A stretch of 64,000 bases of DNA from Desulfobulbaceae bacterium (GTDB lineage: Bacteria; Desulfobacterota; Desulfobulbia; Desulfobulbales; Desulfocapsaceae), in assembly GCA_003249645.1 (NCBI GenBank), contig QKIH01000004.1, positions 27,394-91,393 of the forward strand, in the 5' to 3' direction. Shown here piece after piece: positions 1 to 64,000 of this stretch (positions are counted from its first letter, which is position 1; each line of letters begins with the position of its first letter). Both the position numbers and the translations under genes were made by a program. The notes under the pieces were generated by a model that was not told the origin of the DNA, did not search any database, and saw only the letters and a program-made list of their open reading frames with translations.

Positions 1-303
1 TGAATCGTAGAGAAAATAGCCCCCCGGCAGCAGACCGTCGTAATCCTGCCAAAGCGTCTTGTTGTTGACTGCGACGACAAAGTCTACTCCACCACGTCTG
101 CCGAGATAGCCGTAATCGTTTACCCGAACTTCGTACCAGGTTGCAAGCCCCTGGATATTTGAAGGGAAGATGTTTTTGGGGCTGACGGGGATACCAAGCC
201 TGAATATTGCTTTGGCAAACAGATTGTTGGCACTGGCCGACCCGGAGCCGTTAACGTTGGCGAAGCGGATGACAAAATCATTGGTGCTTTCTATTCTATT
301 CAT
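1..303 (-). CDS. 2-oxoacid:ferredoxin oxidoreductase, alpha/gamma-type subunit, N-terminal part (truncated by window edge)
   Basis: Reverse-strand translation MNRIESTNDFVIRFANVNGSGSASANNLFAKAIFRLGIPVSPKNIFPSNIQGLATWYEVRVNDYGYLGRRGGVDFVVAVN; typical KorA gamma-domain start; overlaps the stop of the upstream gene by 8 bp. Confidence 0.8.
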   Translation of the reverse strand, partial: MNRIESTNDFVIRFANVNGSGSASANNLFAKAIFRLGIPVSPKNIFPSNIQGLATWYEVRVNDYGYLGRRGGVDFVVAVNNKTLWQDYDGLLPGGYFLYDS

Positions 304-2128
304 TATCGTTGTATGCCTTCGGTGATTGATAGATGTACTTTAACATTTCCCAGGAGCCGGTCGGGCAGCGCTCTGCACAAAGTCCGCAGTGCAGGCAGAC
401 GTTTTCATCTTTAACCATGACCTTGCCGGTTTTAACCGGTTCTGAAACATAGAGAGATTGCTCCAGGTTGTTAGCCGGAATAGAGAGTGATTTTCTTAAA
501 CTCAGCTCATCGCTGTTTTCGATGAAGTTGATGCAATTTGTCGGGCAGATGTCAACACAGGCATCACACTCGATGCAGGTCGATGCGTCAAATATTGTCT
601 GAACGTCACAGTTAAGACAGCGATACGCCTCTTTCTTGCCGACTTCGCGGTTAAAACCGAGTTCAACTTCTAGCAGCCTGTCCTTCAGGGTTTTGGTTTT
701 GTCGCGGGTTGGGACGCTGAAGCGAAAATCGCTTGAAACCGTGTTGTCATACATCCAGTCATTGAAACCGACTTTCTGGGTTGTCAGACTGGTTGTGGGA
801 GACGGCTGGCTGGTCATGTCCCGGCCTTGCAGGAATCGATGGATGGAAATTGCTGCCTGATGCCCGTGGGCGACTGCGGTAATGATGTTTTTTGGTCCGA
901 AAGCGGCATCACCGCCGAAAAAAATGTTCGGTAAGGATGACTGCAGGGTGTCAGGGTTGAGTTCAGGCAGACCGCGTTTGTTAAAAACAATGCCGGAGTC
1001 CTCTTCTATCCATGGAAAAGCATTCTGCTGACCGACTGCCAACAGAACCTCGTCGCATTCCATAAAGAGCGGAGGCTCCCCGGTTGAAACGAGGCTGCGT
1101 TTGCCTTCCTCATCGTATTGCGGGGTTACACGGTCAAAGTGCATTCCGGCCAGTCTGCCGTTTTCGACAACAAATTCCAGCGGGACATGGTTATCCAGGA
1201 TCGGAATGTCTTCGTGGATAGCGTCTTCAATTTCCCAGGGTGAAGCCTTCATCTCTTCTTTTGGACTTCGAACGACGACTTTCACCTTTTCTCCGCCCAG
1301 CCGCCTTGAGGTACGGCAGCAGTCCATAGCCGTGTTGCCGCCGCCGAGAACCAGAACGCGTTTTTTTATTGAGGTGATGTGTCCGAACACCACTCCGGCC
1401 AGCCAGTCTATGCCGATATGGATAAAATTGTCGCCTTCCTGGCGACCGGGCAGATCTGCTAGATCCCTGCCTTTCGGTGCACCGGTTGCAATGAATACAG
1501 CGTCATAACCCTTGTCAGTGATTTCTTTGAGGCTTTCGACTCTATGGTTGAAGATGGCGTTAACACCCATATTGATAATGTAGCCAACCTCTTCATCCAG
1601 AATGTCTTCCGGCAGTCTGAATGACGGTACCTGACTCCGCATAAAGCCGCCTGCTTTGTTCTGATCATCGTAAAGGTCGATTTCATAACCGAGCGGCAGC
1701 AGGTCCCGGGCAACAGTAAGTGATGTGGGACCGCCGCCGATGAGTGCTATTTTTTTTCCGTTTTTCTCTTTCGGCACCTTGGGCAGCAGCTGGGTGATGT
1801 CACCCTTATTGTCTGCTGTAACCCGTTTGAGTCGGCAGATTGCCACCGCCTCTTTCTGGATTCTGCCGCGTCTGCAGGCCGGTTCGCAAGGGCGGTCACA
1901 GACTCTGCCGAGGATTCCCGGGAAGACGTTGGATTCCCAGTTGATCATGTAGGCTTCAGTATAACGTTCTTCGGTGATCAGCCTGATGTATTCGGGAACA
2001 GGGGTGTGGGCTGGACAGGCATATTGGCAGTCGATAACTTTATGAAAATATTCCGGATGATTGATGTCGGTTGGTTTCACGTTCTTTACTCCAGAAAAAG
2101 GGCATTTGATTATCAATTTGATAATCAC
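296..2128 (-). CDS. GltD-like FAD/NAD(P)-dependent oxidoreductase with C-terminal 4Fe-4S clusters
   Basis: CxxxC-rich N-terminus (CQYACPAHTPVPEYI, RVCDRPCEPACRR), FAD GGGPTSLTVA and NAD GGGNTAMDCCR motifs, C-terminal CIECDACVDICP and CLHCGLCAERCP. Confidence 0.85.
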   Translation of the reverse strand: MIIKLIIKCPFSGVKNVKPTDINHPEYFHKVIDCQYACPAHTPVPEYIRLITEERYTEAYMINWESNVFPGILGRVCDRPCEPACRRGRIQKEAVAICRLKRVTADNKGDITQLLPKVPKEKNGKKIALIGGGPTSLTVARDLLPLGYEIDLYDDQNKAGGFMRSQVPSFRLPEDILDEEVGYIINMGVNAIFNHRVESLKEITDKGYDAVFIATGAPKGRDLADLPGRQEGDNFIHIGIDWLAGVVFGHITSIKKRVLVLGGGNTAMDCCRTSRRLGGEKVKVVVRSPKEEMKASPWEIEDAIHEDIPILDNHVPLEFVVENGRLAGMHFDRVTPQYDEEGKRSLVSTGEPPLFMECDEVLLAVGQQNAFPWIEEDSGIVFNKRGLPELNPDTLQSSLPNIFFGGDAAFGPKNIITAVAHGHQAAISIHRFLQGRDMTSQPSPTTSLTTQKVGFNDWMYDNTVSSDFRFSVPTRDKTKTLKDRLLEVELGFNREVGKKEAYRCLNCDVQTIFDASTCIECDACVDICPTNCINFIENSDELSLRKSLSIPANNLEQSLYVSEPVKTGKVMVKDENVCLHCGLCAERCPTGSWEMLKYIYQSPKAYNDNE

Positions 2129-2359
2129 TCTTAGTAAACGTTCTATAAAAAAACGAAGAAAAAATAAAGAGCTATCCTAAAGAATCAGTTGGAACTGTTA
2201 TAAGTCTAACTGATAAATGGTAATATTGAAAAGTAAAAATCAGAAGAAGAGATTAAACGTGCTATGCAGAGGGTTTGGTATTTCCTGTCAATGTTGCAGC
2301 AAATATATAAAAGAAATGAAAGGTCGTTTATTCAGGTTCAACTGATGTGAGGGAGAGAA

Positions 2360-2384
2360 ACCGCCGACCGGTGAGGTCGGCGGT
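2360..2384 (-). terminator. Hairpin downstream of ilvD
   Basis: Inverted repeat ACCGCCGACC-ggtga-GGTCGGCGGT; T-rich tract follows on the minus strand. Confidence 0.5.
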
Positions 2385-2427
2385 AGATGGGGGCAGATGT
2401 TGCCGGGCGGAAGTTTGTCAATACAGA

Positions 2428-4260
2428 CTATTCAGGCAAAATCCTTACTGCGCCTTCGTCAGCGGAAGAAGCGAACATTGCATACGCTTTCAACGCCTTG
2501 GAAACGACTCTGTTTCGCCCGACCGGTGTAAATGCTGCAACTCCTTTTGCCTCTTCAGCCGATCTTCTGGCTGAGAGCTCTTCGCTGGAAATTGCAACAT
2601 TAATGGTTCGTGCCGGGATATCAATCTCAATGGTATCTCCATCTTCAATCAAACCGATGGCTCCGCCAGCGGCAGCTTCAGGTGAAACGTGACCGATAGA
2701 TAGTCCGGCTGTTCCGCCTGAAAAGCGACCATCGGTGATGAGAGCGCACTCTTTGCCGAGATGGATCGATTTGAGATATGATGTCGGATAGAGCATCTCC
2801 TGCATGCCTGGGCCGCCTTTCGGTCCTTCGTAGCGAATAACAACGACATCTTTTGCGACGATCTTGCCGTTTAATATTGCGTCACAGGCATCTTCCTGGG
2901 AGTGGAAGACGCAGGCACGGCCGGTGAATTTCAGAATGGATTTGTCAACGCCGGCGGTCTTTACTATGCATCCTTTCTCTGCAATGTTGCCGAACAGGAC
3001 AGCGAGGCCGCCGTCTTTTGAATAGCAATTCTCGATATCACGGATACAGCCTTTGGTGCGATCCAGATCAAACTGCTCATATTTTGCACCCTGCGATCCC
3101 ATGACAAGATTGCGGGTTCCTCCGGGAGCACTTGAATAAAGAACTTCTGCTTCTTCGGTGTGAGTGTTGCGGGTGAGATCGTATGCATCCAGGGTCTCTT
3201 TCAGGCTCGGGCTGTCAATGCGATGGACGCTGGTGTCTAGAAGTCCAGCCTTGTCCATTTCTCCCAGGATTCCCATGATGCCGCCAGCACGGTTGACATC
3301 TTCGACATGATACGAGGAGGATGGTGCCACCTTGCAAAGGTTCGGAACCTTGTGGGATAAAGCATCAATATCGTTCATGGTGAAGTCCACTTCGGCTTCA
3401 CGGGCAATGGCGAGCAGGTGCAGAACGGTGTTGGTGGAACCGCCCATGGCAATGTCCAGAGACATGGAATTCATAAACGATGCTCGTGAGGCAATTGAGC
3501 GCGGGAGGACCGACTCGTCTCCGTCCTCGTAATATGCTTTGGCCATTTCCACGATGCGCTTTGCCGCTTTTTCAAACAGTGCTAAGCGGTTTTTGTGGGT
3601 GGCGACAACAGTACCGTTCCCTGGGAAAGCAAGACCGAGAGCTTCGTTCAGGCAGTTCATTGAATTGGCAGTGAAAAGGCCTGAACAGGACCCGCAGGTA
3701 GGGCAGGCGCATCGTTCAACTTCTTCTATTTCCTTGTCTTCAACAGAGGGGTCTGCGGCCATGACCATGGCATCGATAAGATCGAGGCGCTTGTCGCCTT
3801 TGATTCCCGCTTCCATCGGGCCGCCAGATACAAAAATGGCCGGAATGTTGAGACGCATGGCTGCCATCAGCATACCCGGCGTGATTTTGTCGCAGTTGCT
3901 GATGCAGATGATTGCATCGACGCAGTGGGCATTGCACATGTATTCAACAGAATCTGCGATGAGATCACGTGAAGGCAGGGAGTAGAGCATTCCGGAATGG
4001 CCCATGGCAATACCGTCATCGATAGCGATGGTGTTGAATTCGGCAGCAAATGAGCCCTGTGCTTCGACGAGCTTCTTAATCTCCTGGCCGATCTCATGAA
4101 GATGGACATGTCCCGGGACCATCTGTGTAAAGGAGTTGACAATGCCGATAATCGGTTTGCCGAACTGCTCTTCTTTCATTCCATTTGCGCGCCAGAGGCT
4201 TCGTGCCCCGGCCATCCTTCTTCCCTGTGTTGACGTTGCACTTTTAAGTGGAAAAGCCAT
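2428..4260 (-). CDS. ilvD: dihydroxy-acid dehydratase
   Basis: 610 aa; motifs [52 protein letters not shown]. Confidence 0.95.
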
Positions 4261-4434
4261 GATGTTATCCTGTTGTGTGTGACATATTAGGAGTCAATGC
4301 CAGATTCCTGTTGTGTTAAGGCGTCTTAACCATTAGAATAGCTTAATATTCCTGATTTTGGCGCAGAATATACTACAAAATAACCAATATACTACGAATC
4401 AGAGCGGTAATGCACATCTTTTCAGGAGAAGACC

Positions 4435-5610
4435 ATGAAAAAGACTGAAATCGATTATTGGATTCATTCCATGCTGGAGGCGTACAGTGGGGTTTCAGAT
4501 CTCAATATTACTGTTGGAAAAACGCTTCAGGTAGAGGCATCCGGTAAACTGGTCCCCGTACAGGTTGTGCCGCCGATCAATGAAATTACTCCGTTTCAGG
4601 CGGAGACCTTTGCTCTCAACTTAATCGGTAATAATAAACGGCTGCTCTCTGATCTTGTTGAAACCGGTTCCTGTGACTTAAGCTACTCTCTTGGAGACAG
4701 GGCGCGTTTCAGGGTAAACGTTTTTACCCAGAAAGGATGTTTCTCCACAGTCCTTCGTAAACTTGAATCTGAAATTCCATCCATTGAAAAAATGCGATTT
4801 CCCAACGCGTTTCCCAAGATGGCCAAGGAACTCAATGGACTGGTTCTCTTCACCGGTGCAACCGGTACAGGTAAAACAACCTCGCTTGCCGCACTGCTGA
4901 ACCGCATCAACGAAGAACGATCCGTTCATATCGTCACCCTGGAAGACCCTATAGAATATGTGCATCCCCATAAGAAATCGACCTTCAATCAGCGTGAGAT
5001 GGGTGGTGATTTCAGTACCTTTGCCGTCGGCATGAGGGCTGCCCTGCGCCAGGCGCCGAAAGTTATTCTGGTCGGCGAGATGCGTGACCGAGAAACCATG
5101 GAGATCGGTCTGACAGCTGCTGAAACCGGTCACCTTGTATTGTCTACTCTGCATACCATTGATGCCGGTCAGACAATGAACCGTATCCTGGGTATGTTTG
5201 AACAGGAAGAGCAGCCGCAGATCAGAAATCGTCTCTGTGATACCATCCGCTGGGTTGTCAGCCAGCGTCTGCTGCCGAGAATAGGCGGCGGCCGGGTTGC
5301 GGCCATGGAAATCATGCGGACCAGCCTGCGGGTTAAAGACCTTATATTAAACGGTGAGTCGGAAGATAAAACGTATTACGATGTTATCCAGAAAGGTGCG
5401 TCGCTTGAAATGCGGACCTTTGATCAGCATATTCTGGAGCTTTATTCCACGGGGCTGATTACCGAAGAAACGGCAATGATCTACTGCTCACATAAAAATG
5501 AGGTGAGCAGGGGACTTGACAGGATCAAAGCGGAACGCGGTGAGGCAACGACAGATTTGACCGGCCTCAAAATGGAAGAGGAAGAAAAGGAAGACGGTTT
5601 CTTTTTGTAA
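4435..5610 (+). CDS. Type IV pilus retraction ATPase, PilT/PilU family
   Basis: Walker A GATGTGKTT, VTLEDPIEYVHPH, RAALRQAPKVILVGEMRDRETMEIGLTAAETGHLVLSTLHT. Confidence 0.9.
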   Translation: MKKTEIDYWIHSMLEAYSGVSDLNITVGKTLQVEASGKLVPVQVVPPINEITPFQAETFALNLIGNNKRLLSDLVETGSCDLSYSLGDRARFRVNVFTQKGCFSTVLRKLESEIPSIEKMRFPNAFPKMAKELNGLVLFTGATGTGKTTSLAALLNRINEERSVHIVTLEDPIEYVHPHKKSTFNQREMGGDFSTFAVGMRAALRQAPKVILVGEMRDRETMEIGLTAAETGHLVLSTLHTIDAGQTMNRILGMFEQEEQPQIRNRLCDTIRWVVSQRLLPRIGGGRVAAMEIMRTSLRVKDLILNGESEDKTYYDVIQKGASLEMRTFDQHILELYSTGLITEETAMIYCSHKNEVSRGLDRIKAERGEATTDLTGLKMEEEEKEDGFFL

Positions 5611-5656
5611 AACGATTTGAATACATGATACCTTGTAGATTAAGAGAGGGTAGAAT

Positions 5657-6406
5657 ATGAACGTTGACTGTCCAAAATGCGGAAAACAACTCAAGCTTGG
5701 AGAAAAAGCTGAATCGAGTATTTCCTCTATGCCTGCCGGAAAGCTTGTCAAAGTAAAGTGTGTTCAGTGCAGCAATGTCTTTGGTATAAATTCAGGCGGC
5801 GAGGCCGTCAGTCTCAACGCCTCAGATGCTCCTGCTGAGAGCAAGGATAGTGGAAATGCGCCGGAAAAAGCTCTAAAAGGTGATGGCAAAAGTACAGGCT
5901 TTGTGGTAAAGCCGCCTGAACCTCCTGATCTTTCCTGGTTGGCGGATGGCATCTATAACGATCATGAAGTGGTCGAGGAAGTTCCGCTTGCCCTTGTCCT
6001 GATGCGTGACGGTGATGCCAGAACAGGTGTTATAAATGCCATCGAAGGGATCGGGTATAAAGCTGAAACTGCTGATGATGCACAAACTGCCATTGAAAAG
6101 ATGATGTTTGTCAACTATTCAAACGTAGTGCTTCATTCACGTTTTAGTGGCCCCGGCATTAACTCCAGCGAGTTTCATAAGTATATGACCCGGATGGATA
6201 TGTCGAAAAGACGTTATATTTTTTACACCCTGATCGGGCCGGAATTCAAGACGCTCTATAATCTTCAGGCTCTGGCCTATTCGGCAAATCTTGTCGTCAA
6301 TGACAATGAGGTGAAAGATTTTAATGTCATCTTGAGAAGAGTTATTCCTGAGTATGAGGCTCTTTTCGGTCCATTGATGGAAGAGTTGCATATTCAGAGA
6401 AAATAA
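5657..6406 (+). CDS. Zinc-ribbon (MJ0042-like) protein with degenerate receiver-like C-terminal region
   Basis: N-terminal MNVDCPKCGKQLKL...VKCVQCSNVFGI; C-terminal alpha/beta receiver-like pattern without phospho-Asp. Confidence 0.6.
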   Translation: MNVDCPKCGKQLKLGEKAESSISSMPAGKLVKVKCVQCSNVFGINSGGEAVSLNASDAPAESKDSGNAPEKALKGDGKSTGFVVKPPEPPDLSWLADGIYNDHEVVEEVPLALVLMRDGDARTGVINAIEGIGYKAETADDAQTAIEKMMFVNYSNVVLHSRFSGPGINSSEFHKYMTRMDMSKRRYIFYTLIGPEFKTLYNLQALAYSANLVVNDNEVKDFNVILRRVIPEYEALFGPLMEELHIQRK

Positions 6407-6473
6407 TCAGTGACATAGTATCATCCTGTTTGCATTGAAGGGTGTTCTGGTCGCAAAGGTGTTTGGTCCAATC

Positions 6474-7949
6474 ATGCTGCGTAAACTCATCAGCCTGACC
6501 AGAAAAAAGTGGCTTGCTGTTGTCGGGCGCAGGCAATCTCCTGATAATTCTAAAAGTTTTCCCGATCAGCCGCAAGAGGCTGAATATACAAGTGCAGTGC
6601 CTGAGGGCGCGGACATAAAGCCTGCTCCGGATCGTCCTGCAGCGGTTGAGCCGGAGCGCAGGAAATGGTCCCTTGAGCAGTTTCAGGTGGTGCCTGAGCC
6701 TGGTAAAAGCAGGTTTCATGATTTCGATCTGCCTCTTGAATTGATGCACGGTATTTTCGATAAAGGATTCAAATACTGCACCCCTATTCAGGAAAAGGCG
6801 CTTCCAGAAGCGTTGAATCGGGTTGATCTGCTGGCCCAGGCCAATACCGGTACCGGGAAAAGTGCGGTCTTTCTCATTGCTCTGTTCAATAATATGCTGA
6901 AAGCCGGTCGCGTCGGCAAGACTGTCGGAAAACCGAAAGCCCTGGTTGTTGCTCCGACCAGGGAGTTGGTGACTCAGATAGCAAAAGAGGCAGAAGTCCT
7001 GGGCAGATACACCGGCCTCAAAACGATAGCTGTTTACGGAGGCGTAGATTACCAGAAACAGATGCAGACGTTGCAGCGGGAATGTTGTGATCTCATTGTT
7101 GCAACTCCGGGTCGATTGCTTGATTTTGCTTCAAAGCAGGTAGTTTCACTGAAAGAAGTGTCTTCTCTGGTCCTTGATGAAGCGGATCGTATGCTTGATA
7201 TGGGGTTTATTCCCGATGTAAGACGGATAATCAGCAAACTGCCTGATGAAAAATCCCGCCATACCATGCTGTTCAGTGCTACGCTTAGCGAAGAAGTCAG
7301 TAGAATGGCATACAGCTGGTGCAACAAACCGGTAAAGATTGAAATTGAGCCGGAGCAGGTTGCCGTTGATACTGTTGAACAGCTTGTTTATATGGTGAGC
7401 GGGGAAGAAAAATTTGCCGTACTCTATAATCTGCTGCAGCAGAATAAGGATCAGCGGGTAATCGTTTTTGCCAATGAAAAGCGGGAGACGAGGGAGCTTG
7501 TTGATCGGCTGATGCGGCATGGTGTCAGGTGCAGCCTGTTGACCGGTGATGTGGCACAGAATAAGCGCGAAAAAAGGCTTGAAGATTTTCGGTCCGGACA
7601 GATGAAGGTGCTGGTGGCCACAGATGTGGCCGGCAGAGGCTTGCATATAAACGGTATAGAATACGTGGTCAATTACACGCTGCCCTTTGAGCCTGAAGAC
7701 TATGTCCATCGAATAGGCAGAACAGGGCGGGCCGGCAGAAACGGGGTTGCGGTAAGTTTTGCATGCGAGACCGGTTCCTTTGCTATTCCGGAAATTGAAG
7801 AATATATTGGCACAAAAATGCAGTGTTCGGTGCCCGATGATTCTTTGCTTGAGCCTCCTCCTGAGCCCAAACCGAAACAGAAACGAAAAAAACGCTATCC
7901 CAGAAAGTCGCCTCAGAAAAAGCAACAGACTTCAGATAATGTCTCATAA
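6474..7949 (+). CDS. DEAD-box ATP-dependent RNA helicase (RhlB/RhlE-like)
   Basis: AQANTGTGKSAVF, PTRELVTQI, VLDEADRMLD, SATL, HRIGRTGRAGR; ATG at 6474 preferred over the TTG start at 6435. Confidence 0.92.
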   Translation: MLRKLISLTRKKWLAVVGRRQSPDNSKSFPDQPQEAEYTSAVPEGADIKPAPDRPAAVEPERRKWSLEQFQVVPEPGKSRFHDFDLPLELMHGIFDKGFKYCTPIQEKALPEALNRVDLLAQANTGTGKSAVFLIALFNNMLKAGRVGKTVGKPKALVVAPTRELVTQIAKEAEVLGRYTGLKTIAVYGGVDYQKQMQTLQRECCDLIVATPGRLLDFASKQVVSLKEVSSLVLDEADRMLDMGFIPDVRRIISKLPDEKSRHTMLFSATLSEEVSRMAYSWCNKPVKIEIEPEQVAVDTVEQLVYMVSGEEKFAVLYNLLQQNKDQRVIVFANEKRETRELVDRLMRHGVRCSLLTGDVAQNKREKRLEDFRSGQMKVLVATDVAGRGLHINGIEYVVNYTLPFEPEDYVHRIGRTGRAGRNGVAVSFACETGSFAIPEIEEYIGTKMQCSVPDDSLLEPPPEPKPKQKRKKRYPRKSPQKKQQTSDNVS

Positions 7950-8130
7950 CATTCAATAAAATTAAACCTCTACGTTTCCTGTTCAGGTATGTCTCAACAG
8001 GTCAAGCAAAACATCCATTTTTTCTGGATGTCTCGTGCTGTGTTTGTCTTGCTGCTATCTTGTTAAATCAGCGAATAAAAATGTTGATGGAGCTGTAGAA
8101 AAGAAAAAGACGGCGAGTTAGAAGAAGTGC

Positions 8131-8159
8131 TTGTCTTATCGGTGTTCTTCTGGTATAAA
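8131..8159 (+). promoter_or_regulatory. Putative sigma70 promoter for rpsA
   Basis: TTGTCT (8131-8136), 17-nt spacer, TATAAA (8154-8159). Confidence 0.55.
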
Positions 8160-8176
8160 ATAATGTTCCACTAGGT

Positions 8177-8223
8177 GGCTTGCTGGCTTGCTGGCTTGCT
8201 GGCTTGCTGGCTTGCTGGCTTGC
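8177..8223. repeat. 8-bp tandem repeat GGCTTGCT, about 5.9 copies
   Basis: Five perfect GGCTTGCT units followed by a partial GGCTTGC. Confidence 0.98.
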
Positions 8224-8319
8224 CCATCAATCCCCTTATTTATTTTGTCTGAAATAACTCAGAGCAAGATTAACCTTAACCTCTTTGGCGCAAGCCAAAA
8301 CAAACGAACAACTAACACT

Positions 8320-10047
8320 ATGGCAGAACAACAATTAACCAAAACAGACAGCAGCGAAGAGTTAAGTTTTGCAGATCTCTTCGAAATGGAAGAAAACAGC
8401 AAGGTAGTAGCCGTTGGTGACGTCGCTATCGGAACCGTAATCGGTGAAGTGGATGATTATCTCCTTGTTGATGTAGGTGACAAAGCAGAAAGTTATATCG
8501 CTAAATCTGAATTCCGTCTTGAAGGCGACCAGAAAATTCAGGTTGGTGATACTTTTGAAGTCTTTGTTGAACGCCGCAAAGAAGAAGGCGGACTCCTGCT
8601 GTCCCGTGAAAAAGCGATAGCGATCAAAGTCTGGGAAGACATCGCAAAAATTCAGGACGACGATGGTACCATTGAAGGTAAAATTGAGAGCAGAGTTAAA
8701 GGCGGTATGTCCGTTGATATCGGCGTACCTGCATTCCTCCCATACTCTCAGATCGATCTTCGTCCGGTTAAAGATCTTGACGGCCTCATCGGTGAGAGCT
8801 TCGAGTTCAAGATTCTGAAGTTCAATAGAAAGCGTAACAACGTGGTCATCTCCCGACGTGCGATTCTTGAAGAGTCCAGAAATAAACTTCGTGAGAAAAT
8901 GCGTTCACAGCTCGAGGAAGGCCAGATCATCAAAGGTGCTATTACCAATATCACCGATTACGGTCTGTTCATCGATATGGGCGGTATGGACGGTCTTTGC
9001 CATATCACCGATCTGTCATGGGGTCGTGTTTCTCACCCTGCCAAACTGTACAAAGTTGGCCAGGAGCTTGAGGTTAAGGTTCTTAAATATGACAAAGATC
9101 ACGATCGTGTATCCCTGGGTGTTAAACAGCTTCGCGAAGATCCTTGGGAGACCGTTGTTGAAAGATATCCGGTTAACGAGAAAACCACCGGTAAAGTTGT
9201 TTCAATCACCGATTACGGTGTGTTCGTAGAGCTTGAGGAAGGTGTTGAAGGTCTGATCCACGTATCTGAGATGACCTGGTCCAAAAAACCGAGACATCCA
9301 TCCAAGATGGTTGCAGTCGGTGATGAGGTCGAGGTTGTTGTTCTTAACATCGAGCCTGAGACCAAGCGTATCTCTCTTGGTATGAAGCAGCTTCAGCAGA
9401 ATCCTTGGGATGTGGTTACCGAGACCTACCCGGTTGGCTCTGTTATCGAAGGAAAAATCAAGAACATCACCGACTTTGGTGTATTCATTGGTATTGAAGA
9501 CGGCATTGACGGCTTGATCCACGTATCTGACCTCAGCTGGACTGAGAGAATAAAGCATCCTTCTGAGAAATACACCAAAGGTGAGACCATTCAGGCCGTT
9601 GTTCTCAAGATCGATAAAGAGAACGAGAGATTCTCTCTTGGTATCAAGCAGCTTATTCCTGATCCATGGCAGGAAGCCTACAACAACTATCCTTCCGGAA
9701 CTGTTGTTGAAGGTGAGATTACCAACGTTACCGACTTCGGTGTGTTCGTAAAACTTGAAGAAGGTATCGAAGGTCTGGTTCACGTATCCGAGATCTCCAA
9801 GGATAAAGTGAAAACTCCGGTTGGAATGTATCAGGTTGGTGACATCCTTAAAGCTATCGTTATCAATGTGTCTGCAAAAGACAGAAAGATCGGTCTTTCT
9901 GTAAAGACCCTTGAAACCGACGGTGAAGAAGAGGCGGTTGAGAAGTTCAAGCGCGCTGAAGAAGAGGCTGCAGAGTCTGCGCCATCTACCTTCGGTGATC
10001 TTCTGAAGGCTGCGGCAAGCGGAGGTCAGTCAGAAGACAACGAGTAA
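8320..10047 (+). CDS. rpsA: 30S ribosomal protein S1
   Basis: Multiple S1 repeats (ITDYGVFVELEEGVEGLIHVSEMTW...); start placed at MAEQQLTKTDSSEELSFADLFE, not at the repeat-encoded TTG at 8188. Confidence 0.95.
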   Translation: MAEQQLTKTDSSEELSFADLFEMEENSKVVAVGDVAIGTVIGEVDDYLLVDVGDKAESYIAKSEFRLEGDQKIQVGDTFEVFVERRKEEGGLLLSREKAIAIKVWEDIAKIQDDDGTIEGKIESRVKGGMSVDIGVPAFLPYSQIDLRPVKDLDGLIGESFEFKILKFNRKRNNVVISRRAILEESRNKLREKMRSQLEEGQIIKGAITNITDYGLFIDMGGMDGLCHITDLSWGRVSHPAKLYKVGQELEVKVLKYDKDHDRVSLGVKQLREDPWETVVERYPVNEKTTGKVVSITDYGVFVELEEGVEGLIHVSEMTWSKKPRHPSKMVAVGDEVEVVVLNIEPETKRISLGMKQLQQNPWDVVTETYPVGSVIEGKIKNITDFGVFIGIEDGIDGLIHVSDLSWTERIKHPSEKYTKGETIQAVVLKIDKENERFSLGIKQLIPDPWQEAYNNYPSGTVVEGEITNVTDFGVFVKLEEGIEGLVHVSEISKDKVKTPVGMYQVGDILKAIVINVSAKDRKIGLSVKTLETDGEEEAVEKFKRAEEEAAESAPSTFGDLLKAAASGGQSEDNE

Positions 10048-10075
10048 GAGTCTTCTGCTGATTGGTGTGATATTG

Positions 10076-10114
10076 AGGTTGCCTTGCTTGTTTAGAGCAG
10101 GGCAACCTTTTTTT
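10076..10114 (+). terminator. Intrinsic terminator after rpsA
   Basis: AGGTTGCCttgct...agagcaGGGCAACCT followed by a T7 tract. Confidence 0.85.
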
Positions 10115-10174
10115 ATATAGTTGTTAGTTGATAAGTCCTACTTTGTGGACACTGATTGGGATTGCAGATACACA

Positions 10175-10459
10175 ATGTTGAAAAAAGAGTTAGCAGATCA
10201 GGTTAGTAAAGAGCTTTCATTACAGAAACAGGATGTCAACCTCGCCATTGACGTCATTTTAAATAAGATCAGCGAGTCATTGAGAGAGGGTCGCCGAGTA
10301 GAACTCAGAGGCTTCGGCAGCTTTTCCACACGATCAAGAAAGCCGCGTTCTACGAAAAATCCGCGTACCGGCGTGGTAATGGATATTCCCGAGAGAAAGA
10401 CTCTGCATTTCACAATGAGTAAATCTCTCAAGGAAGCACTTATTATTGAAAAGGGGTAA
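10175..10459 (+). CDS. ihfB: Integration host factor/HU family protein, IHF-beta-like
   Basis: MLKKELADQVSKELSLQKQDVNLAIDVILNKI...GFGSFSTRSRKPRSTKNPRTG; rpsA-ihfB order as in other Proteobacteria. Confidence 0.75.
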   Translation: MLKKELADQVSKELSLQKQDVNLAIDVILNKISESLREGRRVELRGFGSFSTRSRKPRSTKNPRTGVVMDIPERKTLHFTMSKSLKEALIIEKG

Positions 10460-11057
10460 CGTCACCTTTTCCGATACGGAGAACTTCCGGGGTTTCCCCG
10501 GTAAGATCGATGATTGATGAGGGGTTCGGGTATATTGCTCCTCCATCAATAATAATATCCACTCTGTTGCCGAGCAGCTGATCTATTTCATAGGCTTCAG
10601 CAGGCGGCTGCAGATTATCATCGTCGATGGGAATACTGGTGTTGATCAGCGGGTTGCCGAGGGCAAGAACGATCTCGTTGCAGATATTGTGTTCCGGCAC
10701 CCTGATACCCACAGTTTTCTGTTTGGTAATCATTGTCTTAGGAACCAGCTTTGTTCCGGGAAGAACAAAGGTGTAGGCACCCGGCAGGTTCCTTTTTAAA
10801 AGACGATATGCCGTATTGGAGACATGAGCGTACTGGCTGATATCTTTCAAATCAGAGCAGAGAATGGAAAACGGTTTGTTCGCAGGCCGTTTTTTTAATT
10901 GGTAGAGGCGCTTTACCGCTTTCTGATGAAAAAGATCACAGCCGACACCATATCCAGTGTCAGTCGGGTAGCAGATGATAGCTCCTTTTTTAAGCTCATC
11001 GGCCACCTGTTTGATTAATCTTGGCTGCGGATTTTCAGAATGGATATCGATAATCAT
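10443..11057 (-). CDS. Sua5/YciO/YrdC family (threonylcarbamoyl-AMP synthase-like)
   Basis: ICYPTDTGYGVGCDLFHQKAVKRLYQLKKRPANKPFSIL; SIIDLTGETPEVLRIGKGD. Confidence 0.85.
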   Translation of the reverse strand: MIIDIHSENPQPRLIKQVADELKKGAIICYPTDTGYGVGCDLFHQKAVKRLYQLKKRPANKPFSILCSDLKDISQYAHVSNTAYRLLKRNLPGAYTFVLPGTKLVPKTMITKQKTVGIRVPEHNICNEIVLALGNPLINTSIPIDDDNLQPPAEAYEIDQLLGNRVDIIIDGGAIYPNPSSIIDLTGETPEVLRIGKGDVTPFQ

Positions 11058-11311
11058 GTTCTGGTCTCGGCGTAAATTACTTTAGGTTCTTAAACATGTA
11101 ATTCATGTTGTTAAGAATAAGATAAGACTGAAAACCTTTCCGGAAAACCGAAAACAGCGAAAATGTTTGAGATTTATGGAAAGGATGCATTAAACTGTAA
11201 CCACTGTCAGATAGAGGTCGCTTTTCCGGATGAGGTGTATATTCTCTCCGAAAGCAACTGACAATCTGCTTGGTAGCTATTAAACATTTCATCTAAAAAA
11301 ATGGAGCTGTT

Positions 11312-12775
11312 ATGTTACCAGAAAATATTGAATTAGCACTGACTTTTGATGATCTTCTTCTTGTACCTGCCGCATCTGAGGTTCTGCCGAACGAAGTTTC
11401 TCTTGCAACCCGGTTGACAAACAGTATCGCATTGAACTGCCCGCTTATCAGTTCTGCTATGGATACGGTAACGGAAAACAGAACAGCTATTGCCATGGCC
11501 AGAGAGGGCGGCATCGGTATTATTCATAAAAATATGGGTATCGATGAGCAGGCCAAGGAGGTCGAAAAGGTTAAGAAATCCGAATCAGGCATGATCATCG
11601 ATCCGATTACCGTAACCACCACCCAGTCGGTTGCCGAGGTACAGGAAATCATGTCTACCTACAAAATTTCCGGTCTCCCTGTACTTGATGACGGAAAACT
11701 TGTCGGTATCGTGACCAACCGTGACCTCCGTTTTGTTTCTGATAATGAACTGCGTGTAGCCGATGTCATGACATCCAAGAATCTTGTGACAGCAAAGGCC
11801 GGGATCACTCTTGAGCATTCAAAAGCTCTTCTCCATGAACACCGGATTGAAAAACTTCTTGTCGTTGATGATGACGGCAACCTCAAAGGTCTTATCACCA
11901 TCAAAGATCTTGAGAAAATTAAAAAATATCCGTTGTCGGCAAAAGATGAGTATGGCCGACTGATCGTCGGTGCAGCCCTTGGTGTCGGCAAAGGCGTTGT
12001 CGCCAATGCCGAGAAACTGGTGAAGGTCGGTGTTGACGTTGTTGTACTCGATTCTGCTCATGGACATTCTAGAAATGTTATCCGTGCCGTTGAAGCGGTA
12101 CGTGGTGCTTTTCCTAAGCTGCAGATTATTGCCGGCAACATAGCAACTGGAGAAGCTGCTGAAGCTCTTATCAAAGCCGGTGCTGATGCAGTGAAAGTCG
12201 GTGTCGGACCTGGTTCAATCTGTACAACCAGGATTGTCGCCGGTGTCGGTGTGCCGCAGATGACTGCAATAGCTAATTGTGTGAAAATCGCCAATAAATA
12301 TGATATTCCTGTTATTGCAGATGGCGGCATTAAACATTCCGGAGAAATTGCAAAAGCGATTGGCGCTGGTGCCAGCTCAATCATGATCGGTAGCCTTTTT
12401 GCAGGAACCGATGAAACTCCGGGCGAGACATTTCTTTATCAGGGCCGTACCTATAAAGGTTATCGTGGTATGGGATCTATCGGGGCGATGTCCCAAGGGA
12501 GTTCTGACAGATATTTTCAGGAGAATGTTGAGTCAAGTTCCAAACTGGTTCCTGAAGGTATTGAAGGAAAAGTGCCGTATCGTGGACCGCTTGTTCAGGT
12601 TATTTACCAATTGCTTGGCGGACTGCGCTCCGGTATGGGATATGTCGGTGCAGGATCCATTAAAGAACTGCAGGAAAAAGCGAAATTTGTTCGCATTTCA
12701 GCTGCCGGTCTTCGCGAATCCCATGTACATGATGTAATTATTACTAAAGAAGCACCGAACTACCGTACTGCATAA
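11312..12775 (+). CDS. guaB: Inosine-5'-monophosphate dehydrogenase
   Basis: [13 protein letters not shown] pair, [30 protein letters not shown]. Confidence 0.97.
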
Positions 12776-12826
12776 TTAAGTTCTTTAAACAGCGGTCTTT
12801 CCGCCATTGATACAGGATTGGTTACC

Positions 12827-14377
12827 ATGGATATTCATGACGAGAAAATTATAATTCTTGATTTCGGTTCACAGACAACTCAGCTCATTGCCAGACGTAT
12901 TCGTGAGCAGAAGGTGTACAGTGAAATTCATCCGTTCAATATTTCGATTGAAAAGATTAAAGAGCTTAAACCGACAGGTATTGTACTGTCCGGCGGCCCT
13001 TGTTCCGTTTATGATGAAGATGCGCCTCACTCAGATCCCGCTGTCTTTGAATTAGGCGTTCCGGTTCTCGGCATCTGCTATGGTGCCCAGTTGATGATGC
13101 AGCAGCTTGGCGGACGGGTAGAAAAAGCTGAAAAGCGCGAATTCGGCAAGGCAGATCTGGCGATAGAATATACCGACGGCCTTTTTGCCGGACTTGAGGC
13201 CGGAGCTGCCAGACACCAGGTGTGGATGAGTCATGGTGACCGTGTTGAAGTGGTGCCGGAAGGATTTGAAGCATCGGCTGTCAGCGAGCACTCACCCTAT
13301 GCTGCAATGCGTCATACCTCCAAACCTTTTGTTGCCGTTCAGTTTCACCCGGAGGTTGCTCATACCCTCATCGGCAACGATGTATTGCGCAATTTTATCT
13401 TTGGAATGTGCGGATGCAGTCCTACCTGGACCATGCACTCATTTATTGAGTCTACCGTTAAATCAATTCAGGCTAAGGTCGGTGGGGATAAAGTAATCTG
13501 CGCCCTTTCCGGCGGAGTTGATTCATCGGTTGTTGCTGCCATTGTTCACCGGGCAATCGGTGATCAGCTGACCTGTATTTATGTGAATAACGGGCTTATG
13601 CGGCAGGGTGAATCGGCTTCGATCATGCGGTTTTTCCGTGAGAAGAGCAAACTGAACGTCATTGAAATCGATGCAACAGAGTACTTCCTTTCAGAACTAG
13701 CCGGTGTAAAGGATCCGGAAGTAAAACGTAAACGTATCGGTCTTGGTTTTATTGATATCTTTGAAAAAGAGGCGAAAAAAATCGGCGAGGTTAAATACCT
13801 TGCCCAGGGTACCTTGTATCCTGATGTTATTGAATCAGTCTCGTTTCGCGGAGAAGCTCCGATTAAGTCGCATCACAATGTCGGCGGTCTGCCGGAGGTA
13901 ATGAAGCTTGATCTTATTGAGCCGCTTCGTGAACTCTTTAAGGATGAAGTTCGTGAACTTGGCCTTGAGCTCGGCCTGCCTGAAGAGGCAATTTACCGCC
14001 AGCCGTTTCCAGGCCCGGGTCTTGGCATCAGGATCATGGGTGAGGTGACAGAAGAGCGGCTGAAGATTCTCAGACAGTCAGATGTTATTGTACTTGAAGA
14101 GATGAAAAAGGCCGGCTGGTACCGCAAGGTATGGCAGTCTTTTGCTGTGCTTCTGCCGATTCAGACAGTTGGAGTAATGGGGGACGGTCGTACGTACGAG
14201 CACGTCATTGCCATTCGTGCCGTTGATTCCAGGGATGCGATGACCGCTGACTGGTCTAAAATTCCTTACGATATCCTTGGCGTCATTTCTACCAGAATCA
14301 TAAATGAAGTCAGAGGGGTGAACAGGGTTGTCTATGACATCTCTTCCAAACCTCCTGCAACCATCGAGTGGGAGTAA
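12827..14377 (+). CDS. guaA: GMP synthase (glutamine-hydrolysing)
   Basis: GATase GICYGAQLM; ALSGGVDSSVVA; C-terminal YDISSKPPATIEWE. Confidence 0.97.
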   Translation: MDIHDEKIIILDFGSQTTQLIARRIREQKVYSEIHPFNISIEKIKELKPTGIVLSGGPCSVYDEDAPHSDPAVFELGVPVLGICYGAQLMMQQLGGRVEKAEKREFGKADLAIEYTDGLFAGLEAGAARHQVWMSHGDRVEVVPEGFEASAVSEHSPYAAMRHTSKPFVAVQFHPEVAHTLIGNDVLRNFIFGMCGCSPTWTMHSFIESTVKSIQAKVGGDKVICALSGGVDSSVVAAIVHRAIGDQLTCIYVNNGLMRQGESASIMRFFREKSKLNVIEIDATEYFLSELAGVKDPEVKRKRIGLGFIDIFEKEAKKIGEVKYLAQGTLYPDVIESVSFRGEAPIKSHHNVGGLPEVMKLDLIEPLRELFKDEVRELGLELGLPEEAIYRQPFPGPGLGIRIMGEVTEERLKILRQSDVIVLEEMKKAGWYRKVWQSFAVLLPIQTVGVMGDGRTYEHVIAIRAVDSRDAMTADWSKIPYDILGVISTRIINEVRGVNRVVYDISSKPPATIEWE

Positions 14378-14484
14378 AGCCCACGCGTTAACAAGTTTCA
14401 ATGAGCAGTCCTTGCCGCCGGTAAAACCGGCGGTTCTACGGCCTTATGGTAAAATAACTGCGAATAAGAAGAAACAACTGAACT

Positions 14485-15252
14485 ATGCTGAAAACAGGTG
14501 TTTATGTAGATGCTGAGAATATCCGCTTTTGCGGCGGATACGGCATGCGTTATGATGTGCTGGTTGACCTTGCCAATCTGGGTAATTCAACCATGCTGCG
14601 GGCAAATTGTTATCTGGCAGAAGACGGAGCGAGAACCAAAGAAGACCCGGAATATCGTCAGAAACTCTATCGTTATCATGATGTTCTGCGGCAGTGCGGC
14701 TTTAAGGTCATCAAAAAGTTTGTCAAACATTTCGTTGATGATGAAGGTATTCTGACCACCAAAGCCAATGCTGATATGGATCTTGCCATCGACGCACTGC
14801 TGCAGGCACGAAATCTTGACCGCATAATACTGCTGACAGGTGACGGTGATTTTATCAGGCTGGTGCTTGCCTTGCAGAATATGGGCTGCCGGGTTGAGGT
14901 GATAGGCTTTAAGAATGTCAGTACCGAGCTCAAAGAAGCTGCTGACAGTTTCCTGTCCGGTTATCTTGTCCCCGGTTTGCTGCCGATATCCAATGGTGAT
15001 GGAGCTGTCCGTCATCGCGGTGTTCCGATCAATTACAATACGGAACGGGGTTTTGGTTTCATGCGGTATTTTGTGACCAGACCGGAAGGCCTCCATCCGG
15101 AAACAGTGTTCTTTCACTGTTCAAAATGCAATGATGCACGGGACAGTCTGTTTCTTGATTCATCCAATGTATTTGAATTCAAAGTAGTGAAAAATCCCGA
15201 CAATAGTAACAGAACAGAAGCATGGGATATCACACTCATCGATGAGGCGTAA
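14485..15252 (+). CDS. NYN-domain (LabA/DUF88-like) protein with C-terminal cold-shock-like segment
   Basis: GVYVDAENIRF, LTGDGDFIRLVLALQNMGCRVEVIGF; C-terminal INYNTERGFGFMRYF...ETVFFHCSK. Confidence 0.75.
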   Translation: MLKTGVYVDAENIRFCGGYGMRYDVLVDLANLGNSTMLRANCYLAEDGARTKEDPEYRQKLYRYHDVLRQCGFKVIKKFVKHFVDDEGILTTKANADMDLAIDALLQARNLDRIILLTGDGDFIRLVLALQNMGCRVEVIGFKNVSTELKEAADSFLSGYLVPGLLPISNGDGAVRHRGVPINYNTERGFGFMRYFVTRPEGLHPETVFFHCSKCNDARDSLFLDSSNVFEFKVVKNPDNSNRTEAWDITLIDEA

Positions 15253-15281
15253 AAAAGGTTATACACAATAAGGGGGACGGT

Positions 15282-16094
15282 ATGCAGCTAAACTGGGAAG
15301 TGCTCCAGCAGTATGTAGTTACCTATGGTGGAAAGGTTGTTCTTGCTATAATCACACTCGTTATAGGGAAGTGGCTGGCGAAACGGATAGCTTTATTGTG
15401 CACCAGGATCATGGAGCGTCAGAAGGTTGATCAGACCCTCACCAGATTCCTCAACAATATTATCTATTATGTCCTGCTCATAACTGTGGTTCTGGCAGCA
15501 GCAGGGCAGCTCGGTATCAATACTGCCTCATTTCTTACTGTTTTAGGTGCAGCTTCACTTGCTGTGGGCCTTGCCCTGAAAGATTCCCTTGCCAATTTTG
15601 CCTCCGGCGTCATGCTGATCCTCTTTCGGCCCTTCCGAATCGGTGATGTTGTGACCGTAGCCGGAGAAACAGGACAGGTTGTCGAGATCACTGTCTTTAA
15701 TACGATCATAAACACTGCAGACAACCAGAAAAAAATTATTCCGAACGGGGCGATTTCCAATAGCACCATCACCAATATAACGGCAAATCCGACTAGAAGG
15801 ATTGATCTTGTCATCGGGGTAAGTTACGACGATGATGTCCGGAAGGTGAAAACCGTTCTTGAAACAATAATAAAGTCCGATTCGCGTATTCTGGCTGAAC
15901 CAAAACCTCTTATTTCGCTACTTGAACTAGCCGACTCATCGGTTAATATGGCCGTCAGGCCGTGGGTGAAAACGGAAGATTACTGGGATGTTTACTTTGC
16001 TATGATGGAGAAGATAAAGCTCACCTTTGATGAAGAGCAGATATCCATTCCTTATCCGCAGAGTGATGTTCATCTTCATTCATTGGATAAATAG
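15282..16094 (+). CDS. Small-conductance mechanosensitive channel, MscS family
   Basis: LGAASLAVGLALKDSLANFASGVMLILFRPFRIGDVV; IPNGAISNSTITN. Confidence 0.92.
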   Translation: MQLNWEVLQQYVVTYGGKVVLAIITLVIGKWLAKRIALLCTRIMERQKVDQTLTRFLNNIIYYVLLITVVLAAAGQLGINTASFLTVLGAASLAVGLALKDSLANFASGVMLILFRPFRIGDVVTVAGETGQVVEITVFNTIINTADNQKKIIPNGAISNSTITNITANPTRRIDLVIGVSYDDDVRKVKTVLETIIKSDSRILAEPKPLISLLELADSSVNMAVRPWVKTEDYWDVYFAMMEKIKLTFDEEQISIPYPQSDVHLHSLDK

Positions 16095-16115
16095 ACGACG
16101 CAAAAGTGGTTTGAT

Positions 16116-17105
16116 ATGACGATTTTTCTTGCAGGCGACGTTGGCGGGACAAAATGCGAGTTGGCACTGTTTGATTCCTCTGATTCAGCTCTGCTTCCTA
16201 TTCATAAGAAGCGTTTTGCTTCAAAAGAATATGCTGATTTTTCAGCTGTTATACGAGATTTTCTCTCTGGTTGTGACTGTCAGCCGCAGTTTGCCGGTTT
16301 TGGCGTCGCAGGACCGGTGGATAACGGTATTGCGACGGTTACTAATCTTCCCTGGCGAATCAACAAGAGCGAGATTGCAGCTGAATTCAATTTCGACAAG
16401 ATTCTTCTGGTCAACGATCTGACGGCGGTTTGTGCCTCGTTAAGCGTCATGAAAGAATCTGATCTGGTGTTGCTGCATGACGGTCGTCCAAGAGGTGAGG
16501 TGAAAGCTGTTGTTGCACCTGGCACCGGCCTTGGTGAAGGCTACCTGATTGATAATGATCAGACTTTTCTGGCACGAGGTTCTGAAGGGGGGCACACCAA
16601 TTTTGCCCCGACGAACGAACTGCAGCTTAAGCTGCTTGGCTGGGCATTGAAGAAAAAGCAGCCGATAAGCTATGAAGATCTTATTGCCGGCCCAGGCATT
16701 GCTGTTCTTTACGATTTTTTTGTTGAAGAGATGAACCTTGCTCCGAAAGAAGAGGTGGCTGCAGCTCTGGAAGGTATCGCTGACCGAACTCCTGTCATTG
16801 TTGAGGGTGCATTAGGTATAGATTCTTGCCCTCTTTGCAATCAGGTCGTTCAACTGTTTCTCGAAATTTTAGGCAGTGAAGCCGGTAATCTCGGCTTGAA
16901 ACTGTATGCTACAGCCGGAGTGTATATCGGCGGCGGCATCCTGCCACGACTTATTGACCGAGTTAATCTCTCTGGTCTGATCCACGCCTATCTCGACAAG
17001 GGAAAGATGAAAAGCCTGATTTCATCCATGCCCTTATCAGTCATTGTAAAAAATGATGCCGCACTGATCGGTGTTGCCTGCTGCTGTGTAAGAGCTGCCA
17101 GCTGA
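16116..17105 (+). CDS. glk: Glucokinase
   Basis: LAGDVGGTKCELALF; GFGVAGPVDNG; LPWRINKSEI; LVNDLTAVC; GTGLGEGYL. Confidence 0.9.
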   Translation: MTIFLAGDVGGTKCELALFDSSDSALLPIHKKRFASKEYADFSAVIRDFLSGCDCQPQFAGFGVAGPVDNGIATVTNLPWRINKSEIAAEFNFDKILLVNDLTAVCASLSVMKESDLVLLHDGRPRGEVKAVVAPGTGLGEGYLIDNDQTFLARGSEGGHTNFAPTNELQLKLLGWALKKKQPISYEDLIAGPGIAVLYDFFVEEMNLAPKEEVAAALEGIADRTPVIVEGALGIDSCPLCNQVVQLFLEILGSEAGNLGLKLYATAGVYIGGGILPRLIDRVNLSGLIHAYLDKGKMKSLISSMPLSVIVKNDAALIGVACCCVRAAS

Positions 17106-17114
17106 AAAGAGGCG

Positions 17115-17147
17115 GATGCGGGTTGTGAACGGTTCTCAACCCGCATC
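17115..17147. terminator. Bidirectional terminator-like hairpin between convergent glk and argC
   Basis: GATGCGGGTTG...CAACCCGCATC, 11-bp stem. Confidence 0.65.
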
Positions 17148-17154
17148 GCAAAGA

Positions 17155-18195
17155 TTATGGGAAACAGGGGATATTCATCAATCCTGCAGTTTCATCCAGC
17201 CCCAGCATCAGGTTCATATTCTGAATCGCCTGTCCGGAAGCACCTTTTCCAATATTGTCGATGGCGCTTAAAATAATCAGGCGTCTGGTTCTTTTTTCTA
17301 CAACGATGCTGATATCACAGTAGTTGCTGCCCTTGATATGCTGCAGGGAGGGTACCGCACCGGGAGGGCATATACGGACAAAAGGCTCTCCTGCATAGGT
17401 TTCCTCATAAAGAGCCTGGAGTTCTTCTTGTGTGCAGGGCGTGAGCGGTTCGACATAAATGGTGCTCAATATGCCGCGATTGATCGGCAGCAGGTGCGGG
17501 GTAAAGGTTACGGTCACCAGATCTTCGGCAAGAGCCGAAAGCTCCTGTTCGATTTCTGGTGTATGGCGGTGAACTCCGCCAACTTTGTATGCTCTGAAAC
17601 CGTCATATACTTCACAGAAGAGGGTCGCTACATTGGCGGAGCGACCTGCACCGCTTGTGCCGCTCTTGGAATCGATAATAACACGATCCAATGCAATGAG
17701 CTTCTTGTCAAGCAGAGGTTTTAAACCGAGAATCGCTGTAACCGGGAAACAGCCGGTGTTGGCTGTCAGTCTGGTCGTTTTGATTTGTTCCCGATACAGT
17801 TCAGGAAGACCGTAAACTGCCTGCTTGATGTATTCAGGGCTTGAGTGCGGCTGATACCATTCTTCATAGGTGGCAAGGTCGCGTATCCGGTAATCAGCAC
17901 TGAGATCGATAACCTTTTTACCAGCTTCAAGCAGGGCCGGAACAATGTTCATGGCCGTTTTATGAGGAACTGCAGTAAAGAAGAGATCAGCTTTGTCGAT
18001 GAGCTCATCACCGGAAATGTCTTCACAGACAAGATCAACCCTGCCGCGCAGGTTGGGATAGATGTCAGAGAGCTTCATCCCGGCATATTGTCTTGATGTG
18101 GCAACAGTGAGTTCAACCTGATCATGATTGGCCAGCAGTCTGGTCAATTCCGCTCCGGTGTAGCCGGAGACTCCGATAATTCCGATTCGGTTCAT
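17155..18195 (-). CDS. argC: N-acetyl-gamma-glutamyl-phosphate reductase
   Basis: GIIGVSGYTGAELTRLLANH; LTANTGCFPVTAIL; FTPHLLPINRGILSTIY. Confidence 0.95.
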   Translation of the reverse strand: MNRIGIIGVSGYTGAELTRLLANHDQVELTVATSRQYAGMKLSDIYPNLRGRVDLVCEDISGDELIDKADLFFTAVPHKTAMNIVPALLEAGKKVIDLSADYRIRDLATYEEWYQPHSSPEYIKQAVYGLPELYREQIKTTRLTANTGCFPVTAILGLKPLLDKKLIALDRVIIDSKSGTSGAGRSANVATLFCEVYDGFRAYKVGGVHRHTPEIEQELSALAEDLVTVTFTPHLLPINRGILSTIYVEPLTPCTQEELQALYEETYAGEPFVRICPPGAVPSLQHIKGSNYCDISIVVEKRTRRLIILSAIDNIGKGASGQAIQNMNLMLGLDETAGLMNIPCFP

Positions 18196-18319
18196 TGGGT
18201 AACCTTTTATGTTAAGTCATCTGCCGTCAGCCGTGACCTGATAACGGCAGGGGGATTTTCTTCAGGGGTCAATAGATTAGTAGAAATGACGATGACTGGC
18301 AATTGAAAAAAAGTTCCGC

Positions 18320-19684
18320 TCAGGTGTCCCCGGAGAAAAGATACCGGTTAATGGTTTCTATGAGGAACGAATGAAGGTTGTAAAATTCAATCCCGAACCG
18401 TGATTCACTGCTGTTTTGTTTGATGTTCCTGATTAGGCCATGGATTTTCTGTTCTTCCTTCATACCCGGCAGCAGACATTGCAGCTCAATCTGCTGTTCG
18501 ATATGAATAGCAGGCAGAGGTTCATTGCCGCGATTTTTGATTTCGCAGAGACTGCCGTTGCTGCTGAGATCGATCAGTGCACCGAAATATTCCTTGCCGT
18601 CACCGAAGTTGAGGGTGCAGGGAATATAGATCTGGTTTCTTTTGGTTTGGCGCAGTTCACGGTAGTGGATGGCGGAAGGGTAATCAAGATACAAGAGATC
18701 CTGCGGGTTATTTGAGACCGACAGGATGGTTGACTTGAAGAGACAGAGCTTGCCCATGTGGAGATATTTTACCATCACGTGACAACTGCGCTTCTTCTCA
18801 TTGCTGAGAGTTCTGAATTGTGGCGGACTGGTGACAATAACATAATTGTCGGGCAGCATACCGACTGTTGTACAGTCGTAGGCACCTTCAAGTTGTGAAA
18901 ACTCGAGCTTTATCCTGGATCCGATGTCAAGCGAAAGCCGCTGACCGATGGTTGATACCTTTCTCAGACGATTTTGCTCAGGCTCTTTATTACCCTTAGC
19001 AAAAGAAGCGATGGACGCGTACTCATCTTTTAGCCTGAATCCTTCCATGATTAGGGCGATGAGCGGTTTATACAGATTTTGCTGACGCTGACCGTTGAAG
19101 TGCATGAGCTCAAGAACAACATCATCCCAGCAGATTATTTCAAAGAAGGCATCTTCTCCTTCAATGACTTCTGTTTCAGCGGCAAGCGGCAGACCTTTAT
19201 GAACATAGATGAAACCCGTTTCATTTTTACCATAGATCTTAATGGTACAGGTTCTTTCTTCTGTTTCAAGCAGCTGGAGCAGAGAGTGGGTTGGAATATC
19301 GTTGTAGTTGACAATGGAGCCCGCCAACAGCAGTTCCGTGATCTGTTCGAAAAGAAGGGCTGTATTTATCGGCTTTGCATGGTAAAAGGTGGCACCTGGC
19401 GGAGGCTTGCGTTCGGCCCGTGGTGTTTGTCCGGGTGTGTCAATGGCGATAATCGGCACGGTCGGAAACTGTCCGGCAATGTGTGTGAGGATGGCCGCCC
19501 CTTGGTCATCAAGTATTGCGGTAGAACACAAAATGATGTTAACAGGTTGTCTTTTCAGGATATTGACGGCATAAATCTCATCACGTGCAGTAAGGATATC
19601 AAGTTCTGTCTGCCATTCATGAAAAATCGACAGAATATGATCGAGGCTTTCAATATCTTTTTCTATGATCAGGAGTGACTGCAT
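18320..19684 (-). CDS. Pseudo-receiver / DUF4388-like / PilZ multidomain protein
   Basis: Receiver-like N-terminus without phospho-Asp, DUF4388-like SLLQLLETEERTCTIKIYG...GFIYVHKGLPLAAE, C-terminal PilZ-like region. Confidence 0.65.
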   Translation of the reverse strand: MQSLLIIEKDIESLDHILSIFHEWQTELDILTARDEIYAVNILKRQPVNIILCSTAILDDQGAAILTHIAGQFPTVPIIAIDTPGQTPRAERKPPPGATFYHAKPINTALLFEQITELLLAGSIVNYNDIPTHSLLQLLETEERTCTIKIYGKNETGFIYVHKGLPLAAETEVIEGEDAFFEIICWDDVVLELMHFNGQRQQNLYKPLIALIMEGFRLKDEYASIASFAKGNKEPEQNRLRKVSTIGQRLSLDIGSRIKLEFSQLEGAYDCTTVGMLPDNYVIVTSPPQFRTLSNEKKRSCHVMVKYLHMGKLCLFKSTILSVSNNPQDLLYLDYPSAIHYRELRQTKRNQIYIPCTLNFGDGKEYFGALIDLSSNGSLCEIKNRGNEPLPAIHIEQQIELQCLLPGMKEEQKIHGLIRNIKQNSSESRFGIEFYNLHSFLIETINRYLFSGDT

Positions 19685-19808
19685 GGCCGGGAGTCGTTGA
19701 GGTTTGACAAATTTATCATATATAATTAACTATGCATGAAATACGTCAAATATACAAATTCAGGAAAATATACTAAGCTCTACTTTCTACTCTGTCCATG
19801 CCTGTTAG

Positions 19809-20969
<1,161 letters not shown>

Positions 20970-21069
20970 TTACATTTATCTAGATTTATATCACGAGTTA
21001 TCGCAAACGTGTCAAGCTGACACAAGCACGATTTTTAAGTAATCAAAACGAACCTATTTGGAGGCAAAT

Positions 21070-21426
21070 ATGACTGGAGTAGCCTATGCGGCAGCACCTG
21101 CGGCCGGTGCCGGCGCCGGCGCAGCAGGAGGAATCGCTTCTTTTATTCCGATTATTCTTATTTTCGTAGTTTTCTATTTTCTGCTTATCCGTCCCCAGCA
21201 GAAACAGGTGAAAGAACACCAGAAGTACCTGAGCGAACTGAAATCCGGAACCAAGGTTGTGACTAAAGGCGGTATTCACGGCACAATCACCGGACTGACA
21301 GATACTGTCATTACACTTGAGATTGCTCAAGACGTCAGAATCAAAGTTTCCAGAGACGCAATAGCAGGACCTGTTGCCGTTCCGGGAGCTGATACAAAAG
21401 ATCAGAAGAAGATTAAAGCCGGCTGA
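21070..21426 (+). CDS. yajC: Preprotein translocase subunit YajC
   Basis: Single TM, FYFLLIRPQQKQVKEHQKYLSELKSGTKVVTKGGIHGTI; adjacent to tgt. Confidence 0.92.
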   Translation: MTGVAYAAAPAAGAGAGAAGGIASFIPIILIFVVFYFLLIRPQQKQVKEHQKYLSELKSGTKVVTKGGIHGTITGLTDTVITLEIAQDVRIKVSRDAIAGPVAVPGADTKDQKKIKAG

Positions 21427-21474
21427 GGTATAGGCGGCTGTTAATGCGCAGGTGCGCGGTATTCGTGTTTTCGA

Positions 21475-21510
21475 AGTCACTGCTGACAGGGTCGGCAGTG
21501 ACTTTTTTTT
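21475..21510 (+). terminator. Intrinsic terminator after yajC
   Basis: AGTCACTGC...GGCAGTGACT followed by a T-tract. Confidence 0.88.
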
Positions 21511-21535
21511 GTTTCAATAACAGACGGAACTATAA

Positions 21536-22234
21536 ATGGCAAAAAAGAAATTTTATGCTGTTGCTGCCGGCAATCGTACTGGAATTTTTCAAACCTGGCC
21601 AGAATGTGAGACCCAGGTAAAAGGTGTCGCAGGAGCAAGATATAAAAGTTTCGACAGCCGTGAAGAGGCCGAGAAATGGCTGGCTGACGGCGGGGTATAC
21701 GAGAAGAAACCGAAGACCGTAAAAACAGCTGCAGATGCCGTAACACCTGAGCATAAATCAATCAGCGGCAAGCTGCTGGTGTATACCGACGGCAGCAGCC
21801 TGAATAACCCGGGGCCCGGAGGCTGGGCAGTGGTTATCCTTGAATCGGACGGTCCAAATGAACTCTTCGGCGCTTTTCGGAAAACAACCAACAACCGGAT
21901 GGAATTGCTTGCCTGTATAAAGGCGCTAGAAGCAGTGAAGGAAAATGGACTGGAGGCACTGCTTCATACCGATTCAAGTTATGTTGTAAATGGTATCGAG
22001 AAGGGCTGGGCAAAGTCATGGCGAAAAAGAGGCTGGCGAAAAAGTGATGGCAACGAGGCCTTGAATAGTGACCTCTGGGCACGTCTGCTTGATCTGGTGG
22101 AAAAGGTTCCGGTAAGCTTCAAGTGGGTTAAGGGCCATGCCGGGAATGAATATAATGAACGTTGTGACCAGCTGGCAGTTGCAGCGGCAAAAGATCACCC
22201 CTCTGCCATAGATGAAGGCTACGAGAGGGCTTGA
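21536..22234 (+). CDS. rnhA: Ribonuclease H1 with N-terminal hybrid-binding (viroplasmin-like) domain
   Basis: MAKKKFYAVAAGNRTGIFQTWPECETQVKG; VYTDGSSLNNPGPGGWAV; KWVKGHAGNEYNERCDQLA. Confidence 0.92.
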   Translation: MAKKKFYAVAAGNRTGIFQTWPECETQVKGVAGARYKSFDSREEAEKWLADGGVYEKKPKTVKTAADAVTPEHKSISGKLLVYTDGSSLNNPGPGGWAVVILESDGPNELFGAFRKTTNNRMELLACIKALEAVKENGLEALLHTDSSYVVNGIEKGWAKSWRKRGWRKSDGNEALNSDLWARLLDLVEKVPVSFKWVKGHAGNEYNERCDQLAVAAAKDHPSAIDEGYERA

Positions 22235-22857
22235 CCGTTTTCTTCTCCTTTCACAGTGATAATCAGTTCCAGATAGTTCATCTGCTGGAGCTGTTGCTGA
22301 AATGTCTGTGAACATTCTTTTGCTACGGCAACCTCCAAAGTGATCACTGATTCATACCTCGCCTCTGTAATCTCGGCCTGATGGCGACCGATAATCTGCT
22401 CGACTGCCGGTTGAAGAGGATAGGGGAGAATGACGGAAAAATGAACTAACTGCGTTTTTATCTTTGTCTTAATATCCTGCAGGGCCAGTTGAACGGATTT
22501 GCTGTAGGCCCGGGTTAATCCTCCGGTACCAAGTTTCACCCCGCCGTAATATCTGGTAACAATAGCACCGATTTCCCCGATTCCTGAATGCGAAAGAACA
22601 TGCAGCATGGGCTTGCCGGCACATCCTTTGGGTTCCCCGTCATCACTCATCCCCCTTTTCGTCGAATCATCGGGAGCACCGGTTATGTATGCCCAGCAGT
22701 TGTGGCTTGCACCTTTGTGCTCTTTTCTGACGAGATCAAGCGTATGAGAAAAACTCTCAGGGTTTGCCGTATGGAAAAGATATGCAATAAAAAGACTTTT
22801 CGTTATCCGATTCTCTATGCTGACTGAAGATGCAGGAATCGGATAACTGCCGCTCAT
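22219..22857 (-). CDS. YigZ/IMPACT family protein
   Basis: HNCWAYITG; SDDGEPKGCAGKPMLHVLSHSGIGEIGAIVTRYYGGVKLGTGGLTRAYS. Confidence 0.9.
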   Translation of the reverse strand: MSGSYPIPASSVSIENRITKSLFIAYLFHTANPESFSHTLDLVRKEHKGASHNCWAYITGAPDDSTKRGMSDDGEPKGCAGKPMLHVLSHSGIGEIGAIVTRYYGGVKLGTGGLTRAYSKSVQLALQDIKTKIKTQLVHFSVILPYPLQPAVEQIIGRHQAEITEARYESVITLEVAVAKECSQTFQQQLQQMNYLELIITVKGEENGQALS

Positions 22858-22860
22858 AGT

Positions 22861-23154
22861 TTACAGGCTGAAGTTCTGCATGTTTACAACTTCAATTGCC
22901 AGGGTTGTTCTCGCATCGGCATTTGGTTCAACGCCTTTTTTTTCACACCATTGTGGAAAGGTTTCCGGATCGATGAAAACTTTTATCACCTGGTCTCCCT
23001 GGCTTTCTACATTTGCCTTGGCTTTTTCTGCAAGCTCAAGCCATTTTTCATAGGGTTGAGGAATAAGATGGGCATCAGAAAAAATTGTCATCAATTTGTC
23101 CCAGTCTTCTTTTTTATACCAGACCATGGCCTGGATCATTGCCTGCTGTGTCAT
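22861..23154 (-). CDS. Hypothetical protein
   Basis: ORF; start placed at MTQQAMIQAMVWYKKEDWD; no family recognised. Confidence 0.55.
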   Translation of the reverse strand: MTQQAMIQAMVWYKKEDWDKLMTIFSDAHLIPQPYEKWLELAEKAKANVESQGDQVIKVFIDPETFPQWCEKKGVEPNADARTTLAIEVVNMQNFSL

Positions 23155-23454
23155 GATTTGTTGTCTCCTGTAGAATAATAAAATAACAGGCTCGACTCTA
23201 TTCGAAAAGAATCGCGGAGTAAAGCCTAACATGCAGTTTTTCAGCGGGGAGATGATGCTAATGGAATGTGAGAATTGAAGATCATATTAAGGTAGCTTCT
23301 GTAAGCCTCTTGTTTCATAGAGAAGATGAAAATGGCTGATTTTCCTTTGTATCAATTCTGTATCGATCTTTTCATAAAACTGGCCGAACGTGGTGCCGAA
23401 AAGGATTCTGCTGCAATATTTACGACTTGAACCGTTCGACTGGTCTATGTTTTG

Positions 23455-24486
23455 CTACCACTGTGCTGTCTTATCGTAGGCGCATTCTTTATGAATTGCT
23501 TCGAAGACATCGCGTCTGTGTTCGAACAGGTCAACTATTTCAGGATCTAGCTGTTTACCCTTTTCGGCTATAATGAGTTTTGTGGCACTGGGAAACGGCA
23601 AAGGGTCTTTATACGGTCGCCTTGAAAGAATTGCATCAAGGGCATCACCGAAAGCAACGATACGGGCAGAAAGAGGAATCTCTATGCCTTTCAGTTTATA
23701 GGGATAGCCGCTTCCGTCCCATCGTTCGTGATGGAAGAGAACTATTTCAAAGGCTGTACGAAGAAAAGCAGAGCCTGTTTCCTCATGGAGTTCCTTTAAA
23801 ATAGCGGCACCGTTGATGGTGTGATTTTTTACAACCTCAAATTCCTGGGCTGAATAGCCGCCGCGTTTAGTTAAAATAGCATCTGGAATTGTTATTTTAC
23901 CAATGTCATGGAGTACGCTCAGATTGGTAATGTCTTCAATGAGCTGCATGCTTAAACCGAGATCAGGATAATTTTCATACAGTTCTTGGGCGATTACTCT
24001 GCAAAAACGTTTCAATCGCTGCAGGTGAGGCGCTGTTTCGCAGCTTCTTAAGGCGACCATCTCCGCAAAAGCGGCGATCAGTTTTTCATGATCTTCAAGT
24101 CGTAAAAGGCGGTTGGCTGCCTTTAACCGTAATTCAAGTTCCTGTCTTATGACCGGTTTTGTGACATAATCATCTGCCTGGAGAGTGAGCCCGGTAATGA
24201 GTTTTTCTTTTTCCGTGCTTGTGGTGAGAATCATCAAATAAGTATAACACGTTTCGTGCTCTCTGATATATTTCACCAGTTCAAATCCATTGCCGTCCGG
24301 CATTTCAAGATCAGAAAGAACAATGCGTATTCTGTGTTTATCCCAGATCTCTCTGGCCTCATTTCCGCTGGCCGTTGTTAAAACCTCATATCCAAGTGCT
24401 TCAAGATGGTTCTGCAGGATTTTTCGTTGCGTATCTTCATCTTCTACGATCAGGATCTGCTGTTTCTCTGTGATGGATAAGTTCAT
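23455..24486 (-). CDS. Response regulator with HD-GYP domain (putative c-di-GMP phosphodiesterase)
   Basis: ILIVEDEDTQRKIL...VLSDLEMPDGNGFEL...VTKPV; HDIGKITIPDAIL; HHERWDGSGYPYKLKGIEIPLSARI. Confidence 0.93.
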   Translation of the reverse strand: MNLSITEKQQILIVEDEDTQRKILQNHLEALGYEVLTTASGNEAREIWDKHRIRIVLSDLEMPDGNGFELVKYIREHETCYTYLMILTTSTEKEKLITGLTLQADDYVTKPVIRQELELRLKAANRLLRLEDHEKLIAAFAEMVALRSCETAPHLQRLKRFCRVIAQELYENYPDLGLSMQLIEDITNLSVLHDIGKITIPDAILTKRGGYSAQEFEVVKNHTINGAAILKELHEETGSAFLRTAFEIVLFHHERWDGSGYPYKLKGIEIPLSARIVAFGDALDAILSRRPYKDPLPFPSATKLIIAEKGKQLDPEIVDLFEHRRDVFEAIHKECAYDKTAQW

Positions 24487-24820
24487 AAAACACCTGTTGC
24501 TGACTGAAATTTATGGTCATCCGGCTTTTGCTGACTCCTTTTCTTTCCCTTCAATGGACGGCATCTTGTCTGTCCTGAGGGAAGAGTTCTTTTACAGAGA
24601 ATATCTCTAGAGAAAGACAGAAGAATACTCTGTAATATGCCACAACTCTGTTGTATCAAAAATTGGAAGGTATCACAAGTTGACGTAAACGAATGTTTTG
24701 TCAGATCTGTGTACTACATTTTTTACTTTTCAATTTACTTTTATTACTACTGAATTATGATAGGGATTAGGAAAATACCTGGTGAAATCTACATCTTTTT
24801 AAATTCAACTGGAGGAAAGA

Positions 24821-25171
24821 ATGGCAAATTTTCTGTTTGTATTACGTGAAAATAATAACGAGAAGGCTACCCGCTGTTTTCAATTTGCGAAGATAGCACA
24901 CTCGAAAGGTCACACGGTAAACATATTTCTGATTGACAGTGGTGTTGACTGGGCGGTTAAAGGAAAAGACGGTTCTCAAAAGACTGATACCGGAGACTGC
25001 GTTAATGACTATCTACCTTATCTGATAGAAAATAGTGTCGAAACAGGTGTCTGCACTCCCTGTGCTAAGAATCGAGGACTGGATGAAGCCAACTTCAATA
25101 CCAATATGGTGCTTGACGGGGGGCCGCATCTGATTGATATGGCCGCTGAGGCAAAAGTATTCAATTTTTAA
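24821..25171 (+). CDS. DsrE-family-like small protein
   Basis: LFVLRENNNEKATRCFQFAKIAHSKGHTVNIFLIDSGV; VCTPCAKNRGL. Confidence 0.75.
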   Translation: MANFLFVLRENNNEKATRCFQFAKIAHSKGHTVNIFLIDSGVDWAVKGKDGSQKTDTGDCVNDYLPYLIENSVETGVCTPCAKNRGLDEANFNTNMVLDGGPHLIDMAAEAKVFNF

Positions 25172-25201
25172 CGTCTTGCAGGAATAGTTTTAAAAAAAAA
25201 T

Positions 25202-25236
25202 ACCCTCCCGGCAACGAGCTGAGAGGGTTTTTTTTT
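25202..25236 (+). terminator. Intrinsic terminator after the DsrE-like gene
   Basis: ACCCTC...GAGGGT followed by T7. Confidence 0.8.
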
Positions 25237-25256
25237 ATCATTCACGAGGGAATGTA

Positions 25257-25754
25257 TCAGGGCCTTAGATAGAAACCTAACTCTTTGTTGTATGCAGTAT
25301 CATCTTTGAATTTGCAGCCAATTCGATTGCCAGCTACTGTCTCAACCGAAAAATTTCTTGTGATTTGGGTGTGTCTTTTATCATCCAGGACAAAATCTAT
25401 AGATCCATTCTGACCAGGAATGAATTTATTAAAGCCGACTACCTCGAGCTGGGCGCCTCCCATAGAGAGATCTTTAATTTTTACCAGCCGCTTTTGCCCG
25501 GTTCCAAGTGTGAATGTTCCGACCAGATCGGTTGATTTTCTGTATGTCTGACGGTAGTCAAAATGGACCTTGAACTGTGTTGAACAGGAGCAGAGAACGT
25601 TAACCGTGAGTTTTCTTTGGGGAAAATTGTCTGTTGAAACCGATTTGGCTTTTTTGCAGTTCGGGCAAACAATGACAGCCGTTCCATTTGCCCTGACATA
25701 GGTTTTTGAAATTTTATCTTCCGTAATAAAATTTTGATTTTTCTGATTTATCAT
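25257..25754 (-). CDS. PilZ-domain-like protein with N-terminal zinc ribbon
   Basis: VICPNCKKAKSV...VLCSCSTQFKVHFDYRQTYRK; DLSMGGAQLEVVG; AGGCT-like SD upstream of MINQKNQ. Confidence 0.75.
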   Translation of the reverse strand: MINQKNQNFITEDKISKTYVRANGTAVIVCPNCKKAKSVSTDNFPQRKLTVNVLCSCSTQFKVHFDYRQTYRKSTDLVGTFTLGTGQKRLVKIKDLSMGGAQLEVVGFNKFIPGQNGSIDFVLDDKRHTQITRNFSVETVAGNRIGCKFKDDTAYNKELGFYLRP

Positions 25755-26110
25755 AATAGCCTCCCCAGACTTAATTTGATAAATTTTATTATATTTCATT
25801 CCTATCAAAATTCAAGGGTGAATAGCCGTCGCTGCATATTAAATCGCTGTCCCTGGGAAAATAATAGAACGGTTCATATGGGGGGAGATTGCATAGCTGA
25901 AAAATTTATAGGGTTTACACCTCTTAGAAACAGGTGTTGCCGTCCAGGATTTATTTTAGGGTGAGAAAGTAGGGCAAATTATGATATAACAAACAGTTTT
26001 TCGAGTGTGCTTATTCTGCACTCTGCATTGTAGCATAGAAATCTGATAGAGAAATTGTGTAAGTGCAATTATTAGCGGGCGTTAGCCTGTTTGCTGAGAA
26101 GGAGAAATCA

Positions 26111-27742
26111 ATGGTTGATTCCATTATTGAGAAAATAAGTAGTGCCTATTCATATCCACTTTTAATCAAAAATCTTCTGTTTACTCCTGTGGTGGATAAC
26201 CCGGATCAGGAAATTGTTTATAGAGGGGATAAACGTTATACCTATACTGAATTCAGAAAAAGGATCTGCCGACTCGCTAACGCCTTAATAAAAATGGGGG
26301 TAAAAAAGGGAGATACTGTAGGTGTCATGGATTATGACAGTCACCGGTATCTCGAATGCTTTTTTGCAGTGCCGATGATTGGAGCCGTACTGCATACCGT
26401 AAACATTAAACTTTCTCCGACGCAGATCTCCTACACGGTGAACCATGCGGAAGATGACTTCGTTCTTCTCAATGAAGACTTTATTCCCTTCGTTGAGCAG
26501 ATTCGTGCAAAACTCGATTCTGTTAAAGGGTATGTGCTGCTCCAGGATGACGGAAAGGATTGCCAGACAACTATCCCGATAATAGGCGAATATGAAGAGC
26601 TGCTTGCTGCTGAGGCTGATACCTTTGACTTTGAAGATTTTGATGAAAATACCCGGGCGACCACTTTTTATACCACAGGTACCACCGGGATGCCGAAAGG
26701 GGTTTATTTCAGTCATCGTCAACTGGTACTGCATACCCTTGGGGTGCTGGTTTCGCTTGGAACGGTGGAAAGTCAGGGACGCTTTCACCAGGGTGATGTT
26801 TATATGCCGATCACTCCGATGTTTCACGTCCATGCCTGGGGATTGCCCTATGTTGCGACTTTCTGCGGCGTAAAGCAGGTCTACCCCGGCAAATATATCC
26901 CCAATGTTCTACTTAGTCTGATTGAGGAAGAGGGCGTGACTTTCAGTCACTGCGTGCCGACAATTTTGCATCTGCTGATGAAAGATGCCAGTTTTGCCAG
27001 CCGTGATCTGTCTAAATGGAAGGTGATTATCGGCGGTTCCGCCATGCAGAAATCGCTTTGTAAGGTGTATCTTGCCAAAGGCGCAGATTTGTACAGCGGG
27101 TACGGTATGTCGGAAACCTGTCCGATCCTGACAATTTCTCATGTCGTGGAGACGGAGCTTGATGAAGATGCTGAGCTCGAAGTTCGTTGTAAAACAGGAA
27201 GACCGATACCGCTGGTCGATCTTCGTATCATTGATGAAGAGATGAATGATGTAGAGGATGACGGAGGCAGTGTTGGCGAATTAGTTGTCAGAGCACCCTG
27301 GCTGACTCAGGGATACCTGAAAGATAAACGCAATTCTGAAGTCCTCTGGCATGGCGGCTATCTCCATACAGGTGATGTCGCTTATCGTGATAAAAAAGGC
27401 TACATCAATATCACTGACCGGATGAAAGACGTGATAAAAATTGGCGGTGAATGGATGTCTTCACTTGAGCTTGAAGACGTTATCGGCCTTCACCCTTCTG
27501 TGGCTGAAGTTGCGGTAATTGGTGCGCCGGATACGAAATGGGTTGAACGGCCCTTTGCTCTTGTTGTAAGAAAGGATGAGGTCAGTAAAAAAGATATTCT
27601 CAAACATGTTCAGGGGTATACCGATAAAGGGTTGTTAACAAGGCAGGCCTTATTGCTCCAGGTCACCTTCGTTGACGAAATAGATAAAACCAGTGTCGGC
27701 AAGATTAATAAAAAGGTACTGCGGGAAAAATATCTCGCGTAA
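26111..27742 (+). CDS. Fatty-acyl-CoA ligase (AMP-dependent synthetase)
   Basis: FYTTGTTGMPKGVYFSHRQL; YSGYGMSETCP; YLHTGDVAYRDKKGYINITDRMKDVIKIGGEW. Confidence 0.92.
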   Translation: MVDSIIEKISSAYSYPLLIKNLLFTPVVDNPDQEIVYRGDKRYTYTEFRKRICRLANALIKMGVKKGDTVGVMDYDSHRYLECFFAVPMIGAVLHTVNIKLSPTQISYTVNHAEDDFVLLNEDFIPFVEQIRAKLDSVKGYVLLQDDGKDCQTTIPIIGEYEELLAAEADTFDFEDFDENTRATTFYTTGTTGMPKGVYFSHRQLVLHTLGVLVSLGTVESQGRFHQGDVYMPITPMFHVHAWGLPYVATFCGVKQVYPGKYIPNVLLSLIEEEGVTFSHCVPTILHLLMKDASFASRDLSKWKVIIGGSAMQKSLCKVYLAKGADLYSGYGMSETCPILTISHVVETELDEDAELEVRCKTGRPIPLVDLRIIDEEMNDVEDDGGSVGELVVRAPWLTQGYLKDKRNSEVLWHGGYLHTGDVAYRDKKGYINITDRMKDVIKIGGEWMSSLELEDVIGLHPSVAEVAVIGAPDTKWVERPFALVVRKDEVSKKDILKHVQGYTDKGLLTRQALLLQVTFVDEIDKTSVGKINKKVLREKYLA

Positions 27743-27819
27743 TCATTTAGGCAAGTTGCCGGGTGGATTCTGCTTCGATCAGATGCAGGGGCTCCTCCGG
27801 CTCTTCTGAGGAAATGACA

Positions 27820-28071
27820 ATGGATATCAATTATTATGTGTCTCTGGTAATAAACTTTTTAGCAACCAATAAAATTATAGCACTGGTCATTGCCCTTGCT
27901 CTAATCCTGTTCATATGGAAAAAGCCGGGGACAGCTATCCGGTTTGGTCTTTTTCTTGCTGGTATGGCGGTTTTGTTTTATCTCCTCACTCTTATGAATG
28001 ATGCGATGTTCGAGGGAGCCGACTATACGAACAAGATGGAGACAAAGTCGATGAAGCAACTGGAGGAGTAG
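27820..28071 (+). CDS. Small membrane protein, hypothetical
   Basis: Two hydrophobic segments; ATG at 27820 preferred. Confidence 0.5.
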   Translation: MDINYYVSLVINFLATNKIIALVIALALILFIWKKPGTAIRFGLFLAGMAVLFYLLTLMNDAMFEGADYTNKMETKSMKQLEE

Positions 28072-28073
28072 GC

Positions 28074-28640
28074 TTGCAGTTATGCAGGTATTATCAGTTC
28101 ACTAAACTCCATGCATTGCCATGGTTGCTGATTCTTTTGGTCACATGTTCGGCAGCGTCAGCTGCCGAACTGTCAGATGAACAGAAGAAACAGCAGATCC
28201 ATATCCTTTATAATGAGTACCAGCATAAATTCCCGGATATAGAAGAAATTTCACCTGAAAAAGTCATTGAACTGATGGCGGATCGAGCAAATCTTGTCCT
28301 GATCGATACCAGAGATGATGACGAAATGGCGGTTTCAATGCTGCCGGATGCCATAACAGCGGAGGATTTTCTTCAACACATAGACCTCTACAAAAACAGA
28401 TTTCTTATTGCCTATTGTACCATCGGTTATCGCAGCGGACTGTTGGCGGATGGAATGATTGACAAAGGGATTGTTATACATAATTTGAAAGGAGGAATCC
28501 TTGGCTGGATTCATGCTGGAGGTGCTGTGCTGCATGACGGTAAAGTAATCAATCGCGTTCACGTATACGGCAGAAAGTGGGATCTTGCTCCGGCGCAATA
28601 CGAGACAGTTAAATATTCGATTTTTAAACAGCTGTTTTAA
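28074..28640 (+). CDS. Rhodanese-like domain protein with signal peptide
   Basis: LVLIDTRDDDEMAVSMLPDAI...FLIAYCTIGYRSGLLADGM. Confidence 0.85.
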   Translation: MQLCRYYQFTKLHALPWLLILLVTCSAASAAELSDEQKKQQIHILYNEYQHKFPDIEEISPEKVIELMADRANLVLIDTRDDDEMAVSMLPDAITAEDFLQHIDLYKNRFLIAYCTIGYRSGLLADGMIDKGIVIHNLKGGILGWIHAGGAVLHDGKVINRVHVYGRKWDLAPAQYETVKYSIFKQLF

Positions 28641-28657
28641 GACAGTACGAGATTCTC

Positions 28658-29107
28658 ATGACAAAGAAGAGCATCGTCATCGTCTTGACCTTTCTCATAC
28701 TTGCCGGTTGCGGAGGGGATATGAAAAACAACAGCAATCTCATCAATGGTATATTCAAGTCCTGTCCTTCATCCCCCAACTGTGTCTCATCAATGGAAGA
28801 GGGAAAAAAATACATACAACCACTGCGCTATTCTGTAGAGAGAAATAAGGCTTTGGCGACTATTACGCAGGTTGTTTCAACACTTCCTGGCGCCTCACTG
28901 GTAGAAGAGCAAGGAGGGTATTTGCACTATACTGTCAAATCGCGAGTATTTGGTTTTATTGATGATCTTGAGATTTATCTGCCGGAAGGCGAGCAAACGG
29001 TACATCTGCGCTCAGCATCAAGGGTGGGATACTCTGATTTTGGCGTGAATCGCAACCGGTTGGAAAAGGTTGAAAAAATGCTACAGGAAACGCAGCTTTT
29101 TCAATAA
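28658..29107 (+). CDS. DUF1499-like lipoprotein
   Basis: Lipobox LILAGCG; CPSSPNCVSS; VHLRSASRVGYSDFGVNRNRLEKV. Confidence 0.85.
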   Translation: MTKKSIVIVLTFLILAGCGGDMKNNSNLINGIFKSCPSSPNCVSSMEEGKKYIQPLRYSVERNKALATITQVVSTLPGASLVEEQGGYLHYTVKSRVFGFIDDLEIYLPEGEQTVHLRSASRVGYSDFGVNRNRLEKVEKMLQETQLFQ

Positions 29108-30037
29108 TCGCATCAGTGGATCAGCGTTAAGCTGCTGCAGGTCTGTTTCGTCTGCCGCCTCAAGAATCTCCTGATACTCTGCGGCGGAAAGCGCTACGTT
29201 AATGGGTGGTCCGACCTTATTAAACGGACGGTACTGATCCATCAGATTAACGGCGCAGCGGGCTGAGATGTCCCGGCTGAGAAACCGGATGATCTCAAGA
29301 GTATCATCTGTCATCCCCGGCATAACCAGATGCCTGACCAGCAGTCCTTTTACAGCCAGACCATCATCAATCTGAAGATCTCCTACCTGTTCATACATAA
29401 TTTTAACCGCTTCCCGAGCCCTGTCCCCGTAATCTCTGGCAGCTGTGAACTGTGCCGCGGTTGTGTTGTTCCAGAACTTGAAGTCCGGCATGTAGATATC
29501 GATGATTCCATCCAACAAACCGAGGGTTTCTGCAGACTCATAGCCGCTGCTGTTGTACACCAGTGGAATTGACAACCCGTGTTTTGCGGCTTCCAGGACT
29601 GCGCCTATTATCTGGGGCACACAGTGGGTGGGGGTAACGAGATTGATGTTATGACATCCCAGATTTTGCAGCTTAAGGAAAATGTCGCCGAGTTCAGCAT
29701 TTGATAGCAGCTGGCAATCTGCTTCGCCATGATAGCTGATTTCGTGATTCTGGCAGAAGGTGCAGAGCAGGTTGCATGAGCCGAAAAATACAGTCCCTGA
29801 ACCGTGTTGGCCAACCAGCGGTTCTTCTTCGCCAAAATGCGGAGAAAATGATGCAACCGGTGCAAGAGCGCCTGTTTTGCATATCCCTTTTTTATCAGCA
29901 GTCCTGTTTACTCTGCAGTGGTGCGGACACAGGGTGCAGTCGAACAATATCTCTTCAGCTTTTGCAGCTCTTTCTGCCAGTTCCCCGGTCTGTGCCAGAA
30001 GCAGATAACCGGCTTTGTGTGAGGCGGCTTTTTTCAT
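29081..30037 (-). CDS. Radical SAM protein, PflA-like
   Basis: CTLCPHHCRVNR; FGSCNLLCTFCQNHEIS (CxxxCxxC-type cluster). Confidence 0.88.
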   Translation of the reverse strand: MKKAASHKAGYLLLAQTGELAERAAKAEEILFDCTLCPHHCRVNRTADKKGICKTGALAPVASFSPHFGEEEPLVGQHGSGTVFFGSCNLLCTFCQNHEISYHGEADCQLLSNAELGDIFLKLQNLGCHNINLVTPTHCVPQIIGAVLEAAKHGLSIPLVYNSSGYESAETLGLLDGIIDIYMPDFKFWNNTTAAQFTAARDYGDRAREAVKIMYEQVGDLQIDDGLAVKGLLVRHLVMPGMTDDTLEIIRFLSRDISARCAVNLMDQYRPFNKVGPPINVALSAAEYQEILEAADETDLQQLNADPLMRLLKKLRFL

Positions 30038-30939
30038 TATTGCAGCAGCAGTTCAATCTCACGATACGAGCTCATGGCCTGGAAGATGGCTTTATCCGGT
30101 GAAAGCGCTGCGCCAAGAACCGCCCCGATGATAAGTCCACGGGCCGCGCTATCCCCACCTGCCATCACGTTGGCGCTTAGCGCATCGGTGAGATTGTCAT
30201 GATGGTGCAGGATGATCTGAACTGTTCCAGGCAGTGAATGAGCAACTGCGCAGGTGGTGCCGAATGCTTTCAACGCTTCTATGCTGTCTTTGTCTGCGGC
30301 CTTTATCCCCTGGTCGATCAGTTCTCTCACCTCGTTTAGTGTTACCTGGTCAAGTTGCTGCAGAACAGCATCTTTTATCGGAACTCCTGCGAGCACCTGA
30401 ACACAGACACGGGAGAAATAGAGGGCTGTTTCAACAACTTCATCGTTGTTGTGGGTCATTCTGGTCTGTTCTTCGACCTTCTGCAGAAGACGCTCATCGT
30501 CATCGTAATGATAGATGAAGGGGGCTATCCTGCCTGCGGCAGAGAGGTCATGCGAAGGAGAACCCACCGGGTCTGGCTTTGCATCCGCAACGTTTTTCAG
30601 CGTTCTTCGGCTGGCATTGTCGAGGTATCCGGTGTAGTCGGTCATGTAATCGGCCCATTGCTTTTTTACTGTCTGTAGGTCAAACCCATCATTACCAATT
30701 ATTTCTTTTAGCAGAAAAAGTGTCTGGTCGCCGTAATGGGTGAAATCGCCCCTATGTTTTGACTGATGATATCCGTTGGGAAGCGGTTCTGTCAGTTCAC
30801 GGATATCGCCGAAATTCTGTCTGATAGCAGCCTGATCATAAATCCAGTGCGGTCCGAGAGCAAAGGCGTCACCATAAAGTGAGGCCAGTACCATGGCCGC
30901 TTTTTTCTCTTTGTTTTCTGTCATAATGACTTCCTCCAT
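30037..30939 (-). CDS. ADP-ribosylglycohydrolase family protein
   Basis: ASLYGDAFALGPHWIYD; GDFTHYGDQT; NVMAGGDSAARGLIIGAVLGA. Confidence 0.85.
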   Translation of the reverse strand: MEEVIMTENKEKKAAMVLASLYGDAFALGPHWIYDQAAIRQNFGDIRELTEPLPNGYHQSKHRGDFTHYGDQTLFLLKEIIGNDGFDLQTVKKQWADYMTDYTGYLDNASRRTLKNVADAKPDPVGSPSHDLSAAGRIAPFIYHYDDDERLLQKVEEQTRMTHNNDEVVETALYFSRVCVQVLAGVPIKDAVLQQLDQVTLNEVRELIDQGIKAADKDSIEALKAFGTTCAVAHSLPGTVQIILHHHDNLTDALSANVMAGGDSAARGLIIGAVLGAALSPDKAIFQAMSSYREIELLLQ

Positions 30940-31125
30940 ACAGATGATTTAGAGGCCTGCGATACTTTGACAATAAGCGTCTCCATCTGTTCTGACAAGG
31001 GCTGACAGGAGTTTGCGCGGCTATACGTTTTGAAATAGAGTATGAAATTTTTTAAGGGCGTATCTTCTCTGGAGAATAGGACTAAATTTACTCAGCTCAT
31101 GCACCTCTTTGGATAATTATATGAT

Positions 31126-31752
31126 TCAGCTTGTTGCATGTAGGATCTTTTTAAGCCATTTCCACGGCAGGAGCATGGAGACTTCCTGCTGATACCGGAT
31201 GTACTGCTGTCCGAACAGGGCGACCAGTTTTCTTTCTTCCAGAACCGCACCGATAATAAAATAGAGGGTAAGGATGATGCCTGTGATGACAGACTGCAAA
31301 TCGAAATGGGACTGATAAGACCAGATCAGAAAGATGCCTCCTATATACCATGGATGCCGGGTAATCCGGTGGATGCCGGATGTATCCAGTTTGTCATCAA
31401 TGCCAATCGAAGCCTGCTGCTTTCCCGTCGTTGCCTGAAATATGCCTGTAAAGCGTGACAGGTCATATTTGCCTGCTCCGGCAATAAAAAGATAGAGAGA
31501 GGCGGCAAGAAGAGAGAATCGAAGTGGTGAAAAAATGCCATCAAGAGTGAAAAGCGGTTCCCCTCTAAGGTGCCAGCCATACCAGAGCGGGATGAGAAGG
31601 GTCAGGGTAGAAAAAAAATTATAGCCGAGCCGGTAATACCGGAAAAAATCACCAAGTCGTTGCTCCACTATGCGGGTGAAGCGCTGCGAGATAAGCAGAC
31701 TGTGAAAAGTGCACCAGAGTATCCATATAAGGGCATAAATAATGTAGTTCAT
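31126..31752 (-). CDS. Isoprenylcysteine methyltransferase/NnrU-like membrane protein
   Basis: Multiple TM; SGIHRITRHPWYIGGIFLIW; GAVLEERKLVALFGQQYIRYQQEV. Confidence 0.75.
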   Translation of the reverse strand: MNYIIYALIWILWCTFHSLLISQRFTRIVEQRLGDFFRYYRLGYNFFSTLTLLIPLWYGWHLRGEPLFTLDGIFSPLRFSLLAASLYLFIAGAGKYDLSRFTGIFQATTGKQQASIGIDDKLDTSGIHRITRHPWYIGGIFLIWSYQSHFDLQSVITGIILTLYFIIGAVLEERKLVALFGQQYIRYQQEVSMLLPWKWLKKILHATS

Positions 31753-31850
31753 TGATCGGCAGTTTCTTCCTGTTGGTTCGTTTAAGGCCTTCTCGAAACA
31801 ACAATAACACTTTTTCTGCTGCAGGCGAGGTGCTTACCGAAACAGACCTT

Positions 31851-33749
31851 TCACAGGCTGAAGAAAATCGGAATGCAGGTCAGTAAAACAGCGGCATAAA
31901 CGATGGTTGCCCCGGCCCCCGCCTTCATATAATCCTTGGTGCGGTATCCGCCCGGACGCATGATCAGTGCATTGACCTGGTGAGTCGGCAGAATAAAAGT
32001 GTTTGATGCCGAAACGGCTACAACCAGTCCGGCAACAATGGGGTTTGTATCAGCGGTCAAGGCCATGTTCATTGCGAGCGGCACCATCAGCACCGTTGCT
32101 CCGACATTGGATGCAACAAGAGAGAAAAAAGATGTCAGTAAAGAAATGACTGCCAGCAAAACGATCGGAGACGGGGTGCCAACCGCATTGAGCAAATGGA
32201 CTGCGATATAAGCAGCAGCTCCGGTTTTTTCAAATGCGGTTCCGAGCGGAATAAGTCCGGAGAGGAGGAAAACTGTTCGCCAGTCTACAGCCTCATACGC
32301 TCTGTCAGCCCTGATAACCCGCGTTATAATCATGCCGAGAGCGCCAGTAAGCAGAGCAATGGAGAGCTGCACCTCAAAACTGAGCGCTAGGACCAGCGAA
32401 ATTATAAGAAAGGATACTGCAGTCTTGGTCCGTTCCGGAACAATGTCTTCACCGACAATGTCTTCTATGAATGCAATGTCCATCTTCTGGGCAAGAAGCC
32501 TGAACTGCTTCCAGCGGCCCTGCATCAAAATGGTGTCGCCCTGTTTCAGGGTGGTAATATTGATATCCTCCATGATGATCTGATCACCGCGTACAATGGC
32601 CAGTGGGTTGACATGATAGAGAGCTCTGAACTGGAGTTCTTCCATGGTATGGGTGCTGAGGTTGGAATGCGGTATAACTACACCTTCAACAACCCCTGAA
32701 ACCTCGGGGAAATTGAGTTCATCAAAGACCTTGAATTTCTCTTTGACCACCCACCGGAATTTTTTTGCTGCCTTATCGATATTCTCTTTTGAAGAGATAA
32801 CCCAGATAGTGTCACCGCCTTCCACCAGCGTATCTTTTGTCGGTGAAAGTTCTTTTCGTTTGCCATGGCGCTTGGAGACCCCGACCACGGTGACGTGGTA
32901 ATGGGGCCGCAGCTCAAGTTCGCCGAGACTTGCAGTATGAAAATCCCAGGGAATTGCAACTTCAAATCCCTGCCCGACTTCCGACCCATAAATTTCCTGC
33001 AGCCTCCGATCCGCAGAATTTTCGGTAATGTCACACATCTCCGAGGGCAGCAGCTTTCTGCCGAGAAAGAGAAAATAGAGGATGATAGCAATAACCAGAG
33101 CAATGCCGACCGGGGTGACTGAGAGTAGTCCGAGTGGTTGAAATGGTCCGGAATCATTGGTGGCTGCAGTGTTTTTCCACCAGGACGCCATGAGATCGTT
33201 GAGCATGATGAGCGGGCTGGAACCGACGAGGGTGATGCAGCCGCCGGTAATGGCGCAGAAGCCCATGGGCATGAGAATCTTTGAGGCTGAGATGTTCAGC
33301 TGCCGGCTGATTCGCATGGTCGCCGGAAGAAAGAGGGCGACAGCACCAATATTCTGCATAAAGCTTGAGATAAAGCTGACAGTTGCCGAGATGACAACAG
33401 TAATGCGCCTCTCACTGGTGCCGACCACCTTGATGAGATGGCTCGACAAGGTGTTCATTACCCCTGTCTTGTTGAGTCCGGCCCCGATAATCATTACAGC
33501 AATGATTGATACGACTGCGTTGGAGCTTAATCCGGCAAGTGCCTCTTTCGGGGTAACAACCCCGGAAAGGGGCAGGGCAACCATCATCAGCATTCCAACC
33601 AGATCGACCCGCAACAGATCAAAGACAAAGAGTATTATTGCCAGACTGAGAAAACAGAAGACAATGATCATATCGGTAGTCAACGGCATGACTTCCATCG
33701 CAATCACCAATAGTTGATTGTAGAGTATTTTTGCTGTGCAGATTTGCAC
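31851..33749 (-). CDS. SLC13/DASS-type permease with TrkA-C domains
   Basis: GALGMIITRVI, ANVGATVLMVPLAMNMA, two RCK_C-like segments; true start may be at an internal Met. Confidence 0.88.
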   Translation of the reverse strand: MQICTAKILYNQLLVIAMEVMPLTTDMIIVFCFLSLAIILFVFDLLRVDLVGMLMMVALPLSGVVTPKEALAGLSSNAVVSIIAVMIIGAGLNKTGVMNTLSSHLIKVVGTSERRITVVISATVSFISSFMQNIGAVALFLPATMRISRQLNISASKILMPMGFCAITGGCITLVGSSPLIMLNDLMASWWKNTAATNDSGPFQPLGLLSVTPVGIALVIAIILYFLFLGRKLLPSEMCDITENSADRRLQEIYGSEVGQGFEVAIPWDFHTASLGELELRPHYHVTVVGVSKRHGKRKELSPTKDTLVEGGDTIWVISSKENIDKAAKKFRWVVKEKFKVFDELNFPEVSGVVEGVVIPHSNLSTHTMEELQFRALYHVNPLAIVRGDQIIMEDINITTLKQGDTILMQGRWKQFRLLAQKMDIAFIEDIVGEDIVPERTKTAVSFLIISLVLALSFEVQLSIALLTGALGMIITRVIRADRAYEAVDWRTVFLLSGLIPLGTAFEKTGAAAYIAVHLLNAVGTPSPIVLLAVISLLTSFFSLVASNVGATVLMVPLAMNMALTADTNPIVAGLVVAVSASNTFILPTHQVNALIMRPGGYRTKDYMKAGAGATIVYAAVLLTCIPIFFSL

Positions 33750-34033
33750 ACTGCTCCTAACGGTTAGTCTAACCTGCTATAATCCAACCATAAAACCAAA
33801 TGCATTACCAGTGAAAGAAAAGAGTGTTTTCAGATTGAGGCAATATCTGCCTTTCTGGCATAGATATTTCGAATCAATTCGACTTGTTTTATCGGATATA
33901 TCTATTTGACCTAATAGGAAAATGCTGTTTTAACAAATCCTGAAATTGCAGGAGAAAGGGGCCATATAAGGTCTTTAATCCTACACCGCAGCAGTCCGTC
34001 CGGCTGTTGTCAATTTATGCAGAAGAGGGGAAA

Positions 34034-35311
34034 ATGAGTACTGATTATCGACAGATGTGGGCTGATATGGGTCTTGACCTCGAGGCACATGATGCCTTGC
34101 TTGGGGTATTGGGTCAAGGCTATGGGGATATCTATATGGCACAGAAAAACAGGCCGGAAGGCATGGCCTATTTTGACTTTGTCATGAGTGAAGTGCATGG
34201 CCTGCGTATTCAGGAACTGCTTGATGAAAAGAAGGCCGGCCGTAAAATTATCGGTTCATATTGTGTTTTTGTTCCGGAAGAGATTGCCCTTGCTGCCAAT
34301 GCGACACTTGTCGGACTCTGCTCAGGTGCTGACTTTGCCATGGAAGAAGTGGAAAAGCTGCTGCCGAGAAATACCTGTGCGCTGATTAAATCTGCTTTCG
34401 GCTTCAAACTCGGCAAGGTTTGTCCTTACCTTGAAAGTGCTGATATGATCGTTGGAGAAAATACCTGCGACGGCAAGAAAAAGGCATATGAATCCCTTGG
34501 CTCACTGATTGAGAACCTCTATGTCATGGATCTTCCCCAGGTAAAATCAGCCCAGGGCCGTGAATTGTTAAAGGCAGAATACATCCGTTTCAAGGAGGCA
34601 GTGGAAAACCTTACCGGAGTTACCATCACCGCTGAATCTCTGTCGGCAGCCATTGAAACTGTGAATGCCAAGAGAAAAGCAATGCACAGGCTGGCTCTTC
34701 TCCGCAAGGCTGACCCGGCTCCTATCTCAGGCCTTGATGCCCTTCTGGCAAATCAGGTATTCTTTTATGATAATCCTGCCCGGTTTACTGCGTCCGTCAA
34801 CAAGATCTGTGACGAGGTGGAACAGCGTATTGCCGCACAAGAAGGTGTTTTTGCCGGCAAGACACCGCGTATTCTGATTTCAGGCTGTCCTCAGGCTGTA
34901 CCGAACTGGAAACTGCCGATGATCGTTGAAGGTTCCGGTGCTGTTATTGTCGGTGAAGAGTCCTGTGTCGGCGAACGCGGAACAAGAAATCTGACCGATA
35001 ACTCCGGCAAGACCATTGATGAGATGATCGAGGCGCTGGTTGATCGCTATTTCCAGGTTGACTGTGCTATCTTTACCCCGAACAAAGAGCGTATTGACCA
35101 TATCAAAGAAATGGCCAAATTATATAAAGCCGATGGTGTAATTCACTACGGACTGCAGTTCTGTCAGCCCTACCTTATGGAAGCAATTCCTGTTGAAAAG
35201 GCGCTTGAAGATATCGGCCTGCCGTGTCTGCGAATCGAAACCGATTATTCGATGGAAGATATGGGGCAGCTCAAAACCCGTGTTGAAGCGTTTATCGAGC
35301 AGATAAGCTGA
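34034..35311 (+). CDS. Double-cubane-cluster / 2-hydroxyacyl-CoA dehydratase-like reductase
   Basis: GSYCVFVPEEIALAANATLVGLCSGADFA; NTCDGKKKAYE; GEESCVGERGTRN; followed by its activase. Confidence 0.85.
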   Translation: MSTDYRQMWADMGLDLEAHDALLGVLGQGYGDIYMAQKNRPEGMAYFDFVMSEVHGLRIQELLDEKKAGRKIIGSYCVFVPEEIALAANATLVGLCSGADFAMEEVEKLLPRNTCALIKSAFGFKLGKVCPYLESADMIVGENTCDGKKKAYESLGSLIENLYVMDLPQVKSAQGRELLKAEYIRFKEAVENLTGVTITAESLSAAIETVNAKRKAMHRLALLRKADPAPISGLDALLANQVFFYDNPARFTASVNKICDEVEQRIAAQEGVFAGKTPRILISGCPQAVPNWKLPMIVEGSGAVIVGEESCVGERGTRNLTDNSGKTIDEMIEALVDRYFQVDCAIFTPNKERIDHIKEMAKLYKADGVIHYGLQFCQPYLMEAIPVEKALEDIGLPCLRIETDYSMEDMGQLKTRVEAFIEQIS

Positions 35312-35325
35312 TTAGGAGGCAAGGC

Positions 35326-36090
35326 ATGCTCTTTGGCGGTATTGATATAGGCTCCCGTTCGATTGAACTGGTTGTCATTGATGAGAACGGTGAACAGGTG
35401 CAAAGCCTTAAAGCTGATACCGGTTTTGATCCAATGTCCGAGGCCGATAAAATGATTGAGTCAACCAGGTTTGACCAGATCATGGCAACCGGATACGGCA
35501 GAAATCTCTTTGAGGTCTCCTTTGACGCGCCGACAGTCACTGAGATCAAGGCGCATGCCACTGCCGCTTTTCACCTGCACAACGATTCGTATACCATTCT
35601 CGATATCGGAGGGCAGGATTCAAAAGCCATAGCCTTGTACGAAACGGGAAAGATCAAAAAGTTTGAAATGAACGACCGTTGTGCCGCAGGAACAGGAAAG
35701 TTTCTCGAAATCATGGCGAAAAACCTTGGATTTTCCATTGAGGATTTTGGCGATCAGGCTCTTCTTGCCGAAAAAGAGATAAATATCTCCAGCATGTGTA
35801 CGGTCTTTGCCGAATCGGAGGTAACCTCGTTGATTGGTCGCGGTGAAAGTCCCAGAGAGATAGCAAAGGGGCTGCATGACAGCGTGGTTCGTCGTGCAGC
35901 CGGCATGATCAACCGGGTATCTTCAGGAGGCAAAATTGTTTTCACCGGCGGTGTGGCAAAAAACTCCTGCATGGTAAAGATGCTCGAAAAACGGCTGGAA
36001 CGCGAGATCGTCATTCCTGAAAACCCGCAGTTTATGGGGGCGCTGGGGGCAGCGCTTCTCTGCCGGGCTGCAAATACTGAAAAGTCTTGA
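35326..36090 (+). CDS. Acyl-CoA dehydratase activase (HgdC/BadFG-type ATPase)
   Basis: GGIDIGSRSIELVVID; ILDIGGQDSKAIAL; NDRCAAGTGKFLEIMA; MCTVFAESEVTSLI. Confidence 0.93.
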   Translation: MLFGGIDIGSRSIELVVIDENGEQVQSLKADTGFDPMSEADKMIESTRFDQIMATGYGRNLFEVSFDAPTVTEIKAHATAAFHLHNDSYTILDIGGQDSKAIALYETGKIKKFEMNDRCAAGTGKFLEIMAKNLGFSIEDFGDQALLAEKEINISSMCTVFAESEVTSLIGRGESPREIAKGLHDSVVRRAAGMINRVSSGGKIVFTGGVAKNSCMVKMLEKRLEREIVIPENPQFMGALGAALLCRAANTEKS

Positions 36091-36101
36091 TGCTTCTTTT
36101 T

Positions 36102-36131
36102 CCAATCTTCCTCCTGGGGGAGGAAGATTGG
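36102..36131 (+). terminator. Perfect 13-bp hairpin after the activase gene
   Basis: CCAATCTTCCTCC-TGGG-GGAGGAAGATTGG; weak downstream T-tract. Confidence 0.55.
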
Positions 36132-36407
36132 TTCTCACAGACCAGAGTCCGTCCGGCTGTGTCTTCTCATCTGCTATTTTTCTCTGTTAACCCGTTATTC
36201 CCCGCACCCTGCCGCGAAAATTATCTGTTAAGTGTTAAGGTTTTTCCACTGGGACAATTCGTCCGAGAGGTGAATAGCTGTTTAATCATGGTTAATTTTA
36301 TTTAGCGTTTCAGAAAAATGTCATTCATTTTTGCCTTCTGTAGCAACGACGTGATACAATAATCGTGGCGAATAGTATTGTTAATGAATGAAAAATAAGT
36401 AACCGGC

Positions 36408-39257
36408 ATGATTAATAAAGCAAGATTCAGCTATAAAATTATCCTCACCGTCCTTTCCGGGTTTTTTATCCTCTTTTTTTTCAGCAGCTTCATTACGTAC
36501 ATTATTTTTCATAACGTGATTTCGGCCAGGCTTGATAATGATCTGATAAAGACAGTTCGGGGTATTAAAACGCTGGTGGAAACATCCGTTAACCTTTCTT
36601 CGCGAAGTTATCTGCGATCCCTTGCTGAACAGACAGTACTGTATATCAACCACGTTAACCAGGATCATGCCACTCCTGATAAAGATAGCAGTCAGGCCGA
36701 ATCAGCGAAAAAACTTGTGGCCGGATATGTTGAAAAAATAAAGATTGCCGAATCGGGTTACGCATACATAATCAACTCAAAGGGAATTGTTGAGAAGCAT
36801 CCCTATCCGGAGGTCATCGGTTCTGATATAAGCGGCCAGGAATTTGTTCGGAAGCAGATTGCGCTGAAAGCAGGTTTTCTGCATTACAGTTGGAAGAATT
36901 CAGACGATAAGGCTCCGAGAAAGAAGGTCCTTTACATGGAATATTACAAACCATGGGATTGGATACTTACCTTTACTGCTTATGAGAGTGAGCTTGATCA
37001 GCTCATCCAGCCAAACGATTTTGAAGACCTGATGAAATCAAGTCATCTTGGAGTGAGCGGATATCCTTTTATAATCAATACCTCCGGAAAAATAGTGGTT
37101 CATCCTTTTGCTCACTCACCTGCTGAACTGGAGATGGCAGAGAGCAGCGATCTTCTTGCCATAGTGGCAAAAGAAATAAACGGCAGGGTCGAATTCAACG
37201 ATACCGACCCGGAGACCGGAGTGAAAAGAGATCGTCTGATAGTTTTTGAAAAAATAGAGAATACAAACTGGATTATTGTCGGTACGGCTCTGGTGGACGA
37301 ATATCATCAGCCCCTGCAGATGCTGAACCGTCTTTTTATCACCCTGATCTGTGTCGGGTTTATTCTTGCTGTGCTGATATCGCTTTATCTGAGCCGCTCG
37401 GTAAGTCTTCCTATCTATAAACTCCTGGAACACATCAAGGAAGAGTCGAAAAAATTCGACATGGAGATAGTCCCTTCGGCCGGCAAGAATGAGATTGAAG
37501 AACTTTCGGATTATTTTAAAGAGTATGTAACTCAGATTAACGACAAAAACAGGCATCTCCAGGTTTTGCTGGAAGAACAGACTGCAACGGTAAACGCCCT
37601 CAATATCTACAAAGAGGTTTTTGATAATATTGGCGAAGGAATCGCCATTACCGATGCAGCAAGTGATATCGTTGCCGTCAATCCATCTTTTGAAAGAATC
37701 ACCGGATATGCTGAGGAAGAAGTACTTCGTAAAAATCCAAGAATTCTTAAATCGGGACGGCATCCGGCAGAATTTTACGAAGAGATGTGGCGTGCAATAA
37801 AGACGGACGGATACTGGTCCGGGGAAATATGGAATAAAAGAAAAAATGGTGAAGATTTTCCCGAATGGCTGACCATCAGTGCGGTGAGGAATTCAGAAGG
37901 GCAAATTGAAAATTATGCATCAAGTTTCAGTGACATCACCGAGGTGGTGAAGCAGAAAGAACATATAAGTTATCTGGCTTACTATGATGCATTAACCGGC
38001 CTGCCGAACAGGCTGATGCTGCTTGAACGCATGAAACAGCTTATTTCGGAGTGTACAAGAAAGTCGATAAAATTTGCCTGTATCTCTTTTGATCCCGATA
38101 ATTTCAAGACCATTAACGACAGTCTCGGACAACGTCGGGGCGATCAGCTGCTGAAACTCATAGCAGAACGTATTGGGCCGGTGGTAAGGGTTGAAGACAT
38201 TTTTGCAAGAATCGGCGGTGACGAATTTGCCCTGTTGATAAAGCTCGAAGTAGGTACAGTTGACGAAATAAATGTTATCGCAAAAAGAATCTTTAACTGT
38301 TTTGCCGAACCTTTTCATGTTGAAGAACACATTGTTTATATCACGCTAAGCCTTGGTATTGCTGTGTACCCTGACGATGGTCAGCTCGGTGAGGAACTGA
38401 TCAACCGGTCAATGATGGCGCTAAACGATAGTGCTGATCGAAAAGGAAACAGCTTCAGTTTTTATTCGCCGGAAATTGAAGAGGAAGTAAATCGCAAGAT
38501 AGTTTATCTGGCCAAGATCAGAGAAGGATTGCAGAAAAGCGAGTTCGAGCCGTTTTTTCAGCCCAAAATAGACATTACTACCGGGAAATTTACTGGTGCT
38601 GAAGCCCTGGCCAGATGGGTGTCAGAAGACGGGATTATCTCACCGGCCTACTTTATCCCGGTTGCCGAGGAATCCGGCTTAATAGTTGAAATGTCATGGC
38701 AGTTATACCGAAAGGCGTTCTCAAAATTTGCCGATGTCGTCAAAAGGTTCGGTGGTGCCAGACTTTCGGTAAATCTTTCCCCCCTGCAGCTTCAGCTGGA
38801 CGGCTTTCTTGATACCCTGCTTCAGATTCAGCAGGAATCAGGCCTCGGCATTGAATATATCGATCTTGAAATTACAGAATCTATACTGGTACATGATTTC
38901 ACTCATGTGAAAAAACTTTGCGATGAGTTGGCTCAAATGGGTTTCACTCTTTCTATTGACGATTTTGGCACCGGTTACTCTTCTTTGAAATATTTGAAAG
39001 AATTGCCATTTTCCATCCTCAAGATAGATCAGTCCTTTGTTGCAGGAATCGGGCAGGATGAAAACGATGAACGTATTGTGACCATAATCACCCTGCTGGC
39101 AAACCAGTTCGGTATGAAGATGATTGCAGAAGGGGTTGAATCAAAAGAGCAGGAAGCATTTCTCAAACAGCTTGGATGCAACTTCGGTCAGGGTTATTTC
39201 TATGGCAGACCAATGGACTATAATTCTTTTCTTTCCTGGCTTGAATCGAATCGGTAA
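36408..39257 (+). CDS. Cache-HAMP-PAS-GGDEF-EAL protein
   Basis: GYAYIINSKGIVEKHP and GYPFIINTSGKIVVHP Cache-like segments; RIGGDEFALL; GAEALARW; DDFGTGYSSLKYLKELP. Confidence 0.93.
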   Translation: MINKARFSYKIILTVLSGFFILFFFSSFITYIIFHNVISARLDNDLIKTVRGIKTLVETSVNLSSRSYLRSLAEQTVLYINHVNQDHATPDKDSSQAESAKKLVAGYVEKIKIAESGYAYIINSKGIVEKHPYPEVIGSDISGQEFVRKQIALKAGFLHYSWKNSDDKAPRKKVLYMEYYKPWDWILTFTAYESELDQLIQPNDFEDLMKSSHLGVSGYPFIINTSGKIVVHPFAHSPAELEMAESSDLLAIVAKEINGRVEFNDTDPETGVKRDRLIVFEKIENTNWIIVGTALVDEYHQPLQMLNRLFITLICVGFILAVLISLYLSRSVSLPIYKLLEHIKEESKKFDMEIVPSAGKNEIEELSDYFKEYVTQINDKNRHLQVLLEEQTATVNALNIYKEVFDNIGEGIAITDAASDIVAVNPSFERITGYAEEEVLRKNPRILKSGRHPAEFYEEMWRAIKTDGYWSGEIWNKRKNGEDFPEWLTISAVRNSEGQIENYASSFSDITEVVKQKEHISYLAYYDALTGLPNRLMLLERMKQLISECTRKSIKFACISFDPDNFKTINDSLGQRRGDQLLKLIAERIGPVVRVEDIFARIGGDEFALLIKLEVGTVDEINVIAKRIFNCFAEPFHVEEHIVYITLSLGIAVYPDDGQLGEELINRSMMALNDSADRKGNSFSFYSPEIEEEVNRKIVYLAKIREGLQKSEFEPFFQPKIDITTGKFTGAEALARWVSEDGIISPAYFIPVAEESGLIVEMSWQLYRKAFSKFADVVKRFGGARLSVNLSPLQLQLDGFLDTLLQIQQESGLGIEYIDLEITESILVHDFTHVKKLCDELAQMGFTLSIDDFGTGYSSLKYLKELPFSILKIDQSFVAGIGQDENDERIVTIITLLANQFGMKMIAEGVESKEQEAFLKQLGCNFGQGYFYGRPMDYNSFLSWLESNR

Positions 39258-39272
39258 ATAAAAAAAGGTCGG

Positions 39273-40151
39273 CTACTTGGACATCATCTCAAAATAGTCG
39301 ACCACCTCTGCGGTAATATTCCTATTTGTCAGCCTGCCGAGCTGAATGACGCCGGTCGGGCAGGTGATGTTGATCTCAGTCAGTTGTTCGCCGATAAAAT
39401 CAAGGCCTGAAAAATGAATTCCCTGTTCCAGTAGCCATGGAATAATGCGATCAAGAGCCGCCTGTTCTTTTTTGCTGGGTGGGGTGAGAATGGCTTCGCT
39501 ATTGGCGAAATTGGCGTGATATCCCTGCAGCGGGCGTCTCAGGACACTGCCCACAACCTTGTCCCCCAGAACGAGTATGCGTTTATCACCTGTCATGACC
39601 TCCGGCAGAAACTTCTGCACCATAACCGGTCGCAGTCCACAGCCGGTATACGATCTGATTTTTTCTTTCTCGCCGCTGAGAACTTTGGTGACGCTGATGC
39701 CCTGAAAACTGTCAAGACCTTTAATGACCCCCACCTTATGCTCGGAGAGAAACTCTTCAATGAGACAAATGTCTGAACTGACAAGTGTTGGCGGCATAAA
39801 CTCCTTAAAGGATAAAGCAATGAGCTTCTCATTGAGATTTCTGATGGCGGCGGGGCTGTTAATGATCTGGGTTTGAGCAAGACTGAGTAGCTGTGTTGCA
39901 TAGTGAAAACTCATGTCGTATGGAGGCTCTTTCCTTAAAAAAATGAGATCGTAGTCATCAAGGGCGCATTTTCTGGTAAATCCTACTTTATCCCTTACAA
40001 CGCCCATGAGTCTGTCACGGAAGTAGAGTTTGTCGATTGTTAATGTGTCTACCTCTATTTGCCTGTCGCGTGCTTCTCTGATGATCGCAAGCGAGGTATC
40101 CGTTTCAGGGTTCAATCCTTCTTCAGGGTCGATAATAACCAGCCATTTCAT
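39273..40151 (-). CDS. ATP-grasp protein, glutathione synthetase-like
   Basis: PPYDMSFHYATQLL; NSPAAIRNLNEKL; KGLDSFQG; LDFIGEQLTEINITCPTG. Confidence 0.8.
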   Translation of the reverse strand: MKWLVIIDPEEGLNPETDTSLAIIREARDRQIEVDTLTIDKLYFRDRLMGVVRDKVGFTRKCALDDYDLIFLRKEPPYDMSFHYATQLLSLAQTQIINSPAAIRNLNEKLIALSFKEFMPPTLVSSDICLIEEFLSEHKVGVIKGLDSFQGISVTKVLSGEKEKIRSYTGCGLRPVMVQKFLPEVMTGDKRILVLGDKVVGSVLRRPLQGYHANFANSEAILTPPSKKEQAALDRIIPWLLEQGIHFSGLDFIGEQLTEINITCPTGVIQLGRLTNRNITAEVVDYFEMMSK

Positions 40152-40197
40152 GATAGGTAGTTTTGTGTAGATAAGAAAAGTTAAGAGGGAAAAGAGC

Positions 40198-40228
40198 GCC
40201 GTGCGCCAGATAAACCTGGCAGCACGGC
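40198..40228 (-). terminator. Hairpin downstream of the CxxC mini-protein gene
   Basis: GCCGTGC-GCCAG-ataaac-CTGGC-a-GCACGGC; T-rich on the minus strand. Confidence 0.6.
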
Positions 40229-40242
40229 ATGAAATTATACAA

Positions 40243-40464
40243 TCAAACGATTTCTTTCGGGTTGCAAAGATCCGCGTCGGTTTCAGAAACCTTGCCGCAG
40301 GTGCCGCAGGAAAATTTCAGGGCGTTGATTTTTGCTTTGCAGACGTGATTGGCAGAGACATTTTCTTCACCGCAGTGTTCGCAGGTGAGGCTGACGACTT
40401 CCGGGTTGCAGAGATTGGCAGGATTGTCTGCTACGGCTCCGCAGGTTGAACATGTATGGGACAT
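40243..40464 (-). CDS. Small CxxC-rich zinc-ribbon-like protein
   Basis: CSTCGAVADNPANLCNPEVV / CEHCGEENVSANHVC / CGTCGKVSETDADLCNPKEIV. Confidence 0.75.
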   Translation of the reverse strand: MSHTCSTCGAVADNPANLCNPEVVSLTCEHCGEENVSANHVCKAKINALKFSCGTCGKVSETDADLCNPKEIV

Positions 40465-40783
40465 AACTTCCTCCTCGACGGTTATAGGCTGATTACCTTA
40501 ATCCATTGTAGTTTAATGGTCCTCTCATGATGAAAGGATAAAGAAAAAGTAAATCAACTCTATGTCATGTCAAATTTTCAGATATGCTTTGGAGAAAAAT
40601 TAGCCTGATGGACAGTGCCGTTTTTTTATCTGACTGGTTAAATATTTTATTAAATAATGAATTTTTTGACTTAACAAACAGGGATTGAAGATATACTACT
40701 TTTGTCTAATACAATGTCGCTAGGCGGCAACTTATCGAAAAGTCAGAAATCTTGTATCTTATCATCTCTTATCAGGAGGAAAA

Positions 40784-41509
40784 ATGAAGAAGGCAAAAAT
40801 AGCATTGATATTACTGCTGTTGGGTCTTGCTGTGTCAGCATCGGCTGCCGAGAACCGTTTTGTTCAATTTAATACAGCGGTTGAGAACGCCTACAGCAAG
40901 TATAGGGTTGCACTGTTCCAGACCAATAAAGATGATATGGAGAAGTCGGCACAGGCGAATCAGGCATTCATTACGTTGTGGGTCCAGATCAGCGAATCGT
41001 TTTCCTCCAACCCGCCCGAAGTTTACAGTTCAGACCCGTTGTGGCAGCAGACGATTGAACGAATCATGGAAATAGCGAAAAAGAGCGGTGAGCAGATCCA
41101 GGCGGGAGAATTTGCCGAAGCGCACGAGACACTTGAAGAAATACGCGATCAGCTGAGTGGACTGCGGGCAAGAAATTCTGTTATTGTTTTCAGCGACCAT
41201 ATCAATAACTATCACAAGGAGATGGAAGGGCTGGTTACCATGCCTTTGTCACCGAAGAGCATAGATTCCAAACAGGCGGCAGCTGTTGACCGGCAGCTTG
41301 CGGTGCTGGAATATCTGGCCGGGGCCATTCAGCAGAATGTGCCTGACAATATAAAGACTCAGGAAAAATATCAGGCGCTTGAAAAAGGGCTCTTTCAATC
41401 TCTTGCCGATGTAAAGTCTGCCTTGCAGAAGGGTGATGCTGAACAGATCAAAAAAGCGGTTAATATGCTGAAACCGGCCTACGCCAAGCTGTTTGTCAAT
41501 TTCGGCTGA
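40784..41509 (+). CDS. Secreted/periplasmic hypothetical protein
   Basis: Signal peptide MKKAKIALILLLLGLAVSASA; good SD (AGGAGG). Confidence 0.7.
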   Translation: MKKAKIALILLLLGLAVSASAAENRFVQFNTAVENAYSKYRVALFQTNKDDMEKSAQANQAFITLWVQISESFSSNPPEVYSSDPLWQQTIERIMEIAKKSGEQIQAGEFAEAHETLEEIRDQLSGLRARNSVIVFSDHINNYHKEMEGLVTMPLSPKSIDSKQAAAVDRQLAVLEYLAGAIQQNVPDNIKTQEKYQALEKGLFQSLADVKSALQKGDAEQIKKAVNMLKPAYAKLFVNFG

Positions 41510-41517
41510 TTCGTTTC

Positions 41518-41537
41518 ACCCCGGTGAAGGCCGGGGT
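41518..41537. terminator. Bidirectional terminator-like hairpin
   Basis: ACCCCGG-tgaagg-CCGGGGT followed by AAAATTTT, between convergent genes. Confidence 0.6.
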
Positions 41538-41543
41538 AAAATT

Positions 41544-42185
41544 TTAAAGAGTCTGGCGCTGCTGCAGTGTAAAACCGTTCAGAAAGTCTTCGATCTGCGT
41601 GCGGTATTTATCCACCAGATTTGCCCCCGTATAGGTGATGAACTGGGTCGAGCCCGATTCGTCAGAATAGTAATATCCGAGGTAGGTGAAGTCGATGCCG
41701 TCCATGGTTCCTGTCATCTCCATGTAAAGCAGCTTAATCCCGTTTACGTTTCTTAACTCTCTTTTAAGAATTCTGGCATTCGGCGCAGCTTCTTTGGCAT
41801 TATCAAGGGCAATCTTAGCCAGTGTGGCAATCGGCATGGAGAGCCCTTCATTGATAACCATGCCGTAGAGATCTTCACCTTTTAATTCAAATTCATATTC
41901 TGCGACGGTGTTGGATTCAGATTTCTGAAAGGTCCACAGAGATGTGTTGAGCCAGCAGGCTGTACTGTTCTTGGTGCTTTTCAACAGGAACTTTGAGCCT
42001 GACGGCTTAAAAAACTGCTGGGGATTGGTTGGGATTTCCTGTTTTTCTCCCTGACCCTTGTTGGTGTAGGCCCAGGTTCCGTCCGAGTAAAGAATGACCT
42101 CATCACCGGTGTCGGTAAGGGCCATCTGGTCAGCAAGACAGGTTGAAGCGATCAGGGTGAAGAGCAATACTGCAAGTAGTCTCAT
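41544..42185 (-). CDS. Secreted hypothetical protein (DUF3157-like start)
   Basis: Signal peptide MRLLAVLLFTLIASTCLA; DTGDEVILYSDGTWAY. Confidence 0.65.
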   Translation of the reverse strand: MRLLAVLLFTLIASTCLADQMALTDTGDEVILYSDGTWAYTNKGQGEKQEIPTNPQQFFKPSGSKFLLKSTKNSTACWLNTSLWTFQKSESNTVAEYEFELKGEDLYGMVINEGLSMPIATLAKIALDNAKEAAPNARILKRELRNVNGIKLLYMEMTGTMDGIDFTYLGYYYSDESGSTQFITYTGANLVDKYRTQIEDFLNGFTLQQRQTL

Positions 42186-42335
42186 GAGGCAGCTCCTGAA
42201 AGGATTGTTTCTGATTTATAAAACAACTTCTTCATTACACACTCATCAGCTTATCATACTCTGCTTGTGCATCGATAGCTTTTCGTTGATCTGCACCTGA
42301 TTTATGTGGGGATTTCAATGAAATGACGTAAAAAA

Positions 42336-42361
42336 AGCCGCAGAAAGAATTTTCTGCGGCT
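42336..42361 (-). terminator. Intrinsic terminator for the metallophosphoesterase gene
   Basis: AGCCGCAGAAA-gaat-TTTCTGCGGCT; T-tract on the minus strand. Confidence 0.85.
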
Positions 42362-42387
42362 TGTGTAACAATTTTTTTTTCTTTGGT

Positions 42388-43374
42388 TTAGCCAAGGGTG
42401 CTGAGCAACTCGTAAGACGCCTGTCGGCCGAAACCATTGAGTCGGATGCGATATTGGCTGTCGGCCTCTTTAAAGATTTCCAGCAGGGCGAACTGGTTGT
42501 CAATGGTGGTATCAAACCCTTCTTTTTTGCTGGTGGCCATCCATGGACGGAAATCACTGACGCCGACATTTCCATGCATAACGATATAATGAATGCCCTT
42601 GATGTTTGAGTATCCGCCAGCGTGATCGTGGCCGGAGAATACAGCAAGCACCTTGCCGGACTCTTCGAATATTTCTCTGACGACAGAAGCATTTTTTATG
42701 TTGTGATCCTGATCATCAATACGATCAAGGGTCTGGTGAGAAAAAATAACGACTGGCGAAGAGGTGGCTGCAAGGTCTTTTTTCAGCCATTCAAGCTCGT
42801 GCGGCGGAACGCAGGTGTCTTTCCAGGTCCAGAAGGTGTCTTCCGGTGTGTTCATGTCGTAAGGTCTGTAGGGGCTTGCCGGGGTGTATCCTGCATCAAG
42901 CACGACAAAATGAACACCATTAGAATCCCATGAAAAGTATGTCTGTCCTTTTTCAATACCTGTGTTGTGGATCGCATTGAGAAAGAAATCGCGGGTCAGG
43001 TTGTCAAATTCATGGTTGCCTAGTACGTGATAATGACCCGGATAAGATGCAAAAATTGACTCGATCTGCGAAAGATTTTCAGCCGGATCGGTTTCCGGAG
43101 ACAGGGTGTCAACGAAATCGCCGAGTTCAATAACAAAGGCAGGTTTTTTCTCCTCCATGGCAGAAATGAAATGCTGCATTTTAGAGTGTGCTGCAGAATA
43201 TTTACGGGTTTCTGTATCATCCTTGGTGGTGTGGTGCATATCGGTTATGATTCCTGCACTGACCATGGGTTTTACCTCCGAACTTTTCCCCTGTTTCGGA
43301 AGTGCAAGTCCGGCTGCCAGAACCAGACCGGTTGCTGCGGTAGTACCGAGAAATTTACGACGATCAATATTCAT
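42388..43374 (-). CDS. Metallophosphoesterase with Tat-like signal
   Basis: DRRKFLGTTAATGLVLAAG; IITDMHH, ELGDFVDT, LGNHEFD, FSGHDHAGGY. Confidence 0.88.
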   Translation of the reverse strand: MNIDRRKFLGTTAATGLVLAAGLALPKQGKSSEVKPMVSAGIITDMHHTTKDDTETRKYSAAHSKMQHFISAMEEKKPAFVIELGDFVDTLSPETDPAENLSQIESIFASYPGHYHVLGNHEFDNLTRDFFLNAIHNTGIEKGQTYFSWDSNGVHFVVLDAGYTPASPYRPYDMNTPEDTFWTWKDTCVPPHELEWLKKDLAATSSPVVIFSHQTLDRIDDQDHNIKNASVVREIFEESGKVLAVFSGHDHAGGYSNIKGIHYIVMHGNVGVSDFRPWMATSKKEGFDTTIDNQFALLEIFKEADSQYRIRLNGFGRQASYELLSTLG

Positions 43375-43794
43375 TGATATCTCCTAGTTTTGATTAAAAT
43401 GGGTAAGACCCTTTCAGCTTTTTCCACTTTTGATGTTGTGACGACTTCTCAATCAGCGATGGTATAATGATCTGTTAAGATTAGAGTTTTGTTGTGAGGA
43501 GGATATTTTTTGATCAGTCTTTTCTCAGGTTGGCAAATAGATACATAATATAAAGAAAACATGGGGGCTGTCTGCACGATTTTTTCCCAATAATTGCAAA
43601 TTTGTGTGAGCTGAAGTAATCAGCATATGTGTATTTTAATTTTATTTTTCGTAAAAAGTGTTGAAAAACGGACAAGCTGTTCAATAGTAAATCAAGTGTA
43701 CGGTTTTGTATTCACCTAAGCACGATAAACGGGATATGGACCTTATGCAGAAAATGTTCTGCGAGGTATTAAACCTTCAAGGAGGAACCTGCTC

Positions 43795-45336
43795 ATGAGA
43801 ATTGTTGTTCCAAAGGAGCGCGATGAATTAGAATTCCGCGTTGCTGCTGTTCCGGACAGTGTGAAAAAGCTGATCAAACTGGGTTTCCAGGTCAGCATCG
43901 AAGCTGGAGCTGGATCTGCAGCGAGTTTTACTGATGATGCTTACAGAGAGGCAGGTGCTGATGTTGTTGCAGAGCAGCAGGAACTGTATGCCCAGGCCGA
44001 TATAATTTTAAAAGTTCTTGCCCTGACTGCTGATGAGATTGAGCTGGTTAAACCGGGAACAACGGTTGTCAGTTTTGTCTGGCCGGCTCAGAATGAAGAT
44101 TTTCTGAAGAGCTGCAAAGAAAAAAATATAAACCTGCTGGCAATTGATTCCGTTCCGCGAATCTCAAGGGCCCAGAAAATGGATGCCCTCTCTTCCATGG
44201 CAAACATTGCCGGTTACCGGGCCGTCGTTGAGGCAGCCCATCACTTCGGCCGCTTTCTTACCGGCCAGATCACGGCAGCCGGTAAAATCCCGCCTGCCAA
44301 AGTACTTGTAATCGGAGCCGGTGTTGCAGGCCTTGCTGCTATCGGTACCGCTAAAAGCATGGGTGCTGTTGTCAGCGCATTTGATACCAGGCCTGAGGTT
44401 AAAGAGCAGGTCGAATCCATGGGCGGCAGTTTCCTCACCGTTGAAATAGAAGAAGACGGTGCAGGAGGCGGCGGGTATGCCAAGGTCATGTCCAAAGAGT
44501 TTATCGACGCTGAGATGGCCCTTTTCAGAGAGCAGGCCAAGGATGTCGATATCGTTATCACTACGGCACTGATTCCGGGTCGTCCGGCACCCAAGCTCTG
44601 GCTTGAAGACATGGTCAAGACCATGAAAGAGGGCGGCGTTGTGGTTGATCTTGCCGGTGAACAGGGTGGCAACTGTGACCTGACAGTGCCCGGAGAGGTC
44701 GTCGTGAAAGAGGGCGTGACCATTATCGGTTACACCAACCTGCCGTCACGTCTGCCAACCCAGTCTTCCACGCTGTATGCCACCAACCTTGTGCATCTCC
44801 TCACCGACATGACGCCCGGAAAAGATGGCAAACTGACCATAGATATGGACGATGTGGTTATTCGGGGTGCTACGGTAGTAAAGGATGGTGCGGTCACTTT
44901 CCCGCCGCCGAAAGTTGAAGTGTCCGCCCAGCCGCAACAGGCTAAAGCCGAACCTGCCATGCCGGTGACAAAGCCTGAGAAAAAGAAAAAATCCACCCTG
45001 CAGATCATGGCGTACTGGGCCGTTGCAGCTGTTGTCCTGCTTGGTCTGGGAAATGTTGCTCCGCCGGAATTTGTCTCTCACTTTACGGTCTTTGTGCTGG
45101 CTGTCTTTATCGGCTGGCAGGTTGTCTGGAATGTCACCCATGCGCTTCATACCCCGCTGATGAGTGTTACCAACGCCATCTCCGGCATTATCATTGTCGG
45201 TGCTCTGCTGCAGGTCAGTGGTTCCGGTTCCGGATTAATTACCCTGATGGCCTTTGTGAGCATCCTGGTCGCAACCATTAACATAGTCGGCGGGTTCTTC
45301 GTAACCCATCGTATGCTGAAAATGTTCCGCAAATAG
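43795..45336 (+). CDS. pntA: NAD(P) transhydrogenase subunit alpha
   Basis: [58 protein letters not shown]-terminal TM region. Confidence 0.96.
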
Positions 45337-45350
45337 GGGGAGGAGAAATT

Positions 45351-46748
45351 ATGAGTGGTGTAATTACTATGGCTTACCTGCTTGCGGCGGTGATGTTCAT
45401 TCTTTCCTTAAGCGGATTGAGCTCGCAGGAAACAGCCCAGCGTGGAAATCTTTATGGAATGGTCGGCATGGCGCTGGCGATTCTTGCCACCATCGGCAGC
45501 GCACTTGTCGGGGCCTATACGGTTTTGATTATTGCGATGATTATCGGTTCCGGCATCGGTCTCTATCTTGCCTCACGGGTTGAGATGACGGCCATGCCTC
45601 AACTGGTTGCCATGCTGCACAGTTTTGTCGGACTGGCTGCCGTTCTTATCGGTTGGGGCGGATACCTCGATCCGCGCATTCAGCTTGAAGGTGCGGCCCA
45701 TATTATTCATAACACGGAAATTTATCTCGGCATCTTCATCGGTGCGATTACATTAACCGGGTCAATTGTTGCCTTTGGAAAACTGCAGGGCAAGATCAGT
45801 GGACGGCCGCTTATGCTGCCTGGTCGTCATTGGCTGAATCTGGGGGCGCTTATTATAACCGCACTCTTCGGGCTTCTCTTTGTCGGCAAGCACCATTCAG
45901 GCTCAGCGACTTTCCTGCTGCTGGTGATGACCATCATTGCACTGCTGGTCGGCATTCATCTGGTGGCCGCCATCGGTGGTGCTGATATGCCGGTTGTTAT
46001 TTCCATGCTCAACTCCTATTCGGGCTGGGCGGCTTCTGCTACCGGATTCATGCTCGGCAACGATCTGCTTATTGTAACCGGCGCTTTGGTCGGCTCTTCC
46101 GGTGCTATTCTTTCCTATATTATGTGTAAGGGAATGAACCGGTCGTTTATCAGTGTTATTGCAGGCGGCTTCGGTTCAGATGGCGGCTCTGCCGCTGAGG
46201 GTGACGATGTGCCGGAAGGTGAGCCCACTCCGACCAGTCATGAAGAGGTGGCCAGTGAGCTTGCCGAGGCGAAAAGTGTCATCATTGTTCCTGGCTTCGG
46301 CATGGCAGTGGCCCACGCACAGCAGGCGGTCAGTGAGATGACCGACAACCTCAGAAAGAAAGGTATCGAGGTGCGTTTCGGTATTCATCCCGTTGCAGGC
46401 CGTCTGCCGGGACATATGAATGTATTGCTGGCTGAGGCCAATGTCTCTTATGATATCGTTCTTGAGATGGACGAGATCAACGAGGATTTTCCGGAAACCG
46501 ATGTAGCACTGGTTATCGGGGCCAATGATACCGTTAATCCGGATGCGGTTGAGCGGCCAAATTCGCCGATTGCCGGTATGCCGGTTCTTGAAGTTTGGAA
46601 GGCGAGACGCTGCGTGGTTATGAAACGCTCCATGGGCTCGGGATATGCCGGTGTGGCGAACCCGCTTTTTGTCAAAGAGAATACCCGTATGCTTTTCGGT
46701 GACGCCAAAGAAAGCGTACAGGAAATCATCCGTCATCTGCCGAAATAA
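45351..46748 (+). CDS. pntB: NAD(P) transhydrogenase subunit beta
   Basis: [77 protein letters not shown]. Confidence 0.97.
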
Positions 46749-46769
46749 TTCTTTCGCTGCAACCAATCT

Positions 46770-46797
46770 GCTCCTGTCTACTCAAACAGACAGGAGC
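46770..46797 (+). terminator. Hairpin after pntB
   Basis: GCTCCTGTCT-actcaaac-AGACAGGAGC; no strong T-tract. Confidence 0.45.
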
Positions 46798-47079
46798 ATG
46801 TCAGCTCCTTTTGTGCCCCTGTTTCCTTCCCTGTAAAATGCCGTGTTTTCGATTTGTTAAAAACGTTCGTCATCATTTCTTACAGGTTGATGTTTCGATG
46901 TAATTGCCTCGAAATATACGTGGAAGACCGTCTGGGCAATGATGCGTCAAGCCTGACAGATCGAAAGGATGACTGATTTGCATATTCCTGACATATTTTG
47001 GTAAGCTTGTAAAAATGTTTTAATTGCAGTTCGTGTTCTGGGGAATAGAACAATAAAAGCAATTGAACTGGATCTGAAT

Positions 47080-48570
47080 ATGTCAAAGTCGAGTACGAAG
47101 AACATTCTGGTTGTCGATAATAACCCGGTGATCATCAAGCTAATGACCGAATTACTGGAAAATTACGGTCATGCTGTTCGTTCTGCCGGAGATGTATTCG
47201 ACTGTCTTGATATGTTCTCTCAATGGGTTCCCGATATTATCTTTGTCGACCTGATTATGCCGAAGATCGGTGGTGAAGATCTGTGCCGGATTATTCGAGG
47301 CCGTTCCGAACTAAAACAGTGCTATCTCGTGATCGTTTCAGCAGCTGTGCTTGAACAAAAAGAAGATATGCTGAAATACGGTGCCGATGAATATATTGCT
47401 AAAGGTCCTTTCAAAGAAATGTCCGGGCATGTTCTGCAGGCAGTCAAAAATTGCGGACAACGAAAATCAGGCTCTGGACATACCATTAAAGGAGCGGAAG
47501 ATCTTCATCCTCGTCAGGTAACCCGTGAACTTCTTGAACAGAATGATCACTTCAGAATAATCCTCAACTCCATTTCCCAGGGAATAATCGAGGTTGATGA
47601 GAACCGGATTGTTTTTGTCAACTCCCGTGCAGGTATGCTGGTGGGCCGAAGCAGGGAACAGATGCTCGGTTATGATTACCGGCATGTGCTACCGTCTTCC
47701 CTTCTGCAGGTGCTCTCTGCAGTTGATGATCCGGAGGAATATTTTCCTTTCACAGTGAATCAGCCGGCAATCCGGATGAATGAGAGGCAGGTGGTAATTG
47801 AGACCTTCAACTCACCGAAAGAGGGCAGCACGATTATTATGCTTACCGATGTAACTGAGCGCAAAAAAATGGAATCGGTAATGGAGGCAACCAATCTTAA
47901 TGAGAATCTGGGCTTCATTTTCTCCGGCATCCGCCATGAGATAGGCAATCCGATCAACTCCATAAAAATGGCTTTGAGTGTGCTGCAGCGAAACCTGCAA
48001 ACCTATGACCTTGAAACAATAGATGATTTTGTTTCGCGCTCGCTGGATGAAGTGGTCAGAATTGAATATCTTCTGACTGCATTGAAAAATTACAGTCTTT
48101 TTGAAACGCCTATTACAGAAAAACTGTCTGTATCTGAGTTCATAAATAACTTCATGAGCCTGGTTCGAAGTGATCTGAACCAGAAAAACATCGATATTGA
48201 GATAGACGTAAACGACAGGGATCTCACGGTTTTGGCAGACAGCCGTGCTCTTTATCATGTCATGCTCAACCTGATTACCAATGCCGCTGACGCCATACAG
48301 GATATGGATGCAGGAAAGGTCACTATAGAGGCAAGAAGAAATGAGAGAAGAGTCGAGATCAGAGTCGTTGATAACGGCAAGGGCATCTTACCAGACGATC
48401 AAAAATATCTCTTCCAGCCATTTTTTACCTCGAAGGCCAAGGGAACAGGGCTTGGCTTGGTAAATGTCAGAAAAATGCTTGTTGCCATGAACGGCAGCGT
48501 CGAGCTGATGAGTTATCCAGGACACGGCACTACTGTCTCCGTCAAACTGCCCGGAGCGGAACATGCGTAA
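47080..48570 (+). CDS. Receiver-PAS-histidine kinase
   Basis: REC ILVVDNN...IIFVDLIMP; H-box GIRHEIGNPINSIKMAL; DNGKGILPDDQKYLFQPFFTSKAKGTGLGL. Confidence 0.93.
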   Translation: MSKSSTKNILVVDNNPVIIKLMTELLENYGHAVRSAGDVFDCLDMFSQWVPDIIFVDLIMPKIGGEDLCRIIRGRSELKQCYLVIVSAAVLEQKEDMLKYGADEYIAKGPFKEMSGHVLQAVKNCGQRKSGSGHTIKGAEDLHPRQVTRELLEQNDHFRIILNSISQGIIEVDENRIVFVNSRAGMLVGRSREQMLGYDYRHVLPSSLLQVLSAVDDPEEYFPFTVNQPAIRMNERQVVIETFNSPKEGSTIIMLTDVTERKKMESVMEATNLNENLGFIFSGIRHEIGNPINSIKMALSVLQRNLQTYDLETIDDFVSRSLDEVVRIEYLLTALKNYSLFETPITEKLSVSEFINNFMSLVRSDLNQKNIDIEIDVNDRDLTVLADSRALYHVMLNLITNAADAIQDMDAGKVTIEARRNERRVEIRVVDNGKGILPDDQKYLFQPFFTSKAKGTGLGLVNVRKMLVAMNGSVELMSYPGHGTTVSVKLPGAEHA

Positions 48571-49951
48571 TTCAAGATCAAGCCTGCTGATAATTGATGA
48601 TGACCGTCTGTTCTGTGATTCGATAGCAAGGTATTTTGCAGATTCATTCTTTAATGTGATCTCCTGTTATAACGGGCTGGAAGGGATCGAAAAATGCAAA
48701 AAGCACAAGGTTGATGTTATTCTGCTTGATCAACAGCTACCGGATGCAACTGGAATGGAGCTCTGCGGCAATCTGCTTGAGATAAACGAGCAGGCCAAGA
48801 TTATTTTTATAACAGCATTTCCGAGTTTCAGGCATGCTGTGCAGGCCTTGCGTAACGGGGCATATGATTATCTCTCGAAGCCTTTTGAGCTTGAAGAGCT
48901 TGAACTTGCAGTCAAACGTGCCTTCAGAACCGTTGAACTCGAGCATTTGGAGGAGTTGCAGCAGTACCACAACAAGAGGGAATCGAATGAAAATGTCCTG
49001 ATCGGCAGAGACAACGGCCTGGAAAAGATCGATCATTTGATTAATCTGGCGGCAGCTAACAATGCCCCGGTCTTGATAACCGGTGAAACAGGAACCGGCA
49101 AAACAGTGGTTGCTAAAGCCATTCATTACCGGCAGCCTCATATCAAGGGGGCTTTTGTATCCATCAATTGTGCAGCCCTGCCGGAAACCCTGATCGAATC
49201 TGAGTTCTTCGGTCATGAAAAGGGGGCATTTACAGGTGCTGATGTCCAGAAGAAAGGCCTTTTTGAGATGGCTGCCGGCGGGACGCTGTTTCTTGATGAA
49301 ATCGGTGAGCTGCCTATGCATCTCCAGGCCAAATTACTTGGTGTGCTCGATGACGGCAGGTTCAGAAGAATCGGCGGGCAATCGTATCTTCAGGCCAATG
49401 TCCGTGTCATTGCGGCAACCAATGTTGATCTCCAGGCAGCCATTGGTAAAAAAGAGTTTCGTGAAGACCTCTATTACAGGATGAGTGTCATGCACATGCA
49501 TCTTCCTCCGCTTCGTGAGAGAGCCGGCGATATTGAAGAGCTTTGCCGTTTTTTTCTTGCAGGAGCGGCCCCGGACCAGCGGCTAAGGATTCCTGCAGAA
49601 GAGCTTACAGTATTGCGTTCTTACAGCTGGCCCGGCAACGTTCGTGAATTGAAAAACATAATCGAACGAGCTGTTATCCTCAGATCTGGAAATGGTATTT
49701 ATCCCTCATCGCTTCTTGTGTCTGACAATATGCATGAAGCCTCGGACAGGGTATGTTCTCTGGGGTTTACACTGTCCGGCAGCAGTGCTCAATCCGTCTC
49801 TTTGTCAGAGGTGGAAAAAAAACATATTTGCCAGACCCTCGATTCTCTCCAATATAATCATACTCAGGCTGCAAAAGTTCTTGGCATTGCCCGATCAACA
49901 TTACTGCGTAAAATACAGCAGTATGATATTCAATCCGGTGTCTCAAAATAG
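48563..49951 (+). CDS. NtrC-family sigma-54-dependent response regulator
   Basis: [10 protein letters not shown]...[41 protein letters not shown]-terminal Fis-type HTH. Confidence 0.95.
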
Positions 49952-50071
49952 GACACTGCCCGAAAGCGAGTCATCTCAAAATGCTACACTTGATTGATAT
50001 GTAAATCTAACTGTTTCCTAACTAATCGAATGCATTGATTTAATCAAAAATAATATTTTTGTGCTTATGCC

Positions 50072-50086
50072 TGGCACGAAATATGC
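50072..50086 (+). promoter_or_regulatory. Putative sigma-54 promoter
   Basis: TGGCAC-gaaat-ATGC; GG(-24)/GC(-12) separated by 10 nt; 53 nt upstream of the next CDS. Confidence 0.7.
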
Positions 50087-50138
50087 CTAAGTAAAAGACA
50101 GGTGACGAACGGAGTTAAATCTTGGCGAAGGGTTACGT

Positions 50139-51380
50139 ATGAAGCAGGTGCTCATAGTTGATGACGAAGTCAGTTTGCTCAAAAGTATCGAGGTCGGCCT
50201 GAAAAACTACCGTGATCAGTTCGGGGTATTAACGGCCCATAACGGCAGAGAGGCCGTTGATGTGCTCCGATCCAATCCGGTCGATCTGGTCATTTCTGAT
50301 CTGCGCATGCCTGAGATGGACGGCTTCGAGCTGCTGGCGATTATTTCTGCTGCCTATCCCTTTCTTCCGGCAATTGTCATGACAGCTTTTGCAACACCTG
50401 ACATCGAAGAGAGACTTAATTTTGCAGGCTCTTATCGACTGCTGGAAAAACCGCTGGATTTTGAAAAACTGGCAGAGGCGATAACTGAAGGTCTGCAGCA
50501 GGAAAGCAAAGACGGTTCTGTCGCAGGATTTTCATTGGAAAATTTTCTGCAGCTTCTAGCAATGGAGAAAAAGACAAGTCTGCTTTATGTGAAAGGCGAG
50601 GGCAGAGATGGCTATATCTTTCTTGATCGAGGGGAGATCAGAGCCGTTATTTCCGGAGAGTTGAAAGGTGAAGAGGCCTTTTATGCCCTTCTGGGGTGCG
50701 GCTCTGTACAGCTTACCTTTAAAAAACTGCCGAAAAAGAAAGTTGTACGAATGATTAATAAGCCTCTGATGACCCTGCTGGTTGAGGGTATGCAGAGAAT
50801 TGATGAATACCGTGAAGCGTGTGAAAACCTTAACCGGGAAACGCAGCAGGATGAGATGATCGAAGGGATGCCTGCCGAGTTACCTGATGAGCAGGCATTT
50901 GAAACCGGGCAGCAGGAAGCAGTGGAACCTACAGCGGGAGATGATCCTGATGTATCTGACAAACCTATTATCATAGGAGATGACAAAATGGGTAAACTTG
51001 AAGATACCTTAAACAAACTGGTTGACGTAGATGGTTTTCTGGCAGCGGGCATCTTTTCACCGAATGGAGAGATGGTTGCACAGGTAAACAAGACCGACAT
51101 GAAGCTTGCTGAAATCGGCTCAATTGCCAATGATGTTCTGCTTAAAGCGCAAAAGGCAACCGATATTATGGCGGTAGGTAGAGGCAATTCTGTTCATGTC
51201 CAGGCGCCGAAAGCTCATGTTATTGCCCGTTGTCTGAATGAAAATACAGACTTTTCCAATACCGAGGCAGGAAAGGCGCACATCCACATGGTATTGATGC
51301 TTGACCATGATGGTAATCTGGCCATGGGTAAAATGAAGCTTGAGTCGGTAATAGGCGAGGTTGCAGGGTCGTTCAGATAA
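50139..51380 (+). CDS. Response regulator with DUF4388-like and C-terminal DUF2173/roadblock-like domain
   Basis: VLIVDDEVSLLKSI...VISDLRMPEMDGFEL; FSLENFLQLLAMEKKTSLLYVKGEG...GYIFLDRGEIRAV; MGKLEDTLNKLVDVDGFLAAGIFSPNGEMVAQV. Confidence 0.85.
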   Translation: MKQVLIVDDEVSLLKSIEVGLKNYRDQFGVLTAHNGREAVDVLRSNPVDLVISDLRMPEMDGFELLAIISAAYPFLPAIVMTAFATPDIEERLNFAGSYRLLEKPLDFEKLAEAITEGLQQESKDGSVAGFSLENFLQLLAMEKKTSLLYVKGEGRDGYIFLDRGEIRAVISGELKGEEAFYALLGCGSVQLTFKKLPKKKVVRMINKPLMTLLVEGMQRIDEYREACENLNRETQQDEMIEGMPAELPDEQAFETGQQEAVEPTAGDDPDVSDKPIIIGDDKMGKLEDTLNKLVDVDGFLAAGIFSPNGEMVAQVNKTDMKLAEIGSIANDVLLKAQKATDIMAVGRGNSVHVQAPKAHVIARCLNENTDFSNTEAGKAHIHMVLMLDHDGNLAMGKMKLESVIGEVAGSFR

Positions 51381-51472
51381 TTTTTGATGATCTGGTCTGT
51401 TCCTCTCTGAAACATGATGAGCGGAGAGGAACGGCTGATCTGTAGGCTTTTCGATAACTGTTAAGGAGCACT

Positions 51473-52093
51473 GTGAGCTACCTTATCGATCTTCATATCC
51501 ACTCTAGAAGCTATTCTTCCTGTGCTCAGACACTAGATCCTTACCTAATTGCAGAATCACTTAACCAAAAGGGGCTGCATGGGGCAGTGCTGGCCGAGCA
51601 TGATACCCAATGGGACAGTAAGGCGTTTGCCTCATTACAGCAGCATGATAAGCGTTGTGAGTTTTTTAACGGGATGGAACTTACAACAGCTGGTAATTAT
51701 CATCTTGTTTTATTGGGCCTGAACGATGATTCAAAGATCAAAAAAGGAATGGACGCTCTAGAGGCTATCAAAAATGTTCACCGGCAGGGTGGGGCGGTCA
51801 TTCTTGCTCATCCCTTTCGCACCGGTGTCCCACCCCTTGTCGTGCTTGAAAAAATTGATGCAATGGAGCTTGGCAGTACCTCGTTTAATGAAAAGGAATC
51901 ACGGTTGAGTACTCTGGTGGCAGGGGAGTTGGGCAAACCTCTGGTCGGCAGCAGTGATGCCCATGCCTTGGAAAGAGTGGGCTGGGGCTACACAGAATTC
52001 CCGTTCAGACCGGAAGATGAATCGCATCTATGCGAAATGATAAAGAGCGGATTGGGTATACCCGTTTTGCCCAACCCTTTCATCCGGGATTGA
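51473..52093 (+). CDS. PHP-domain metal-dependent phosphoesterase
   Basis: IDLHIHSRSYSSCAQ; AEHDTQW; ILAHPFRTG; GSSDAHALERVGWGYTEF. Confidence 0.88.
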   Translation: MSYLIDLHIHSRSYSSCAQTLDPYLIAESLNQKGLHGAVLAEHDTQWDSKAFASLQQHDKRCEFFNGMELTTAGNYHLVLLGLNDDSKIKKGMDALEAIKNVHRQGGAVILAHPFRTGVPPLVVLEKIDAMELGSTSFNEKESRLSTLVAGELGKPLVGSSDAHALERVGWGYTEFPFRPEDESHLCEMIKSGLGIPVLPNPFIRD

Positions 52094-52097
52094 CATA

Positions 52098-52616
52098 ATG
52101 TTTATCGAACACCTTGATAAAGCATTAGTCCTTGAGAGTCTCATACCTGTACTCGAGGAGTTTGAGGAGAAAATAGTTCCTTCAGAGGTTAAGCTCCTTC
52201 CGCACAACCGGTATGCTGAGATTTATGCATGGATGTATGCATATGAGAAACGACTGAAATATCGTATTGAAGAAATCCTGAAAAACCGTCTCGGCTATGA
52301 TCACGAAAAGACACTCTTCGGGCCGGGAGGGGCTGTTTCTGAGGCCCTGTCAAATGGTTTTGCTCATGGTCATAAAAAGAATGCCGAGCTGCCACTTTAT
52401 ATGTGGGTGGCGGTTTCAATGAGAGGAATCGGCCTGACAATTCAAGACGCCGGTCCCGGATTTGCCTTTGAGAAGATATTTTCCGATTATAAGAAGGGCA
52501 ATGCTTTCTTCCATATAGCCGGTAACGGCTTTTCCTCCATTGCATCCTCAACTGCATTAAAAGCTTCATACTCTGAAGATGGGACGAGATTTGCCCTGCT
52601 TTATCTCTTTGACTGA
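52098..52616 (+). CDS. HATPase_c_2-like (anti-sigma/RsbW-like) ATPase domain protein
   Basis: GAVSEALSNGFAHGHKK; LTIQDAGPGFAFEKI; GNGFSSIASSTA. Confidence 0.7.
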   Translation: MFIEHLDKALVLESLIPVLEEFEEKIVPSEVKLLPHNRYAEIYAWMYAYEKRLKYRIEEILKNRLGYDHEKTLFGPGGAVSEALSNGFAHGHKKNAELPLYMWVAVSMRGIGLTIQDAGPGFAFEKIFSDYKKGNAFFHIAGNGFSSIASSTALKASYSEDGTRFALLYLFD

Positions 52617-52772
52617 GTTTGTCAGTGTAACCCGATAAAAACCTAACACTATATCTCTTTCTATGGGTAGGCTTGCTTTTTTACGAACAGTTCTCATTAT
52701 GTAGAACAATGTCGATTTTAATGATGGAGCAGTTTTTCGTTGTCAATATTCAAAAACAGCATGAGGATATAT

Positions 52773-53330
52773 ATGAGCAATTTGAATATACTGGGGATTT
52801 CAGGAAGCCTGAGAAAGCAGTCCCGCAACAGTGGACTTTTAAGAAAAGTGGCGGAGCTGGTGCCGGAAAACATTTCATTTTCCATTGCCGATCTGCAGCA
52901 GGTTCCATTTTACAATGCTGATATTCCAGCTGACGGGAAACCCGAAGCTGTACTGAAAATATTTGATCAGATGGCAAAAGCGGATGCCTTTATCTTTGCC
53001 TGTCCCGAATACAACTATTCACTCGCACCGGCTTTGAAGAATATTATTGACTGGGCCTCGAGACAACCCGATAATGCTCTGCTGGCAGGTAAGCCTGTGG
53101 CAATAATGGGTGCCGGCGGAGGTATGGGAACCGCGCGTTCCCAGTATCATCTGCGTCAGGTCTGTGTCTTCGTTGATCTCTATCCGCTTAACAAGCCGGA
53201 GTTTTTCTCCAGCGCATTCAGCGAAAGCTACAATGAAGACGGAGACCTTGTCGACGAGCATAAAATTGAGCAGATAAAAGAAATTATCAATGCACTGGCA
53301 CGGTGGTCAAAGACGCTTGCTGTAAAATAG
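52773..53330 (+). CDS. NADPH-dependent FMN reductase-like flavoprotein
   Basis: ILGISGSLRKQSRNSGLLR; FACPEYNYSLAPALKNIIDWASR; GAGGGMGTARSQYHLRQV. Confidence 0.92.
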   Translation: MSNLNILGISGSLRKQSRNSGLLRKVAELVPENISFSIADLQQVPFYNADIPADGKPEAVLKIFDQMAKADAFIFACPEYNYSLAPALKNIIDWASRQPDNALLAGKPVAIMGAGGGMGTARSQYHLRQVCVFVDLYPLNKPEFFSSAFSESYNEDGDLVDEHKIEQIKEIINALARWSKTLAVK

Positions 53331-53448
53331 GTGTCGTCTCGTTTTTCCCGGCAAGCTTGCTTTCAAGAAGCGTTGCTTTGAATATAATGGTAATAACGAG
53401 AACACCTGATGCTGTTTCTTCACTGATCCTTATATTTTTATTGTTGTT

Positions 53449-54273
53449 ATGAACACTATTGGACCTATTGGCGTTTTTGATTCCGGCTACGGCGGATTAA
53501 CTGTTTTAAGCAAAATTATCAGTCACCTGCCGGAATACGACTATATCTACCTCGGCGACAATGCCCGTACACCCTATGGTACAAGATCGTTTGAGGTGGT
53601 TTATGAATATACGCTGCAATCGGTCCGCAGGCTTTTCGACATGGGAGCCCACCTTGTTATCCTGGCCTGTAACACGGCCTCGGCAAAAGCGCTTCGTACT
53701 ATTCAGCAAAATGATCTTCCGGGCATCGACCCGGATCGGCGAGTTTTAGGGGTGATTAGGCCAAGCGTTGAAAAAGTGGGTGAATTGTCGGTAACCCGGC
53801 ATGTGGGAATTCTGGGTACAGCAGGTACCGTGCAGTCTGAATCATACCTCCTTGAGATTCGTAAACTCTTCCCGCAGATGCATGTTTTTCAGGAGGCCTG
53901 TCCGATGTGGGTGCCTCTGGTTGAAAATAACGAATTCAACGGGAAAGGGGCCGATTATTTTGTTAAAAAAAATGTGGATGCCTTGTTGGCCAAAGCGCCC
54001 CGGATGGACACCGTCATTCTGGCCTGCACTCATTATCCTTTGCTGCTGCCGAAAATCAGGGAGCGGCTGCCGGAAGGGGTGACCATAGTAGAGCAGGGAA
54101 ATATCGTTGCAGAAAGTCTGAAAGATTATCTCAAAAGACATCCTGAAATGAACGCCAAGTGTTCTAAAAAGGGAACCGTCAAATTTTATACAACCGAGAG
54201 TGCCGAAAAATTCAGGCAGACTGTAGGCCTGTTTTTCAGTGGGGATGTACAGGTTGAGCACATTCATTTATAA
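53449..54273 (+). CDS. murI: Glutamate racemase
   Basis: IGVFDSGYGGLTVLSKI; YLGDNARTPYG; ILACNTASA; VILACTHYPLLLP. Confidence 0.96.
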   Translation: MNTIGPIGVFDSGYGGLTVLSKIISHLPEYDYIYLGDNARTPYGTRSFEVVYEYTLQSVRRLFDMGAHLVILACNTASAKALRTIQQNDLPGIDPDRRVLGVIRPSVEKVGELSVTRHVGILGTAGTVQSESYLLEIRKLFPQMHVFQEACPMWVPLVENNEFNGKGADYFVKKNVDALLAKAPRMDTVILACTHYPLLLPKIRERLPEGVTIVEQGNIVAESLKDYLKRHPEMNAKCSKKGTVKFYTTESAEKFRQTVGLFFSGDVQVEHIHL

Positions 54274-54445
54274 GTTTTAGTTACAGAGACTTTATTAGAG
54301 AGATTTTTTAGTAAAGCTCGATGCCTGATTTGATTTGCCTGCAAATATTGGTCGGGACCCTCAAGACATAATCTCCTGCTGCCCACTGGCGGGATAGCGG
54401 AAATTATGTCTGGAAGATGTAGAGGATGCTATTGGCTGTTTCCTT

Positions 54446-55150
54446 TTATCTTGGAAATGCACCGTTGTTAATGTCTATGCAGGTTCCATTGATATATTCA
54501 GGACAGTCGGTTGCAAGCCAATACATTGCATTGGCAACTTCCTCCGGATAGGCAAACCTGCCTGTGTAGACAGCGCTCTTTATCGCTTTTTTTCTTGGCT
54601 CCGGTATGATCTCAAGCATATCGGTTTCAACTGGACCGGGCGCTACAGCATTCACAACAATACCTTTTGGTCCAAGGAGTTTTGCAAAGCTCTTGGTCAT
54701 GTTGATTATTCCTGCCTTGGTAACTCCGTACCAGATATCAGGGTGACCTATTTCACCGGCGATTGAAGCGTTATTGACGATACGCCCATACCCGTTTGCA
54801 GCCATCTTCTTTGATACTTCTGTTATCAATGACACAGGGGCTTCCAGATTGACTCTTAGAATCTGGCTGATTTTTTCTGACGGATAATTGTCATAAGGAA
54901 GAGCAAACATAAGTCCTGCATTATTGATCAGTACGTCAATCGCAGGTAATTGTGAAATAAGTTCCGGAATTCCGTCTATATCGTTTAAATCATATTGTAT
55001 AGTCTCGACATTTGCATGGTTCTTGAGAGAGAATTCTTTAAAATCTCTAGCCATTACAAATACTTTATATCCCGCTTCTGCAAACAGCTTTGTGGTGCAG
55101 AAGCCTATGCCTTTATTTCCGCCGGTAATTAAAACAGATTTATTGTTCAT
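54446..55150 (-). CDS. Short-chain dehydrogenase/reductase
   Basis: LITGGNKGIGFCTTKLFAEAGYKVF; INNAGLMFA; YGVTKAGIINMTKS. Confidence 0.9.
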   Translation of the reverse strand: MNNKSVLITGGNKGIGFCTTKLFAEAGYKVFVMARDFKEFSLKNHANVETIQYDLNDIDGIPELISQLPAIDVLINNAGLMFALPYDNYPSEKISQILRVNLEAPVSLITEVSKKMAANGYGRIVNNASIAGEIGHPDIWYGVTKAGIINMTKSFAKLLGPKGIVVNAVAPGPVETDMLEIIPEPRKKAIKSAVYTGRFAYPEEVANAMYWLATDCPEYINGTCIDINNGAFPR

Positions 55151-55261
55151 GATATCTTCTTGCTTGAATGGTGGATGGTACGGTTAAGGTCGTATGATTA
55201 CTCTTATCTGGTTGCCCGTAAAGAGCAGACTGAAAAGATGATTGTATGGTTTTATCATTAT

Positions 55262-55849
55262 CTAAAAAAAAGCTGCAACAGTTTCCTCTACTTCTTTGAG
55301 CCACATCGTCCTTTGTTCATGAGTGCTGGTAACTATGATATTGAACATTCGTCGATGAAAGGTATGAACACCGCATAAATCAAAAATACAATTTTTCCAG
55401 ATGGTCTCCAGCGGGTCGAGAAAAACCTTCTGCTCTCGTTCACTTTCCGTATTTGATGTGTTGAAAACCAATGCTTTTCCGGCATTGAGCAGCCCGTTAG
55501 GAACACCTTCCCCCTTGTCATTTTCAAGAAACTCATAGGCCACACCGGGTCTCATGATGCGGTCTACCCATCCTGTTAGAATTGCCGGAGGTGTTCCCCA
55601 CCAATTGGGATGGATGATGATAAAACCATCTGCTTCTGCGGCCTGCTTGCAATGCAGCGCAATTTCGCTTGAAAGCAAAGCGTCTCTTGGTATTTCTTCG
55701 GCAGGCAAAACGGGATCAAAGTTTTCTTTATAGAGATCATGAAAGCAGACATCATGGCCGTTGTCTTCCAGGGCAAATATTGCTCTGTCGGCAATGGCAT
55801 GATTAAAACTTGATGGGTCCGGATGAGCTAATATTACGGATATTTTCAT
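55262..55849 (-). CDS. NAD(P)H dehydrogenase (quinone), flavodoxin-like fold
   Basis: ISVILAHPDPSSFNHAIADRA; IIHPNWWGTPPAILTGWVDRIMRPGVAYEF. Confidence 0.9.
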   Translation of the reverse strand: MKISVILAHPDPSSFNHAIADRAIFALEDNGHDVCFHDLYKENFDPVLPAEEIPRDALLSSEIALHCKQAAEADGFIIIHPNWWGTPPAILTGWVDRIMRPGVAYEFLENDKGEGVPNGLLNAGKALVFNTSNTESEREQKVFLDPLETIWKNCIFDLCGVHTFHRRMFNIIVTSTHEQRTMWLKEVEETVAAFF

Positions 55850-55919
55850 TTGCTGGTGTTTGCGGAATCGTATGTTAAGGCTCGTTGGTTAATCACGGCT
55901 CAATGTTGTACTGTTGCCG

Positions 55920-56855
55920 CTAAATAGCTTTGCATATAGCTTCAATATGTCGGTGGTCTGTTCCGCAGCATCCGCCTATGATATTGAGATTATCAAGCAA
56001 TGCCCTTAATTCTTTGAAATGAGAACCAAGCTCTGTTGGATTCCCGTCATCAAGTTGTTCTGCTTCATCCAGTTCTGCATGACTCATTATTGACGCATTG
56101 GCCCTTACTGCACGAATTCTTTGTTTCCATGATTCATTGCTGTGTAAAGCCTCAATGAAATGCGTTGGATGTGCACAGTTAATCATATAGTAAGCAGGGT
56201 AATTATCGGTAGCCTTATCTACAGCATTAATCGCATCCTTGATTTTCTGTCCTGATGGTAACTTGCCGTCGGTTTCTACTGTGAATCCGATAACAATGGG
56301 CATTTTTACAGATTTTGCGGCAAGTGCCACACCAATTGCCTCTTCTGCATAAGTCAATGTATATGCAGAGACCAAATCTGCCTCGGTTTCGCTGAATGCT
56401 GTGATTTGCGCTTGGTGGTATTGTTCTGCCTGATCTGGCGACATTTTTTCTTCAATAACATAACCGCTTCCTTTTGGGCCGAGACACCCGCTGATCACCA
56501 TTCTGGTTTTATCATTTTCATATTCTGTTCTAATTTGAACCAGCAGGTTGATTGCTTCACGGTTTATCCGAGCTAACGACTCTTCTGAATATCCAAGCAG
56601 ACCGCCCCATTTCGAGTTTGCTCGCCATGTTGGACTTTCCAGAACAAGCCCTAATCCATGATCTCTGGCGATTGAAGCATATTTCCTGAAATATTTTAGC
56701 AGCGCATTACGTCCTTTATCATTTTCTAACAGGATAAAAGCAGCAAACTGCGGCAAATCGAAATGCTCGTGAAATATGAGCGTTGTTTCGAGTCCTCCAT
56801 CAGTAATAAAAATTTCATCACTTATCAGAGGAAGACTTTCTCTGTATTTAGCCAT
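55920..56855 (-). CDS. Homocysteine S-methyltransferase family protein
   Basis: ITDGGLETTLIF; YYMINCAHPTHF; NIIGGCCGTDHRHIEAI. Confidence 0.9.
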   Translation of the reverse strand: MAKYRESLPLISDEIFITDGGLETTLIFHEHFDLPQFAAFILLENDKGRNALLKYFRKYASIARDHGLGLVLESPTWRANSKWGGLLGYSEESLARINREAINLLVQIRTEYENDKTRMVISGCLGPKGSGYVIEEKMSPDQAEQYHQAQITAFSETEADLVSAYTLTYAEEAIGVALAAKSVKMPIVIGFTVETDGKLPSGQKIKDAINAVDKATDNYPAYYMINCAHPTHFIEALHSNESWKQRIRAVRANASIMSHAELDEAEQLDDGNPTELGSHFKELRALLDNLNIIGGCCGTDHRHIEAICKAI

Positions 56856-57470
56856 GTTACCACCCCTTACACACTGGCGGCTAGCCGGTCGGCGCGAGCA
56901 TGCGCGTCTGAAAAGGCTTTACCCGTATTGTTTTAAACGAATTGTTGTCTTTAACATGTCTTTTGTTCTATTCTTGCGGTGAAAACACTTCTGTTTTAAG
57001 CGGCCGTTCAAACTATCCAATACATGTTGGATAAGATGTTACGTCCCAATTTTTGCTTTTCTTTTTTACAGAGTCAGAAAATTCTCCTTCTATTTCTGCA
57101 AACGCATCAACTATCCAGCTTCCTGTAATATTATATAACCACGATGCTGATTTTGGGAATACGCCGGTGCAAAGCTAGCAAGACACCAAAATAATAGACA
57201 ATAAATTATGAATAGAAGAACTTGTAAGTTTTTCTCGCCGCTTATTTTGTAACTTCTTAAATGACAACTATTCAAGTAAACGGGATGGGGCAAACTATTG
57301 AGTTGTTCAAAATGACGGGGCTTCTATGAGAGTTTGAAAGAGATTCTTACGGGTTAACTTTTTCTATCAACACGATTTGCTGTTTTGTAATACTTGATTA
57401 AACGGCCTGCGGTTACAGGAGCCCGAATAGAAAATCAAGCATCGGTATGAAATGCCAGTTATGCTAACGA

Positions 57471-57929
57471 TCAATTGATACCTAATGTCATGAATCTGCT
57501 GTTTGGATCAGGTTTATAGTCTGCAAATGGTTCACAATAGCTAAAACCAAATTTCTCGTAGAGATTGCGGGCAGCCTTAAAGTAATCATGAGCTCCTGTT
57601 TCAAGACTGACTTGTTTGTAACCCCGGGACTTAGCCACCTCAAGTGCATGAGTAAGAAGACGGCTGGCGACACCGGATTGACGGGCAAATGTTGAGGTGC
57701 GCATAGATTTGAGCTCAACATGGCTTGAATCCAATTCTTTGATCGCAAGACAGCCCATCAATCTGCCGTTTAGCCAGCCACTAAAGAAGGTTATTTCCGG
57801 TGCTTTAAGGCGATCAACGTCAAGTGCATGAACACTTTCAGGAGGTGTTGTTGCATGCATGTCAGCCAGGTGTTCTTCCAGTAATTTTATGACTTCTCCA
57901 TTAGACAAATCATCAATTTTAATTTCCAT
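57471..57929 (-). CDS. GNAT N-acetyltransferase
   Basis: LKSMRTSTFARQSGVASRLLTHALEVAKSRGYKQVSLETGAHDYFKAARNLYEKFGFSYCEPF. Confidence 0.9.
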   Translation of the reverse strand: MEIKIDDLSNGEVIKLLEEHLADMHATTPPESVHALDVDRLKAPEITFFSGWLNGRLMGCLAIKELDSSHVELKSMRTSTFARQSGVASRLLTHALEVAKSRGYKQVSLETGAHDYFKAARNLYEKFGFSYCEPFADYKPDPNSRFMTLGIN

Positions 57930-57966
57930 ATTTTGTTAGTGCTGAATAATCATTGTAGGTTAAGAG

Positions 57967-58026
57967 GCTTAATTACGAACGTTCGAGCGGTGGCATCTGC
58001 CGAGCGATTCAACGTCTTGTTATGAC
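57967..58026 (-). other. attC-like recombination site candidate (site B)
   Basis: Minus strand TCATAAC-AAGACGTTGAATCGCTCGG...CCGCTCGAACGTTCGTA-ATTAAGC; arms inversely complementary; next gene's stop TAA lies in TCATAAC. Confidence 0.6.
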
Positions 58027-58463
58027 TTTCTGGCTTCAATAATACTTATAGTCAATTCGGCAGAAATTCCGGTAAACTCTTTACACCGGCTGCCCAATTT
58101 CTTTTCACGAAAGTGATTTTGTCCTTTTTCTGTGCCAATATCACAGCCCAGCAAGTCAGCACAATTTATAGCACCATATTTTTCGTGAAACTGTTTCAGC
58201 AGTAATTGCACAGCAGCATAATTTTCTTCGACTGTTTCATTCGGATTGTTTCTGCCAAAGGCAATGTTTAGTCCCAAAATACCGCCGGTTAATGCGCCGC
58301 ACATACCACTTGTACGTGCCAAACCACTGCAGAAGCCAGTAGCAATCTTTGGAATTAATGGTGATTGTATATCGAGTTTCTCTGCAACAGCCTCAAGAAC
58401 GCTCTCAGCACAAAACAGGCCTTCTTCAAATTTTTGTTCAGCAGATTTTTTATAGTTATCCAT
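58020..58463 (-). CDS. C_GCAxxG_C_C family protein
   Basis: ATGFCSGLARTSGMCGALTGGILGLNIAFGR; start placed at MDNYKKSAEQKF. Confidence 0.88.
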   Translation of the reverse strand: MDNYKKSAEQKFEEGLFCAESVLEAVAEKLDIQSPLIPKIATGFCSGLARTSGMCGALTGGILGLNIAFGRNNPNETVEENYAAVQLLLKQFHEKYGAINCADLLGCDIGTEKGQNHFREKKLGSRCKEFTGISAELTISIIEARKS

Positions 58464-58508
58464 ATTGAGGTTCCTTTTGAGTCGAACAGTCTTCTTCATC
58501 TGCGAGTT

Positions 58509-59054
58509 TTAGCGCATCGGGGTGAAACGTTTTGTTAAGTCTTGTATTATTTCATCTGTTGATACAATACCTTCGTATCTAATAATTTCACATTCAATTT
58601 CTTTCAACCATGCATCATGCATTGCCTTGCTTATCATTTCACGACTACCTGTGTCATATTGCGAAGCCCAGTTAATAAATTCTTTATGGTTTTCATGCAT
58701 TTCTCCACCCGGGTTTAATGAGTGTTGGCCAAATCTCTCGATTTCCCTGATCTTTAATCTCTTTATCCGAACTTCGGTTGGAACCCAAAGAAAAATTACT
58801 AGATCAAATAGCGGTATTAAAAAATCTGCCCAACCGCATAATGATCCTGATATCACCCAGCTATCGTTATTGCTCAATGAATTTTTCAGCAGTTTTCTTC
58901 TTTCTTTTTTATCTCGAGAGAATTGATATGGAGGATTGCTCGGTGTCCAAAAGAAATCATCAGTATCAAAATGCTGGATCTTGAAGTCATCGGAAATTTT
59001 TTTCCCAAGAGTTGTTGTCCCTGATCCAGAAGCACCTGTAACATGAATTTTCAT
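58509..59054 (-). CDS. P-loop nucleoside/adenylate-kinase-like protein
   Basis: MKIHVTGASGSGTTTLGKKISDDFKIQHFDTDDFFW; start placed at the internal Met. Confidence 0.85.
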   Translation of the reverse strand: MKIHVTGASGSGTTTLGKKISDDFKIQHFDTDDFFWTPSNPPYQFSRDKKERRKLLKNSLSNNDSWVISGSLCGWADFLIPLFDLVIFLWVPTEVRIKRLKIREIERFGQHSLNPGGEMHENHKEFINWASQYDTGSREMISKAMHDAWLKEIECEIIRYEGIVSTDEIIQDLTKRFTPMR

Positions 59055-59139
59055 GAGATGTTTTGCTACCAATTTGGGTAAATCCGAGTTGTTTGTTTCT
59101 TTGTAGACTTCGACACCTTTGCAGGGATAGGCCGCAGAG

Positions 59140-59164
59140 TAAACTAGGTTTGCCAAACAGTTTA
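59140..59164. other. Palindrome, weak attC-like candidate
   Basis: TAAACT-AGGTTTGCCAAAC-AGTTTA with inner GTTTG/CAAAC pairing, between two minus-strand genes and next to a stop codon. Confidence 0.35.
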
Positions 59165-59176
59165 TAATAATTATGT

Positions 59177-59788
59177 TTAATTATAATTGCTTATTGAATA
59201 GAACAAGTATCCGACACCGAAAATTACTAATACCAAATATGATAATAAATTCGCTTTAAATATTGTTGCTCTGATGATTTTCTTTTCGATTGTCCTGAAA
59301 AATTTCTTAGTCACAAACAGCTCTAGTATTACTGAGATGAAGAAAGCGACTATTAAGCTATTTATGAAGGCAATAGGTATAAGCCAATAGAGATGATCTT
59401 CCCACGGGCATAACCAGGCTGATTCAAGAATTGCTGTTAGTATGGTGTTAGGGAGCGTATCGAAACCAGGGCCACAACTTCCTCCTGTTGTGAGAAATTC
59501 AAGGCCGAGCAGCAAGCCCCAGGATAATGGAAAACCAGCTATTGTGGAAAGCACATTAGCAGATGCGCTTGCTGCTAGAGATTTCTTAAATGGTGTTTTA
59601 AAATTTAAAGTGTATATGTAACCTTCTAAAAAAATTATAGGAATTAGTGCGATGAGCATTACAGGAAATGAAAGGAAGATCATTGGAACGCCTGCGTCTG
59701 CCATTGCTTGAGATGGCACTAAAAGGCAACTGACTAAAATAAAAACACAAAATCCCGCTTGTCTGATGTTCTTGGGTTGGATGCTCAT
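59177..59788 (-). CDS. Membrane protein, hypothetical
   Basis: Several hydrophobic segments; no family recognised. Confidence 0.65.
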   Translation of the reverse strand: MSIQPKNIRQAGFCVFILVSCLLVPSQAMADAGVPMIFLSFPVMLIALIPIIFLEGYIYTLNFKTPFKKSLAASASANVLSTIAGFPLSWGLLLGLEFLTTGGSCGPGFDTLPNTILTAILESAWLCPWEDHLYWLIPIAFINSLIVAFFISVILELFVTKKFFRTIEKKIIRATIFKANLLSYLVLVIFGVGYLFYSISNYN

Positions 59789-59832
59789 CAACGTATTGTT
59801 CTAAAGGTTGGTTCACCGGGGTGTTTCAGCGA

Positions 59833-59880
59833 GGCCAACGTAATGCGCTGGCGCGACGGAGAAGCAACCTGGTTAGCAGC
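59833..59880 (-). other. attC-like recombination site candidate (site D)
   Basis: Minus strand GCTAACC-AGGTTGCTTC...GCGCATTAC-GTTGGCC; stop TAA of the next gene (59873) is inside GCTAACC. Confidence 0.6.
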
Positions 59881-60403
59881 TTTTTTTGTTTAGTTTTTCG
59901 TTCAATAATGTCAAAGCCTTATGTCTCTCGGGGTGCTGATTGATTCTTTCTGCCAAATTTACAATGTCATTATACAATTCTGGACTAAGCTTTTCTTTAA
60001 GCAACTCTATCATTTCTGCCTGTTTCCTGTTTTTTCTTTGTTCCCTCTGCCAAGAAAGAGACCAGATCTGAAACAGATTCTCTTGAAAATGATTCTCTGC
60101 TACTTTCTGCCATTCACCTTTGTCAAACCAAATACCATAACATTTTGAACATCTTTCAAGATAAAATGGCTGATCATCATCATTGACTTTTGCTCTGGTT
60201 AAAATCCCATGTCCCTGAGGACATAAGCCAGTCTTAGAATCATGATCCGGGTATTCATTGCTTTTTAAAGTATGATCAGAAATTTCGGATAGTCGGTCTA
60301 TAAATTTGCTCTCTAACCACAGCCCGCCGCACTCGGGACAGAAATATGGTGAACTAAATTCTTTTTTCTTTAAGGCTGCATTTTTACATTTTGGGCAATT
60401 CAT
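59873..60403 (-). CDS. TFIIB-type zinc-ribbon protein
   Basis: MNCPKCKNAALKKKEFSSPYFCPECGGLWLESKFIDRL; LERCSKCYGIWFDKGEWQ. Confidence 0.82.
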   Translation of the reverse strand: MNCPKCKNAALKKKEFSSPYFCPECGGLWLESKFIDRLSEISDHTLKSNEYPDHDSKTGLCPQGHGILTRAKVNDDDQPFYLERCSKCYGIWFDKGEWQKVAENHFQENLFQIWSLSWQREQRKNRKQAEMIELLKEKLSPELYNDIVNLAERINQHPERHKALTLLNEKLNKKSC

Positions 60404-60423
60404 GGAATGTATTTCCTGTTTCA

Positions 60424-60503
60424 AGATAACATTAAGTAAAAAAGCGGCGGTCACACCAGCCAAGTAAGGCATCAAGCGAACGCTTTAAACGCTTTATTAT
60501 AAC
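60424..60503 (-). other. attC-like recombination site candidate (site C)
   Basis: Minus strand TTATAATAAAGCGTTTAAAGCGTTCG...CCGCCGCTTTTTTACTTAATGTTATC; imperfectly complementary arms. Confidence 0.5.
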
Positions 60504-60609
60504 TTTTATTTATTTGTTTTTGTTGTTTTTTTATGCTTCTATCTTGTTTCGTTATCCAGTTGAATAAAGTTGACACCGTAAATTCAAAACGGCCATTTGG
60601 AAATTAATT

Positions 60610-60978
60610 ATGTACAAGAATTTATTTAAATTTGCAGTTTTAAGCATAACGATTTTAACAGCAGAATTAGTGGCAAACTCAATAACAGATTACCTTGTTT
60701 CCTACAAATGGCAGCTTAAACCGCTTCGCTTTACTCTGGTATCAATGGCTATCATCTTGATAGTCTTTTATCCTCTTATGACACAGTTTGAAAAATGGTT
60801 TAACAAGTTTACAAAGCGCTTTGTTAAAGCGGGTAACTTTTATTTTGGTAAGTATTTGGGATTGTTGTTTATGTATTTTGTTGCGGTGATAATATTAACC
60901 TATTTTTATGCCCGGATGTTGTATGATATCGATCTTGTCAATTATGTTTTAGACGGGAAAATAGTCACTTTATTTTAG
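60610..60978 (+). CDS. Small membrane protein, hypothetical, opposite orientation to neighbours
   Basis: Three hydrophobic segments; no family recognised. Confidence 0.6.
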   Translation: MYKNLFKFAVLSITILTAELVANSITDYLVSYKWQLKPLRFTLVSMAIILIVFYPLMTQFEKWFNKFTKRFVKAGNFYFGKYLGLLFMYFVAVIILTYFYARMLYDIDLVNYVLDGKIVTLF

Positions 60979-61054
60979 TTGCTTAGGCCTTGAGTCCCTC
61001 CTCCTCCCTCATCATTTTCTATTTTATTCAAAATTGGAGTTAAGAAATCTTGTG

Positions 61055-61085
61055 TAACGAGGTCTCCTTTGAAGACCTGTTAGGC
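61055..61085 (-). other. Short attC-like site candidate (site J)
   Basis: Minus strand GCCTAAC-AGGTCT-tcaaagg-AGACCT-CGTTA; GCCTAAC matches RYYYAAC and directly follows a TAG stop codon. Confidence 0.6.
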
Positions 61086-61495
61086 CTACGTATTTAGCGG
61101 TATCCCGAGCTGCCTGTTTTGTGACGCTGAATCTCTTGCGCCCCAACGCTTTTTGATTTTTCCATTCTCAATTTCAAACCATTCCATTGCAACTAACTCA
61201 TATGATTTTCCGGTTGGTTCGTGGCCAAATGCTGGGCTTTAAAGAGACCTCTTTCGATATAGCGTACTGCAACAATATTACCCTCAGCAATCATACTCTG
61301 AATTTCCAACTGCATGCCGAACCCTTCAATCAGTTGCTGCCAGATTGGGGGTATTTTCTCGAATAATCCTTTCCCAAACACGCCTTGAACTTCAGCATCA
61401 ACTGAAAGCAGGGACTCTAATAATTTCAGATCGCCATCATTAAATGCATTTACATATTTCAGGACAACGTCTTTTGATTCAGACTCTTGCGACAT
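61086..61495 (-). pseudogene. SnoaL-like protein, single-base frameshift
   Basis: Frame 1 MSQESESKDVVLKYVNAFNDGD...RYIERGLFKA; frame 2 continues AFGHEPTGKSYELVAMEWFEIENGKIKKRWGARDSASQNRQLGIPLNT*; break at GGG 61234-61236. Confidence 0.85.
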
Positions 61496-61559
61496 ATACC
61501 CTCCTAAACTATATCTGTTTTGTTTCTGTTTTGTTCACATCATCCTTTTTACTCCCAAC

Positions 61560-61633
61560 AGCATGTGTAAACAGTGCGCGATCACATGTGTCCCGGCGAA
61601 GCATCAGCTAAGCGGCTTAAACGCTTTTAGCAT
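61560..61633 (-). other. attC-like recombination site candidate (site K)
   Basis: Minus strand ATGCTAAAAGCGTTTAAGCCGCTTAGCTGATGC...GCGCACTGTTTACACATGC; shares a block with site C. Confidence 0.45.
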
Positions 61634-61636
61634 TTT

Positions 61637-61837
61637 TTAATTTGAAAACATTTCTTGAAAGACTTGAAGGGTCTTTTCTTGTGCGCTTTTGCTTAAAGAT
61701 CCAAGTTTTTTTACAAGTCGTTTTTTATCAACCGTTCGTATTTGTTCTAAGATTATTTGGCCTTTTTTACTTTGGAATGAACACGTTATTCTACTTGGAT
61801 ACTCTTTACCTTTTGTAGTCATCGGAGCTACAATTAC
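61637..61837 (-). pseudogene. MazF/PemK-family toxin, N-terminally truncated
   Basis: VIVAPMTTKGKEYPSRITCSFQSKKGQIILEQIRTVDKKRLVKKLGSLSKSAQEKTLQVFQEMFSN is a MazF C-terminal half; homology stops at VIV, then in-frame stop. Confidence 0.85.
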
Positions 61838-61838
61838 A

Positions 61839-62075
61839 GAAGGTTGGCCTCAGGTGAGAACTGTTTTATATATGGAAATAATGTCCGCTATGCAGTTCAA
61901 CCCTGTATTTAAAGAGACATATCAGCGTTTGGTAGCTGCAGGTAAAACCAAAAAAGTAACTCTTGTTGCCAGTGTTAGAAAGATGAGTGTTATCTTAAAG
62001 TCAATGTTAAGAGACGGGGTTATGTGGGAAGATCAAAAGTATGAAAATCACTGTTGACACCATAGTCTCTGGTTA
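61839..62075 (+). mobile_element. IS110-family (IS1111-like) transposase C-terminal remnant and probable right end
   Basis: EGWPQVRTVLYMEIMSAMQFNPVFKETYQRLVAAGKTKKVTLVASVRKMSVILKSMLRDG; TTGACACCATAGTCTCTGG-type end after the stop codon. Confidence 0.82.
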
Positions 62076-62124
62076 TGACTTTTGTAAATTTTCCTCTATT
62101 CATTTTAAACAGTTTACATTCGAG

Positions 62125-62958
62125 TTATAGAGACCTTCTCCAAATACTTCTGGTAGAGTTTTGATATACTACAAGTGTATTTCTATCCTCTGACAAAAAT
62201 ATTCTTTCTTCATATTCAATGTCATCTTTATCTACGACTCTCATTGATATCATCTGACTGGAAATTTTGGAAAAACTACTAATATTTGTCTTCTTAGAGC
62301 CATTACTTAGGGCGTAGGTAATTGTTTGTTCATCATGGTTATATTTTCTGACATCTTTTCCTTTTTTCCAGATTCCAAATATGTCTTCTTTTTTAATCGA
62401 ATTGTTTGAAAATATATAATTATTCATTATTTCGACTAGTCTATTTTTTATATATTTATCTAACATCAAATACAGATTGTTGTGAAAATATATGGATATC
62501 TTTGTTGCCAAGAATGATTTTATAGCTGTTTCGGAGTTATCAATGTTACATTTATCAAGATGTTTCCTAAGATTACTATTAGTTGCAATGTGTGGATGAT
62601 AGGCTATCTGTAAACTTCTTAGACTAATTTCTTTGAAAAAACGTGATTCTAAAATATACAGAAGAAAATCTTGTAAACTGAAGAATTCATCACAAACAAG
62701 AGGCCTTCCAGGTTCGACGTATATATAATGTTTAGATATGCTATTTGTATTTATTACATAGAGGTCTTGTTGTTCGGCCAGAGCCCTTGAAATTTGACTT
62801 TTGTCATGCAAGAACTTGAGATGAGTATGTTTTTTCTTTAATAATAAAAGAGAAACATTTACCGTGATTTTAATTAAAAGAGCTTGAAAAATGAGTTTCG
62901 TCGCTCTCCTCTTCATCGACATTTCGGTTCGTGAAAATGATTTTTTAATTTGGATCAA
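62125..62958 (-). CDS. Hypothetical protein, 277 aa
   Basis: ORF; stop TAA inside an attC-like CTATAAC; no family recognised. Confidence 0.6.
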   Translation of the reverse strand: MIQIKKSFSRTEMSMKRRATKLIFQALLIKITVNVSLLLLKKKHTHLKFLHDKSQISRALAEQQDLYVINTNSISKHYIYVEPGRPLVCDEFFSLQDFLLYILESRFFKEISLRSLQIAYHPHIATNSNLRKHLDKCNIDNSETAIKSFLATKISIYFHNNLYLMLDKYIKNRLVEIMNNYIFSNNSIKKEDIFGIWKKGKDVRKYNHDEQTITYALSNGSKKTNISSFSKISSQMISMRVVDKDDIEYEERIFLSEDRNTLVVYQNSTRSIWRRSL

Positions 62959-63343
62959 TTTTGCTATTAATTGAGGAACACTTTGCCCAAAATGAATTGT
63001 CTTTTGTTTTTGTTAAAAGAGAATCAGCCATTATTAATAAAAAAATTGAGGGTATTATAATTATCTTATTGCTCTCTATGAAGCCATAGCCAATGCCTAA
63101 TGAGCCGACAACATTTACTACATGACCAAAGATTGAAGGGGCAAGGATTTTTTTGCCTGACAATTCTCCAGATTTTTTCATTGTCCAAATGTTATACCAA
63201 ATGAGAAAATAACTCATTAGAAGCGAAAATGTTGAAGAAATGAAGAATTTAATGGGTTTGGTAAAATCTATGATATTTATTCCAATTAAGTAAGCTAGTC
63301 CTGCAATTATTGATAAAAGTATAAAACTCGATAGGAATTTCAA
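62945..63343 (-). CDS. Membrane protein, hypothetical
   Basis: Four hydrophobic segments; overlaps the downstream gene start by 14 bp. Confidence 0.6.
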   Translation of the reverse strand: MKFLSSFILLSIIAGLAYLIGINIIDFTKPIKFFISSTFSLLMSYFLIWYNIWTMKKSGELSGKKILAPSIFGHVVNVVGSLGIGYGFIESNKIIIIPSIFLLIMADSLLTKTKDNSFWAKCSSINSKIDPN

Positions 63344-63361
63344 GCTTAAGTCTCCTTTGTT

Positions 63362-63439
63362 GTCATAACGTTAAGCTAAACGGCCGCGATCACGCGGTCC
63401 GAGTGGGCTTCTGCCCACGGTTTAAGCGATTGGTTATAT
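63362..63439 (-). other. attC-like recombination site candidate (site A)
   Basis: Minus strand ATATAACCAATCGCTTAAACCG...CCGTTTAGCTTAACGTTATGAC; inner hairpins GTGGGC-ttct-GCCCAC and CCGCG-atca-CGCGG. Confidence 0.65.
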
Positions 63440-63576
63440 TAGTTTTTTTATTTGTTTTAGTCTTTTATTGCAATTGCTTTTAATGCCTTTATTTCTTGCC
63501 AGAACTTTCAAGTAGATTGTACTTTTGGTGCTTCCGTTTCTCAGGCAGAGTTCCAGGAAAACCAATTTCGTTTTTT

Positions 63577-63837
63577 TCAATAATTGTTGAACAACACTGC
63601 ACCAACTAAGAATATGAAAATGATTATGAAACCAAATATTTCTGTCTTGGTTAAATCTCTATTAGCATCTTTATTTAGCAGAAGCCATAAACCACCAAAA
63701 AGCAACGTACCTGCAATTGTTCGTCTTTTTTTATTTTCTTTACTGGTGCTGAATAGAAATAAACCAAATCCAATATAACCAAACATGAAAATAGCAATCA
63801 AAAGATAGATGAAATTTTCTTTGATAAAACTTGGCAT
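63577..63837 (-). CDS. Small membrane protein, hypothetical
   Basis: Three hydrophobic segments; no family recognised. Confidence 0.55.
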   Translation of the reverse strand: MPSFIKENFIYLLIAIFMFGYIGFGLFLFSTSKENKKRRTIAGTLLFGGLWLLLNKDANRDLTKTEIFGFIIIFIFLVGAVLFNNY

Positions 63838-64000
63838 TAGTTAATTTTCTTTACATATAACGAGTCTGTAGAAAAAGCCATATTTGAGAAGAAGGTGTCA
63901 ATTTAATCAGGCTCTTTCAAAATTTGTTAAATATTCATATTTCTCTATAGTTACATAACACTACTCCTAATCGCTACAAAAAGATAACAATTTGATATAG

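Follow-up and report, generated by a model that had tools for sequence, protein, structure and literature searches.

A chromosomal integron cassette array in a Desulfobulbaceae genome with one integrase gene and several Pc-attI platforms

The right end of the stretch of DNA analysed here (64,000 nucleotides, hereafter the window; positions 27394-91393 of contig C74 of the host genome, G000) is a real integron cassette array, as the original prediction had proposed and as the attC sites in the window and an integron integrase gene (intI) in the same assembly support. We put at roughly three in four the probability that this array is the platform-distal part of a chromosomal integron system with several platforms, in which one intI on contig C105 is accompanied by at least four Pc-attI platforms (on C105, C126, C4 and C43), three of them without intI. 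In the usual description, an integron has a single integrase, attI and promoter, and only the first few of its cassettes are expressed while the others are kept in reserve. It is generally known, and documented in PMC11023631, that IntI recombines the folded single-stranded attC with the double-stranded attI, and that Pc transcribes the first cassettes.

The assembly is a 3.7-Mb draft of 182 contigs that is 87% complete, and base 64000 of the window is the end of C74, into which the cassette array runs. The open reading frames and their Pfam and NCBIfam matches (Table 1) bear out that the genes of this region are small, functionally unrelated and mostly on the minus strand, and the higher AT content claimed for the array is seen as a decrease in GC from about 0.46 to 0.30-0.39. 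A MazF cassette had been named as well, which the match to PF02452 upholds as far as the family is concerned, but the gene is incomplete, being a C-terminal piece of 61 aa only, and is broken by the 3' fragment of an IS110 transposase at about 61833-62057. The SnoaL-like frame (61193-61495) looks frameshifted in its C-terminal part.

Table 1. Cassette genes and attC sites at the right end of the window (window coordinates; R1, attC covariance model)
Feature	Position	Strand	Evidence
Distal end of the array: possible degenerate attC 3' of the GNAT gene	57384..57466	-	R1 9.7 bits, E 1.2, not significant
GNAT acetyltransferase, left end of the array	57471..57929	-	PF00583 E 2.9e-15
Possible degenerate attC, match in outer arms only	57946..58027	-	R1 12.1 bits, E 0.23 in 9 kb, filters off
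C_GCAxxG_C_C protein	58020..58499	-	PF09719 E 6.1e-26
P-loop kinase-like protein (AAA_18 kinase-like)	58509..59054	-	PRK06217 227.9 bits
Orphan membrane-like protein	59177..59791	-	ORF; no Pfam match
Zn-ribbon protein	59873..60403	-	PF13453 E 1.4e-11
attC	60423..60504	-	R1 77.8 bits, E 8.2e-20 (training-set site); BLAST to C105 attC
Reverse-oriented ORF, 122 aa, membrane-like	60610..60978	+	ORF; no Pfam match
SnoaL-like cassette ORF	61193..61495	-	PF12680 E 6.2e-6
attC, diverged	61555..61635	-	R1 54.8 bits, E 6.1e-13 (training-set site)
MazF/PemK gene, C-terminal remnant	61637..61822	-	PF02452 E 6.3e-9, model positions 43-109
IS110-family transposase, 3' fragment	61833..62057	+	NF033542 E 5.3e-8, model positions 275-342/343
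Cassette ORF, 277 aa, orphan	62125..62958	-	ORF; no Pfam or NCBIfam match
Cassette ORF, 132 aa, orphan	62945..63343	-	ORF; no Pfam match
attC, branched hairpin	63362..63441	-	R1 94.1 bits, E 1.1e-24 (training-set site); BLAST to C105 attC
Cassette ORF, 86 aa, membrane-like	63577..63837	-	ORF; no Pfam match

When the palindromes of the window were aligned with C105 and C126 sites, a shared attC architecture emerged, consisting of a TAAC end, CAAKCGYTTAA, two hairpins of which the second is centred on CGCG-TGAT-CGCG, TTTARCTTAMC and a GTTAT end. Sites with this conserved core and hairpin lie in one orientation; the window has three of them, C105 two and C126 one. The covariance model R1 was built from six sites of the host genome. 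Six palindromes of the window had been proposed as attC, and R1 matches were indeed obtained at three of them (63362-63439, 61560-61633 and 60424-60503), two of these being recovered by BLAST as well, but those at 59833-59880 and 61055-61085 gave no R1 match with filters off, and the one at 57967-58026 reached only 12 bits (E 0.23). Because all three recognised sites are part of the training set, their R1 scores are partly circular. BLAST with a single C105 attC found window positions 63365-63437 (E 3.0e-16) and 60426-60500 (E 1.4e-7) as well as the C126 site (E 1.3e-17), and outside the training set R1 matches C67:9033-9112 (E 4.7e-8) and, more weakly, a site on C10 (5.4e-4). That there is no integron array and that the palindromes stand between small genes by chance, for which the three of six that R1 does not recognise might be quoted, is hardly credible in view of the significant attC similarity among the window, C105, C126 and C67, including the untrained C67 site, the support from plain BLAST and the presence of an intact-looking IntI in the assembly. 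The site at 57946-58027, whose R''-like box TCATAAC includes the C_GCAxxG stop codon, might plausibly, if weakly, be an attC relic. An Rfam search of the window at gathering thresholds gave no match, and a generic attC scanner based on R box pairing and duplex energy was dropped, as control stretches gave as many hits as the array.

A search of the genome for intI was successful. The single TIGR02249 match above cut-off in the assembly (449 bits vs a cut-off of 265) lies on the 7.5-kb contig C105 (positions 965-2365, plus strand) and encodes an intact-looking protein of 466 aa. The catalytic motifs GLRLMECVR, HCLRHSF, LLGHADV and IYTH as well as patch III are present in the alignment with IntI of relatives, with which the GH box and the tyrosine also align, and the closest solved structure is that of the Vibrio IntI 2A3V (E 2.9e-87). 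On C105, intI is divergent from two attC cassettes at the left end of the contig, which is the arrangement that had been predicted for the right-hand side of the window. C74 has three attC in the window and no TIGR02249 match, and it ends inside the array.

When the block preceding the C126 cassette was searched in the assembly, it was found on C126, C4, C105 and C43, and a sequence profile gave exactly these four. Only C105 has intI, and a tblastn search for IntI or intI remnants beside the copies on C126, C4 and C43 found none, only the first nucleotides that overlap the Pc box being aligned. Two islands are conserved in all four copies. One is a TTGCRC-N17-TATA box, whose promoter-like sequence suggests a Pc facing the cassettes; it overlaps the first intI codons on C105. 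The other is the attI block, which contains as many as three TACGGATTCCGTA-type palindromes and ends in AATCCACTGTTA. Identity among the four copies is 0.72-0.83 in the Pc box, 0.65-0.88 in the attI block and 0.25-0.57 in the spacer (shuffled expectation 0.54); the spacer, of about 60 bp, is at the shuffled level among C105, C126 and C4 (0.48-0.57) and is shorter on C43. The motif of the Pc-like box was derived from these four sites themselves; the background, 263 kb including the C43 contig, contains it once. At the attI core GTT identity drops from 0.88 over the 30 nt before to 0.40 over the 30 nt after, a step that is similar in the relatives G023, G016, G011 and G005, and the core YACTGTT is also found upstream of intI in relatives. 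Behind GTT the sequence differs at each of the four copies: on C126 a cassette with a 94-bit attC follows attI directly and is itself followed by an inverted cytosine methyltransferase gene, on C4 the contig end falls within the first ORF behind attI, and on C43 no attC was recognised behind attI.

These observations bear on a rival explanation, namely an ordinary single integron with its platform on C105, the repeated block elsewhere being an unrelated dispersed element that lies beside intI by chance. Such an integron would agree with the match between the window attC and the C105 attC and with the orientation, which suits the right end of C74 being followed by C105, but it is very improbable, since every copy of the block stops at the attI core GTT with different sequence after it, an attC cassette stands directly behind the C126 copy, and the last attC of the window is nearer to that of C126 (90.6% over 96 bp) than to that of C105 (83.5% over 109 bp). 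With one intI but four Pc-attI platforms, the array need not belong to the platform that bears intI. The C74 array would extend leftwards from a platform located beyond the right contig end; in this draft assembly, a search for overlaps between contig ends found none and no contig joins the array to any platform, and open array ends are present on C105, C126 and C4. As a pointer to the platform of the window array, the sequence likeness of the last attC to that of C126 is a hint only.

Extra platform copies also occur in relatives. Eight genomes were searched with the regions upstream of six intI genes of relatives, and in most of the extra copies intI is missing or reduced to 28-79 N-terminal residues (58-91% identity); two keep decayed C-terminal pieces. 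Five extra copies (79-95% identical) are present in G023, a near-complete genome of two contigs, and one strong extra copy (91-94%) in each of G005, G018 and G016, with weaker ones in G005 and G016; G011 has five matches besides its own intI copy, G021 short extra matches, and G027 and G028, which belong to other families, one extra copy each. As a control, 18 other intI-upstream regions in 16 genomes mostly found the query itself only, with extra copies away from intI in G015 (88% over 163 bp), G013 (83%, two), G029 (80%) and G020 (short). The outcome of this control indicates that the trait is frequent in the family of the host, is not universal and is not an artefact of the method. Extra copies without intI are clear in the host itself and in G005, G011, G016, G018, G023 and, in shorter form, G021, and are also found in G015 and G013; for most other IntI types the region upstream of intI is single-copy.

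In G023, intI-less platforms at C1:2500953 and C1:556937 head arrays whose attC share 86-94% identity with an attC of the intI array. None of the eight attC of this type on the 4-Mb chromosome is farther than about 5 kb from a platform; three are at intI-less platforms (satellites) and four beside the second intI of the genome. In G016, the first cassettes behind the satellite and behind the intI platform are different genes with nearly the same attC. The G023 attC model did not recognise the sites of the host genome and the host model found few weak sites in relatives, and this failure of the models across genomes indicates that attC types differ between genomes. In G023, four platform copies have the same left end, about 167 bp beyond the stop of intI, and the DNA outside it is unrelated, which argues that the copied unit was intI-Pc-attI with a defined end and that intI was lost inside it afterwards. 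Some G023 satellites (L116 and L117) are without the upstream box seen beside intI, and the satellites L118 and L125, in near-complete genomes, are short and degenerate.

The satellites could be read in two ways. They might be fossils, that is, once-complete ordinary integrons that lost intI, whose surviving attI and Pc are unused and whose arrays are ordinary CALINs. The truncated intI pieces beside many satellites would fit this explanation, loss of intI is a recognised path to CALINs (PMC8618304), and in G016 the intI remnant (91%) is about as well preserved as attI (92%), so that intI may have been truncated recently in that genome and the satellite not used since. We nevertheless regard fossils as unlikely, because in the host the Pc box and the attI block are conserved around a spacer at chance level, and because satellites of G023 without any intI bear attC that hardly differ from one of the intI array.

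The other reading, on which we are evenly divided, is that of a distributed integron, in which dispersed intI-less Pc-attI platforms are kept by selection, are loaded in trans by a single IntI and offer parallel first-cassette positions, the platform spreading over the chromosome by copying as one unit, bounded on the left by a fixed end and on the right by attI. In the multi-platform system favoured above, the C105 IntI would serve all platforms in trans and insert cassettes at the GTT core of each, and the different inserts behind each attI together with an attC type shared within a genome give an anatomy that fits such activity. The Pc of each platform, predicted to be active, would transcribe its own first cassettes, and hence several "first positions" would exist per cell instead of one. 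Satellites would probably have originated when the entire platform was copied and its intI was then truncated or lost, and selection would retain Pc and attI in them.

With sedentary chromosomal integrons such as the Vibrio superintegron, the multi-platform system shares an intI divergent from the attC array, an attI between the two and a promoter-like Pc box facing the cassettes, but it differs in having several Pc-attI platforms at separate loci per intI, short arrays and heterogeneous attC. As far as the contig reaches, the window array resembles CALINs, and so do the satellite loci, in being attC arrays without an adjoining intI; however, the satellites keep a homologous attI and a promoter-like box at their head, which makes them platforms rather than headless arrays, and the definition of CALINs ignores attI. 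Mobilisation of CALINs in trans has already been proposed (PMC12444791, PMC9668308). In attG insertion, as papers citing Loot et al. (2024) describe it, an IntI encoded elsewhere likewise places cassettes outside the main array, but attG diverge from attI and attC, whereas the present sites are resident attI copies. Insertion of the attG type, into a genomic site unrelated to attI, is ruled out for C126, C4 and C43 by their homology to the C105 attI; such an insertion may account for the solitary cassette of C10. The Delta-attI gene cassettes of mobile integrons (PMC12901181) similarly carry an extra attI-type sequence away from the platform, but there a cassette has a truncated attI as its recombination site, and here Pc and attI head a chromosomal array. 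Xanthomonas integrons with decayed intI (PMC12444791) have also lost the integrase and kept their arrays, with CALINs at further loci, but are described as having one ancestral platform at ilvD, and no dispersed Pc-attI copies are mentioned in the passages that describe it. In the open-access literature, to which our survey was confined, we found no report of dispersed intI-less Pc-attI copies, nor of multiple, orphan, second or duplicated attI of this kind. CALINs, mobilisation in trans and attG insertion are already known.

If one IntI serves several attI-Pc platforms, several first cassettes could be expressed at once per genome, the cost of carrying long arrays would change, and some of the many arrays described as lacking an integrase (CALINs) may be active platforms. 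To find attI copies, the sequence immediately preceding intI can be used as a query against the genome that carries it, and we know of no standard annotation that includes such a search for chromosomal attI sites.

The C105 integrase is also extended at its N-terminus by about 150 residues, in which a match to PF13495 (31.7 bits, cut-off 27) places a second core-binding domain of the SAM-like type. An N-terminal extension of like length is present in many, not all, IntI of relatives.

The relative G023 holds two attI copies in the same orientation with 7.4 kb between them (C1:3027000-3046500, locus L115), and this arrangement places one platform either within another platform's array or beyond it. 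Another relative, G005, has two different attI types with copies dispersed over contig C87 (L121) and other contigs, whereas only one intI scores above the cut-off. It looks as though this genome once had another integrase and lost it; a decayed C-terminal piece of intI is still present on C87.

The integrase encoded on C105, the contig with the sole intI of the own genome (L012, 965-2365), carries about 150 additional N-terminal residues, including a second SAM-like core-binding domain. Extensions of 110-190 aa are present in many IntI proteins of the order and absent from others, and our literature search found no paper on such an N-terminal extension.

Within the own genome, the right end of contig C178 (L083:5600-8628) looks like an additional, more diverged cassette array, with weak attC matches (listed below) and methyltransferase-, GNAT-, VF530- and AhpD-like genes, assigned by eye. 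Contig C10 (L082:5972-6810) bears a single cassette, in which an attC scoring 29.7 bits comes after an orphan ORF of 253 aa. No attI was recognised ahead of this cassette, which is possibly an insertion at a genomic site. Contigs C3 (L084:1-421) and C67 (L081:7770-8133) have 364 bp in common at 95% identity and then diverge within a DUF2939 gene, past which C3 continues with a site resembling attC and then a DoxX-like gene. Either a cassette insertion or a mixture of strains may explain the split.

Three cassettes have similar A-rich, terminator-type hairpins (AAGAAAAACGGCC...CATTTTTCTT) at their start, directly past the recombination core. In the window array, the MazF gene (61637-61822, minus strand) is missing its N-terminal half, and the shortened gene is abutted by a piece from the 3' end of a transposase gene of the IS110 family (61833-62057, plus strand).

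Weak attC matches and cassette-start hairpins, by contig or locus
Feature	Locus	Position	Strand
Weak attC match	L083 (C178)	7838-7935	minus
Weak attC match	L083 (C178)	8418-8499	minus
A-rich terminator-type hairpin	L012 (C105)	290-340	
A-rich terminator-type hairpin	L012 (C105)	740-790	
A-rich terminator-type hairpin	L051	8575-8625
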